From positions 8,910,571 to 8,974,570 of the forward strand of contig JASSKH010000029.1 in NCBI GenBank assembly GCA_031763025.1: DNA of 64,000 nucleotides, written 5' to 3'. This document shows positions 1 through 64,000 of this stretch, piece after piece (positions within the stretch are counted from its first letter, which is position 1; every line of letters starts with the position of its first letter). The DNA comes from Macrocystis pyrifera. Lineage: Eukaryota; Sar; Phaeophyceae; Laminariales; Laminariaceae. The translations under genes and the position numbers were made by a program. Below the pieces are notes generated by a model that saw only the letters and a list, made by a program, of their open reading frames with translations, ran no database searches and was not told where the DNA came from.

Positions 1-1081
1 TGCAATTGCAATCTAACGTCCTTGCGGAGGATTCGTAATACAAATACAGTAGATCACCGCAGTGTTCTTCTCCCCAGAAAACAGTTTTAGGACAAGAAAT
101 AGAGCGTCTCTAACGTCATCATCGACAAACCCGTGGGGTACTTCTGTTTCCGTACCATAGGTCTCCTTTGATGCGGAACTCCATCTTTGAAGACAAGCAA
201 CTTGGAATTGGAATTGGACGCGTGTTTCCGCACACAGCAGCGCTGTGCGTGTACACTTAGCTGCTTTGCTCTTACTATATATTTAATCCGCTTTGAATCC
301 GACGAATTGTATTTGTCGCAGTCCAACCGCATTGCGAATGTTGTTCTGGTTGCGTGTGCATTTGTTACGACTGGTGCTATGCTGTAAGAAGACCGCTATT
401 ATGTCCTAGCTTTTTAGTCGATGAGAGCCACTCGGCCGAGAGACCTTACATCCTTGGATCTTCACTCTTGTGTTTTCGCAACACTCACCGGTGGGGTGTT
501 GGTTGTTACTCTGCGACAACAAACAATACTTTGACATCCAATTCTGATTGAGATACAGAGCCACTCTTCCGTAGCCCAAGTCTTGCCATGATTGTTTTCG
601 GGGTGACGTATGTAGTTGCTGTCATATGAAGAACGCCTCGAGAATGTTAATGACCTGCACTACCGTACAACTCGCCCAATATGCAGACGTTTCGCAACTA
701 GGACCTGCAGTCACTGGAACGGTCAAACGTTTTCGTGGCGTCGGTTACTTCCAAAAATGTCGTAAAAACACAAACAGCTTCTACTGTAAATGCATATCGG
801 TACAGAGTACTTGAAGCCACCTCGTTAAATGTCCATAGAGATTGATCACACATGCAAACATTGGTTCATCTATTCTAACTGATATAACCCATCTCCCCGC
901 CCGGAACCCTGTGAGGGCCACCTCCTAGTGAAACAGGTATCAACTTCTCTTTCGTGGGTTCTCTGTACTCCGTGTGTTTATGTGTTTCTCTAGATATTTT
1001 ACCTAATATCGCAGTCCACGACTCGACATTCCGTTTCAGGGTGCGCCCCAAGTGGGAGGAGGGCATACAACCGGACCGCTA
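1..1081. other. 5' flank of the surface-protein gene, no gene seen
   Basis: Only short open frames without recognisable motifs occur here. The stretch presumably holds the promoter and 5' untranslated region of the gene starting at 1082, but I see no convincing TATA box or other site. A sequence resembling a splice acceptor (tttcag) ends near 1040, so a non-coding first exon upstream is possible. Confidence 0.4.
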
Positions 1082-4000
1082 ATGGCCAGATACATCATCG
1101 CTTTGGTTGGCGCTCTTGCATTGTCGTTGGACCGGTGCATATCCCAGACAACTGACTGCTCCGGGAATGTCCTTTTCCTTAATGACGGATTCTGCGACCC
1201 TGAGAACAACAACTTGGCCTGTGCCTTCGACGGGGGGGACTGCTGCGAGTGCACTTGCGTCGACAGCCCTTTGTACGTTTGCGGCATGATCGGATTTAAT
1301 TGTTTAGACCCGGCCTGCCCTGGCGAGGCTTCTTCACAATACCCAAACTGCACCGGACGGTTCGATTGGCTTGACGACGGATTCTGTGACACTGACTTCA
1401 ACAACATTCTGGCTTGCGGCTACGACGGTGGAGACTGCTGCGAGTGTACCTGCACGGACGGTCCCTTGCATACGTGCGGCTCAAATGGCTTCTTTTGTGA
1501 GGATCAGGAATGTTTCGATCCGGCCACCGCCGTTGAATACCCCAACTGCACGGGCAACTGGTTGACGATAGGAGACGGTGTGTGTACCGCTGAGAACAAC
1601 AACCTGCCTTGCGGATACGATGGCGGAGATTGCTGCCTGTGTACCTGCAGCGGAAATGCCTGCGCGGTCAGTGAGTTCGACTGCTCGGATCCTAGTGGCG
1701 GTGACGAAGTGTACGACTGCAAGCCACCGCCGCCTACCTCCCTACCTTGCCCAGACGATGGTCAGAGCGTGTGGGTGGTAGAGGACACGAAGCAAGCCAG
1801 CGCTCTAGCGGAGGCCGTGAATTGCTCGGGCGGATCGTTCGAGGTGTTGTGGGGGGGAAGCGTCGTCGTCGACAAAACCATTTTTGTCTTCAATGGAACC
1901 GTCTTGAACGTGACGGGGACCGGGTTAACCGCCAGCATGGATGGAAACTCTTCGACACGGCTATTCACCGTCGTTGACGCTTCTGTGCATGTAACAGGGG
2001 TAAATATGAGCTATGGTACTGGCGTGGTCGGAGGCGCAGTCGCTGCCGCTCGGGCTCGATTGGATTTCGCCAGGACGTCGTTTTTGGGCAATGCTGCTAC
2101 CGGCCACGGGGGGGCTGTTTACGCGTCCGATCGCTCAGTCGTGTCCTTTACTGCGGACACTCTTTTTTCTGGAAACACTGCAGCCAGGGACGGTGGTGCT
2201 GTGTACGTTTTCAGAAGTTCCTGCGATGGGGAAGATGTCACATTTTTCAACAATACCGCCGGCGATGACGGAGGCGCGATGATGGTAACGAACTCCTCTT
2301 CTTCGTCCTGGACGGGGAAGGTCGTTTATTTTGGAAACCGAGCCGGGGGTGACGGAGGTGCCATATCAACATATTTCGGGTCTATCCTTGATTGGAACAC
2401 AGCAGCAACGTTTCGTCACAATCGGGCATGGGAGAGCGCGGGGGCACTCGCCCTCCAAAGTTCCTGTAGTGCTTCGTGGGTTGGGGAGGTCACATTCGAC
2501 AACAACAGCGCCCAGCAGTTTGCTGGTGCGCTTCATGTTCAGGACGAGTCCCATGTTCGGTGGAATGCGACAACCGTCTTCACCCTCAACCGGGCTGGTT
2601 TCACCGGAGGAGCAGTCCGTGTGACCAACGGCTCCAGCGCTTCATGGAGTGGATACACGAGCTATGCTGGAAACCATGGCTTGACCGGAGGTGCCGTGAT
2701 GCTGGAAGGCTATTCCGCGGCTTTCTGGAGCGGAACCACTACAGCTTTCGGTAACACCGCCGACACCGAGGGGGGCGCCGTCTATGTTTCCAATTTCTCA
2801 AGTGCTATATGGGACGGGAGTACGAACTTTTCAGGCAACGCAGCAGGAGAGGGGGGGGCTGTACGTGCCACTTTAAACTCGAGCTTGTCGTTTGCCGGGA
2901 ACATCGATTTTCGTGGCAATCGTGCCGTTGATATAGATAGAGCAGACATCGCACCGTTGGGTGGAGCTCTTTCAACCATGTTTTGCACCGTTGCGTTCAA
3001 CGGGGAAACCACGTTTACCGACAATCAGGGGGACAAAAGTGGGGGGGCTTTGTACATGGCTGAAACAATCGCTTCGTTTTCAGGGAAGGCGTCGTTTCGT
3101 AATAATTCGGCGGGCTTCGGCGGGGCTGTGTCCGTGTTTCGCTCGGCCGTTGACCTCGACGGAAGCGCCTTTTTTGGCGGCAATTCCGCCATAGATATTG
3201 GCGGTGCTGTTTACGCCGACACTCTTTCAAATGTTTCGTTGGCCGGCGAGGCGGAGTTTGTTGGCAATGTGGCGCGACATGGGGGTGGTCTTGGTGTTAT
3301 GGATGGCTCGAACGTTTCGTGGAGCGGGAAGACGACGCTGGCAGATAACCACGCCCATGGCAACCTTTCCGCGTCAGGTGGTGGGTTGTATGTGTTCGGC
3401 GCCATGGCTTCCTGGAGCGGGGAGACTACGTTCGATTCAAATTCAGCTGTGTTTTCTGGGGGGGTGCCGATGTGAATAACGGGGCAACGATATTTTGGAG
3501 CGGAGAGACAACATTTTTGGACTGTGCTTCATCCTTTGGCGGCGCCCTTTTCGTGATAAATGCATCGGCCACGGGATGGAGCGGACACACGAAGTTCATA
3601 TCCAACACAGCTACATTCTTTGGAGGGGGAGTTGGATCACTGTTCTTCGAGAAGGGAGGCAACCCCGTAAGCTCAGTGCTCGACATCAACGGATCAACTA
3701 CGTTTACCAATAACTCAGCCGGAACAACCGGGGGCGGCATGGCTTTGAACGGGATGTTGACTGTTAGGTTCCAGACGCCAGATGTACTGTTCGTCGCTAA
3801 TTCCGCGAAGGTCGTGGGGGGGGCGGTCTTTGTGTCTAGTTTCGGCATTGGCCTGACGTTCCCCGGAGTGAGGTTTGTCGATAACTTCTCCGGTGCCGGC
3901 GGTGCGGTTTACGTCGCAGCCTCAGGAAACCAAGACCTAGAGGCCTTCACCCTCACACCAGAATCTGCAACCAAGTTCGACGGGTGCCAGTTCATCGGCA

Positions 4001-7000
4001 ACCGCGCAACAGCAACTGGCGGGGCCCTGGAAACCGTTGCTGGGCAAGATCACATCTCCAACTCCATATTTGTGGGCAACACAGCAGGGGTTGGAGGAGC
4101 CTTGAGACTGGGTGGCAAGACGTTCATGGATAACTGTTCCTTCGTAGACAACAAGTCTGATGAGGGTGAAGGGCCGGCCGTGGATAACGTGGGATTTGTT
4201 GGAAGCATGACCGAGACTTCATTCATCGGCAACGTGTTCAACTGTCAACCGGGCGAGTACCTGGAGCTTAACGCGGTGAGCAATGGGTTGAGAACGTTAT
4301 ATTTTTGGTCGTAGTATAAAAAAATGATATCTGAAGCGATATCAAGCCTTAGTCGCCGTGCGTTGTGGCATCAACCATTCTGGGGGTATTAGAACCTCGC
4401 CTTGTGTGTCGGGATGTTCTAGATGACAGAGACACCCCCAGTTGTATTGCCTGACGTTTTAGTCTTCGGCAAATATTGGCACCTCGTTCTGCACAGATTA
4501 CGAAACGATTACATAAATATCACCTAGAAATATTGGCCTCAGATGTGACTCACTAACGCGACGTATTCATCGTGTTTGGCTGACGTAACGTCGGGATAAT
4601 ATCGCGTGTCTTGTTTGTTTTGTTGCAGTCTTCGAACGCATACGACGTAGCCTGCAACGGATGCGAGACTTTGTGCCAAGACTGCGTCTTCGAGGAATCT
4701 CTCGTTGCTCCTATGTGCACCCAAGTGATGCAGAATGCCGCAAGTTCCGGCGGAGCTTCCACGTTGGAAACCATCTCTATTAATCGTGGCTATTGGCGGG
4801 CTACACCTAATAGCACTGTGGTTTTGTCCTGCTATAATCACGAGGCATGTCTAGGAGGGGTGACGGGGACCTCTGACTACTGTTTGGAGGGCTATAAAGG
4901 ACCATGTGAGCAACGAACCTTGTCAAATAGTATTATCGCGCTTCGTAATGTGCCATAATTCGGGCACCACACCTGACACGACGGAATTTCAGACAACGGT
5001 ACGTGGCAACTGCCAGTCAGGCAGCCTATGACTTGGTGTAAGCAATGCATTTTCCCACCACTTTCGTGTTTTACATGGAACCCATCTATTGAGTATATGG
5101 ATGCGATGATTATGCATGGTATCATAGTGGTATGAATTGTCGGCCTCTCCGGTTCTGGCTGACGCGGCTCTTCATTTGAGAACGTAGGCTATGCTTGCCT
5201 ATTTCATAAAGCGCTTTGCCCCAGTAAAGTGTTCCCTGGGTCGAGCGCACAAACTCCCTCACCAAGAAATGTTTCGTGAGGTATATAGTGCTCCTCAGGG
5301 GAGGGTCTAGGAAATGTCAAATGCTCTCCATGCCGTATATAAATATTGAACACCTAACACACCACCAGCACGGGGTTCAATACGATCTGCTGCGGAACCG
5401 CGCCATGGGACAAGCCTTCAAACTGTGTCTTCACAAGCCGACTCTTTACACCGCTCGCTCGCGTCGCTATGCATCAGATTGCTCGATTTGCGTTGACGGC
5501 TATGCAGCGAGTTTCGGATTCGCCTGCGACAAGTGTGTGGATAGAGCAGGCGGGGTCGTGGTCGTCGTCGTTCTGGTCCTGACGATCCTTCTCGCGGCGG
5601 CTGCCATTGCGACCCACACAATATCGGGCCAGCCCGAAGGTAGTGGGCGGGGAAGGATCGAGCGGCTGACGAGGTATATTCCACTTCAGTCTATCAAGAT
5701 TGTCATCGTTGCGTGGCAGATCGTGACGCAGGTGAGAAGTTTCTTTGTAAGACCACCGGCATGCCAGCACACATGTCTAATGCTTGCGCGTTCAGTGTTC
5801 AAGCCGCTCCCTGAAGTGCACTGTCAAGAGGCATCGCCACCCAACGCTGTAGGGTAAATACTGTTTTCGATACATTCATCAATCGAGGGAGTGTCATAAT
5901 AGTTGTACAACTAAATGTTAAGTTCATGCCACTTTCGCTACCCGCTCTTCCTGGTAGATCGATGGTGATCATGTTGTGGACATCGTGCTGAACAAAGAAC
6001 TGAACGCCAACGTTTTCGCAAGGTCGGAGAGTTTATAAGTTGGTGTTCGAGTGGAGTCCTGGTAAAAGCAGAAACCCGTCGACCTGTGTCAAATTTGTTT
6101 GAGACCCCTTTGCTTGGCCCCAACCGTGCCGTTCCCGTTGCAGTTCACCGCCATTGCAAACGTCACCTACCCGCAAGTGTACCAGCGCTTCCTCGACACC
6201 GTCATGTTTTTAAACTTCGACCTCGGCTGGCTCCTTCAGTTCGTAGGTTGTGTGGTTGACATTGACATCCACGGCCGGCTGTTGATAGCAACGATCGGTC
6301 CCATCGCCGCCGTGATCTTTCTTGCTGTGACGTACGCTGTCGCGACCAAAGGACACGGCGGGTCTGCCGACTCGCTGGGGAAAATACGGCACAAGCACAT
6401 GTCGCTGGTACTATTGCTGACATTCCTAGTGTACTCTGGTGTCAGTTCTATTCTGTTTCAGATGTTCGCCTGCGAGACGCTGGATGACGGCAAGGAATAT
6501 CTCCGTGCGGACTATCGGGTTCTGTGCAAGTCTTCGAGGCATGTCGGGTTTCAAGTTTACGCAGGCTTCATGATTTTAGTATACACAGTAGGAATTCCAT
6601 CGTTTTACGCCATCCTCTTGTTTAGAGACCGTAACGTGCTGAAGGTGAAAGAAGTAGGTCGAGTAGACAGTCTGCGTGTCAAATCGTTTTCCGACCTGTG
6701 GGAACCGTACAAGCCGTCGATGTTCTATTACGAGGTGATCGAGTGCGGTCGACGAGTACTCTTGACGGGAACGGTCGTTTTTATCTATCCCAACACCTCG
6801 GCCCAGATTGCTGTCACTCTGATGATTGCATTTTTTTTTTGCGATGACGTCGGAGGGCTTACGGCCGTACGTGTCAAAATGGGACACCTGGATAAACCGC
6901 ATGGGGCATGTGGTCGTGTACGTGAGTATGTACCTCGCTCTCTTGTTGAAGGTCGACGTCTCAGACGAGCGCTCGAGCAGCCAAAAGGTCTTCGAGGCTG

Positions 7001-7122
7001 TCCTCGTGACCGTCCACCTTGGATTGGTTTTGGCTGTCATAATCGAGACTGGTGTCATCATACGGTCGCTCAGGGCAACGGTGCAAGACGCAATCACGCC
7101 TCGATTTAGCAGAACTGTGTGA
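1082..7122 (+). CDS. LNR / right-handed beta-helix (Pmp-like) multi-pass membrane protein, 4 exons
   Basis: Large surface protein of about 1,570 residues. Exons by eye: 1082-4275, 4629-4905, 5478-5731, 6144-7122, with GT-AG introns of phase 0, 1 and 0. The ATG at 1082 is chosen because it opens a signal peptide (MARYIIALVGALALSL); the frame is also open from a GTG at 1052. Three LNR/Notch-like modules follow (GFCDPENNN...DGGDC, about 1157-1650). Then come more than 20 repeats with GN.A...GGAV motifs, typical of Pmp-like beta-helices, rich in N-glycosylation sequons. Next is a cysteine-rich stalk (CNGCETLCQDC ... GPYCSICVDGY), a first membrane segment near 5550, and further hydrophobic passes to the end. 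Exon 1 changes frame after a run of seven G at 3458-3464, and exon 4 after ten T at 6831-6840; one G more and one T fewer restore the expected family sequence. The family is common in brown algae and other stramenopiles; its function is unknown, with adhesion or sensing inferred. Confidence 0.85.
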
Positions 7123-8722
7123 GATGTGGTTTGGACATGGATGTTGTAGGAAGTTTTGAATGGACGAAGTAAACGCATAGTATGAATGTATTTTAATGTG
7201 TTCCACGTAGCGCAATGATGTGGTCAGGCCTGGCGCATAGTTTTAATGTGAGAATGTGGCAGGTAACCACGCTTGGTATGCCCATGGCTCTGAGCTATGA
7301 CACACATCGTGTTGTAGTGTTGGCAGCAGACACCCACGGCACGGCTTGTAAGTGTTTCGTTTGCAGCTTTGATCACGATATGGCACGGTTCCGTACGAGT
7401 AGACAGTATCATGTATAGAAACATGACGGTTTTCATCGATCTGGGTGATATTTTCTTGCATCTCGACGTCCTTCCGTAGTGGCAAATTGAATAGTTGTTT
7501 TTCTGTCGGTTTCAGTTCTACTTAGGTGTGACTCTGTGTTTGACTGGCGGCCCATAGACCGGGGATTTCGGTGGAGGTTGTGGTTGAACCGTTAATTGCC
7601 GTAGACGTCAGAACGTGTTCGGGCTGGATGAGCGCCTTTTGCGTTGGTTTGAAATTCAAGAATGTATTTTGGGAATGTTGTCAAAGCCCACTGTCGTTGG
7701 GTTGTCTGATGTGATATAGTTTGGTCTCCAGTAATGCTGTTGTCCTCATCCTGGGCTCCGGCTTATTGTGATTGATGCGTACATTGAACGGTCGTGGCTG
7801 TTGCGGCCGGTGTTCATGCCTTTGCCTATAACTGTTGTTTCTTCGGATTTTTTTCACACGAAAACGCGTGGTGGGGGCCGATGTTTACATCTCTGGATGA
7901 TGAACCCCAAATCACTCGCGGGTATGTTTTCTAGAGCCTTCACTTTTGACTGTTGGTGCTTCAATAATGGTGTGCTCGCTTTTGTTAAGAATAACATGCA
8001 GAAGGTCGAACCAAGTGGACAATAGGCATGACCAAAATTCTTGGCATGTATCAATCGTGAGGTATCTTGTGTACTGTTTCGCCGACTTAAAACTATTTTG
8101 TAGAGCTATGGGGCGGATGATGGATGACAGGATACTCCGTGTTTGTATGGAATATAGTAAAGTGTTGCATGTTATTGAGGTAGTGCGCGAAATACTGACC
8201 CAATATATCAGGCAGCCCCATGGCTATTGTGATCCCCCCCGCCCCCCCGTCCCCGCTCCCTCTGTTTGCATTTATAGGGGGTTCGGCGCTGGGAGATTTC
8301 GTTTTTTTTTTCATGTATTGATCGTTTGTAGATTCATACTCGGTTGTGGCCAGAAGGTTTTTATCCTGCTCTCCATCATTTTCCACCATACGACCCGCTA
8401 TGTCGTCGATATATATGTGGTCGTACATGGATACATATTTTGATGCAGCATCGCACGAAATTCCTGGTTGGGCATTGTCTTTCGTGCGTGGGTCTCCTAC
8501 CTCCCTTTCTTTGCACCGGCGAGTAGACTGTGTCTGGTATTCTCGGACAACTTTGAGTATATTATGATGTATGACACGGACACAGCCTCCTTGTACTTCC
8601 TGGTTTGTCTAGCATACCCCCTAACGCAAGCGTTAGATGGAATGGGAGTGGTGGCTGGAGGGTGCGGTATGTATTCGAGTGTTTCGTCATTTCGCCTTTT
8701 CACGCTGCTCACCTGCGGAGTT
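7123..8722. other. intergenic, nothing recognised
   Basis: AT-rich sequence downstream of the surface-protein gene. It holds short open frames without motifs and a C-rich tract near 8230-8260. I see no gene or mobile element. Confidence 0.4.
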
Positions 8723-8785
8723 CTTGCTATTCCCTAGGTTTAACTTGCTATTCCCTAGGTTTATACCTGTTATTCCCTACGTTTA
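8723..8785 (+). repeat. three tandem 21-bp units
   Basis: The unit CTTGCTATTCCCTAGGTTTA occurs at 8723-8743 and 8744-8764, with a third, diverged unit at 8765-8785. It lies at the left edge of repeat copy D. Copy C (35411-36330) carries a single version of the same motif at its matching edge. Confidence 0.8.
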
Positions 8786-11127
8786 CCTATGGTTATCTAG
8801 AAGCAAAATTAATTTCCTGTTCTAACGGAAAAATAACTAAAATCGGTACACCAGTGTTTTTTTGCTAGTTTACGGTACAAAAATTCAAACTAGGAAATCA
8901 GGGTACACCAAACCCAAGTTAGATGACATTTTGTGTCAAGGTATTCCGTTTTATGGCAAAACGTCCATGTCCGTCCGTCTCCCTTGCCAAAATGACAAAA
9001 AAGGGAACACCATCGTATTTCTGCCAGTTTACCGTACGAAAAAATAAAACGAGGTGATTAGGGCACACCAAACCCAAGTTGAATGACGTTTTATGTCAAA
9101 GTATATCGTTTTATGTTAATAAAGCAATGTCCTGGTATAGCTTATAATTACGATAAAAAACGGCTTTCGTGAAGACAAGCGCCTTCTTGTACTGGTGTTC
9201 ATACGAACATACCAGGTACGAGGAAAACGTAGCTTATATTTCTGAAGGCTTCTTATTTCGTTTATGCGCGTGCGTGTACTTGGGGCACGGCACCACGGGC
9301 GAGCCCGGCGCCGTCGCGGGTGTCAGCGGGTGCTGACGTGTAGAGGGGGGGTTGCAAGGAGCGCGGTCGCCGTTTTCGCACAGGTGGCCACTGGAGTACC
9401 TTGAGAGCGTACTCTGGTGGACCTTAAGCAAAAACACCTTGAACCACAAATCTCAAGGTCGATCATTGCCCAACGTCAACATTCACAACTTCCCCGGATT
9501 GTCGAATGCAAGCGTCACAATGTACTCAGGTTCGGAAACGTACCAGGTCAATGTGCTGTGTTTTTTGTTACACGGCTGACAGCACAACAAAAATCGAAAT
9601 CGAATAATCGAAATCGAATCGAGAAACAAACCACAAAATGAAAACGACGAAAACAAAGCAAAATCATGAAATCTGGGCAAAAACACGAAACACGAAAAAA
9701 TACCAAAATTGATGGAGAAAATGATATGTACACGAAAAAAAGTATAACGAAACTGGAGAAGACAACATAGACTACTGCAGTAGTAGTGCAGTGCATGCGC
9801 CCACTACAACATGTTACACCAACTCACGACAAGGTTTGTGTGGTCAACAATGGGATGTTTTTTCCTGTATGTACACGTTTTCTTGTCTCTCTCGCTGTTT
9901 TGCACTGCACAGAACCGCCACCATATGCGACACATGCTCTACACGCAAAAGTCACCCACAACGTACGTGTAAAATTATGCAAAACATGTGAAGCTTCGGC
10001 ACATACCACGTTCGGGGAAGAAGAATGTTTTGCACTATTTTTCTTACTTTTGAAAAGAATTCCGCGTCTATTCTGCAATAAACGAAAAGTCGCCAAAAAT
10101 AGCACTACAAATATTTTGATGAAAAATTGCGATCGACGCAAAACTCACCTCTCTTGTATAATGCAAACATTATTGCAGATACATACTGCCTGGTAGACGG
10201 CAATTCGCAGTTTAACAACACCCATTGTCAACTCCATGCCCCTCTTCCCCATCCCTTCCTTCTTCTCAATCATGCCAACGATTCAGTACCCCTCCGCAAG
10301 CCCCAAGTTTCCTTTGTTCAATATTCCATGTTATACTTCGTCAATATATCATACACATAACAACAACATATATACAAACAACAAGCAGTACACAATTACT
10401 CGAAAAATGTGTCATAGGTGTTGGAAAAAAAAAAACTCAAACAATCGTTGCAAGAACATCCTCAAACCTAACGACACCGTCACATGTAACTGAAAGTTCA
10501 CGACAGGGCGTCTCACAATGGAAGTGCATTAAATATTTGTTACGTTACGCAAGCGTTGCGGTATACGTTTTTTCCTGTCGCCGCAACGTGCTAACGTTGT
10601 GGTTTCGCCACAACGTCCCGCAACGTACCTAAGTGGCCGCCTGTGCGTGGCTAGGCGTCGCGGGTGCCTCGAGACACGTGGGAAGCACGAATGGGCTCTG
10701 CCCGGCCTCCTCGTGAGGCTCCGCTTGTACGATATACGAGATATAAGGGTGGTTTTGAAATGCAAAATAGTATTCAAGCGGTGCTTGGTTTTTGCGACTA
10801 AACCAAATTTCAAACAGAGAGCGATGCAGTCTGAGCACCAACTTTATCGAGCTGGCGAACAAGGGCCACGGTGAGCACCGGGCTTCACGCGAAGCGGGCG
10901 ACGGGGCTCACTGTGGCAGAGAGGGATTAAAGCTTTACCCTGACCGAATCGGTGGTGAGGTGGTCGCGAGACGGCGGGCGGCGTACCAGGCTAAGGGAGA
11001 AGCTCTGCAGTTCGTTTTTGTTCTTTTTGACCTGTGCAAGGCGTTCCAATCAGGCAGAAAAATATTACACGAGAAGGGACGGGGACATTTTTTCTTTCCG
11101 CACTTTTTCGTACTACTTCCTGCTTCA
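8765..11127 (+). repeat. dispersed TATA-bearing repeat, copy D (split)
   Basis: One of four copies of a dispersed, apparently non-coding repeat. Copy D is 8765-9378 plus 10646 to about 11127, split by the element at 9379-10645. The left part matches the left part of copy C and contains an internal tandem duplication of about 150 bp (near 8850-9110). The core shared by copies A to D starts near 9260 (GCGTGCGTGTACT) and includes a TATA-like box (agatataagg, about 10738), followed by a conserved nested hairpin (outer GTGAGC/GCTCAC, inner GCTTC ACGC GAAGC, about 10870-10912). It ends near a GGGACGGGG motif at about 11078. It could be an LTR-like or promoter-bearing end of a larger element, but no coding part is attached and no TG...CA ends are clear. 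Confidence 0.7.
9379..10645. mobile_element. non-autonomous DNA transposon inside repeat copy D
   Basis: A 1,267-bp insertion whose ends are inverted repeats: CACAGGTGGCCACT on the left and the complement of CACAGGCGGCCACT on the right, one mismatch in 14 with weaker similarity beyond. Comparison with the uninterrupted copy C (ttttcgtggc) shows the two bases CG duplicated at 9377-9378 and 10646-10647. The right subterminal region repeats a caacgt word many times, and the left repeats accttga. No open frame looks like a transposase. The short duplication and CAC... ends are loosely reminiscent of CACTA/EnSpm elements, but the family is not certain. Confidence 0.8.
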
Positions 11128-11836
11128 CCTGTGTTGCACTACCCACGAAAAAAGCTGATATTGCCAAAAGTCCCGACCACAAAGACACTGGAAGCACGTC
11201 TGCCGCCGTGATTTTTACTGACGACGTGTCGTTTTTCTGCTCAATCCCAACCGTTCCTTGCGGGCAAAAATTTGGCAGACCAGAGACGAGCTCTTGGGTG
11301 CATTCTCGTGAGTGGGCCAAGGCGACAGCCATTTTCGTTTCCTCCTTCGGGGCGGACCTCGTCGCTGAAGTTTGAAAATGTTTCAGGCGCTTGAATGTTT
11401 GGTTTCTTGTACTGTAGCCAAGTTTTGTTTTCCTGCTGTAGAACGAGCGGAGGGACCCAGAAGTCGTCCCGACCAGGAGGGACCCAGAAGTCGTAACGAG
11501 TACGTTCCTCCTTCTCGTTCTTCAGCAGAATAAAAAATACTTGACTACAGTACAAGAAACCAAACATTCAAGGGCCTGGAACCATTGTTTCAAACTACAG
11601 CGACGAGGTCCGCCCCGAAGGAGGACACGAAAGTGCTGTCGCTTTGGCACACTCACGGTAGTCCACCAAGCAGCTCATATCCGGTCTTGCAATTGTTGGC
11701 CCGATAGGAACGTTGGGAGCTGGGGCAAAAAAACGAAAAGTCCTCGTGAAAAAACGGCGGCAGACGTGCTTCCATTTGCTTTGTTGTCGGAACTTTTGGC
11801 TATTTCAGCGTTTTTTAATGGGGAGTGCAACACAGG
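11128..11836. mobile_element. foldback (long inverted-repeat) element
   Basis: Two arms of about 325 bp, 11128-11455 and about 11510-11836, are inverted copies of each other. The ends read CCTGTGTTGCACT and its complement. The roughly 55-bp loop holds two direct copies of gagggacccagaagtcgt (about 11450 and 11477). Several long words such as GAATGTTTGGTTTCTTGTAC match perfectly between the arms. It directly follows repeat copy D. I could not settle a target-site duplication. No coding potential is seen; the minus-strand frame at 11241-11567 spans the arm and loop and is probably chance. Confidence 0.8.
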
Positions 11837-11991
11837 GACTACTTTTAACACTGCCTACTGCCTACACGTTGCTGTTGTAGGTGTACCAGTCCAGACCAGT
11901 GCAGCACTACTGTACTGCAACAAGATCAGGAACACACTAGGACCATGCAACACAACCCTGCTGCGCTACCCCCCCCGTCCCCTCCTTGGGT

Positions 11992-12736
11992 CTAGAAAAA
12001 AACCCTTCTGTCCGCCTGCCGCACTGGCTTGGACGCATGCGCTTCGATGAACACCATCCTGGCCTTCTGCAGGTGGAAGGAGGCGTTATCATTGCCGCCC
12101 TCTTCCACTGCCCTATCCAGGAGGTCAAATTTCGAGGAAGCTTCAGTGTAAGGCGGCGGCACGGTGTACCCGCACCCCGTCATCTCATTGTCGCCGTTCG
12201 TCATCAGTGGAGTCCATGCCGCCCACGCCAGAGTGCCTTCCAACTGCTGTGTCATCTCGTCCACTGCATCCGACCGCATAGCTTCGACGACGTCCTCCTG
12301 ATCCTCCACAGTCGCCCAAGCCTGAACCGCCTCGATGGCGGTCTCATCGGCGCACCCTTCCGCAATGATGTTCAGGTTCGCCAACAAATTGACCATCGCC
12401 GTCTCAGTGACGGGCGACCCCTGTTCATCTGCCTAGCGCACACGTGAGCTCACGTTGTTGAGCATTTTTTCAGCCCCTTCACCGCAGGGTCCTTGGAACC
12501 GCCTGGCACGCCTTTCACGTGGGCTGCCGTGAGCGTAGCCTCCATCTCCAGCGGCAGCGTTTTGGCTTTGACCCAGCGCCTGCATGGTAGAGGGATCGCC
12601 TCTCCTCCTGGACACGTAAATCCGCGCGCAACTCACACTTGAAATGACCTGCTATCGTAATGTGAGTGACTCCCTGATCAAGCAGTTGCAGTACCTCAAG
12701 CTTTAGCTCCAGAGTAAACCGCGCGCGAGACATGAT
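11992..12736 (-). pseudogene. pogo/Tigger-type transposase, internal deletion remnant
   Basis: The ATG at 12736 starts a CENP-B/psq-type helix-turn-helix (SRARFTLELKLEVLQLLDQG, then THITIAGHFKC and QEERRSL), the DNA-binding end of pogo-superfamily transposases. The frame degenerates after KPKR near 12560. The C-terminal tail reappears at about 12420-11992 (LDRAVEEGG, FHLQKARMVFIEAHASKP) and ends in RQADRRVFF, which resembles the C-terminal PCNA-binding (PIP-box) motif reported for pogo transposase. The central DDE catalytic domain, normally about 200-300 residues, is absent between about 12515 and 12430. This is therefore a dead deletion derivative. Terminal inverted repeats were not identified. 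Confidence 0.65.
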
Positions 12737-12808
12737 TTTATCCGTTTTTCCTGAACCAGATGTCACGCTCTTCCACGGTCCCGCCCCACGGCCCTTCTTG
12801 TCTGTACT

Positions 12809-13030
12809 TTAGCGCTTGCCCGCGGGGGCTTTCATGACATCCTTCGTGGAGGACTTGGCAGCAGCACACGCGTGACAGATGCAGTGCATTGGGCTGTCAC
12901 CATCTGGTTCCTCCACCTCGCCACAAAAGCCGTGAAGCCGGCCACCATACCCTCCGCTGCAAGTATGGCCGTCAGGGGGCTCCGGTGTGAGGCTTGGAAT
13001 AGTGCACAGTTTACCTGCTTCACAGGGCAT
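12809..13030 (-). pseudogene. cysteine-rich module upstream of the pogo remnant
   Basis: A 73-residue open frame on the same strand, 70 bp upstream of the pogo-type HTH. It carries spaced Cys/His residues (HTCSGGYGG, LHGFCGEVEE, MHCICHACAA) that could bind zinc. It may be an N-terminal exon of the same transposon gene. This is inferred from position and cysteine spacing only; I do not recognise the domain with confidence. Confidence 0.35.
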
Positions 13031-13139
13031 CGTGCACCTCTACTACTCGAGCGGTAGGGGTGTGTTCTGGTGGGGTGGTATGTACTGGTGTGTCCTGCTG
13101 GGGCAGTACGCCCTGCAGTGCGAGAGCTGGTCGAGGGTG

Positions 13140-13320
13140 TCTGTGAAACTGTGGAGGCCTAGACCGCCCTGAGTAAGGCGGCAGACCGCCCTATTGAGGT
13201 ACCATCCCTCATCAAGGCGGTGACCGCCTTACTGCGGGTTCCAGTCTTGCCAAGTGATTTTGACCGCCTTTTATCGGGATACGACCTCACTCAGACCTCC
13301 TTATAGGGGGACCCCCACCG
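13140..13320. repeat. cluster of short accgcct/aggcggt inverted words
   Basis: The words ACCGCC and AAGGCGG recur in both orientations, including the 17-base palindrome AAGGCGGTGACCGCCTT near 13213. No coding frame is seen here. It could be a decayed short tandem array or an element end. Confidence 0.4.
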
Positions 13321-13429
13321 TACTGTAAGGTCATGCAAGCACTGTAACCCTACCCCTTTACACGGGCGTGTAGGGTTGGACGTCTTGTTTCGAAAGAGGA
13401 CGTTGTAAAAAGAAGGGGAGAATTAGGTT

Positions 13430-14760
13430 ATCTTCTCACAGGAACACCTTTGTAACGCCTCCATAGGAAACGGAGGAGACGGGTCGATTCTCGACAGTCA
13501 CGTTGCAATTCGAGACGTGGATAGAAAGGGACATGCAGAATTAACGCTCGATGTACAACACGCGGGACATGTTGTGGTTTGGTCGCCATGGAGAACGTGA
13601 CCACCGACGTCTGATCATCTCTTGCCTCGCCACGATTCTCATTGGGCACTTGATGAATGACCGACGTGAGGGTATCTGTGCAGAAGACGCCGGTAGTGAA
13701 CATTCCGACTTTCGCCATCTGCGCAGTTCCCTTAGAGCCTTGGTGAAACAGCTCCCAGACGTCGACGAATATGATCAGCACTGATAGTGAGAAATCAGTA
13801 GGTTCAACAATGTGTCGATGTGTGAGACAAGCTGAGGTCTGGGCAAGGCATCCGGTTCCCACTGTGAGGCTGGCGGTGACATTGTGAAAACATAACCAAC
13901 CGAAGTTTTCTCCCTCCGTCGGCGTTAGTCCGGTCATCGTATGAGCGCTGTGGACTTCGCCCTGTGGTGGGGTGTTCGTGACTTCATCCTGTGCTGGGGT
14001 GTTTGCGTCTTTTTTACCTTTCTGGACCTTACATTTGGCGTCACTGTGGGTCGTCGAGTGCAGCGAGCACCATTTCGATGTAGTAGAACTTTCTCGTATA
14101 GAGTTCGTGTAGTCACGCTGAGTGTCCGAATTCTTGGCAGTTGTAGCACCTCACCTTTCGTGGTTTCTGTCTGGTTGCCATCGCATCTCTACTGGCAATG
14201 TTGTTGGTGTTGCCTGGTCTCGACAGTCGGTCGATGTAAAGGTTTATTGGATGTCGTCGATTTCGAAGTTCGAGCTGTGGAACATCGTCATTTTGACGAA
14301 CTCGTATTAATAGTCGTCGGTCAGTTCCTGCAGAAGGATGTCTTCAAACCTCTCGTCCGAGATCATTTCTCCCATTTCATGAAGTCGCACTCGCACCTCA
14401 AGCCGCTTGAAGATGTAGTCGTCAGGGTCTTGTCCTTGCTCCATCCGAACATCACAAGATTCTCACAACAGGCCCGCCGTGCCTCCTTGCTGTTGTTGTG
14501 GGATATGGCGTACAGAGCACTCCACGTTTGCTGTCTGTTTCCCAGACTTCCCGCCGAATTGCTGTCTTCGTGTTGTCTATCCAGTATGACAGAAAGGGCC
14601 GCTATTGATGAGGTACAGTATCGAGGAAAGATTCTCGCATGTTCGTTTCCAGCGGCTGATTTTCGCAAGATTTGCGGGGCCATCCGGGGTGTCAGTGTTT
14701 GTGAAAATCGGTGTCGATTCCATCAAACCGTTCAGAACACCAAACACGCCTTGGTTTGAC
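13430..14760 (-). mobile_element. Copia-like retroelement fossil, gag to protease region
   Basis: Minus-strand sequence resembles the gag of a Copia family known from algae and fungi. It has the words ISDERFEDILLQELTDDY (near 14340) and a zinc-knuckle-like WCSLHSTTHSDAKC (near 14060). Downstream sequence to about 13430 recalls the protease region. The integrase, reverse transcriptase and RNase H parts are not present and no LTRs were identified. The element is broken in many places, which suggests considerable age. Confidence 0.5.
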
Positions 14761-14904
14761 AGGGACAAGGTCACACGGGTTTTCGAGTACCCGTCACGAT
14801 AGTTCTCCGGTTTCGTCCTATCGAACCTGGAAAGGTTCCTTAATACGGGTGTTATGCCATTCACGGGTTCCTCCGTGTCTACTCTTCTTGATATTGTTTT
14901 CTTT

Positions 14905-15260
14905 CAACTCGATCTTGTGCGCGATCACCGGAAGCTTGCCGACCTGTTCTCGCTGGGCTTTCGTTTCTTCGTGCGGTTCGATCTTGTGCAGGTCTGCCGA
15001 CCTATCGTCGGGCTTCCGTTTGCTCGTTCTCGATTTTGTGCGCGATCGCCTGAACTTTGCCGACCCGTTCTCGCCGGATATTCGTTGATTCGTTCGGTTC
15101 GATCCTGTGCAGATCATCTGAACCGTGCCGACCTGTCTTCGGGCTTACATTCTCTGTTCAGCTCGATCTGGTGCGGATCGCCTGAATCGTGCCGACCTGT
15201 GTTGGCCGGGCTTCCCTTTCCTTGTTCAGCTCGATCTTGTGCGCGGATCGCCTGAAGCAA
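14905..15260. repeat. degenerate tandem repeat of about 70 bp
   Basis: About five to six units with the consensus words CTCGATCTTGTGCGCGATCG, TGCCGACCTG and CGGGCTTC follow each other. Unit starts are near 14907, 14979, 15026, 15097, 15161 and 15230, with unit lengths of 47 to 72 bp. The array lies at the upstream end of the Copia-like fossil and may derive from its leader or gag start. Confidence 0.6.
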
Positions 15261-17253
15261 TTTTGTTTGACCCGACTTACGTTGAATTCTAAACTTGTTT
15301 CGTGTGTTCCAGTACGATCACCAGCCTGTAGCTCTACCGCAGGGGATGCGCTGTATGTTGCACGCCTAACGTGGCTCAAAACCTGGCAGGGTTGATGAGT
15401 ACACACTCAGATGGCTGACTGATGACGCTCTTCAGAGGCTAACATAGAGTCGTCGTGAGACGAACTCGAGCAGCACTGATGATGTAGACGATAGTGGATC
15501 AGTTGAAATGGGCGCTCTTGGGCCAATTAAAGCATATGGTGGGATGAATCGTAGAGATGCGGGTGTGAGGAGTAAACAGGTGGGTGTGCAAGCACTCCTG
15601 TTCTGCTCGTCTCTATGTGGGGAGGACCCCCAGGTTCGACTCGACATCTGTGGCACTTCCCTTTCTTAGAGGGTGTAGCGCGTAGGACATGCCAGGTTTT
15701 GGTAAAGGATCGGTACGGACGATCTCACGAACAACCATCAACGATGATGGAAGAGGAAGCGAGAGTGTGCGAGGCACGGGCCTTGTGCATTCCAATCCGC
15801 AGTGACTACTTGTCACCGGACAATGCCACTGCTGACGGCATCTCTGCTGACGACAACAAATAGTCAAATATGGATGACCACAGTCGTACAATAAGATATA
15901 CGGATATCCACGACCTCGGCGAATGGTGGGACCTCCGCGAGACAATACCCATGCGACGGTCTGGTCGAGAACCTGGAACCCACATCTACAGTAATATCTA
16001 CCTGATACCAGCCTACGATATTACCTATTCTTATGCACGTTACCCCGAGTCAACACGTACGTCAACATTCGTTACCTCAGTCGATCCGTTACTTGTTGGA
16101 ATGTCGTTCCACACGCATATCCGCTTCGTGTACTTGACCAACTAATCGACGGGACAACGTAGACACCATGCACGACAATGTAGTCAGTATCCTGCATACT
16201 CTTGCTGACTTCCTATTAACCCTCTACCGGTGGCTAGTGGATCTCTCGATGATTTCACTCTTGAACATACCCTTCCTTACTGACTTTGCGATGAACATCT
16301 ACTGGCGACCAGTGGATCACCCGAAGATCTCAATCTGTAACATCCACCAGCTATTAGTGGACTTATGACCTTGCCTCGTCTCAACGCGTGAATTGGTGAA
16401 GAAACTAATGCAAACATTTAAATATCTTGCCTTTGGTGGAATGTATCGTTAAGCAGTGCAACCACGTGCTGGTAGCTCAATTTCAGAACAACTGCGCCCT
16501 CAACGCACCATTGTTTGAAAATACCGCGCCCTCTTGTCTGGACATTCCTCACCAATGAGATGCTGACGGAGGCCAACGTCAGCGTTGCGGCTGTGCACAA
16601 TGTGTTCGAAGTCAATTTGAATTGTCTTCTCCCATTCTCAGCCGACCTGAATGGACGTCAAACGCCTGAGAAAGAAAACATTGACGCCCACTGACACGCA
16701 CGGAAGGGCATAAGACGAGCCTTGTAATAGTAGTGCCTATTTCAAAATTGTCGGCGAGTATTAGCTTTCAGCCATTTCACCTCTCTCACTCTCGTGGGTG
16801 CCGGGGTTTACATGTTCCGTGAAGATCGTCACGCCATCAAACTGCCCAACAGCCGTGGGAATGCCGTCTCGGGGATCTGGTATAGAAGTCGTTGCGTCGT
16901 GGATGGAGGCGCTTGACTTGCAATTGGAGAATATGCCAAGGAACGCATGCACATCCTTGGAAAACGTTACTTTCAGCCTAGATGACGTGACGACGAGGCC
17001 CACACACACTCGAAAGTGCGCGCATACTACAATACGGCACCTCCACGCCAACGCCAGAACACATCCTATGCACGGTACACACTGCATACAATGTATCTGG
17101 CACGGCAGCCGGCGTTGTACGTAGTTCACATACGTTGCTACGGGTGCCTGGTGTTCCTGCACCGTGGACCGCACCCCCACTTTCTGGTTGAACACATTCT
17201 TCCGGAACTGGTGACGAACAGACATCAAGATGAAATAATCGCCAGTGACGTGC
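15261..17253. other. unassigned sequence, no gene seen
   Basis: Only short open frames without recognisable motifs. A local repeat of the words gtggat and ctggtggc occurs at 16220-16360. I see no gene. Confidence 0.35.
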
Positions 17254-17255
17254 TA

Positions 17256-17362
17256 CTTCGGGGGACCATAGTACTAAGGGCCTATGTTACACACAAAAAC
17301 CTATATATATAACCCTATTTTTACTTCCAATATGTTGTCCTATTTGCTATGGTCCCCCGTCA
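17256..17362. mobile_element. diverged copy of the 105-bp TA-duplicating MITE
   Basis: The ends CGGGGGACCATAG and CTATGGTCCCCCG are inverted repeats flanked by TA on both sides (17254-17255 and 17363-17364). Length and termini match the three better copies at 33816, 45829 and 57266. The inside is AT-rich and more diverged. Confidence 0.6.
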
Positions 17363-17529
17363 TAGTCCTGCATCGGGTAAAATCTCTTCTGGTTGATGGA
17401 TATGTCTGCGAAACTATGTGGCGTCGTTCTTCGTGTCCTCGTGGATACATGATACAATTTAGTTCCTAGCGAGGGGCCTAAGGAACAATATCCTATTTGG
17501 TGGGTTTCGGACGATAGGGTATATCATAC

Positions 17530-17534
17530 CAATC
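17530..17534. repeat. target-site duplication CAATC (left)
   Basis: The five bases CAATC precede the left LTR and recur at 24027-24031 directly after the right LTR. This is the 5-bp duplication expected for a Copia insertion. Confidence 0.75.
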
Positions 17535-17812
17535 TGTTGGTTGATCTCTAAAGGTATAGACGCAGCTGGCAAGGGAACGCGTGGTTGACTCCAGACAGTA
17601 ACACGGAACTCCTCTTATATTATATCCGAGCTGTCGAGTGACAGCTCATGCATCGTATGCAGATTATTATTCAACATGACGCGGGAATAAACCTCCCGTT
17701 TATCCCCCCGAAGATCCAACTAAATATCCCTCTCCTATAATCCTATGTCAATATATGGAACTCCCTAATATTAGATGTAACGTCTCCGTCGTGTTTCTGA
17801 GCACAATCAATA
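17535..17812 (-). repeat. Copia 3' LTR
   Basis: Matches 23749-24026 over 278 bp with about eight differences. On the element's strand the LTR begins TATTG and ends CAATCAACA, so the 5' dinucleotide is TA rather than the usual TG. Confidence 0.9.
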
Positions 17813-17826
17813 TCCCCCCTGCTCAT
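17813..17826 (-). other. polypurine tract of the Copia element
   Basis: On the minus strand the sequence immediately before the 3' LTR is purine-rich (agcaggggggata), the expected position for plus-strand priming. A second run of six G lies about 30 bp further inside. Confidence 0.6.
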
Positions 17827-18469
17827 TATACACGACCATACTTTAATATCCCCCCAGCTCTGTACACTACAATGTACGACTCCGCTGGGTGGAAACATCT
17901 CAATATTATGACCAACTCAAACGAAATTCAGAAACATAATTTCACTCCAGAACCAAAAATCAAACTCTCAATTTCCAAAATACTATCCAAACTCTCCAAC
18001 TCAGAAAACATTTTCTATGGACCGCACACGCCCCGAGGCGCTTCATAGTCTCTCTTCAACCTTATCCAAAAAAATCTCCCTCTATTTCATGAGGAATTAA
18101 TGCAAATCATATAAAACATCACAGTAGTCATACTCATCAGAATAAAAGTTAAGCCAAGAAAATAAATGCCAGAGATCGCAAGGAACCCCGTTCCCTTGGA
18201 CAAGGGTCTCCCCTTGCCCCCTACACCCGCCATAGATACACAGATCGCGACGGTAATGCGAGATAGCATACATTCCTTCGCTTGAATTTTATTTGACGTG
18301 GGGACTACTCGAAAACACCAAAAACACTCGAAATCCATCACCAGGAACGAAATGGTATCATCCTCGGAATTAGCCAGGGAAAAACGGCAGCATCTTCGGA
18401 TTTATACGTAGTTCACACAAATCCTTCACTCAAAAATAACATAAAACCTTCCACCTCGGAAAAACCGTG

Positions 18470-19120
18470 TCAAATATTCATCAGAAAATCCCGGTGGTAA
18501 CGAAACACCGTGTTGTTGAGCGGCTTTGTCAAGAAGTCTGCATGCTGTTTCTCCGACTCTACATGGGTAATAACAAACTCCCCCTTAAAAATAAGCTCGC
18601 GCAAAAAGTGGTGTCGTACGTCGATGTGCTTCGAATTCGACGTGCACACTGGATTTTGTGCCAGGTGCCTTGCCCCCTCGTTATCCTCGAAAACCGTAAT
18701 GCATCTCTCGCCAAACCCCGGAAAAATAAAACTCCATACGTAGCGCATGAACATTGCCTCCTTGATGGTGTCTGCCAGTGCTACATATTCGGCCTCAGTG
18801 GTTGAGAGTGTGACGCATTTCTGCGTCCTAGAAAACCAGCACACACACGCCCCAGCACACATGATGACCCCACCGGAAACTGACCTCCTGTCAGTGGCTT
18901 TGTTGGCATAGTCTGCATCTGCAAACGCTACCAGCTCAAGCCCGCTACCCTTCTGGAACGTAATGCCGAAATCACTCGTAGAAAATACATACTCTAAAAT
19001 TCCGACTGCTGTCTTCCAGTGTACTTCCCTCGGCCTATTCGTGTACCTCGCTACCGCCCTCACCGCGTTCGCAATATCTGGTCGTGTTTGGTTCGCAAGC
19101 CACATCAAGCACCCCACCAA
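18470..19120 (-). other. Copia RNase H region
   Basis: Carries the conserved Copia words MVGCLMWLANQTRPDIA, AFADADYAN, STTEAEYVAL and FEDNEGA, then HIDVRHHFLRE towards the 3' end. Part of the fossil element at 17535-24026. Confidence 0.9.
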
Positions 19121-19850
19121 TCACCCACGGGTTCATTCTCGTCAAACTCCTCGAGCTTCACACCAGTCGAAAGCGGGTTATTCCTCCCAGAACTAACACC
19201 AAACCTCGCCGCGGTATTTTCAGCGAACGCCTGCTGCGAAATCGTCAAAGTACCAGCATCCCAATCCCTCGAAAAACAACAACCAGCATACCACCGCAAC
19301 TCGCCCAGATTGTTGATCGGAACAAGGTTGTTCAGGTCGTCACAGAACTGATCGCATCTAGCCTTGAGTCCTACAGCAAAAATATCATCCACATGAACTA
19401 CCGTTACAATGGAGACAGAGCCCGACTCGACCAACCTCATGACACACGCGTCAGCGGGGCTCTGCTCAAATCCTAGACTCTTCATGTGAGTGAGAAGGTG
19501 GTTGTGCCACGACCTCGACGCTTGCTTCAAGCCGTAGAGACTGCGATTCAACCTGACCACCTTACCAGACATTTCGCCGCAGCCGGGAGGTAGTCGCATG
19601 AATACATCCTCATCCAAACTCGACTGCACGAACGCCTGCTCAGCATCAAAATGACACAAATCCAAACCCAACTCGCACGCAATAGCACCCAACAAACGGA
19701 AACAAGACGCTGCAGGCGTCGGAGCAAAAGCCTCAAAGAAATCAATACCCTCACGCTGCTTGAAACCTCGTGCCACCAGCCTTGCTTTCGCCCGCACCAC
19801 GTCACCATGCTCGTTGGACTTCCAGGCGAACACCCACTTCGCCGAGATGA
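19120..19850 (-). other. Copia reverse transcriptase region
   Basis: Shows ARLVARGFKQREGIDFFEAF, FDAEQAFVQSSLDEDVFM, SLYGLKQASRSWH and the catalytic VHVDDIF (a YVDD-type box). This is the typical Copia reverse transcriptase core, part of the element at 17535-24026. Confidence 0.92.
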
Positions 19851-20299
19851 CGTTGAGCCCCTCTGGTTGCTACGTCGCTCCAAATGTCCCCGCGTCCGCC
19901 AGCCCATGGTACTCCTTGTCCATCGCCTGTCTCCAGATGGCCGAATACTCGTCCGCACACGCTTCAGCATACGAGTTCGGCGTCGAAAGCTCGCTCGCCG
20001 GGCGTGTGGGAAGGGGAGGGTTCTCGCGCGGTGGGGCTTGGTGGAAAAGTACATGGCCTTTACCTTCCCGCGCTGCCATCAACGACAGCAGCCCATGCCC
20101 CATAGCCTCGCGGTTCCGCGCAGTCTCCCCTCTTCTCCGCCCCCTCAGCACATCTCCACCTTCCGGATGTCGCCCAGCTTCCCCCCTGGCCCGATCACCC
20201 TGCACACCGCCACCACCCTCCTGGTGTCGTGCAGTCTCCCCCCTTGTCCGCCCCCTCAGCACATCGCCATCCCCCGGGTCCGGGATATAATAACCCAGT

Positions 20300-20363
20300 G
20301 CCCGGGCAGCACGCTGCGAAAGCTGTGGCTGCGGTGACTGCTGCGGCGGCGACGGCGATGATA

Positions 20364-20402
<39 letters not shown>

Positions 20403-20560
20403 GCGACGGCGGCGGCGGTGACGGTGGCTGTAGCGGCGGCGGTGACGATGACGGCGGCAGCGACAGCGACGGTGACGGCGATGGCGGTGGCGACGGCGAC
20501 GGCGGCGGCGGCGGCGGCGGTAGCGGCGTTGATGACGGCGGTTGCGGCGGCAGCAGTGGA
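20300..20560. repeat. CGG-rich trinucleotide tract in the Copia linker
   Basis: Long runs of ggcggc/gacggc triplets. On the element's minus strand they encode a Pro/Ser-rich linker between integrase and reverse transcriptase. The alanine-rich plus-strand frame is a by-product of the triplet run. Confidence 0.85.
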
Positions 20561-20799
20561 GATGGGGACGGTGGCTCGGGCCATACGTCGGGGCCCCTCA
20601 GAGGCTCCGGCGCACCCGGCGGTGGTGGCGACGGCGACGGCGGCGGCGGGGAGCTCTCCTCCTCCGAAGGCAGTAACCTCACAAACGGTTTGCTCGGGTG
20701 TTCCCAAGTGACGTCACGGGAGAACGACCTTCGGCCAGACATCAGCAGGATCTTGCTGCAGTCAGCTGCGTGGTGGTTGCCGCCGTTGAGGTAGAAGCA

Positions 20800-21606
20800 A
20801 GCCTCCGCCTTCGGCTCGGTCTTCAGGGTCCTCCTGACGTGGTGGAAGCCCGGCTTCAGAAACAGAAGCAGCCGCGCAAACGGTGGTCTCCCGTAGAATT
20901 TTCGGTACGGCGAGTGCATTTCCGGCTTGTCCCTTACCCTCGCCGTCATGTTGATCACATCGCTCGCGTACACGCATGACTCAGCCCAGAGGGGTTGCGT
21001 CGCCGGCATCCTTGCATCGCCGAACAGGCGGGTGGCCTCCAGGCGGGACGCCATTGCAAGCTCCAGCGTCATGGCGATCCGTCGCTCGACCACCCCGTCA
21101 TGCTTCGGAGAATCGACGGGCGTGTACTCGCGGCGGATGCCGTGGTGGTTGAGCAACTCCACGAACTCCGCCTTGGTGAACTCGGTGCCGTTGTCCGAGC
21201 GAAGGCACTCCACGATGGACGGCACACCCTTCGCGTTGATGTCGGCCAGGAAACCAGCGAAGACCTTCGGGACGTCGGACTTCCGCTTCAAGAAATACGG
21301 CCATCCCAGTCGCGAGTAGTCGTCGACGATTATCATCAAGTATGACGCACCGCCAGCAGACGTAGGCTGTTGTCCCGACAGATCCACGAACAGACGCTCC
21401 AGAGGCCTGGTAGAACGGCACTCGGTCGTCCACGGCACCGCCATCCTCCTCCCGTTCGCCTCAGAACACCCAGCACACGGAACCAACTCCCCAAAAACCT
21501 TAATGTCCATCTGACGTGCCGTCTCACGGAGAGTGTCAGCATGGGAGTGGGCAAGGGCAACGTGAAGGTCGTTAATATCGATCCTCCTCATTTTTCCAGG
21601 AGCCAA
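20800..21606 (-). other. Copia integrase region
   Basis: The region begins with an HHCC-type zinc motif (LHVALAHSHADTL ... CAGC). The core follows with PLERLFVDLSG, MIIVDDYSRLGW, RSDNGTEFTKAEF and HDGVVERRI, which hold the D, D and E of retroviral-type integrases. Part of the element at 17535-24026. Confidence 0.92.
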
Positions 21607-21879
21607 AACAGCGGGGTCTCTACAATCCGCGTGGCGTCTACGTATGAATCCGCGTCCCTACGCACGAAAGACAGCTGTCCATTCAACGTGTGAGCTCCCT
21701 GAGCATCAAGTGTCACCGGGCATTTCAACTTTACTGCATGAAGCGAAAATAAGTTGAAGCGAACACCGGGTACGTATGCTACGTCCATCAGCCTAACTTG
21801 AACGTCACCCTGAGAGCTGTGCATCACAATTGGAATCTGGCCGAAGTACTCTATCTTCAGTGACCTCATGTCACCGACC

Positions 21880-22110
21880 ACCAAACGGCTCTTACCAGGG
21901 GGAGGGGGAGTACAGTTTACCATACCAAAAGGGTTGCCAGTCACATGAAAAGTTGCTCCCGAATCCGCTACCCACTCTTCTCTCCCATTAACCCAAAACA
22001 AATCATCATTCGCCCTGCCTTGGTGCGCAAACTGCGCGGTGAGGAGATGCGGATCGAACGTAGGCGTAGGGTTGCCGTTGTTCGCTGGGCCAGGGGAGGG
22101 GGAAGTGCTG
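21880..22110 (-). other. Copia protease region
   Basis: Contains WVADSGATFHVTGN, the DSGA active-site motif of Copia aspartic proteases, then VGDMRSLKIEYFGQIPI and DVAYVPGVRFNLFS. Part of the element at 17535-24026. Confidence 0.88.
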
Positions 22111-22446
22111 AAGGAGGGTTGCCGTGGCGGGGAAGCTCCGGCCGAGGTATACCCACCACTGCCGTAGGGCGTCTCCTGCAGCCAGCCACCTTGGGGAGAA
22201 GCGGCACCCGGGAAAGCGATGTTCATTTGCTCGGGAGCTGCCTGGTATTCCGCGGCGTGGTGGCCCGGTCTGCCGCACCGGAAGCAGGGCCCCCTTGCGC
22301 CTCCATGTGTTGTTCGGTGGGGGACCCCAGCCTGCCGGAGTCGCTGCGGGCGGCGGGGGCATCGGCGGCAACGTCCCTGGTGGTGGGTCGGTAGGTACCC
22401 AACCCATGGGGGGGACTACTCCACCCGTACCGAAGGGGTCTGGGAC

Positions 22447-23691
22447 TTAGTCATCCCAACGGTACCTGCAGGCCACGGCATCCCAACGCCATTTGGGGCC
22501 GGTTATCCCCCCCGACGAAGCTCCTCCCCGGTTGCCACGTTGCTGATGGGGACGGTGCTGATGCTGCTGTTGAGGATGCTGCTGCTGCCGTTGGTGCTGC
22601 TGCTGCTGCTGCTGTCGTTGGGGCTGCTGCTGCTGCTGCTGTTGCCCATCCTTGAGCCTCCCACCTCTCCTGTTCCTCCTTCCCCCTCCTGGACCCGCAC
22701 CTCCGCCACCGGCAGGCTGCGCATCTCCGGCGTACAAGGCATGCTGACCTACCACTCCCTGCACGCCCAACGCCCTAGAAACCATCTCCTTCTCTACCTT
22801 GTCGTTAGCATACGCGTCACGGATGATCTCATCGATCTCGGAACGGGGGATGGAAGGGCGGGAAAGAATGGACTTGCTTTGAATAGTATACAAAGATGAG
22901 AGGTTGGTAACAATGTGGCGGTTTACTTCCTCTGCACTCTTGCCACATCCTAACATCGCCAGCTCGTCTGCTGCCTTGTCCACCCTTCCTAGGAACATCA
23001 AGGGGTTTTCATCCTCAGCCATTCGGATGGTATCAAACTCCCTCCTCAATCTGTGTGTTGCTGCTATCGTCTTCGGCATGTAATAGTCTTCCAACTCCTT
23101 CCAAGCACCACTCGGAGACATTGCCTTCTGCATTCTAAACTCAGCCATATCGTATCCTGTCATGGCTTCCATCATCAATCCATACACCAATCTCGCGTCC
23201 CTAATCTCCTGGGGGGAATGTCTGGAGGCTAATTCCTCCGGCGAAACCCTCATGTCACCCACCATAACTGGGTTTGCTGTGCTACTGAGTACATGCAAGC
23301 ACCCAAGCGATGATAGGTATGCCAAAAACTTACTACGCCACATGCTAAAGTGGGCCTCTACGTTATCGAACTTCGGGGGTCTCGACTGGGACAAACTTGG
23401 GCGGTACAAAGAAGGTAGTGACATGCCTGATCGGGCCTCCAGCCCAGGTGTCGGCACCGTCGACGCTGCTTGTTGTCTTCCAGCAGTTCCTTCTCCTCTC
23501 GTCCCCCCACCGGCCCCCCCTTCCTTTCCTGCTCCCTGCGCGTCCCTCTCGGCGCGCAGTCTCTGCTCCTCCATCGTCCTTTCCAGGACCTCTATTTTCT
23601 TCTTCATCTCCTCTATGGTCTTTTCACTCTCCACGCTGGCTTCTTGACTGGGCATGTCCTCGAAACTAGGCATGCCGAAGCAGGTTCCCAC
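22447..23691 (-). other. Copia gag region
   Basis: Starts with a coiled-coil-like segment (EKTIEEMKKKIEVLERTMEE), followed by a gag core (FDNVEAHFSMWRSKFLAYL; AWKELEDYY) of the UBN2/retrotran-gag kind and a Gln-rich stretch near 22.6 kb. Part of the element at 17535-24026. Confidence 0.85.
22540..22640. repeat. CTG/GCT triplet-rich tract in gag
   Basis: Runs of ctgctgctg encode Gln-rich sequence on the minus strand inside the Copia gag region. Confidence 0.8.
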
Positions 23692-23748
23692 CTCTCTAGG
23701 TTGGCCTTGGCTACGCTCGCCAATAGAAGATCGCCGGACTCACTAGTG

Positions 23749-24026
23749 TGTTGATTGATCTCTAAAGGTATAGGCGCAGCTGGCACGAGAACGCGTGGTT
23801 GACTCCAGACAGTAACACGGAACTCCTCTTATATTATATCCGAGCTGTCGAGTGACAGCTCATGCATCGTATGCAGATTATTATTCAACATGACGCGGGA
23901 ATAAACCTCCCGTTTATCCCCCCGAATATCCGATTAAATATCCCTCTCCTATAATCCTATGTCAATACATGGAACTCCCTAATATTAGATGTAACGTCTC
24001 CGTCGTGTTTCTGAGCACAATCAATA
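23749..24026 (-). repeat. Copia 5' LTR
   Basis: 278-bp partner of 17535-17812. It is followed on the right by the CAATC duplication at 24027-24031. Confidence 0.9.
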
Positions 24027-24031
24027 CAATC

Positions 24032-27000
24032 AGATATTATACACACCAAGCTGTTGGCGGCCGCACATCCGCACACAACGCCAGACCCATACTAGCAATG
24101 CCCTTCAAATTTTCCAGCTTGTTTCGCGATCCGGTACAGCATTACACCACTGCCTACTGCTGTGGTACACAAGAGTGTAAAAGAGGAGCGGTTCACTGCA
24201 GGTAAGCATCGGCAGGAGATGAGGTCTCTGACTTGGTTCGTGGATGGGACTCGCTTCTTGTTCCTTCCTTGTCTAGGGTTCACAATGTTTCGATATTTCT
24301 TGAACCCATCATCTTCGCGAAACTTTGCGTTGCAATGACTGCCAAGGAGTTGTCGACGTGGGACCAGACAATCCTTTGGGTCAAAATACCAATCGCATGG
24401 ACAGTACGAGCTGGCCAAAACACAGCCTTAACACCACTTCTGCACATCCATTGGTATGACGTTGTCTAATCACTCAAGACATGGTTCTGATCACAGGTTT
24501 TATAAATTTAAATACACCCAGATCCCTTGCTCTATCTAAAGGTTTCTTGTATGTATCTGCCAAATGCTGACGTTTACCTTCTCGACAACAGAGGTATGAC
24601 GGCCTCTTCGTGGCCTAATGATACTTTTATTGCCTAAGCCAACGGTTGAACTACTCTGTCAACGCCCACCCAATGTTGATTTGATAGTCTGGTTGTACAG
24701 TGAAGTTCCTTCTCGTCCGCTATATCAGCTTAATATATGACTTTTGTTTCGTGCTCAGTTCTGATCGAAGTCGGCAATAGCTCCTCTGCTCTCGAGTCTC
24801 AACATACGTTTGGACTGCAGTAGCTACCGTACCAATGAGCTGTTGCCATAGTCAAAGATTTTAACAACAAAACGAGCATTCGTATAAAAATCATGAGAAA
24901 CCAATGAGCACGCTGCTCCTTGGTCGACGTCGTTCACTTAACAATATTCCACAGTACATCAAAAAAAGGACTGCGTCACACATGTCAGACGCGTGAGTGC
25001 AGGTTCCGAACTACCGGCGCAATAGGGAGGGTAGTTGAGGCCACACGTGGATACTGAGGCTTGCCGCCAGATATTTTGTATGTTTCTACACTCTGGGCCT
25101 GTGTCAGCACCCCGTGTTTCGGCCCGGATTGGTTACTGCCGTAGCCCTCGTATCGGATGTCGGCGCATGGCTTCGGCGACTGTAGCTCGAGGCCCAGCAG
25201 TCAAGGAGAACTGCGGCTGCAAAGAGCACGCGGATCTGAGTGATGTTCTCTGGATGTATGAGGTGAGTAATGAATCTTAGGCCAAACTATTGTAACCGTG
25301 CCTCGATACCAAGATTGGAACTTGTCCTGGCAGTTTTGGGAAAAAGACAACTCGTAGATTTTGAACGTTCATACCTGGTACGTACAAGAATGACATTCAC
25401 ACTAGAATTTCACAAAAACTGCAATAAATGCCAACATAATACCCCCAGCTCCCGTGCTTACCAAGTGCATAGTAAGTTGGCACTCGGCGGGATGTGGTCT
25501 CCATAAAATGCGTCATCAGAGAAAAACTACTAGAACTCTCAGAAACAATTGACGTTGAGATCACTTCATCATCTCTAGATCGCAATAATTTCGGTTGATC
25601 ACTTATACCTGTTGGGTCCTAAGAGGTCGAAATATGTGAGCGTCCGGTGCAACGACGTGTCAACACGCAATACATTACCACGGTTGTGTCATTCCTAACT
25701 TAGCCATGTGCAACGTGAAGTCTTCAGATACATGGAATTTGTCAGCCTTGAGAGTGCCTGGCGTTGCGCATGTTGTAGGAAGAGTCACTCTGCCAAGTGT
25801 ACAGAGAAGGTGGGAGCGGGTTCTCGACCTGAAGCAAACGACATGGCTCTTCTGTCTACCCCATGGTTTACGTGGTACATACGGTGTAACATCCTAGGCT
25901 TCTTGGTACGTGCATACTCTTTACAACTGCAGCAATGACGGGATTGTTAATCGAAGATGGGGAGGGTTATCGATCTACGAGAAGGTATGATTTTGTACGT
26001 ACGGCAAGAAAGAGGTCAGTCGGATCAACGCAGGCTACAGTTCTATGGGTTTAGCGTGGAGTACTCTAGGTCAGTTTGTAGTAGGTGGATGTTGTGCGTT
26101 GAACACAGCGGGGCAGAGCCGACGCCACAGAATAAAGGTGTGATAACTACCGGAGTAGATTATGAGAATGGGAGCTAAGCAGCATCAGCGCCGTGTACCA
26201 GTTCTTTAAATGCTGGATGAACGGACATTTAGTGAGCCAGACGTTCGTGTTCGGTATGTCTTTGGCAACGAGGTCCGCAGCAACTTAAAGTTCAGCAAAG
26301 GCATATTTTAATTGAATCCTCAACTCGCGACAGGCTCCACGATACACCGGTACACATCGATCAAAGGTTTAACTCATGGGCACACAAACTACCGTCCAAA
26401 ACAGAAGATAGGGTCGGCAACATATCTTTAGGTTTGTAGTTTCGTGGCATGCGTAATATATTGCCGGTTCAATATCGAATATTCTACGTACGCGACTCGT
26501 AAGACGTGGTCGCTGCTGCCGATGAAAAGCGACCTCACGTTTAACGTTTAGCATACACGCGCCGAAATGTCGTTGCTTTTTTCGGAGGTTTACGATTGCT
26601 TCGGACGCGGATAAGGTCGCTGTACTCAGGTGTTCAACATTCTGGGTAGTAGAAATTCTTCCTGGCAAATCGATCGATAGTGTACAGCTCACGCTTGCAA
26701 GCGGTAAAAAAACATGTTCCACAATGTCAACGCCCCACTGCGTTGTCTCAGTGTGGTACGATTCTAATACTACAGCACCGAGGACGGATAGTAGGCAGAG
26801 CTGGGGGCACGGGCGCATGTAAAGCATGAATGACATCCCGACTCCAAACCCCACCGACCACAACGATCAACAACCGCCACCAGAAAAACCTGCTGTACTC
26901 CTCTGCTGTTGTCCTGAGCAGCAGTGCAATTCTCACAGCCAATCGAGGGGACAGCAGTACGCATGTGCCTGCTGTGGCCACCGTTTGCCTTCGCCACTAC

Positions 27001-29710
27001 CACGCACCGCCGTCTCTGCTGTTGTTCGAGCTGCACGGTTGGTATTTTGGATCGACAAGCTCGTCATAATTTCATTGACGTATATAGTGGACCCAAAAGC
27101 TGCGTCACAGTAGCAGGGCGTCCCCTGCAACCACTTGAGAGCACAGCAGTAGTAGTAGCAGTATAGTTCCTGCGGTCGTCCTTTGCCTCCACACCATACA
27201 CACCGCCTATATCTTGCTGTGCAAACGTTGCTCGGCCGGCACTGAGGCGGACGAAAATCGGCGGAAACGCGTCAAAATCGTTGGACGACAGACAACCTAC
27301 CCTTCTAACACCCTACACAGCTGGTCGAAACAGGATGGCAGTGATACTGACTTCTCGATACCTGCAACCTACGGTACCCACTTCTTACAGTGCCAAAATC
27401 AAATTTTATAGTACCAGAACCAGACGAAAAAGCGGAAATTCCATGCACGAATGCGTGCTTCCTACGTACTTTTCTTGATACTTACATTATTAGAACGATA
27501 ACGGCCCACGTCAACAACGGTGCTGCCGCTTAGCGGCCGGGGTCTCGATCGGACCTCTCTGTATCACCCTTCGACCTGATGATCAACTCCGCCCCAACAG
27601 CGGATGGCCAGGTGACGTCGTGGAACGGCATGCTCGTATCATGTACACTCGGACGGCTCTCGGATTCAACTGGCACTACACTACCGATTGCCATGTCGAG
27701 GACCATGGCCGTATCGAGAAAACCGCATGCCAATGTGCACGATGGCGAGATTCCGCACCAGTCTTGATTCCGCACGGACCACCCTAGTCACTCCAGGATG
27801 CAGTCAATTCCTTGTTCCTAACCGTAGCCACCTCCGACTTCTCATCTCCTTGACCTGCTCCGGGCCCCCCCTGCGACGAGAGCTGCGACCGGCACATCAG
27901 CACATCCATATGGTCGATTCTTCCGTGGAGTGCGGACAACGCCCCAGATCGCGTTTTCTTCGCGTCTGCACGTGTAGACATCTACGAGGACGCCGGAGAG
28001 CCGCCAGCACCGTCACCCATTTTCATGATAGGCGTTGAGTACTGCCTCGTACCTGTCATCTACTCCATTCCGTACCTTTTCGTGACCCAGTTGCATTCGA
28101 GAGGGCGGTGGTTGAAGTACGATTGTATACTCGGGGGGAGCACCACGTCTTGCGACGATTTCGACTATGACTGGTATCATAGTTTCCGGCATGTGTATGT
28201 CTACCTTCGAAAGTCTATGACGTTGCCTGTTCCCCAGGCACAAACGATACCATACCGTAGTGCTAGCTACCATGAGCGCGCAAGCCAAGAACGCGCGGAG
28301 ATAATCCAGGCGACTAGACAAGGACCCATCATGCCTCCGCCTTACCGAAGTCCTGACCACTAAGACGTGGGGAGCGCAGCTGTGCCTTGGCGGCTCGACT
28401 CCGACGTACCGCCGCCTTGATCTTTTCACGTGTTTTTCACATGTGTGTTGAAACGTTTTGATTTTTTGTGTGATATTGCTTCTCGATTAGGACTGTCTGC
28501 TTTCTTATTTCCTTCTTTTTGCTAGAACGCATTTTGCTGAAATGTTGCACGGCGCGTCCAGTCTTTTGAGTTCTGCGCAGCTACATTTATATTAACTCTT
28601 CGGTCGACAGAGTGTTGTTTACGGGGTGCATGTGCGTAACGATAGTCGGTGAAAAGTCTACTTGAATGCCTTTTGGCATCTTGGACTTCACTGCGGCGTT
28701 TTATTTGGTATGGCTGTGTTCGCGACACGTCCAGGTCGTCGCAATCTGCCCGTTGCGACTCTGATGTTATGTTTTGTTTTTTTGCTTCGAAATAGCGGCA
28801 ACTGCAGCATCTTCAAACAAGTAATATTCTACGTAGCAAATATCGACGTCGCGAGATAATTTTCATACCTCCGTCCAACCTTTTATTATATGGTAACACC
28901 TAGGGAACAGCAGGGAAACGCTTGCCCTGCCTTACAATACTACAAGAGAAAGGATAATATGCACCCGAAGCCGCGAGCTGGCATATCGATCTCGCCCTGG
29001 GGAGCGATGTGAGCTTTGTTAATCGTTGTATAACGGAGAACCGGTTGATGGCTAGCAGACTGGAGAAAGTAGTACCGCTTCCATGTCGCAAAATAAATGT
29101 TAGGTGCTTCAAGCAGAATGAAAGAACGCCTGCAGCCTGCGAAGGCCATTTGACATGGGTCATATCGTGAGAACGTCTTTGAGAACCGCTCACAGATTCA
29201 CGGTTGGTGGGCATGAACTGTACACGTAGGTCGTGCCTTGCTCAAAGCTCGGCAAACATACTTGCCACTCATGCTTTTGCGCCCTGCAATGGACCTCAGA
29301 GATTGAGTCCGGCCGTATGGTTGACGAGCCCCTGCACTATGGCAAGCTCCATCTCGAGCATCATTTGTTGGTCGCCAGCCGGCAATTAGCGTCATTCCGG
29401 TGTGGGCGTGCCGCGCTTCTCTCCCGACAGTAGGTATTGAAGCCACGCCCGGCTGCACAAGCGTTTTTTATTTTGAATATTCAAACACAGACTTTCCTAC
29501 GAAGAAAGAGCCTTTTAGCAGGCCTCTAAGCGCTCATATTGAATATATTTATGCTACAGTACTATGGGAAAGTCAACTCCGGAGGGAAAGTCCATCGGGT
29601 TGACATCAGACCCCTCACCAGGGCAGTGAAGTACTGATTCCATGCAGTCTCGTTTTCTCTCGCCATGGCTCGACGTCTTTCGTGACATCGTGTGGTCAAA
29701 TTGATGGCAT
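24032..29710. other. unassigned sequence, no gene recognised
   Basis: Several short open frames exist (for example 25035-25280 +, 26369-26863 -, 28025-28363 +), but none has a recognisable domain. A frame ending at about 25262 runs into a good donor-like gag|gtgagt, so an unrecognised exon there is possible. I see no repeat or mobile-element end. Confidence 0.35.
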
Positions 29711-29766
29711 AAACCCGCTGATTGGTTGGGCATTATAGAAACCCGCTGATTAGTTGGGCATTATAC
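29711..29766. repeat. two tandem 28-bp units
   Basis: Units at 29711-29738 and 29739-29766 share AAACCCGCTGATTRGTTGGG followed by cattata and differ at only two positions. Confidence 0.85.
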
Positions 29767-30579
29767 TGTTCGTGGTGGAGATTAAAACCTGCGGAGCAAA
29801 TAAGTTCGATTTGTGGTCCTACACGAGTTTTAATTTTTTTCGGTAGGACTGCTTTCGGTCTATATCTCTTGTGATCGATATGTTATAGTCTTCACATGCC
29901 TTTAGCGTAGAGTCTAACGAGCTGGATTGCTCTGATCTTTCTATGGGATAGAGAGCGTGGACACATATAACATTGCTCGACCAACGCAAGGCAGTCACAA
30001 GCGGGTGTTGTCACAATCGCCAGCGGGAATCTGCAGTGAAGACGGTGCACGAACATATCACCAAATTCGACTGACAGATGGTCTCGGCGACTGGAGTGTA
30101 TGCAGGCAGAGCGTCAATAAGCGCTGTAGCATGAATTCAAACTCACAATTCGACTTCCGTCCACCATCTAGTTCCTGATAACTCCATCTGCATGATGTAG
30201 TAGAGCACTCATCGGAAACGTTCTTCTTTCCTGCTGGTAGAAACGACGTGCGGCTGTAGCCACGATAGGTCGTTGGAAGTGCATGCATGCTCCGTTACTG
30301 GGTGTAGGGAAGTAAGGGAATGCCGGCATTGGTCGAGCATGTGATCGACATGAAAGGCGCTGATGTGCTTGGTATATGTCGCCAAGGGAAGAGGGGTTGC
30401 GGGGTTATAAGATTTGACGCCGCTACAGCTGTAGGTATATAGTTAGGAGGTAATTGATCGAATGACATTTTTTCGCGACGTTATGCACAGGTGGCCATCT
30501 TTCGTGACTGACCTAAACGAGTTCAATAGCTTGTGATGCCTATCATGAGTCAAACGCTTCTTCAGCATTGCGGAAGTAA

Positions 30580-31520
30580 CCGATACTCCCCATGGAACAG
30601 TCGGCGACGTAGCGCGTAGGTGAACCTACGAGTAAACGCGTGGGGTATACGCCACGGTATACCATGCGGTGCGTCATGGAGAGGGATGCAAACTGACCCG
30701 TATTCAACGCGTGGGACGTCACATGTCATGCTCCAGGACATATGAGATACATGATGGGGGAAACGACGAGCTGCCTCCATCTTTAGTATACACTCTGGCA
30801 TGCTCAACAGGGTTCACCAAGGGGTGCCCCCCAGGGTACCCCAGGGTACGCCATGACAGTGTGAATCCAAGGAGATGGCTAGTGGGCAATACCGTAGCAC
30901 CAAGCCAGACAATGAATTATTTAGTCGTACTTCATCCATGGACCATGTCTCGTGGCGCTTAATGTGTCGCCATGGTGCATCTCACGGCGTACCCCATACA
31001 ATATAGCCAAATGACATAGTATGTAAGACGGGGGTCGCCATAGGTTCACTCATTGCTAGGGACATGATTGAATCCTATGAGGTGTGCCATAAAACGTTCG
31101 TCGAAATACCCCTAATTTCCCGTGATATGCAACCATGGCGTACCTCATGACAATATTGAAAACTCTCATGACACACATCAAACTGCCAGATATGTTTCGT
31201 GGGGTACCACGGGATGCGATATGAGGTACGTCACATGATAGATCAACCATAGCTTGCCCCATTCGGCACCTCGTAGGTCACACGATACACCGCATGGGGC
31301 ACAACAAATTGAGGCACATAATCGGTTACCGTTGGGCACAACATGGCATAGTCCACGTTGCCCCACGATACGTGTAAATCCACGCGAAATGCGCCGCATG
31401 TCATGCCGCGCAAAAATGTATCTCTCTAGTCTTTTGCGCCATGAGTCGCTCCCTGCCATTGTGGGCGACGAACCGTCAGAGGGTAGTTTTTCGGCTCGCA
31501 TACCGTGGCACATGGACTAA
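30580..31520. repeat. decayed minisatellite with catggcgtacc-like words
   Basis: The words catggcgtacc, ggtacgccat, ccatgg and ggggtacc recur throughout in varied spacing, for example near 30650, 30840, 30980, 31130, 31200 and 31270. The pattern suggests a former tandem array with a unit near 12 bp that has drifted. The open frames here have no recognisable domain. Confidence 0.45.
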
Positions 31521-33535
31521 CCCACGGCTGGCACCTTGACGGACACACATGGTGTTTGTGTGCGTCCATACAGGTCCGGGTGGTTCATCGGGGCTGGCGA
31601 TAGGGTATGCTCAACTTGTCATGCCATTCACGATCGAACATACCGTGGAATATTCGATGAGGTGCAATCGTAGAAGCTCGTGTACACAATGGGATTTGTT
31701 ATCACGTTACCCTAACCCTAGGGTAATTATTTACATCAGCAAAGCAGGGACGCCTAGTGGTCCTGAAGCTTACGATGTTTGAGTACACGATGCCTGTTTA
31801 ACCGTGGGGCGGGAATACCGTAGCAGGCGGAGTGCCTGTAATGTGCGAGGCGGGGGAGGGGGGGTCGGAAGGTAATCTCCGTGTATCCAGTTTTTGGTAT
31901 GGCGGTTGGCGTGGGTGCCAGCTCGTAGCTGGTGTGTACGCCTGGATTGCCGATGGTCGGTCAATACACATTAAAAATGTTCAAGGCAAACATATAGCCA
32001 CTGTTAGTTGACTTGTACGAGAAGTTTCAATAGAAGAGAAGAAGAAGATGGTGTGGTGACCCCAAGCCACAGTGTTGATTGATTTGCTCAGCTGGAAGCT
32101 GATGATGGTGAGCAAAAGTAGAGTGAGCTCAAAGGGGAACGGTGGGCGTGTGCGCTCATGGCTCGGAACAAAGGACGACCCCTACAATTCGCTCAAAAAC
32201 AAAAATAGGGAAGTACCCTTGCATTCAGTTCAATACAAAACAACAAGGAGACCCGCAGTTCTGCTGCCAAAAACAATGCTAACCCAAATAGCACTACCCA
32301 AAACAATATATCTTGGGGTCCGTGCTCATGACCCTCTTATAGCCTATGTTGTTACACAAACCAGAACTTAAACTATGCTACTGGTCCTGGCGGGATACTG
32401 CATATACCCTTTCCATTATTTACCAGTGCGCACGTACCAGGTGCTACTACTGTACATGTGCTGCTATATATTCTGTACGTACGTACTACAGGAGATCCAC
32501 GATGCTGCTTATTATTGAGACCTATTATGCAATGCGTACGAGTGCAAGGCAGTGCCTATCGTAAGACTGTTGCTGCTGTATACTGCTACAACTGGCAGAA
32601 TGGAAAACTGTCCGTTGTACTTAGAAAGGCTTAAATGTATACCAGATGACGTAAGTGTTATCGAGCAACGACTATGATGGCTACTGACGAGTATCATCTC
32701 TAATACCTCCTCCCGTTAAGCATACATTTTCGTACTCTGCGTTACATGCTAAAACATTTTCGAAAGAAAAACAGGCAACATCAGGTGGTGATGTTGCTAT
32801 TGGGAACTACTACTTGTATGTAATGTACCCACATGAGTCCCGAGGATAATAAGTTGTACATGATGTACCTACCGCATGAGATCCAAGGAGTGAATTCAAC
32901 ACGTACAGGACAACAAAATAACCGAACAAAAAATCGTTATGTTCTTCTACTGTTGCAACACCTGCTTGTATGGGATGAGTGTGTACCTAAACAATGGATG
33001 CTACAGGTATACCTAATAACCTTGTGTTATGAAGCAGCGACTAGATGATACTGGCTACTGCTGTAATAGGTGTCATCCCTAATATCCAGGAGGTCGTTGG
33101 GGGTAAAACATAATGGGCATTGAGCCGAACCGAACAAACGTGAGGGCTAAACGTGACCAAAGAGTTAACATTCCCTCTTGTCCGTCTGCTATCACGGTCT
33201 TACCGGTGATGGGGGGCTTTCGAAAACGGTGCACCAGCTGAACTCCTGCCCATTTGTTGATGATTTCACATGATACCTAAAAAATGGGGGATGCCGGCTA
33301 CAGCGCGAAGGCAACAGAGAAATAAAAGGTTGCGTGGAACGGACAAAAGCAGAAAGAAACAAAAGGTTGGAGATATACGAAGCACAAACATATTGGCACA
33401 CCTCATCCCCCAGGCCTTTCTACATGCTCCAATTAATACGCTGCACTTGAGTTTTGTCAAACACTATTGTAGAGCAGCACAAGGGTTGCCCTGCTGTTCC
33501 CCAGGTGTTATTATTCAATACAAGGTTGCACACCC
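31521..33535. other. unassigned sequence, no gene recognised
   Basis: AT-rich, with short open frames without motifs. A short ccctaaccctaggg sequence near 31710 is too small to call an interstitial telomere repeat. Confidence 0.35.
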
Positions 33536-34060
33536 CGGACAGCTCGTGAGCTAGCTCATCTATCGTGTAGAGCTTAAGTTCGAAAACATGTGCAGATGAG
33601 CTACCGCCTATAGCTCAAGCCGGGGGAAACATGTGTAGCTCATGTAGCTCCTATAGCTCAGCCTGGGAAAATTTGTGTAGATGAGCTATCCTCTATAGCT
33701 CAAGCCTTGTAAACATGTGCAGATGACCTACCGCCTATAGCTTCAAGCCTTGAAAAAGCGTGCAGATGAGCTACCACCCGTAGCTCAAGCCTTCAAAACA
33801 TGTGCAGATGAGCTATTACGGGGGTCCATAGTTAACGGGACCAATTTTTTTTTAGTAAAAACAAGTAAATATATTGCTTTTTATGTATACCATAGGTCCT
33901 ATTAACTATGGACCCCTGTAATACCACCCATAGCTCAAGCCTTCAAAACATGTGCAGATGAGCTACCACATATAGGTCAAGCAGGGAAAGCATGTGCAGA
34001 TGAGCTAACACCTATAGCTCACCCCCGGAGAACATAATCATAGCTCATCATGCACGCAAT
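33536..34060. repeat. satellite of about 50 bp (TAGCTCAAGCC unit)
   Basis: About nine units share TAGCTCAAGCCTTCAAAACA followed by TGTGCAGATGAGCTACC, with 40-55 bp spacing. The array is interrupted at 33816-33921 by a MITE. A detached fragment of the same unit lies at about 34598-34680. Confidence 0.85.
33816..33921. mobile_element. 105-bp MITE, TA duplication, inside the satellite
   Basis: Inverted ends TTACGGGGGTCCATAGTTAA and its near complement at the right; AT-rich middle. It sits inside a satellite unit, and neighbouring units give the empty site (gagctaccac), showing that TA was duplicated (33814-33815, 33922-33923). TA duplication points to a Tc1/mariner-type source. Confidence 0.92.
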
Positions 34061-35410
34061 TCACTGTAGCTCTTTCTCAGCAACACACGTGTGTAAGATA
34101 AGTAGCTAAAAAAGCCCATGCTCCGGGACAACTGCGTATGTATAGGAAAATACGGGTTCGGCCTGGGTTTGATCGTTGTCCTCGTCGACATCAATGACGT
34201 TGTTCATGGGGTCCACATCCATCGATGGATCCGGTTGCTGCCCGCCGCCCGCCTGGTCTACGGCCGAAGCGCACCGCTAAAGCTGATACCCCAGGTCGTG
34301 GGCATGCTAGGGGTGTTGCTGTGTGGTGTCGGTGGATTTTCTGTGCGAGCGCCCTTTGTGGTGTGCATGGTGACAACTGACAGCTGCTGTATACAACTGT
34401 TGTAAAAAAACGAAAATTCAAAATTATGTTGGGCGTCGACCTATCGTCAGGTATCTTCAGTACAGATTCTGAAGGAGATCCGATCTCATACAATGTCACA
34501 TACTGTTCCTGGTACGTACAAAAAAGTACCAGGTACCAGGTATGGTAGGTTGTGTTGATATCGTTATATTCTGCGTACTTGTATTGGTCACTTATACAGC
34601 TCATGAACTAGCTCATCTATCCCCTATAGCTCAAGCCTTAAAAACACGTGCAGATGGGCCATCGCCAATTTGTTCGAGCTTGACAACAGCATCATCAACA
34701 TACCATTTTTTTGGCATGCTGTCCATCGCAGTGCATGATAATACGTAGATACGGGTATCCTGGGCGCGTTAGTTTGTCTCAACTGCTGCCCCGCTTTGTC
34801 GGGTCCATTGCTGCGTTATGCATGTACCGATGCGGGTGTCCGCGCTGTGGATCGCTGCGTGCTGCTGATCGCGTTGATGTATTGCCTCATATAATCTGCA
34901 GCAGCAGAGGAGTGGAAAATGCGATAGATAGATGTTATGTACAATTAACACCTGCAACAAAATTTACTTATATGATCGCGGTCGCTACTACTACTACTGT
35001 ACTACTAATGCTGCCGTGCTTCGTACAACAACAAACAACAGAATATGATGCACCGCTGTGTTTGGGTATATCTACTGCAGAACCTCCTTTGTGAAGACAA
35101 CGCTATCGCTACTATATACTACTTCATGAGCAGGACATGGCGTAATAATGTGACCGACTGGCACGAGAGTGCCATCACACGTGGTTGATGATCCCAATCT
35201 ACCGATAGTCGGATGCGTACTCTGTTGGTTGTACTTTGGCTGCGCAATGCCGTTGCCCACCCGCACTTTATTGGCTTGCTCATCGTTTAGAAAGCTTGAA
35301 TAGACCGACGTACTTCGATTGGTTACAAGTGATCAACGTTGAAGCTCTTGCTGCGGCGAAGCCCCGTTTGCTTTGCGCGAGATCTCACCGGGATCCGCGT
35401 GCAGCTTACG
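34061..35410. other. unassigned sequence, no gene recognised
   Basis: Short open frames only, apart from the satellite fragment at 34598-34680. The 34191-34604 minus frame has no recognisable domain. Confidence 0.35.
34598..34680 (+). repeat. detached fragment of the TAGCTCAAGCC satellite
   Basis: Contains agctcatgaactagctcatctat, matching the start of the main array near 33541, and one further unit. It lies about 540 bp beyond the array. Confidence 0.7.
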
Positions 35411-36330
35411 CGGAAGGACAAAATATCCCCGTCCCCTCTCATGTAACATTTTTCTGCCTGATTGGAACACCTCGCACAGGTCAAAAAGGAAAAAAAAAAA
35501 AAACGAACAGCAGAGCTTCTCTCTTAGCCTGGTACGCCGCCCGCCGTCTTGTGAACACCTCACCACCGATTCAGCCCGGGTAAAAGATTTCCTCCCTCTC
35601 TGCCACAGTGGGCCCCGTCGCCCGCCTCGCGTGAAGCTAGGTGCTCACCGTGGCCCTTGTTCGTCAGCTCGACAAAGTTGGTGCTCAGATTGCATCGCTC
35701 TCTGTTCGAACTTTGGTTTGGTCGCGACAATAAGCACCGTTTGAATATTATTTTGCATATCAAAACCACCCTTATATATATCTCGTACATGGTACAAGCA
35801 GAGGCGCACAAGGAGGCCAGGCAGATCCTATTCGTGCTTCCCACGTGTCTCGAGGCACACGCGACGCCTAGCCACGAAAACGGCGACCGCGCTCCTTGCG
35901 ACCCGCCCTCTACCCGCCAGAACTCGCTGACCCCCGCGACAGTGCCGGGCTCGCCGTGGTGCCGTGCTCTGAGTACACGCACACGCTTGAAACGAAATAA
36001 AATGTCTCCAGAAATACGAGATACGTTTGACTCGTACCTGCTACCAGGTATGTTCGTATGAACACGAGTACAAGAAGGCGCTTGTCTTCACGAACGCGTT
36101 TTTTGTTCGTAATTATAAGCTATACCGGGACATTAGTTTTTAACCATAAAACGATATGCCTTGACAGGAAACGTCATATAACTTGAGTTTGGGGTGCCCT
36201 GATCACCTCGTTTTACTTTTTCGTACCGTAAACTGGCAAAAATACAATGGTGTACCGTTTTTTGTCATTTTTTCCGTTAGGACACGAAAATAGTTCTGCT
36301 TCTAGACAACCCTAGGTAAACGTAGGGATT
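35411..36330 (-). repeat. dispersed TATA-bearing repeat, copy C
   Basis: Uninterrupted copy on the minus strand. It has the same left part as copy D (the half facing 36330), then the shared core with a TATA-like box (gatatatataagg near 35775), the nested hairpin, and the GGGACGGGG end near 35430. It lies head-to-head with copy A, leaving about 310 bp between them. Confidence 0.75.
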
Positions 36331-36639
36331 GCTGGGAAATGGCGGCACTCACATGCAGTAGGTGAGTAAAGCTCCAGAAGATGGCCCTGGTTCAATGATT
36401 GACAGAATCATATCCCAGCGTTGTCTCAGGGCCAGATTCATCAAAATATAGTGCTTTCCATGGCATTTCCTCCACAGGTGGATTCGTTACGCTTCGAATG
36501 ACCATGGGATATTGGCACAACCTTCGGTCGATGTCCGCCATGCCTGGCGAGTTTGAATTTGTTGTGCAATGTACAAACATCTTATATCCGCCCTGGGTCT
36601 GATGTGACCTGAAGACATAGCACCAACTTGGAAACATAG
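36331..36639. other. spacer between head-to-head repeat copies C and A
   Basis: Holds an 81-residue minus-strand frame (36392-36637) with no recognised domain and no similarity to the flanking repeats. Confidence 0.3.
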
Positions 36640-37776
36640 AACTACTTACTTAGATATCGATCTCTGAGCGTGCTCAGTTGGTACATCTCTGGCTTCTCAG
36701 AGTTCCCTCTTGGGAATCGCCTCCTTTTATTACTTGCCGGACCTTTCCAGCTGGTAATTGGTTTCTCCACTTGTCTTTGCACTTTCAGTCCTTCTTTTTA
36801 CTTCTTTCGTTTCGTATGCGTGCGTGTACTCCGAGCACGGTTCCGCGGGCGAGCGCGGCACCGTCGCGGGTGTCAGCCGGTGCAGGTGGGTAGAGGGGGG
36901 GTTACAAGGAGCGCGGTCACCGTTTTCGTGGCTAGGCGTCGCGTGTGCCTCGAGACACGAGGGAAGCATGAATGGGCTCTGTCTGGCCTCCTGGTGTGGT
37001 TCCGGTTATTCTGTGTACGAGTATATAAGGGTCGTTTTTATGAGCAAAATAAAATTCAAGTGGTGTTTATTTTTTCGACGAAACTAAAAATAACAGCGAG
37101 AGTGGGGCAGTCAGAGCACCAACATTGCGAGCTGGCGAACGAGGTCCACGGTGAGCACCGGGCTTCACGCGAAGCGGGCGACGGGGGTCACTGTGGAAGA
37201 GAGGGAGGAAAGCTTTACGCGAACTGAATCGGTGGCGAAATGGTCGCGAGAGGGGCGGGCGGCGTACGAGGCTGAGAGAGAAGCTCTGCTGTAAGATGTT
37301 TTTCTTCTTGACCGGTGTAAGGCGTTCCAATCAGGCAGGAAATTATTGAACGGGAGGGGACGGGCATTTTTTTTGTTCTGAAATTTTCGGTTTCATTTTC
37401 ATTGTTTTTGGGGTGCTGCTGTGGCGTGCTGTGTGCTTTATCTGTCGTACATACGAGTAAAGGCATAGAGCATAATATATATATCGAAATAAGAAAATAA
37501 GTACCCTACCTGGGGTATGTACGTACGTACGACATGTCAGCGAGCGTAGCGGAAAACCGCCCGCGACGAGAAGCGTATGTGGCGCCCGAGCTATTTTTTC
37601 CTGACGCATGGCGGCGGGACTCTTGGAACTATCAAGTCGCCAGTTTGCGACTACGATCGATCATGAGAAAACTATATTCATGAACCTCTGTCCGCTTCGC
37701 ATTATTTGATGCACTTTTCCTTCCTGAGCGAGCGTAGCGGGCGGCGTAGGCCGCCCGCGGAGCGAAGCGCCTTGTA
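36640..37776 (+). repeat. dispersed TATA-bearing repeat, copy A
   Basis: Shares its whole length with copy B (49712-50873), from aactacttacttagat to gcgccttgta. The left end, which differs from copies C and D, contains an RNA polymerase III A-box-like word (gtgctcagttgg, about 36671). The shared core follows near 36820 with a TATA-like box (gtatataagg, about 37020) and the nested GTGAGC hairpin (about 37150-37190). The right end has two GC-rich stem-loops. No coding frame is shared between copies. Confidence 0.75.
37737..37758 (+). other. perfect 9-bp GC hairpin at the 3' end of copy A
   Basis: GCGGGCGGC and GCCGCCCGC are separated by a four-base loop (GTAG). The identical hairpin is at 50834-50855 in copy B, 18 bases before the end of the shared sequence in both. 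Confidence 0.85.
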
Positions 37777-38383
37777 GATTATACAATACATATGCTGCAC
37801 AAAATCATACAGCATGGTACGGTAGTTCAACACTAAAAAAGATTCGATCATGTCAGACATCGCCGTGTCTTAAAACCTCACTTTTCGCAATCGAGAGCCT
37901 GCGGGAGTACCTGCGAGTGTGATACCGCCACGGCTTCACGCGCGCAAGGTACTTGTTTTCTGACAAGTAGAACTACCGGAAATTCGAAGGACCCCTGCAG
38001 TCGGTACTTATAACAGGGGCTGAGGTTTCCTGTACGTGCAGCCCTGCGGGCTCGTTTCGCTGGCGAAAACTCTGGGCCTCGCAAACATCCTTCAGATTAC
38101 GAGAGGGACGGTCGGTACTATCAGAGATAGATACATCATCCTGCCCACTAGCTGAGCAACCCCATAAACACAAACACCCACTCAAACACGAGCATCGCCG
38201 GGGACCGCGCAACCAAACAAAGCAGTAGCTGCTGCTATGGTGATCACGATGCCATGAAAACAAAAAAAAGAGTGTCAGCAGAAAAGACCACTAATGGCAT
38301 AGATGTACACAGACAAATCCCGTCATTTGCGTGTTAAGGCAATGCTCTCTATGCTGTAGTCCCCCCCCCGCTCTCCCGTCCCC
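37777..38383. other. unassigned sequence downstream of the ankyrin gene
   Basis: The ankyrin-repeat gene reads leftwards and ends at 38384, so its 3' untranslated region and polyadenylation site should lie here. I see no other gene. Confidence 0.35.
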
Positions 38384-39769
38384 CTACGCTCCCTGAGGAC
38401 AGCCGTTTAGCATTGCCCACTCCCCAACATGTTCGCGCCGAGCCCGTCGAGCCGCCTGGTGCGTAGTATGGTCCCATGGACATCCTGATTCCCGAGCCCA
38501 TTGCAGTATGTCCAGACGCCCTCTCAAGGCCGCACCGGCGCATGTCGTTTCGTTCCAAGGGCAGCCATTGCACCTCGCCCATTTAAGCACCCCGAGTTGA
38601 CCTCCCGTGGCTGCCGCAGCACAGGTGTCAACGTCCCAGGGGCATCCGTTAGCTCGTGCCCATTCAAGGATACCCAAGTGTCCACTGAAAGCAGCACTAC
38701 TACATGTACGCCTATCCCAGCCCAGACCGTTTTCTCTTGCCCACTTAAGTATGCCCAGGTGTCCCCCGAAAGCCGCCGCTTGGCACACACCAGAGCTGTC
38801 CAAGACGAAGTGGCTGGCCCGCATCCATTGGAGAATGTGGAGGTGCCCACCTTTCGTTGCGGTGATTTCGCCTCCATTGGGCCACGGGCAGCCGTCTGCG
38901 ACCATCCATTTCACCATATCTAGGTGCCCATTTGTGATAGCGACCGCGCATGCCTGCCTGTGCCAGATACACCCTTCAGCCCTCACCCACTGAAGCAACT
39001 CCAAGTTACCTCCGCGGGCAGCCCGCAAGGTCGTGAGAGATCCCCATTTGGCACCTTTCGCACGAGCCCATTGGAGCATTTGCAGGTGCCCACCGCAGGC
39101 AGCAATACCGCAAATTTCGAAGCCTCTCCACTCGCACCCTTGGGATCGCGCCCACTGAAGAACGGCCAGATGTCCAGCCTTAGCAGCCATCGTGCACGTG
39201 TAGTAGTTCCAAGGACATTTTTCGGACCGGGACCACTGCAGGATATCGAGATGCCCTGAACCGGCAGCCTGGGCACAAGTCTTGCTGTCCCAGGGGCAGC
39301 CATTGGCCCTTGCCCACTTAAGAATGCGCATGCTGCCCCCCTTCGCAGCCGCCTCGCATAAAACTTCTCGCCATCCGCAGTTCTCCTCCAAGGCCCACTT
39401 GATCATTTCGAGAAGCCCCCGGGCCGCGGCAGTAAAACATGAGTACGGACGCAATACACACCCGTTGGAGTAGGCATACCGCAGAACCTCTACGTCGCAG
39501 CATTCAACGATACGTTGACACATCCTCGAACTATTGCCCCGGTTGTCATTGAGGCCGCAATCGAAACACCATCGCAGCTGGGATACGGTAGTATCGGCCG
39601 TTATGGCGTGCGTGACTCTCGGTAGATCCCCCCAAGCGTCTCTCCAATCCTTCGATACTTCGGCGAAAAACGTGTACTGGTTGGATAGCAGCCCTGCCAG
39701 CAAGGCCATGACGTCCTTGTTCATATTAATCTGAAATCCCTCTGCAGGGTCCAGGGTGTCATCCAGCAT
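38384..39769 (-). CDS. ankyrin-repeat-like protein (GCPW/WAR repeats), intact
   Basis: A 461-residue protein in one uninterrupted frame from the ATG at 39769. The first 90 residues are a non-repeat region (LAGLLSNQYTFFAEVSKDWR; AITADTTVSQLRWCFDCGL) typical of a large stramenopile family. About eleven repeats of 26-27 residues follow, each with GHL.IL.WAR..GCPW and a following TC..AA, a short variant of the ankyrin fold used for protein binding. The last repeat ends in WAMLNGCPQGA. There is no signal peptide or membrane segment, so a cytosolic or nuclear place is likely. The family is very large in brown algae and related groups; partners are unknown. There is no sign of damage, which contrasts with its surroundings. 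An upstream exon cannot be excluded. Confidence 0.9.
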   Translation of the reverse strand: MLDDTLDPAEGFQINMNKDVMALLAGLLSNQYTFFAEVSKDWRDAWGDLPRVTHAITADTTVSQLRWCFDCGLNDNRGNSSRMCQRIVECCDVEVLRYAYSNGCVLRPYSCFTAAARGLLEMIKWALEENCGWREVLCEAAAKGGSMRILKWARANGCPWDSKTCAQAAGSGHLDILQWSRSEKCPWNYYTCTMAAKAGHLAVLQWARSQGCEWRGFEICGIAACGGHLQMLQWARAKGAKWGSLTTLRAARGGNLELLQWVRAEGCIWHRQACAVAITNGHLDMVKWMVADGCPWPNGGEITATKGGHLHILQWMRASHFVLDSSGVCQAAAFGGHLGILKWARENGLGWDRRTCSSAAFSGHLGILEWARANGCPWDVDTCAAAATGGQLGVLKWARCNGCPWNETTCAGAALRGRLDILQWARESGCPWDHTTHQAARRARREHVGEWAMLNGCPQGA

Positions 39770-42011
39770 GTTGTTACCGTCTCTGAATGGGGAACAGTCA
39801 GGAAACGGTTAGTTGTGACTCGGCAGGATTTCACTGCAAATACTGAATCGAGTAGGTGCCGGCAGCCAACAAACTGACTCTAGCTTGCACGTTGGCTGGC
39901 GAATCCAGCTGATGGCCAGCCGACTATCCCACCTAAGCCAGGCGAGTAAAGCGAGCCCGATCATGTTTCCCAAGCCGAGGGGGGGCCACGCAAAACCAAA
40001 TAGAAAATGTCACGTTCAGAAAGCATTCATACTAAAATGTAAACCCAATACGCCGGAGAGGTAGTACCTCCGCGAAACGAACAACTTTAAAATCCTACAG
40101 ATAACTAGGTGGTGACTGTAGTCGTGCCGATTCACAGCTCCAGTAAATGAGGTTTCAATTTTTCAGGTTTCAAGATATACAAGATCAATCGGGACACATC
40201 AATGAATCAGTCTAATAGCAGGACGGCGCGCCTCTGACCGAGCACGCGATAAAGGACATCCCGTCATCCAAGAAATACACACAGCACGGGGAGCAACCAG
40301 TTTCCTACTGAGGCTCTTGTCGTCAATATGCAACGCCTCCTGCAGGGTGCTCGGATAACTCTACGGCGTCACGTCTCGAGTGAGACAGGCGGTAAGCCAA
40401 GTCGACCAAGTGCGCTAAGCCATCAAAACATGCGTTGCGGGCCATGATTCCAACATGCTCGTCGGAAATTGTTAGAGGTCACCATGGGTAAGATTGCTAC
40501 GACCAGATCAACACTGGATACAGTAGAGTACACACATCAAATACCAAATAAACATTTTGAGCTGTTCGAGTGATGAAGCTCACCGGCAACTTTGGCGAGA
40601 GCGCTCTTTCCTCGTTTGTTTGACCTTCGGGCTAGATATTCTGTGGGCAGACTGCTCGTTACTAGGAACGACAACTACCCCTTGAGGCAGAAGCAGCAAC
40701 AGCCGAAGCACCTAGTGCGAACAGTCCAATTATCGAAGGAGCCGACGCGTAAGTCTCTCGTCTTCCTTGACATAATGCGCACAAGAGAGAACGAGAGAAC
40801 GAGCGAAAATAAGAGAGATATGAAATAAAAAAAGAAAAACGGGCGCGATGCCCATGTACTAAGGCATAAAGAAGGGAGACATGTACACCGGCGGTGAAGA
40901 AAATAGGAAAACGGCCGCGCTGCTCATGTACTCAGGCATATAAAAAGGAAAGATGTACACCAGCGCTCAAGCTATGGCACGGCAAAGAAGGTTCATTATC
41001 TCAAGCTGCGACCCAGATTCATTGTATCAGATACACATTTCTCGGAACGAATGTACCCAGTTAGCCCCCGGTACGCGCGTATTTGAAAACTAGCATTTCG
41101 ACCCGTAAATAAAGCTAGCGATAAGCACATGCGCCAACGCAAGTATGAATTCCTCGCAGATCTTGTCTCGTCTTTGATTTTTCGAGTGGTTTAGTTGACG
41201 ATTCATATATACCATTATGATATGTGGCCACGAAGGAACACATTATTCCAATTCGAAATGCTCCCCTTCGATCTTGAATCTGATCAAGCGTGACGACGAG
41301 TTCAACAACTGCACCCATACAATGGGACGACACAGTAAGAACGTTCTTCACTGCCGGTTTAAGTACGTCGGGGGGCACGACGTCGTTTGGAAAATTCCAC
41401 AATGCGTCGTTGTCTCTTTAGAAAGGACACTATGGGCACCGAATACATTTTCAAGTGGTACATGTAATTTTTATATATTAGCTCATTTAGACAAATCGGC
41501 GAATATACATCCATACAAAGGGACCTTCGCGGAGGCGGACTGACGCCCGCCTCGACTACGACCGTGAGCGCAACAGCCGGGAGTTTAGGTAAGCCGACGC
41601 CGTAAATGCAGCAGCACAGGCAATAGGAATAGAATGACGAATCGTGTTCGAGTGACGACAAACAAAACATTGAAATCAGGTTCGATGAACCAGCAGAAAA
41701 TAAAGTTCCACGCATACCCGCAGTGATCGAGGGTGTAGGCGAATGAACAGCCCGCAAGTGCAACAGCACCGCCAAGGGGTATTTTTATTTTTTATTTTGT
41801 ATTCATCACTTTTACTTTCCAGCCCACTCGTACGAGGTTTTACCCTCGACGATCTTCTGGACAAGCGTGTCGTCCCATCTCCCCCCCGGTACGTGCCTTT
41901 TATTTTTGTCGCGCATAGGGTTCAGCATTCCCACTGCTCGTCGATTTTCATCGAATGTAGCCAACTCACGCTTTCGCGCTTTCCGCTTATCAATTTTTTA
42001 TGCAAGAAAAA
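39770..42011. other. unassigned sequence upstream of the ankyrin gene
   Basis: Holds the presumed promoter of the ankyrin gene and otherwise only short frames without motifs. A two-unit tandem repeat lies at 40836-40972. Confidence 0.35.
40836..40972. repeat. two tandem units of about 70 bp
   Basis: Both units share CATGTACT.AGGCATA and GATGTACACC words, with about 80% similarity by eye; the units start near 40836 and 40908. Confidence 0.7.
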
Positions 42012-42107
42012 GTCCCTATGAGCATGTGCACTCGGTGGGACTTGAACCCACGAAATTGATCTTGACAGGCACGCGGACCACCTACCAAGCCACCGGGGAC
42101 GCCAGCT
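42012..42107 (-). pseudogene. tRNA-like sequence with polymerase III boxes
   Basis: On the minus strand an A-box-like word (tggcttggtagg, 42081-42092, 11 of 12 to the consensus) is followed by a full B box (gggttcaagtcc, 42038-42049) inside a good T-arm (GTGGG loop CCCAC). A run of five T follows at 42011-42007. The acceptor and anticodon stems pair poorly, so this is more likely a tRNA pseudogene or SINE head than a working tRNA; the middle faintly recalls tRNA-Leu. It ends 2-3 bp from the large palindrome at 42110. Confidence 0.5.
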
Positions 42108-42109
42108 GG

Positions 42110-43642
42110 TATAGGCTACCTTCGTTAAGATTCTTTTTAGCGAAATCCTGATTAAATGACTTGAATAAAGTATAGAAATGTCTCAGATGTGCCACCAAAT
42201 CTCTCATAGTAAAATCCTATATTAAAAAGTCTTTTGAGCGCGGCACAGCAGTTTGACATAGGGACATGGAGATACCGAGAGACTTAGCGCCACCCAACGG
42301 GTCCCGCCGTCCCGCTACACGGCCGGGGCTACACCCAAGCACTCTACAGACGGCACCTCCTCGTGTCTACAAGGCGGAGATGAAGCACTGCGCCGTGTGA
42401 CGAGCCAGGGACTGAACACACTTGGGGGTAAAATTGTCAAACGGAGCAAGAAATATTCGAACAACTTGCTAACCACTTCCTCAAAGAAAGAGGACCCGAT
42501 GACGCAGCTGGATCAGCAAACTTACGAAGTCTTCATGATGCAGCACCGTCAAACTGGAAGGCTACACGAACACAAGGACACACCTACAGCCCTCTTCCAC
42601 ACGCAACTCCTCTAAGGACGATGTCTCTGTGCTTCTAGACGTCCGTGGCTCGGTTGTAGACGTCTCCAGTCGTCAACTGTTACCAGCAACTGCTTGTCCG
42701 AGACTATTTGATGCGGTGCAATATACCGCTGCTGTTTTGTGCTACGCCAAGTCTCACTTTGCAAAGCACCAAGCAGCTAGCTCTCCTCGGCACAGCGTAG
42801 CCCGCCACAGTAGTGCGGGACAGAAAGCTTAGCTGCCTGGTGGCCTGTCGGAGATCGAAGGGCTTGCGGCGGCACCCTCTGTCGTTGAGGACGGCAGCTA
42901 AGCTCTGCGGCCCGCACTACTGTGGCGAGCTATGCTGCGCCGAGGAGAGCTGGCTGCTTGGTGCTTCGCAGAGTGAAAGTTCGCGTAGCACAAAGCAGCA
43001 GCGGTAGATTGCACCGCATCAAATAGGCTCGGACAAGCAGTTGCTGGTAACAGTTGACGACTGGGGACGTCTACAACCCGAGCCACGGACGTCTAGAAGC
43101 ACAGAGACATCGTCCTTGGAGGAGTTGCGTGTGGAAGAGGGCTGTAGGTGTGTCCTTGCGTTCGTGTAGCCTTCCAGTTTGACGGTGCTGCATCATGAAG
43201 ACTTCGTAAGTTTGCTGATCCAACTGCGTGATCGGGTCCTCTTTCTTTGAGCAAGTGGTTAGCAAGTTGTTCGAATATTTCTTGCTCCGTTTGACAATTT
43301 TACCCCCAAGTGTGTTCAGTCCCTGGCTCGCCACACGGCGCAGTGCTTCATCTCCGCCTTGTAGACACGAGGAGGTGCCGTCTGTAGAGTGCTTGGGTGT
43401 AGCCCCGGCCGTGTAGCGGGACGGCAGGACCCGTTGGGTGGCGCTAAGTCTCTCGGTATCTCCATGTCCCCATGTCAAACTGCTGTGCCACGCTCAAAAG
43501 ACATTTTAATTTAGGATTTTACCATGAGAGATTTGGTGGCACATCTGAGACATTTTTTTACTTTATTAAAGTCATTTAATCAGGATTTCCCACCCCCTAC
43601 AGCAAAAAACGCCAAAACAAATATGAACGAAGGTAGCCTATA
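42110..43642. mobile_element. 1.53-kb near-perfect palindrome (giant foldback)
   Basis: The left arm 42110-42837 and right arm 42893-43642 are inverted copies separated by a 55-bp loop. Identity looks above 95% over the inner 600 bp (about six differences in a 230-bp comparison) and about 90% in the outermost part, where the right arm also has roughly 25 extra bases. The outer end reads TATAGGCTACCTTCGTT in both arms. I found no clear target duplication. Both arms carry the same protein-like reading frame. It may be a foldback transposon, a captured gene fragment duplicated in inverted orientation, or a source of long hairpin RNA. Confidence 0.9.
43071..43478 (-). CDS. hypothetical frame in the palindrome arm
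   Basis: A 135-residue open frame in the right arm. Its middle (SQGLNTLGGKIVKRSKKYSN, then NNLLTTCSKKEDP and YEVFMMQHRQTGRLHE) is repeated in the left arm at 42397-42615 (+) with only about four residue changes. I do not recognise the family. Conservation of the frame may simply reflect recent duplication. It could be a captured fragment of a host or transposon gene. Confidence 0.3.
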   Translation of the reverse strand: MTWGHGDTERLSATQRVLPSRYTAGATPKHSTDGTSSCLQGGDEALRRVASQGLNTLGGKIVKRSKKYSNNLLTTCSKKEDPITQLDQQTYEVFMMQHRQTGRLHERKDTPTALFHTQLLQGRCLCASRRPWLGL

Positions 43643-45828
43643 CATTGAAATATTTATCGTACAAGGGAAGAGAACGCAAACAACTGAACCAGGTTCATTG
43701 AACCAGCAACAAAATGTATGCCGCCAAAAAGGGAAATCGACGCCACACACCTCAAGAGATTACAATGGAAACCAGACCGGAGCATTAAGATTTATGGGCG
43801 AAGTCAGAACAAAACGCCGTTTTGTGTCTTTATCTTCACTTGGTCCCGACGTAGGCCAAGATGGAGGTTTAACGAATATTTCCTGGGGCTCGTACTCACT
43901 TTAGGCGCTGTGAACCCCCCGGAAAAAACATTTATCTCGAGAAAAACCGGCAGTGAAACACGATGAAGAATTCGACGGCCTTGGCATTTATCGAAAGGAA
44001 GTGAAAAAAGCGATTAGCATTCCAGCAATGTAGAGCAATCTCATTGATCTTAAGGAAGTGAACGACATGAACAAATAATCCAGCGAGATTGCGAAATCAT
44101 TGAGATGAGAAGTCCCGCCAGTAGGAATAGTTTGGAAAAAACGTCCTACCACTTTCGTAGCACGCATTTCCTGCCTCTATCTAGGCAAAATAAAAACGGT
44201 CGTGCGGCGTGCCATTTGTTTTTGTTTCGATGCCCTCGCTTGGCACAATGTGTATACCTACGATAAGAATAAAATGTGCTGCACTCAGTTGGCTATGAAG
44301 TACGCGAAAAGCCAAGCCAAGCGTTTGTAATGCCTCCATCAAGTATCGCCCTTAAAATGCTCATTTTCCGTCTCTCCTTTTGGGCCTACTTGAAGGTGCC
44401 GTTGTACGTTCTGGCACTCGTGGGTACAACAGCAGCAACAGCGTTACTATTCACAGGCGAACTTGCATGTTGGCAGGCCTACAGCACATCTGCGCGTATG
44501 ATATTATATGACAGAACGTGCCAAAAGCGTTGTTGTCAACAACAAACAGCAGCAGCATAGCAAACACACGGTGTCCAAGACAAAAGGAAACATATACCAA
44601 ACGCAAAAAAGCAATCTCTGCCGGATTCAAACCGGGCAGGGCCAAGGTAAACGTCTAACATCTGTTCGCTGACCCAACTTGCGTCTAATCAATTTGCCAT
44701 AGACTGGTATACTCCTATATGTGCGCGAACCATTTGAACTCGTAACGGTTTTCTCGATGAGAACAATACGGTACTACCCATCGCCCTCGGGACGCAGTGC
44801 AAGCCAACCGAGGCCGACTTTGGCGTGCTCGGGAGGGGCGAGCCTCACGAGGCACGTCCAGGCAACAGTGCACTAAGAGGTGGAACTCGTCTCAAGTTAG
44901 GTCGTTTTCGGCTCAAAACAAACAACAGAATCGGTTTTTAAATTGGTGAATGCGAACCTCCATGTGTCATCCCACCAACACCTCGAAATATTCGTAAGTT
45001 TACCTCGTAGTCTAAAAACATAACGCTGTTTGATAAATAGTATCTACGAAGAATCGTATTCGTACACTGGTCAGTACATACCGAAACAGCAAGTGCTGGA
45101 TCCGACGGAGTCAGTCGGCATGTGGCAATATCGTTTTATCTAGCGCAAGACAATTCAACACTGGTAGCATAGGGCTTGATCATTTTTTCCGCAGTCGTCG
45201 GTCACCCCGGCGCCCCGTCGGCTCCAGCCATCGCGTGGGTGACGGATTCCATCCGTCTACGGGCTATGTCCGTCGCTTACCCGATCCAACATAGAGCAAG
45301 GGAACATCCCAGCCGTCACAGTAGCAATACAGTACTACAGCAGTGACTTGGAGTTGGCGATTTCCAAGCGTAGGGAAGGGTGTTAGTTCCTAGGCCCCTG
45401 TGTCAAGCCATGATGTGCCGTGTGTTCAACTTCGATTGTATCACCTCGGGACTCGGATACCAAATGAAGGTTTTGGACAAGCTACAAGAAAAGAGGCACC
45501 GGGTTGGCCGTAAACAATACGTCCCTCGCCGATGTCGAGCGGGAGAGGGTTAGGGATGCCGTTGGGAGTGGGAGTATTTGTCGAGTGGAGGGACGGAAGC
45601 GTGTGGCTGCGGCAAGCGCGAGGGAATGACAATGAAGTATGGCTTCACGATCGCTCTGCCCAAAATGTTGGTGTGGCAGTTATTCAACCCGATTAGAAAA
45701 ATGCGCGGTGGCGATGCAAGGGTAGACGCACGGGAAATGAGGGTTCCATGCCGGCGGAGTTGGTCTCGAGGCTTATCTTCTCCATGGAAAAGTCCACACC
45801 GTGTGTTGCCTGACAAGAAGTTGTTTTA
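43643..45828. other. unassigned sequence, no gene recognised
   Basis: Short frames only. A weak tRNA-like signal is listed separately at 44608-44690. Confidence 0.35.
44608..44690 (-). pseudogene. weak tRNA-like sequence
   Basis: On the minus strand a B-box-like word (ggtttgaatcc, 10 of 11), an A-box-like word upstream (tgggtcagcgaa, 9 of 12) and a T6 run downstream at about 44610. The acceptor stem does not pair. It may be chance or an old SINE/tRNA relic. Confidence 0.25.
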
Positions 45829-45933
45829 TTACGGGGGTCCATAGTTAATGGGGCCAAATTTTGTTATTGAAAATAGGTAAATATATAGGTGTTTATGTAT
45901 ACCATAGGTCCTATTAACTATGGACCCCCGTAA
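45829..45933. mobile_element. 105-bp MITE, TA duplication (copy 2)
   Basis: Inverted ends TTACGGGGGTCCATAGTTAA and TTAACTATGGACCCCCGTAA, flanked by TA at 45827-45828 and 45934-45935. About 85-90% similar by eye to the copy at 33816. Confidence 0.92.
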
Positions 45934-47446
45934 TACCTTTCCCCAGAGAGATCTGCACGTCGAGTTCGCGAATCGATCGAGCGCGAACGCAATGAAGGTA
46001 AAAAAAGAAGAAAACAGCAGGGTGCACAATTACTCGATGTAGGGCGGTGGACGGGACGGAAGGAAGGGGGGGCAGCGGGACCATGCGAAACACTGCTGCG
46101 GCTACTCAATAAACACATCACATACCAACAGCTCAAAGGGAAGCCTCTGTCAAAAGCCAGGCTCACGCCGCTTGGGTAAAGAGGGTTAACACGGACAGAA
46201 GCGGCAGCAGCTTCGAGGTTAGTGCTTGCAACTTGCGGCAGAGGTCCAGCTCAATACGCGTTGCACTCGAGAAAAGTAGGGGCGGTAACCCAACTATAGG
46301 CGCAGGGGGTCCCGAAGATACAAATCCAACGGGAAGGCAAAAGGAAGTCGCGGGCGATCATGACTTCAGTGTGGAAAGCGGGGGAAACTACAGCAAGGAT
46401 CCCCGCCGCCATCGTGTGGGCAAGGTAAACAGTTCAGGATGCCCCTCATTTGTGAGAGACACATAGCCTCGCACGGGAAGTGAGACATAGGGTTCGCCTT
46501 AGGAGGTCTTCCGGAGGGAGTTTGGGTATGGGGTACAAATAAGGGCATCGCTCACGGCGCGTTAAGTGATTCAGCACCGCACCCATGCACTCGAAGTTTT
46601 CAGCAAGGTAGCGATGTTCCCGTCATTCGAAAATTAGAATTCGTCATCCTTGGGCACAAAACATGCCCCTATCGCCAGTAAAACTTCTTGGTAGTTGTAC
46701 AACGTTTCAACAGGTGTACGTGTAATTGTGCAATGCCGCAGACCGCATGCCAGCGGGAACGTACGCACGTTTTGGTTATTATTGACACAACAGCAGTAAG
46801 TGTTAACCTTAAAGTTTCAAACTTGATTACAATACGTACAGGCCCGCCACAAGAAACACCCAGTCTGCCGAAGCCCTAGAACCGTATCGTAAAACCAGTC
46901 TTTAGCAACCCTAACAACGTACTATTACGACGAGGCGCGGAAACGTGAAGCGAAGGCTTTTTTTCTAGGTTTTCCAAGGAAAAAATACCTGTTCATAAAG
47001 AGTCGCACGAGAGTAGGAAGCCTTGTTTTTTTTTTCTCTGTAAGTGTGTGTGCGTCATCGTGTGTAATTCAACATTTTGTTCGGCCACGTTTGTCTACCG
47101 CGCTCAACGCATACGGCACTAATGCCAGTCCTGGCGAGGCCTGTGCACGGACACACACTAACGAAACCTCGTCGTGCTGGTGCGGGTGTAAGTCGTTCAG
47201 AGTCGGTCGAGCTAGGGGCGGCAACGTGTGTAGGCATGTGGCTGGGCCATGGTAAAAAGAAAAGACCGGTAAACTATCAAAATGGTTTGTGTTTACTTGG
47301 CTCTACATAACGAAACCCAACTTTACAAGTAGTCGCAGGCAGAACGTGCTTGTCCACAGCAACGTCCACGTCGTGTCCCTAAGACCTGCTGGAGGTGGTG
47401 TCTTACCAGGCCCACCCTCCAACTGATGAGGACACGGACAAGCAAG
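45934..47446. other. unassigned sequence, no gene recognised
   Basis: Short frames without motifs on both strands. Confidence 0.35.
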
Positions 47447-48230
47447 AGAAGCTCTGCTGTAGGCGTCGTACAGCAGTAGCGGTGGCACTTGTTACGAGAA
47501 GTTATGTTGGACACAGGTCAGATTGTAGATTGTTCGTCTTCAAATTATGCCGGATTTCGAGTTGGCAACCAAGAAACACACAACACAATCGAGTACGTGT
47601 ACAAAGGGTTCAAGGGTTAGACCGATAAATCGAGCGTACAACAACGCTGGCCATGGCCTCGTGTGTCACTGCTGTTTCGCTGCTGGATAAGCTCTGCTGT
47701 AGATGATGTACAGCAGTGACGGTGGTGGCACCTGCTACGAGAAGCTCTTTCTGTTGGACGAAACGTCAGGTGCATAATTTTCGTCTTCAAATCATGCCGG
47801 ATCTCGAGGTGGGGAACCAGGAAACACAGAACACAATCGAATACGTGTACAGCAGGTTCAAGGTTGACCGACAAGACGAGCGTACAGCGACGGTGACCCT
47901 GGCCTCGCGTGTGTTACTGCTACTGCTACTGCTGCTGTTTTGCTGCTGGAGAAGCTCTGCTATAGATGCTGTACAGCAGTAGTAGTGGTGGCACCTGGCA
48001 CAAGAAGCTCTCTCTGTTGGACAAAATATGTCAGATGCAAAGTTTTCGTCGTCAATTTATGCCGGATCTCGAGGTGGGGAGCCAGGGAACACAAAACAAA
48101 ATCGAGTACGTACGTGTACAAAGGGTTCAATGGGTAGACCGACAAGCCGAGCGTGCAGCGTCGCTGACCCGGATTTGTGTGCCCTACTGTTGCTGCTGTT
48201 GCTGCCGCCGCCACGTCTGCTTCTGCTGCT
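47447..48230. repeat. three tandem units of about 240-280 bp
   Basis: Units start at 47447, 47688 and 47951 with GAAGCTCTGCTGTAG-like words, share ATGCCGGATCTCGAGGTGGG near their middle, and end in CTG-rich runs. A single inverted copy lies at 53118-53340. Some frames are open through a unit, but the frames differ between units, so I read it as non-coding. Confidence 0.85.
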
Positions 48231-48487
48231 GAAGATTTTTTGTTTTGTTAAACAATCAACCCCAACGTAACGGATGCCTACGACCGCGTGCGTAGATCAT
48301 CATTCGTGTTGGTTCCGCACAATAATCCGTGTACACCCAGCATGACGCATTGCCGATAAGACTACTGCAGGTACTGAGGTCGCGCCTCTTCGAAAACAAG
48401 TACTGGCGGAGGATGTGGAGTTGATTTTGCGATTGGCAAAGATTTTATGCTCCAACTTTTTAAGCGCCCTTCAAAAAGTGAGCCTTA
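48231..48487. other. spacer, nothing seen
   Basis: No frame or repeat recognised between the tandem units and the Harbinger-type element. Confidence 0.3.
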
Positions 48488-49446
48488 GGGCCGGTCCTAA
48501 CGGGGGCAAAATAAACGAAATAAAACGAAATAAAAAACGAAGAGCAGAACTAAAGAGCACGTGAGTTTTATTGGTCAAATTAAAAAAGTAGAAGAAGAGA
48601 TCCCGATACCTCCGTTTTCACATTTCGTTTTTTGTATATGGACCTGAAAAAAACCAAATGGGTGCCAAATAAACGAAATATGGGATACCCAGGGTCGAAC
48701 ATGCGAAGAGGAACATAAGGTTAGCTCGAAGCGTTGGGATGAAATTCTGATATAGTTTCTACGTCCTGTCCAGTGCGTCTCGTACATCACCACGATGACG
48801 CCACCTCGACCCGAAATATCCGGTCTGTTCCAGGGGCGGAGAGTGTTATAAGGCTTAGATTGGGTAGGCGATCGGTTAACCTTTCACCTTTAGCCCAACG
48901 GACTACGACCTTAAGATTGGCAAGCGTGCGATGGCCGAGGTAGTGCATGTGGCTGCCACGCGACTTGTCTGCTGACGGCGCGAGCACATATGGGTAGGGA
49001 ACCACCATGGGGTGCCCTTGCAAGAAACCGGGGGATCAGGAAGTGGCTGTGGCGCTATATTCTTCGACATGAGTGCCACTCGACATTCAAACGTCCGCCA
49101 TCGAGCAGCGATGGCCGATACACAAGTTGTAGAGCACTCCGGAGGGAGCGGGTTGGACCACAAGAACCGCCTGCTGTGGAGGGTGCCTCACGTGTGCGAG
49201 TTGTGTCTACCCACCGTCGTTGTCGTGCGCTATCGCCGGGAATCACGTGCTGCGGCGGTTGATTCATTCTGAGAAGTTGCACCGCATACAAATTCGACTC
49301 GGCTTTTTCTTTTTTTTTTCGTTTTTTTTTCGTTTTTTTTTTTTTCGTTTTTTAGAACTCAACCTGGTGTATTTTACGAAAAACGAAAGTCTGTTCGTTT
49401 TATTTCGTTTTGTTTTCGTTTTATTTGCCTCCGTTAGGACCGGCCC
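48488..49446. mobile_element. non-autonomous PIF/Harbinger-type element
   Basis: A 959-bp element with inverted ends GGGCCGGTCCTAACGGGGGC and the complement of GGGCCGGTCCTAACGGAGGC. The similarity continues for about 50 bp through AAACGAAATAAAA words. TTA flanks both sides (48485-48487, 49447-49449). TTA/TAA duplication and GGGCC-type ends are characteristic of PIF/Harbinger. T-rich runs lie at 49305-49355. No transposase is encoded inside. A Harbinger-type transposase gene lies at 59473-62148. Confidence 0.88.
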
Positions 49447-49711
49447 TTATGCCCTCATTTGGTTATTTTTACTCGTGGGCCGATATTGTAGTGCGAGGCA
49501 TTGGAATGCCCCTAGCTGAAACGGGAGGCAGAGGAACTGGTGTACTGCCGTGCAGCACTACGAATGTATACATGAGTTTATAATTTTTTGATGTGACATA
49601 TGGAAGATGCAACACTCAGCCGTCGACATAAGTTGAACTGGTCGAGGGTTTGCTTCCTGATGGTCCGGAATACTACGACCTGTGTAATAGGTCTGAACAA
49701 AGAACATATAT
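49447..49711. other. spacer, nothing seen
   Basis: Short sequence between the Harbinger-type element and repeat copy B. Confidence 0.3.
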
Positions 49712-50873
49712 AACTACTTACTTAGATCTCGATCTCTGAGCGGGCTCGGTTGGTACATCCCTGGCCTCTCAGAGTTCCCACTTGGAAATCGCCTCCTTTT
49801 ATTACTTGCCGGACTCTTCCAGCTGGTCTTTGTTTTCTCCATTTCTCGTCGTACTTTCAGTCCTCTTTCCTTTTTTCTTCTTTCGTTTCGTGTGCGTGCG
49901 TGTACTCCAAGCACGGTTGCGCGGGCGAACCCGGCACCGTCGCGGGTGTCAGCGGATGCTGGCGGGTAGAGGGGGAGTTGCAAGGAGCGCGGTCGCCGCT
50001 TTCGTGCCTAGGCGTCGCGTGTACCTCGAGACACGAGGGATGCATCAGTAGGCTCTGTCCGGCCTCCATTTGTGATTTTTGATAGAGTACGCTTGAGTAT
50101 TTAAGGGTCGTTCGGTATTGTAAGATAATATTCAAGTGGTGCTTATTTTAGCGACCGGGCTGAAAGTCACAAGAGGGAGGTACCCCGAAGGAGCACCAAC
50201 ATTGTCGAGCTCGCGTCGAGGTCCACGGTAAGCACCGGGCTTCACGCGAGGCGGGCGACGGGGCTCACTGTGGAAGAGAGGGAGGAAAACTTTACCCGGA
50301 CTGAATCGGTGGCGAGATGGTCGCGAGAGGGGCGGGCGGCGTACGAGGCTGAGAGAGAAGCTCTGCTGTATGGTTTTTTTCTTTTTTTCATTTTTCCTTC
50401 TTGACTGGTGTAAGGTGTTCCAATCAGGTAGTAACTTATTGTTATACGAAAGGGGACGGGGATATTTTTTCTTTCAGAATTTTTCGGTTTCATTTTCATT
50501 GTTTTTGCTGTGTTGCTGTACCGTGCTGTGCTTTATCTTACGTACATACGAGTACAGACACAAAGCATATCGAAAGAAGAAAATAAGTACCCTATCTGGG
50601 GTATGTACGTATGAATGTACGACATGTGAGCGAGCGTAGCGGAAAACCGCCCACGACGCGACGCATATGTGGCGTCCGAGCTGTTTTCTCCTCAAGCATG
50701 GCGGCGGGACTCTTGGCATTATCAAGTCGCCAGTTCGCAACTAACTACAGTAATGAAAAAACAAAAAATTCAATCATGGACCTCTTGTCCGCTTCGAATA
50801 CTTTTATGTACTTTTCCTTCCTGAGCGAGCGTAGCGGGCGGCGTAGGCCGCCCGCGGAACGAAGCGCCTTGTA
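49712..50873 (+). repeat. dispersed TATA-bearing repeat, copy B
   Basis: Matches copy A (36640-37776) end to end at about 85% by eye. It has the A-box-like word near 49742, the shared core from about 49893, a TATA-like position (gagtatttaagg near 50093, weaker than in the other copies), the nested hairpin (about 50228-50270) and the perfect 9-bp GC hairpin near the right end. Confidence 0.78.
50834..50855 (+). other. perfect 9-bp GC hairpin at the 3' end of copy B
   Basis: Same stem and loop as 37737-37758 in copy A, although flanking bases differ. Confidence 0.85.
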
Positions 50874-52556
50874 TACAATACCCAACACTCCCTTGACTCT
50901 TCTGCTGATTTCTGCCCAAACACAAGAGTTGGCCATCATATAAAAAATCGGAAATTCAACGGTTTTCGTTGTAATTACAGCAGTTACTGCTGTACACAAA
51001 AGCGGCTCAACGTCGACATGAACCTGTACTGGTCGCGCTTTTGGTGGTATATACAGCCACGCTGCACGGGTATTTCGAGAAAAGTAACAATTAAAAGTGC
51101 TACGTACCAGTACGGATTACTCCAGATGGCTCGGTAGTATTATATAGACGAGCACGGGCGGCGCGGGCCACCATCGTTTGGGCTTTTGTTTCCACGTGCG
51201 TTACCGTAGATTTATGGCAAACGGCACGGTATTACGATATAGTACAGGAGCGCGGGCCACCTTCGTTTGGGCATGTTTCCCACGACATCGTAGATGTCCC
51301 ACCCGTAGTTGCGCTTTCGAGTGGCTTTTGGCGGCATCACTGCTGTAGCCATTAAGCTGTTCACTATCCTGTCCAGTTTCGTTGCAAGCGTTTTTTTACG
51401 TATCAGCGCGCGTTTGATCGTTGTGTTGAAGTTTCGGTGCTGTGGCCGAGGTTTCGCCGCACCTCTATATCGTTTTTTGTTTTTTGTTTCGTAACCCTGT
51501 GTTGTCATCAGCTTGTTTGGGCGCAGCAGAGCGCATACTTCATAACTATCTGGGTCTCCACATCGCTATGCTTGTGAGCTACGGTTTTCTTTTACTACTG
51601 ACGTTCAATGTGCTACCCGTGTCCGTGGTCGATGCTGGCTTGTTCATTGAATTGCACCAATTTTTACGAGTCCTGGAATCATACCTCCACACGCAACACC
51701 GTTCAAACAACCCAGCCCAGGACGCGTGAGTCGGGTCTGAGCCACCTAAACAACATCGACCTTCTCACCTGGTTCTACGCGATAAGGCAGGTCGTCTCTA
51801 AAGGAAAACAAAACAGAAGGAGCTTGAGCCACGTTGCGTCCTTGTCCTGTATTGCTTTTTTTTTAATTTGGTTGTAAAAGTTGGGTGTTCCACATTGTTT
51901 CAAAGGCCATGTTTGTAGGGGCGATTTATTGTGTCGAGAGTAGAGAGAGGCAGTGGTTGGGGCCTGAAAATTCGTGACGTAGGCCAATCACACACTAAAA
52001 CCGACCAAATTGTGACAAAAATCGTACGCTGACTGGATGATGACTTGATGAACCTAGCTTGTCAATTCCGCCGCCCATTGCAGCACGGCATAGCGCCTGC
52101 AGCAGAAGCACCTCATGGCAGATAGAAAGCTCTCGATGGAGGAAACACATCTATCTGACGACCGCGCAACAAGCACGCCCCCCAATCCTTCGTGTGATGC
52201 CACCAGACAACTCCAAGACTGGAGACACAGATTACAGCAGCAGGAGTAGAGGAAGAAGAGTGCGATGGCAAACTTGACAAGCGGTTGGGAGCGAAAACCA
52301 CAAACTCCGAAACGCATGAACGTATAAACCAGAGGAAGAGCCACCTCGACACCCCGACAGCAAGCATGTATGTATATGCATCTGTTGTAACTCGTACGAT
52401 CACGGCGACTAGCCATGTCGTTGGTGCTGTTATTGCAGCGTGTGTGCGGTTATTGTCGTGAAGAGAGAGTGCCTGCTCCCCTAAATCCGAACGTCGATTA
52501 GCGAGAAGAGCCGGGGGAGGGGCTTTGGGAAGAGCGTGGCGGAATTGTAAGGACCG

Positions 52557-52686
52557 TTGGGGCATAAATATGAAGACCAAACGGTCGTTACATTATTTCA
52601 TCAGAATTGTACGTGCGTATCATTCGGCGTCGTGGATGGCTCCCAGGCCATTATTTATCAATTGGAAATCGAACAAGCTGTACCAG
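52557..52686 (+). other. possible unrecognised exon
   Basis: An open stretch (NCTCVSFGVVDGSQAIIYQL) ends at a strong donor-like sequence, ccag|gtaagt at 52686/52687. I do not recognise the protein and see no partner exon. Confidence 0.25.
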
Positions 52687-52804
52687 GTAAGTATTATCGT
52701 CTCGTCGACCCTGGTGGCATCCAGGGGAGTCTCTGGCCAGTAGTCAATCGCGAGGGAAATAATGGAAAACGCGCGCGGTTCACGCAGCTTGCAAAGTTGA
52801 GTAT

Positions 52805-52846
52805 CGACCGATCTGCCGATCGGTTCGACCGATCTGCCGATCGGTT
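52805..52846. repeat. two exact 21-bp tandem units, palindromic
   Basis: CGACCGATCTGCCGATCGGTT occurs twice in a row (52805-52825, 52826-52846). Each unit contains the inverted words CCGATC and GATCGG. Confidence 0.9.
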
Positions 52847-53117
52847 GAACTCACGGCTGACGTGCTTTCTTAGTTTCTTATAAAAAAATATCCCACAACA
52901 GAGTGCTCCGACGGATTGAGGTGATTTAACTATTAATAGTATGATGTAGCTCTCTAAGCAAGATCTTTCGAATGTGGCTATTTTCACGGCGAGGTTCCAA
53001 CTACTACTACAGCGCTCGTGGTGGCGTCGCAGCAGAGAGCACATACTGCATGGATGGCACCGGCAACAACAACCTGGTTGTGCTGGATTTATGTCTGTTT
53101 TCTGGTTGAAATTCAGC

Positions 53118-53340
53118 ATAAATAATTTGAAGACGAAAAATCTGCGTCTATCTGAAATGTTTGTCCAACGGAAAGAGCTTCTTTCTCGTAGCAGGTGCCA
53201 CCACTACTTACTTGCACTGATTTCAGATGTACGGCATCTCTACAGCAGCAGTGTTTCTCCAGCAACAGCACAGCAGCAGCAGCAGTAGGACGCACGAGGC
53301 CAGGGTCAGCGTCGCTGTACGATCGGCTTGTCAATCTAAC
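53118..53340 (-). repeat. inverted single copy of the 47.4-kb tandem unit
   Basis: The reverse complement matches parts of the units at 47447-48230, including GTACAGCGACG.TGACCCTGG, GTGGTGGCACCTGCTACGAG and TTTTCGTCTTCAAAT.AT, in compatible order. Confidence 0.75.
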
Positions 53341-54499
53341 CTTTTAACAGACTAAATTCTTAGTGTGGATGCCCTCGATAGATATACCTGGTATTTCTGA
53401 ACTCGCCATAAAGTACTGTTTCCTGACACAATCACATTTGATCTGTATCACGTGGGTAATGAGCAAGGAGAACCTATCGTGCTATTACTAGCCCCATGGT
53501 CGCGGGTTGCCAGGTTTGTGTTTTTCGTGACCAGGAGAGATAACACAGCAGCTGCACTTGCAGTGTGAGTACACTAACTAACTTGAACATGGTTTCTAAA
53601 TAATTACACTGCCGGAAGGTTTTGTGTTAGCAACGTTCGGCGTGTCCTAAAAATTGGGTTTCCGTTGTTTTTTTTCTTCTGTAGCAATTGACCGCTGATG
53701 TTTGTCACGTAACTCGTTATCGTCTTGCGAAGTTTGAGTTGTTTTTATTTCACCCTCTTTTTCCAGTTGAAGACCAAATGAAAAGTTTATTTTGATATAT
53801 CACAACGGGCCCACCGCTCTGTAGGATTTCTGCTGTAGTTACAACAAGACACGGGTTCTTATTTTAGTAACGCCACTGTTCAGCAACCTCAAGCGTAAGC
53901 CATACAAAATGGCACGGCACGGTTGCGCTCTATATGTCACGATTGTCTTGGTGCCCTCAAATAAGTCAGTCTCACCTTTTGGTTATGCGTTGGTATCTTG
54001 TGTCATGTGTGTTATTTCGATGGCCGTGCGCCGGCGGGCGCGGCCAGTACAATGCACAGAGTAAACTCGACGACACAGGCCGTAGTTTGTTTAATTCCCT
54101 CATCATACTACTCAGGTGAAATCTTGAGCCCCCCCACCCCCCCTGGGCTATCGACGGGGGGGGGGGGATTTAGGCGATGAGTCGCGCATGTTCCCAATTG
54201 GTGTCTTGCCCAAGTTTAGGTGGAGTAAGAGTCAGGTATGTGCTCGCATGCACATTTTTTAAAGGGTGTATGAACAAAAGTTGCCACCAAAAGCGGGCGA
54301 CGATGATCATTTATGAACTCCCGGCAACCTGTTCTCGCGGCGATGAAATGCTGAGCTCTCTCTGGGCGCGTTTTCCGCTTCATCGTGTTTCCTTGCCTCA
54401 CGTCTTATTCACGCAGGTCGTGCAACTGCCGTAAACGCCGGCGGAGACATACCCGACGGGGCCTTGGTCGGCTATGAGCACCTCATGAGCAAGGGGTAG
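53341..54499. other. unassigned sequence, no gene recognised
   Basis: Short frames only. C and G runs near 54127-54168 are partly complementary (cccccc ... gggggg) and may fold. Confidence 0.35.
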
Positions 54500-56860
54500 A
54501 TGAAAAGCAGGAACCATGTCGGGAACTTCCGGGGTGGACGGTATCTAGCAGGAGATACAGTGGATGAACTCAAGAAGCGCAGGGGCATCAGTGGCGCCAC
54601 CGATGTCCAACTCACTGAGCGTATCGTCTCGGGAAACATCCGCAAGTCGAGGGGTTGCGGTCCCCGTATCATCAACATCCTCGCCTCTGACGCCATCAGG
54701 GAGCGCTTTATCCAATTCGAACAGCAGGCCTCCAGGTCGGAGCTGGACATTGGTGATGTTGGCGCCAAGAAAAGCATCTAGACGGAGATCCAGAAGCTTT
54801 TTGCGGATCCCGCGACCGAGATAGGATGACGGTAGCTTCAGCCATTACCAAGTACAGACATTTGTAGGCTCCCCTACCGTATCATACCATCATTTTCATT
54901 TGTGGTGTTCACGCGGTTGGTTGTATAGTGCGTGAGAGCTGAGAGAATACCCGTGTGTCAATGATGCGTATATTTATCAACGGCATGTACGCGGGCGTTG
55001 CGGTTCGCCTACTATTCACATTTATCTGTGTCTTACTCATGTGCTACATGGTTTTACCTCTTGCTGTTCCAGTTATAGGCTGGTTACAAGCTGTCGACCC
55101 ACGTCCAACTCGACCAAGTGGACACCAGCGTATACAACCAGCCTACCATCCACGCCGGAAAGCTCATTGACATGTACAACGACATGAGGAAGAAGCTTAA
55201 CGTCGTGACGATGATTTCAAGAAATCAGGGATGGGTGCCCCCTTCTGGGATTTTGTAGAAGTTTGGGATGAAACTTGTTTCCGTTTGTACCACACTATTG
55301 CCATAATTGCATGGATGGATGGCCTTCAAGACACGTTTATACTCTGTTTGGAACGGCACATGTATATTGCCGTCCAAGCATGGCGTCGCAGTTTTAATGT
55401 CTGTTCTGATGACGTGTGCTCTACACGCGCGATCGTGTAGGTGTGGGAACTGATTTGCATAGGTACGTGAACTTCTCAGTGGAGGCGTTTCTAACGACAT
55501 GGTATGGTCATGTCATGCAGTTCAAGTACTGGAGAGGCCTCGACGTACAAGTTCGACGCCTTCAACAACAACACACTATTCTCAGCCAAATGTTAGATAA
55601 TATAATAAAAAGTAGCGCTGTCTAACCCCTTAACTCACCCCCCCCCCCCCTATTATACACCTGGTATATATACGTCGGGTTGGCGTCGGTTGGCGACGAC
55701 GCTGTAAAACACGCCTCCCAGTGCGTGATCTGAACAGCCAGGGTACGTTTTTTTTTTTTGGCGTTTACCACGGCTGCGGTCGAGTTGATATTTTTTGTGC
55801 GGAGAGAACTTTCACTCCGCACAAAGGGAGGATGATCGTATCACGTGATGTGTACGTGGTGGTCGGATCACGTAGTGTGTATATGGTGAGGCACCCACGA
55901 GCCAGTTACATAGTAAACCCATTGCTGTCTCTGGAAGCAGGAAGTGGCCACACCAGAAATTCAACCAATTCATTGATGCTGTCATCCATATGCAAGAAAA
56001 CTCACCTCTAAAGCGGTGCGTAGTAGGATGCAGCTCACCCTCCATGCGACTCGCCCAACACCTAACGGCGCTTCGTGCTTGGGGCAAGGAATGTCTGCCT
56101 GCTCGGGGAAAACCCGACGTTCTACGTCCCGGCATTGTGGGGGTGTGAGGGTTCATATTCATACGACTACGGCCATGCATGACAATGAGTACCCCCCCCC
56201 CCCCCCCCCCAACCCCCCCCAACCCCCCCAACCCCCCCCGCCCTTTGTTTCATCTCAAGGGATACCGACGTCCTCTACATGCATGAGGTCTGCAAAACAC
56301 ACCCCGCGTTACTAGAGTTCACACAAACTCTTCTCCCGGAGAACGCCAGGGCAGAGGCTGGTTTCGGCGGAGTAGCATCGTCGGAAACACCAAACAGGGA
56401 CGAAGCAAGCGACGACGACGACGACGACGAGGAAGGCGGGCAGAGAATGACCGTGGCGAAGCAACTTGGCGATGCTGCGAAAGCGAAGCGCACTGAGGCG
56501 CGCCGGAAGTAGGCACTTGAGACATCGGTTGATAAGGTTATTTCCATCGTGAAGAAAGCCGTGCGTCGCACTTCGGGCGGTGATGAATCGGCTGGCGGAG
56601 AAGATCCGGTTGAAGGACGATCCCAGGAAACCGTAGATTTCGAACGCGATCGCGCTAGGGCCAGGGTAGAAGATATGGCGGTAAAGTATTTCCAGGCAAA
56701 GCGCACGCTCCATGGACTATACGTAAGCACACGCGATATGATTCGTGAGGAGAATAATGCAGACATCCCCGATGAGTCCTTCATCGAGCTGTTGGAGGAG
56801 AACTTGGACGATTTGCGTAGGCAGATCAGGAAAAATAGTAAAGATTATAGGGACCGTTAG
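54500..56860 (+). pseudogene. decayed multi-exon gene, uncharacterised stramenopile family
   Basis: Exon-like blocks in order: 54500-about 54830 (GNFRGGRYLAGDTVDELKKR; SGNIRKSRGCGPRIINILAS), about 55079-55249 (YNQPTIHAGKLIDMYNDMRK; FKKSGMGAPFWDFVE), a weaker block at 55921-56015 (KWPHQKFNQFIDAVIHMQEN), and 56260-56860 (DTDVLYMHEVCKTHPALLEF; an acidic DDDDDDEE run; a charged helical C-terminus). A TAG at 54779-54781 sits where the family is expected to have Trp, a one-base shift near 55211 separates two halves of the second block, and a TAG at 56510-56512 splits the last exon in frame. From memory the family is uncharacterised; its W/F spacing recalls Myb/SANT- or MADF-like proteins. Some Harbinger elements carry a Myb-like partner gene, so a transposon origin is possible but unproven. 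Confidence 0.5.
56192..56240. repeat. homopolymer C tract in an intron-like region
   Basis: Runs of 8 to 19 C with occasional A lie just upstream of the last exon-like block; assembly length here is unreliable. Confidence 0.9.
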
Positions 56861-57265
56861 CATTGCTCTCTATGCACGAACGCCAATGTGAAGTGTGATA
56901 TATCCCACCCTGTGGTGATGCGACGTGCTAAACAAACTTCCTACGTCGGTGCACATACTTCAAGCAGAATCTGGTCCAGATGGTTATATATTTGGCTAAC
57001 ACCAATTCGTTTCACGTAAGATATGTTGCATTGGACTTTGGTGTGACATCCACAAGGATCGCCTGTTGGCCGAAGACTACATTTGTTGCTGTACCAGTGG
57101 CCTTCTCTTTTCAGTTTCGACGTATGGGTGCGCTACCATCAAAGGGTGTGTGGTTGTCAACGGAGAATTGAAACGGTTGTATGGGTGTCGGCGACTACGT
57201 CCTTGTCGTATCATACGTAGTCTTTTTAGCTGTACGTTAGTGACTTAGTTGTATGTATAGGTTTA
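56861..57265. other. downstream flank, nothing seen
   Basis: Short frames only between the decayed gene and the MITE. Confidence 0.3.
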
Positions 57266-57371
57266 TTACGGGGGACCATCTTAAATAGGGCCAAATTTTG
57301 TTCATAAAAATATGCAATTATATAGGTTTATATGTAAACCATAGGTCCCATCAACTATGGAGCCCCCGTAA
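57266..57371. mobile_element. 105-bp MITE, TA duplication (copy 3)
   Basis: Ends TTACGGGGGACCAT and ATGGAGCCCCCGTAA, flanked by TA (57264-57265, 57372-57373). The inside matches the 45829 copy (GGGCCAAATTTTGTT, ACCATAGGTCC). Confidence 0.9.
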
Positions 57372-57373
57372 TA

Positions 57374-59472
57374 GTTGGTGTTGGGATACGATTCGCTTCA
57401 GGCAGGAATGCCACCGTCTACTTCGCAATTGACTCAATCGGGATCAGAGCGACGCTACCACCTGCAGATGCATGAACCGACCCGGGAAAAGAAGGGAGAG
57501 AGCAACGACGCCCTGCACCCCCTCGACAATCGATGATATTTGTACCACTGCCTTCGTTGTTTTCTTTTCTGTCTATCATAACGGTACGCCTTTCTCGGGC
57601 GTATTCGTTTCGTTCTTCAACGAACGCAACACGATGAGCTATAATATGTTCTCGTGAAATGCTCATGAGCATGCATAGTTTATGCTGTTTTCACTTATGT
57701 TGGGGGTTACACACGTGTTGGTCACCCTCCCTACGTGTCCCAGGCATCGATGTTTTGTTTACAACTTCCAATTAATACAAAACAGTACGCGATTTACATC
57801 ACTATCGCACTACCTACGAAATACGTACCCAAGAGGGAATCGATTAATGTTGGGTTTTGACAGATCATGGGAACGAAAACGGAGACGAATGCATGACTAC
57901 CGGCTCCTGACCGCCTATATTTTTTGTCGTGCCTTATTTGGGTTTTCTATTGGTTTCCCCAGACAAACGGGACGAAACAGGGCTTGCGGTCGAGTACACA
58001 ACACTGCTTTTCGCGCCCCGGTCCTTGTCTTGCGTTTTCCTGCCTGTCAGATTCTAATAGTATGTCCAACGCTTGCTACGTTTCGGGTAGCCCTTTTTGC
58101 AGGCGAAACGATTACCCGAACGACGGCACCTCTCAGTCCGTAATCTTCGAATTGCCGTTCTTGTTTTCGATAATATTTACGTTTTTACACAAGGACCATG
58201 AATTTGATCATCGGATGCACCTTCAAACGCTTTCAGGTTTTTTTTTAGGGGAAGGGGTTAGTGGCACAGGTAGTAGCGTGAGCAGCGTCAGACAAAAGAT
58301 CGCGCGTCGTTACCGTAGCGTGCATGTGTTTTTTCCCGGCTTTCTCAACGAGAGCAACGCAAAATGTTTCGGGGCGGCATCATGGCACCGTAAATAGCGT
58401 ACTACGCAGCTTGCTCACAGCGACTTGTTGGAAGGGCACCTATTTTCACTCACAGATAAATGATTTCATTTCCGCTCTCGCATTATGCAGGAAGTAGCAC
58501 GTCGTCCAATAATGGTTGTCGTTGGGGAATGAGTCACCCCACGGTAGGTTTTGCACTTTTCGGGCGAAATTTTTCTGACCTATTGAGTTTCTTAAGTAAG
58601 GAACTATCAGTTAGGATTTCGTTTTAAGACTAGCGCACACAAGTGCCAGTTAGGATGACTCGAACGAATTTCTTCCAAGTATTGTATCGGGTAAGATATT
58701 GAGTTCCTAATGTGAGGGGCTCAGGAACGTCGGGTGCACCCCTACTGTGGGATGTCTCGAATTTATTAACAATGGAGTCAATTACCATAATCCACACCCA
58801 CGGCTAGCACGGAGGCAGCTTAAGCAGCACACTATGAGAGGCTAGTCGGTATCTGTATCAGTTGATGTCTCACGTTCACTTCATTTTCGCCATGATCTAA
58901 TACGGGCTCACAGGGCCGTCTGCTGACTCCTCGGCCACTAAGCAGCCACTTCGCTCCCCTCCCTACTCAAGGCGCGCTTGTTCATGTTCTTCCCTCGGCC
59001 ACTGGCATGCAAGTGTGGTCACCCACGCTAAGGCGTCAACGCCAGAAGAGAAACACTACTAAATGGACTACGAGGTAACTATATTACGATACTACCACGC
59101 TACAAAATACGCATTAATAGTGTATACCAGGTTTCGTAAAACAAGAAAACCGTGCGCGTTACAGACAAGAAAGGAAACAAACGCCGGGCGCGACAAGCGA
59201 TGCGTAGGGCGTCGCTGGTTAGCCGGGCTACCCCCCCACCCCCACCCCACCCCACCCCCCTGGCGCTGCCCGCCAAGGTCCTCCGGCACACTGTACTTGA
59301 TGGGAAAGTCACACAACGACAGCCCCGTACTCAGAAGCAAGAATGTAAGCGAAATAATACGCATTCCGCAAAAACTCTCAAACCACCGGGACTTGACACG
59401 TTCAGCATCGGGGTGTAGCGTTGTCGGCATCTACCGTGGTTTGTTACGTTCAACGTTACGCTTAGGGCATTT
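57374..59472. other. unassigned sequence, no gene recognised
   Basis: Short frames only; I found no Harbinger-like terminal repeat in it, although the 3' end of the transposase element should lie here. Confidence 0.35.
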
Positions 59473-62148
59473 CTACCCAATTTTATCAAGGCTAAGCATG
59501 ATACCCTTGCGCAGTTCCACTTCCCCTCCCCGCTTAGGGGGTGCGGCAGCACTAGGTGTTGTGAATCTGTCAGGCAGAACACCCCCCAACGTGGCGGGTC
59601 GACGTTTACCACTGACAACGCTTTCGTCTTCCAAGGTTATCTCGGGTGACCCCTCGTCGATGCAAAAGTTGTGGAGGTGGAACAACGCTTGGATGAGCTT
59701 GGGACGACGTACGAACGCAATCCTCAACGGCCTCCAGAGAATGCCCCACCTCGCCACGAGCACGCCGAATGACTGCTCTACCTTGACACGGAGCTGGCCC
59801 AAGTGAATGTTGAAGGAATCGTACTCTGGCGACAGACCTTCGCCAGGGTACGGCGTCAGCAGCTTATCACTGAGAGGATACTCCGCATCTCCCAGTACGT
59901 AGTAGCCGTGTGGCAACTTGTCGACGTGGTCAGACATGGAGGAGCTCGAATACGCCGTCCAGTCGTTCGACGCTCCTGGGGCAATGCAAGACATGCATAA
60001 AAACCTATACGTCGACGTAGCTATTGCTTGAACGTTGAGCCCGTAGTTACCCTTAGATACAGAGTAGTACGGGATGACGTTGAGGACATCATGCACTGAC
60101 GGTGCCTCGGTCTCGATGTGAAGTCCATCCAGGCAGCCAATACACCCCGCGAATGCACCTCCGTCGCTTTTCATCTGTTGTTATGTGAGGTGACACAGCG
60201 TAGGAGTACGTGTGTCATCAAGTTATGTTGTGATTATACACTCGTTGAAAAGTACAAGGAGTAAATTTCCAGCGATTGCGTATAAAAAAGAAATAGTTCT
60301 CACGTCAGTCATTCGGTGTTCGTTAGAGACGCTCCACTAAGTTGAGGGTATGCCTGAAGGGGAGACAAAAATACGTCAAGCTGGGTGTGGCGAAGGTACA
60401 TGATACGCATGAGGGAGGCAGCTCGGTTTTTGATCTATGTCAAAGAGCACAAGTCCAAGATAAAATGGTTGTAAATTATGCTGGCTACATGAACCGCGGA
60501 GGCTCGATACGAAAATACCAGTAACAATAATGAACAGCGGAAAGCGGGCGAAAGGAAGGAAAGGAAAAATAAGGAAGGGCATACGATCTAAATCCATTCT
60601 CATGCTTTCATTAACAAGAGTGGGGGGGCGAGTGGGGGGTGTTACGAGAGTTGACGCGTAAACGTGATATATACACTGCAGATTCAAAATAGAACAACTC
60701 GCAACAGAATGTTTGACGTGTTATACAAATGCGACGTATAGGATAATGTGAAGGGTTCAACGGAGGAAATCTCCGATTTGTGCCTAGCTGTTGAATCGTT
60801 GGCATGTTCGAAAAGAGGAGATGGACAAAGAGGCGTAGAGTTGACTACGGGTGCAGTTGGTTTGAGTTGGGTAAATAAGTTTCGAAGGGTTGGGATTGAA
60901 AAGAGAACCATCTACAGTAGAGCTGACCTATACTCGTGGGTGGGGACGAACAGGGGTCTGGCACTTTGTAGGAGAACGGCAAGCTGTCGTCGAGTTGAAA
61001 AACGGGTGAAGGAAAAGGGGGGGAACAATGAGTCACCAAGCGAGCGCACACGAAGCAGCAGCGGTTTCTGCCGAACGGCTGCAAAAAAATCGAGCAGAAC
61101 CCACATAAAGTACGTAAACAGACAGGATGGGTCAGTATATGCAGGTGTGTTGTTCAATGGTATGTGCTGATAGCAGTACACGGGGTAAGGTTTGGTATAC
61201 CGGTATAGCAGAGAAGGGTGGAAACAGGGAGAGCAATAACGCCAATCCAGGCATTTTGCAAATTTATACAATTCCAGGCAGGACCCATGGGGCGGGGGGG
61301 GGGGGGGGGGGGGGGGTTGAGATAGCATAGGGGGGGGGGGGGGGGGGGGGGGGATAGAATCATGGACGGGTACACGTTGTTATTGCTTATCAATTGATCG
61401 CCATGAGCCGGGGGGGGTCTGACAAAAAAGGGTTGCTCAAACCGCGAATAGCACCACAGTGTTATACTCCCATCGCGCGTGTGACGGGGGTATATGTCTG
61501 AAGGGATTAGGTTGGCGGCTCCACGCCGTGCTAGGTGGTGCCAGGGTCAACAAGATAATGATCAGACGTCGTTTTTTCATCACGCCATTTCTGTGGGAAC
61601 CTATATTGTGCGTACCGGTATCAGCAATGCGCCGATACTGCCTCCCGGTTGAAAGCCGACGGTGGTAGCCAGAACCCGTACTTGCTTCAACAACAACGGA
61701 TTTACTCGGGGGTGCTAACAGATGTCGTTTGCAAACCAAACGTATTTGCCGTAAACATGCGGGCAGTACGTGGGGACAGCGCTTCTCGTGGCCGGGTGAG
61801 CTTGCAGTCATAATGGTAATTACAACCAGCGTCATTCTCGCTTGCCTGGAAATCAGAGGCCAGCTTGCTCAGCTCCTCAGGTGTAGTGGGAAACGCCATC
61901 GGCCCGATTTGGGACTGGTTGCTGACGATCGCGTCCACGACCTCGTGAAGGCAGGCGTAGGCAGCAGTGGTGGAAACTCCGTACGCGTTCCGCAGATCTA
62001 TGTAGGACGCGCCGGCGCAAAAACGCAGCGCGATTGCCAAGCGAACCTCCGGCGAGATGACCCCCGCCCCGGTTCTTAACTCTTGAGTGGCAAGATGGGC
62101 ACGAAGGACGAAGCGGGAGGTACAACACAACAGAGGACGGCCGAGCAA
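59473..62148 (-). CDS. PIF/Harbinger-type transposase, 2 exons
   Basis: Exon 1 ends at 61846 and exon 2 is 60174-59473, joined in phase 0 across a 1,671-bp intron (60175-61845). The donor is CAG|GCAAGC and the acceptor AACAACAG, so this is a GC-AG intron. Exon 1 encodes the HTH-like half (LAIALRFCAGASYIDLRNAY; FPTTPEELSKLASDFQ). Exon 2 encodes a complete-looking DDE_Tnp_4 domain: D16 in GCIGCLDGLHIE, D96 in YYVLGDAEYPL, E133 in RVKVEQSFGVLVARW (exon 2 numbering) and the HNFC box. Such enzymes cut and paste elements with TTA/TAA target duplications. The frame is open up to 62148 from a TTG only, so the true start, perhaps in another exon, is unknown. The intron holds long G runs. The catalytic part looks undamaged. 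Confidence 0.82.
61285..61353. repeat. poly-G runs inside the transposase intron
   Basis: Two runs of more than 20 G lie at about 61290-61317 and 61331-61353. They are potential G-quadruplex sequence and a likely place for assembly length error. Confidence 0.85.
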
Positions 62149-62427
62149 GTGGTGTGGGAGAAATAAAGACTCAGTAAAAAGGCGCTAAATGTATAGAGGG
62201 AGAGCGGAGGGGGGGGGGGGTGTGGTTTCAGTGGGACCGATCGTCAATAGACACAACGAACAAATCGGATCGAACGTGGCGGAAAGGTACAATGCAAAAC
62301 GGCAGCCTCTACTGGCTCATACAACAGCTTTTAATGAAACAACACAACACCGGTGCCGTGTACGTGCCAGTGGTGCCCCGTCCGTCATTTGTTCAGTACT
62401 ACTGCTGTGCGTGTTCTCCACATAAGA
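62149..62427. other. flank between transposase gene and tandem duplication
   Basis: A G-run at 62209-62220 and short frames; nothing recognised. Confidence 0.3.
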
Positions 62428-62491
62428 CTGAAATTATCCCTTGTTCACATCCAGCACAACCAATGTCCGAGCCGACTGATATTTGACAGAT

Positions 62492-62642
62492 GAGCTCTGT
62501 GGTCACAAAGCGTAACCCTAAGAGATACACGTTGGAAATACAACAAGGGAATCAGGCTATAAAATGCAGACCGGAACACCAGCCGCATCGGCTAGTGTTC
62601 GAGGGCGAGAAATATGCATACAGCACGCCAGCCTATTTGCAG
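62492..62642 (+). other. possible exon, copy 1
   Basis: Encodes SSVVTKRNPKRYTLEIQQGN and further on LVFEGEKYAYSTPAYLQ, ending at a strong donor-like cag|gtaaga (62642/62643). The paired copy at 63570-63718 differs by two inserted bases, so the two copies do not share one frame throughout. The family is not recognised. Confidence 0.3.
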
Positions 62643-62959
62643 GTAAGAACAAAAGAGATAACAGTGTCTGCGCAATAGAAAAATTAGTACGTGTTGTGCT
62701 CATCTGCTCCCCCATCACCGACTGCACATCCGAAGGCCTTCGTCGAATATGCTCAAAACAACGACAATACGCATTTCATAATAGCGCATTATATTACTAG
62801 CTTGTGACGGCAAATGTGTGACATGAGATTTGGGCTCTACTTATCTTCGACCAAAAATCTCCGGACGTTTTGGATTGGCTAGGCTTGCCCCGCGAGTGGC
62901 CTTGGACTATGTCTGCTAGAGGCGGGGTTTCGCTATGACAAGAATTACTGTCATTGTTG

Positions 62960-63509
62960 CTTCATGCCTCCGCTGCCTGCTGCTACGGGAAATAGATAGG
63001 TGTTGCTGTTGTTGTTCCTGCTCTGCTGCTGCACGTCACGGACTGCTGCTACTGCAAGTAGGGTGCAAGTAGTGTCATGCTGCTGCTGCTGCTGCACAAG
63101 CAGTGCCGTTGCTGTGAGCGTTGCGGCAACCAAGTACTGCGGTGGTAAAGAAACGCTGCTGCCCACAACAAGCGCTACCGCAAGAAAGCGCTGCTGCAAG
63201 CGAGCGCTGCTGCAACCAAGAGAGCCGCCTGAAGCATCGCTGCTGTAAGCGCTGTTGCAGACGCTGCTGCTTCTGCTGCAGCAAGCGCGTGCACTCTTAC
63301 CACCACGCTCCTGACCTTTGCCACTACCACCCCTCTTCGAGAAGAGAAGGCAACAAGGAAGAATAAGGACGATCTCTTCATTGCGGCGGCGTTGCTTGCA
63401 CAGCGAGTATCGAGGAGCGCAACATCGACCGCATCTTTGCCTGTTGGTGGTTGCTGCTGCTTGCTGCCTCCGCAACTTGCAACTAATGCTGCCACTGATG
63501 CTGCTGCTG
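62960..63509. repeat. CTG/GCA triplet-rich tract
   Basis: Dense ctgctg, gctgcaagc and related triplets give long Ala, Leu, Gln or Cys-rich frames in several reading frames on both strands. This is a sign of low-complexity DNA rather than a gene. Confidence 0.75.
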
Positions 63510-64000
63510 CTGAAGTTATCCCTCGTTCACACCCGGCACAACCAATGTCCGAGCCGACTGATATTTGACGAGCTCTGTGGTCACAAAGCGTAACCCTAAG
63601 AGATACACGTTGGAATACAACAAGGGAATCAGCTATAAAATGCAGACCGGAACACCAGCCGCATCGGCTAGTGTTCGAGGGCGAAAAATATGCGAACAGC
63701 ACGCCAGACTATTTGCAGGTAAGAACAAAAGAGTTAACAGTGTCTGCGCAATAGAAAAATTAGTACGTGTTGTGCTCGTCTGCTCCCCCGTCACCGACTG
63801 CACATCCGAAGGCCTTCGTCGAATATGCTCAAAACAACGACAATACGCATTTCATAATAGCGCATTATATTACTAGCTTGTGACGGCAAATTTGTGACAT
63901 GAGATTTGGCCGATACTTATTTTCGACTAAAAATCTCCGGACGTTTTGGATTGGCCAGGCTTGCCCCGCGAGTGGCCTTGGACTATGTCTGCTAGAGGCG

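Follow-up and report, generated by a model that had tools for sequence, protein, structure and literature searches.

A foldback-type palindromic transposon of giant kelp, proposed to derive from the terminal repeat of an AcademX-like element and bearing traces of probable gene conversion between its arms

A stretch of 64,000 nucleotides from the giant kelp Macrocystis pyrifera, on contig C210 (hereafter the window), contains a long palindrome whose two arms are nearly alike, raising the questions of what kind of element this is, how it arose and what keeps its arms similar. A first-pass annotation, made from the sequence letters, had reported a giant palindrome with a 55-bp loop, and self-comparison confirms this: the palindrome is 1525 bp long (42114-43638), and its arms make up 1470 bp of that length. 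Self-complement matching and arm alignment place the left arm, a terminal inverted repeat (TIR) starting with GGCTACCTTCG, at 42114-42837 (plus strand, 724 bp), and the right arm, a TIR terminating in CGAAGGTAGCC, at 42893-43638 (minus strand, 746 bp). The 55-bp loop between them (42838-42892, plus strand) shows homology to the innermost part of one TIR of the longer element described below. The span of 42110-43642 initially assigned to the palindrome does hold it, but consists of the element plus a 4-bp TATA target-site duplication on the left (42110-42113) and on the right (43639-43642); an alternative 3-bp reading of the duplication is ATA/TAT. A single gapped self-complement match covers 42142-43589 at 93.1% identity with a BLAST E-value of 0, which excludes a chance origin of the inverted repeat. 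The aligned arms are 94.8% identical. The estimate of more than 95% identity over most of their length is right for an ungapped block of 512 nt (97%) but too high for the inner block of 186 nt (91%) and the outer one of 34 nt (85%). No tandem array scoring 50 or more is present in 42110-43642. A tRNA-like SINE at 42010-42102 adjoins the left end of the palindrome; a first look through the genome gave 572 candidates for it, 40 of which were scored, and it carries on its minus strand GGTTCAAGTCC, which we take to resemble a B box.

One arm was searched against the Macrocystis pyrifera assembly (537,376,219 bases in 223 contigs), giving at least 53 matches, spread over all 40 scored first-look candidates; the classification of copies covers 30 loci, plus weaker matches where named. 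Eight loci are two-armed palindromes: the window copy, L036 (C220), L037 and L038 (both C207), L040 (C223), L041 (C202), L042 (C218) and L043 (C125), the last without its outer ends. L039 and L044 have the same loop beside a single arm, the other being reduced to ~11 bp or 1 bp, as if they were former palindromes that had lost one arm close to the hairpin tip; the loss of an arm within ~11 bp of the loop border is possibly a trace of hairpin cleavage. L083 (94%) and L084 (95%) are partial single arms, closer to the palindromes than is the TIR of the long element on C145, though neither was linked to any long element. Diverged relatives of the arm are found at L045 (~80%) and L046 (~75%).

The eight palindromes lie in unrelated surroundings. 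When their 900-bp flanks are compared, no two copies match over more than 106 nt (at 83%), so the palindromes are separate insertions and not products of segmental duplication. All eight have one loop and one arm-loop junction in common (42837/42838 in the window), and a pattern search finds this junction in both remnants too (in L039 with 8 edits, the arm being cut there). The same search finds no such junction in the longer-element repeats L018-L035 or in L045 and L046, most of which do have the other loop border, with 1-8 edits. Because the junction is present in every palindrome and in none of the longer-element repeats examined, the copies likely go back to one founding event followed by movement.

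The arm is homologous to the TIR (85-88% identity) of a ~20-kb element that encodes an XPG-type nuclease. One such element lies at C145:318286-338455, where the arm matches at 318.3 kb (plus) and 338.4 kb (minus), ~20.2 kb apart. Its TIR (943 bp at 95.5%) is longer than the palindrome arm and contains the 55-bp sequence of the loop; its left TIR is 87.7% identical to the left arm in the window. A copy on C157, in the opposite direction, is 96-99% identical to it over the large pieces compared, with its right TIR covered in part, and shares its flanks. The ~20-kb unit was observed in full on C145 and C157 only. Thirteen long-element TIR loci (L018-L030) are 87-89% identical to the arm, and at 11 of the 13 one of the same two flanks recurs, on small contigs; most of these loci therefore spread as part of a larger repeat rather than by transposing. 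The small contigs with long-element TIRs beside either recurrent flank are C23, C34, C68, C89, C145, C155, C157, C166 and C188. C195 and C196 have TIRs together with interior matches of the long element at other sites. The palindromes resemble each other (means of 91-94%) more than they resemble the C145 TIR (87-89%), so the copy that gave rise to them directly may no longer exist.

The interior of the long element encodes a 406-aa XPG-type nuclease (Pfam XPG_N at 1.1e-7 and 8.5e-8), the nearest PDB relatives of which are exonuclease 1 and FEN1. It also contains a cysteine-rich frame of 240 aa and two further frames with matches only within the long-element family. Relatives of the XPG protein are encoded at 13 other loci, all at 48% identity or less. 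At eight of these (C202, C201, C222:8.99 Mb, C220, C189, C126, C195:5.59 Mb and C216), the XPG gene is preceded on its own strand by a gene for a weaker relative of the cysteine-rich protein (E 5e-8 to 2.4e-4), with 13-14 kb from one start to the other; on C157 the arrangement is the same, with a spacing of 12.5 kb. The recurrence of spacing and strand links the two genes, and the eight paired loci, where the XPG relatives are open frames of 376-387 aa, probably represent a second family of giant elements. The cysteine-rich protein also matches places with no XPG neighbour, some with better E-values, and is thus not unique to these elements. Among 84 plus-strand open reading frames of at least 60 aa from C157, with introns left out and the other strand partly covered, Pfam gave no transposase match, and nothing beyond XPG and one weak unrelated match; to our knowledge the profile libraries contain no Academ profile. 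A Polinton or viral origin of the 20-kb element was rejected, as the same 84 frames matched no integrase, polymerase or capsid family at E 0.01.

The first-pass annotation had drawn attention to an open stretch common to both arms and suggested that it came from a parent gene. The frame YEVFMMQHRQTGRLHE is indeed open in both arms of the window, as 117 aa in the left arm (42262-42615, plus strand) and as 140 aa with the same sequence in the right (43071-43493, minus strand). It is not conserved across copies: in an alignment of 20 rows (the 16 arms of the palindromes, three parental TIRs and L045), a stop cuts the frame short in 13, and several have frame-changing indels. The three codon positions have gathered differences in roughly equal numbers (e.g. 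16, 15 and 14 in the long element E145), and neither frame has a Pfam match. We therefore judge both frames to be non-coding. The sequence they occupy is the end repeat of a transposon, and the suggested derivation from a gene is not upheld.

Both ends are readable in five of the eight palindromes. TATA stands on both sides in two of them (the window copy and L037), while the other three agree at 3 of 4 bp (L036 GATA/TATA, L038 AATA/TATA, L040 TATA/TATG); the ends of L041, L042 and L043 are altered or missing. TATA likewise flanks the C145 element at both ends. Empty-site comparison used four relatives of the L037 site and two of the L038 site, with a readable result from L037 only. Four paralogous relatives (80-82%) of the L037 site on C207 are without an insert. 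One of them reads GGTC-TATA-ATGA, where the filled site reads GGTC-TATA|GGCTACC...GGTAGCC|TATA-ATGA, and the other three differ in or just beside TATA. This comparison sets aside insertion by a tyrosine recombinase or with no target duplication, and a plain TA duplication of the Tc1 kind fails to give the observed empty site. A duplication of 3 bp with one extra terminal base is possible.

With long inverted repeats that dominate the element, and dispersed copies flanked by target duplications, the palindrome is a foldback-type non-autonomous DNA transposon: a known kind of element, set apart by its uncommon parent and by the unusual clarity with which it records conversion between arms. The first-pass annotation knew of no named element of this form, but foldback transposons are such elements. 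It had also named what would place the palindrome in a known foldback family, namely many genomic copies with target duplications and a standard transposase; the copies and duplications are largely present, whereas no standard transposase was recognised. As in the foldbacks FB of Drosophila, Galileo and Tetris, the long TIRs form most of the element, there is no conserved coding sequence and the target is duplicated. The kelp palindrome differs from these three in having no tandem sub-repeats in its arms at a score of 50 or more, a middle of only 55 bp, duplications of 3-4 bp and an XPG-bearing parent. The arms of classical Drosophila FB elements consist of tandem sub-repeats, and since the kelp arms contain no tandem array, the palindrome is not a classical FB. 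Possible homogenisation of repeats has been remarked upon in Tetris, in a source that describes the majority of foldbacks, though not all, as apparent members of Mutator (PMC4079207). With the kelp palindrome, a foldback element is linked to a lineage of transposons that encode an XPG nuclease, outside Mutator and P, the parents usual for foldbacks. Like a MITE, the palindrome is non-autonomous and TIR-ended, but at 1.5 kb and with eight two-armed copies it departs from the size and copy number usual for MITEs.

The nuclease of AcademX transposons is of the XPG type. Target duplications of 3 or 4 bp are described for AcademX and of 9 or 10 bp for AcademH, a difference tied to the encoded nuclease or helicase (PMC10045372). 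The parent of the kelp palindrome likewise encodes a nuclease, and the target duplications are of 3-4 bp, three of the five readable pairs matching over 3 bp only. It differs in its ~20-kb length, its ~0.94-kb TIRs and the lack of a recognised transposase core. On these sequence features the parent would fit the AcademX lineage. Literature searches under Academ together with brown algae, XPG, foldback or palindrome returned nothing on this element among the titles of the matches listed, in sources that cover subscription journals thinly.

The suggestion that the arms are homogenised is borne out, strongly in four of the eight copies including the one in the window, by private changes common to both arms and by converted marker blocks. 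Substitutions found exclusively in the two arms of one copy total 44 over the eight pairs, whereas 112 control pairs have a mean of 0.12 and a maximum of 2. By copy, the counts are 9 in the window, 9 in L036, 11 in L037, 0 in L038, 2 in L040, 8 in L041, 3 in L042 and 2 in L043; four copies thus show strong co-evolution of the arms, three show little and one shows none. Private substitutions present in both arms number 43, against ~1.2 predicted under independent mutation. In a tree of the arms, a copy's own arms are sisters with support of at least 0.8 in six of eight cases; the L040 pair has a support of 0.19, and the arms of L038 are unpaired. The shared changes are unevenly placed, with few in the ~175 bp nearest the loop: up to arm position 550 there are 43 both-arm and 143 one-arm changes, and beyond it 1 and 48 (Fisher p = 0.0003).

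A marker block at arm positions 634-642, inside this inner zone near the loop, distinguishes the arms. Its ancestral state, GCCAAGTCT, is that of the TIRs of the 20-kb elements E145 and E157, and is found in the left arm in the window (42746-42754, plus strand). The right arm has the derived core GCGAACTTT (42976-42984, minus-strand reading) and is one of the seven 3' arms, out of eight, that carry it. The ancestral core is present in five of the eight 5' arms and, with one additional change, in a sixth (L043). In L037 and L040 the 5' arm bears the 3' state, indicating that conversion reaches the inner zone in some copies. At arm positions 647 and 650, where the 5' arms differ from E145, L040 has the 5' state; as this state resumes at 647, the converted tract in L040 ends between 641 and 647, which fixes its edge to within 6 bp. 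Both arms of L042 carry the ancestral core, due either to conversion or to an earlier split. Under strict criteria no column of the alignment is arm-specific (0); under relaxed ones 8 are, with five forming a single block, against a mean of 2.9 after arm swapping (maximum 7 in 500 rounds), so the strict test alone is misleading. Most likely, the arms of several copies are kept alike by the copying of sequence from arm to arm, that is, by gene conversion.

We therefore propose, with a probability of about 0.8, that a TIR and a truncated inverted copy of it were fused once, that the product was moved in trans by an AcademX-like parent, and that its arms were then converted. In a single event, the TIR of the ~20-kb XPG-nuclease transposon would have been joined to an inverted copy lacking the inner 55 bp, giving an arm-loop-arm structure with almost no middle. 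The enzymes of the parent would recognise the GGCTACC ends and move the palindrome in trans, inserting it into AT-rich targets, usually TATA, with duplications of 3-4 bp. Gene conversion between the arms would have followed within copies, less often within ~175 bp of the loop, and two copies would have lost a whole arm. The eight copies thus offer a natural experiment on the evolution of long palindromes, with one founder, arm markers, converted blocks, a visible tract edge and a zone poor in shared changes near the hairpin turn. Models of palindrome conversion and arm loss become testable in kelp populations.

Three other accounts of the likeness between the arms were weighed. Were the arms equalised at each transposition, by an intermediate that snaps back so that one arm is rebuilt from the other, every insertion would be born with identical arms. 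L037 looks like such a case, its arms being 99.2% identical though it differs by 6-7% on average from other copies. Whole-arm rebuilding would, however, wipe out both the coexistence of the founder's two arm states, seen in five of eight copies (window, L036, L038, L041 and L043), and the rarity of both-arm private changes beyond arm position 550, leaving this account improbable. Several independent origins from different parent TIRs would likewise explain private changes common to a copy's arms, but would require the same breakpoints each time. The asymmetric 55-bp junction lies at the identical place in all eight copies, and the derived marker core on the 3' arms of seven is absent from E145, E157 and L045; we regard repeated origins as very improbable. 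Finally, long-read sequencing is known to produce foldback artefacts (PMC12870357), and an inverted duplication could in principle have been introduced by reads or assembly. The assembly was made from a haploid female gametophyte with ~100x PacBio coverage and a mean read length of 15.8 kb (PMC10498591). An artefact would yield near-identical arms, whereas the eight copies have differing arms, different flanks, target duplications and relatives with empty sites. Because eight copies at different sites share one junction, an artefact is extremely unlikely.

In a computed fold, a strand of the palindrome forms a hairpin that is 93% paired, with helices of up to 94 bp, and transcription across it might produce a long hairpin RNA. 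Mu killer of maize is comparable as a rearranged transposon with an inverted duplication of TIR-adjacent sequence and a proposed hairpin RNA (PMC3440606), but is a single locus with transposase gene sequence, whereas the kelp palindrome is dispersed, multi-copy and TIR-only. A similar role in kelp would have read-through hairpin RNA processed into 21-nt products that silence the 20-kb parent. In the brown alga Ectocarpus, small RNAs are mostly 21 nt long and enriched on intact transposons (PMC12477816), and one Argonaute is described (PMC12477816, PMC12867755). Against such a role, few exact 21-mers are shared with the window palindrome: 61 of 925 in the C145 left TIR, 50 of 924 in the C157 left TIR, 105 of 792 in a C196 TIR and 92 of 747 in a C195 TIR, or 5-13% by copy. 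The existence of several mobile copies also requires no silencing function, and we consider this role improbable. Equally improbable is the wider idea that conversion keeps the arms of a mobile palindrome pairable, its dispersed copies forming a self-maintaining source of hairpin RNA against a giant AcademX-like parent in a brown alga. If transcribed, the palindrome could be one of the elements that give rise to transposon small RNAs in brown algae.

The window contains several other repeats. A second, unrelated palindrome of ~709 bp at 11128-11836 has ends CCTGTGTTGCACTACCC, a 101-bp loop and arm blocks of 85-94%; it belongs to a large family, for which a first look gave 655 candidates; many of the 40 scored are two-armed. 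A MITE-like repeat of ~110 bp has three copies at 79-88% identity (45827-45935, which is palindromic, 33814-33925 and 57262-57373). Direct repeats at 62428-62924 and 63510-64000 (95%) may represent LTRs or else a tandem duplication truncated where the window stops. Those at 17535-17812 and 23749-24026 (97%, 6.2 kb apart) are possibly the LTRs of one retrotransposon.
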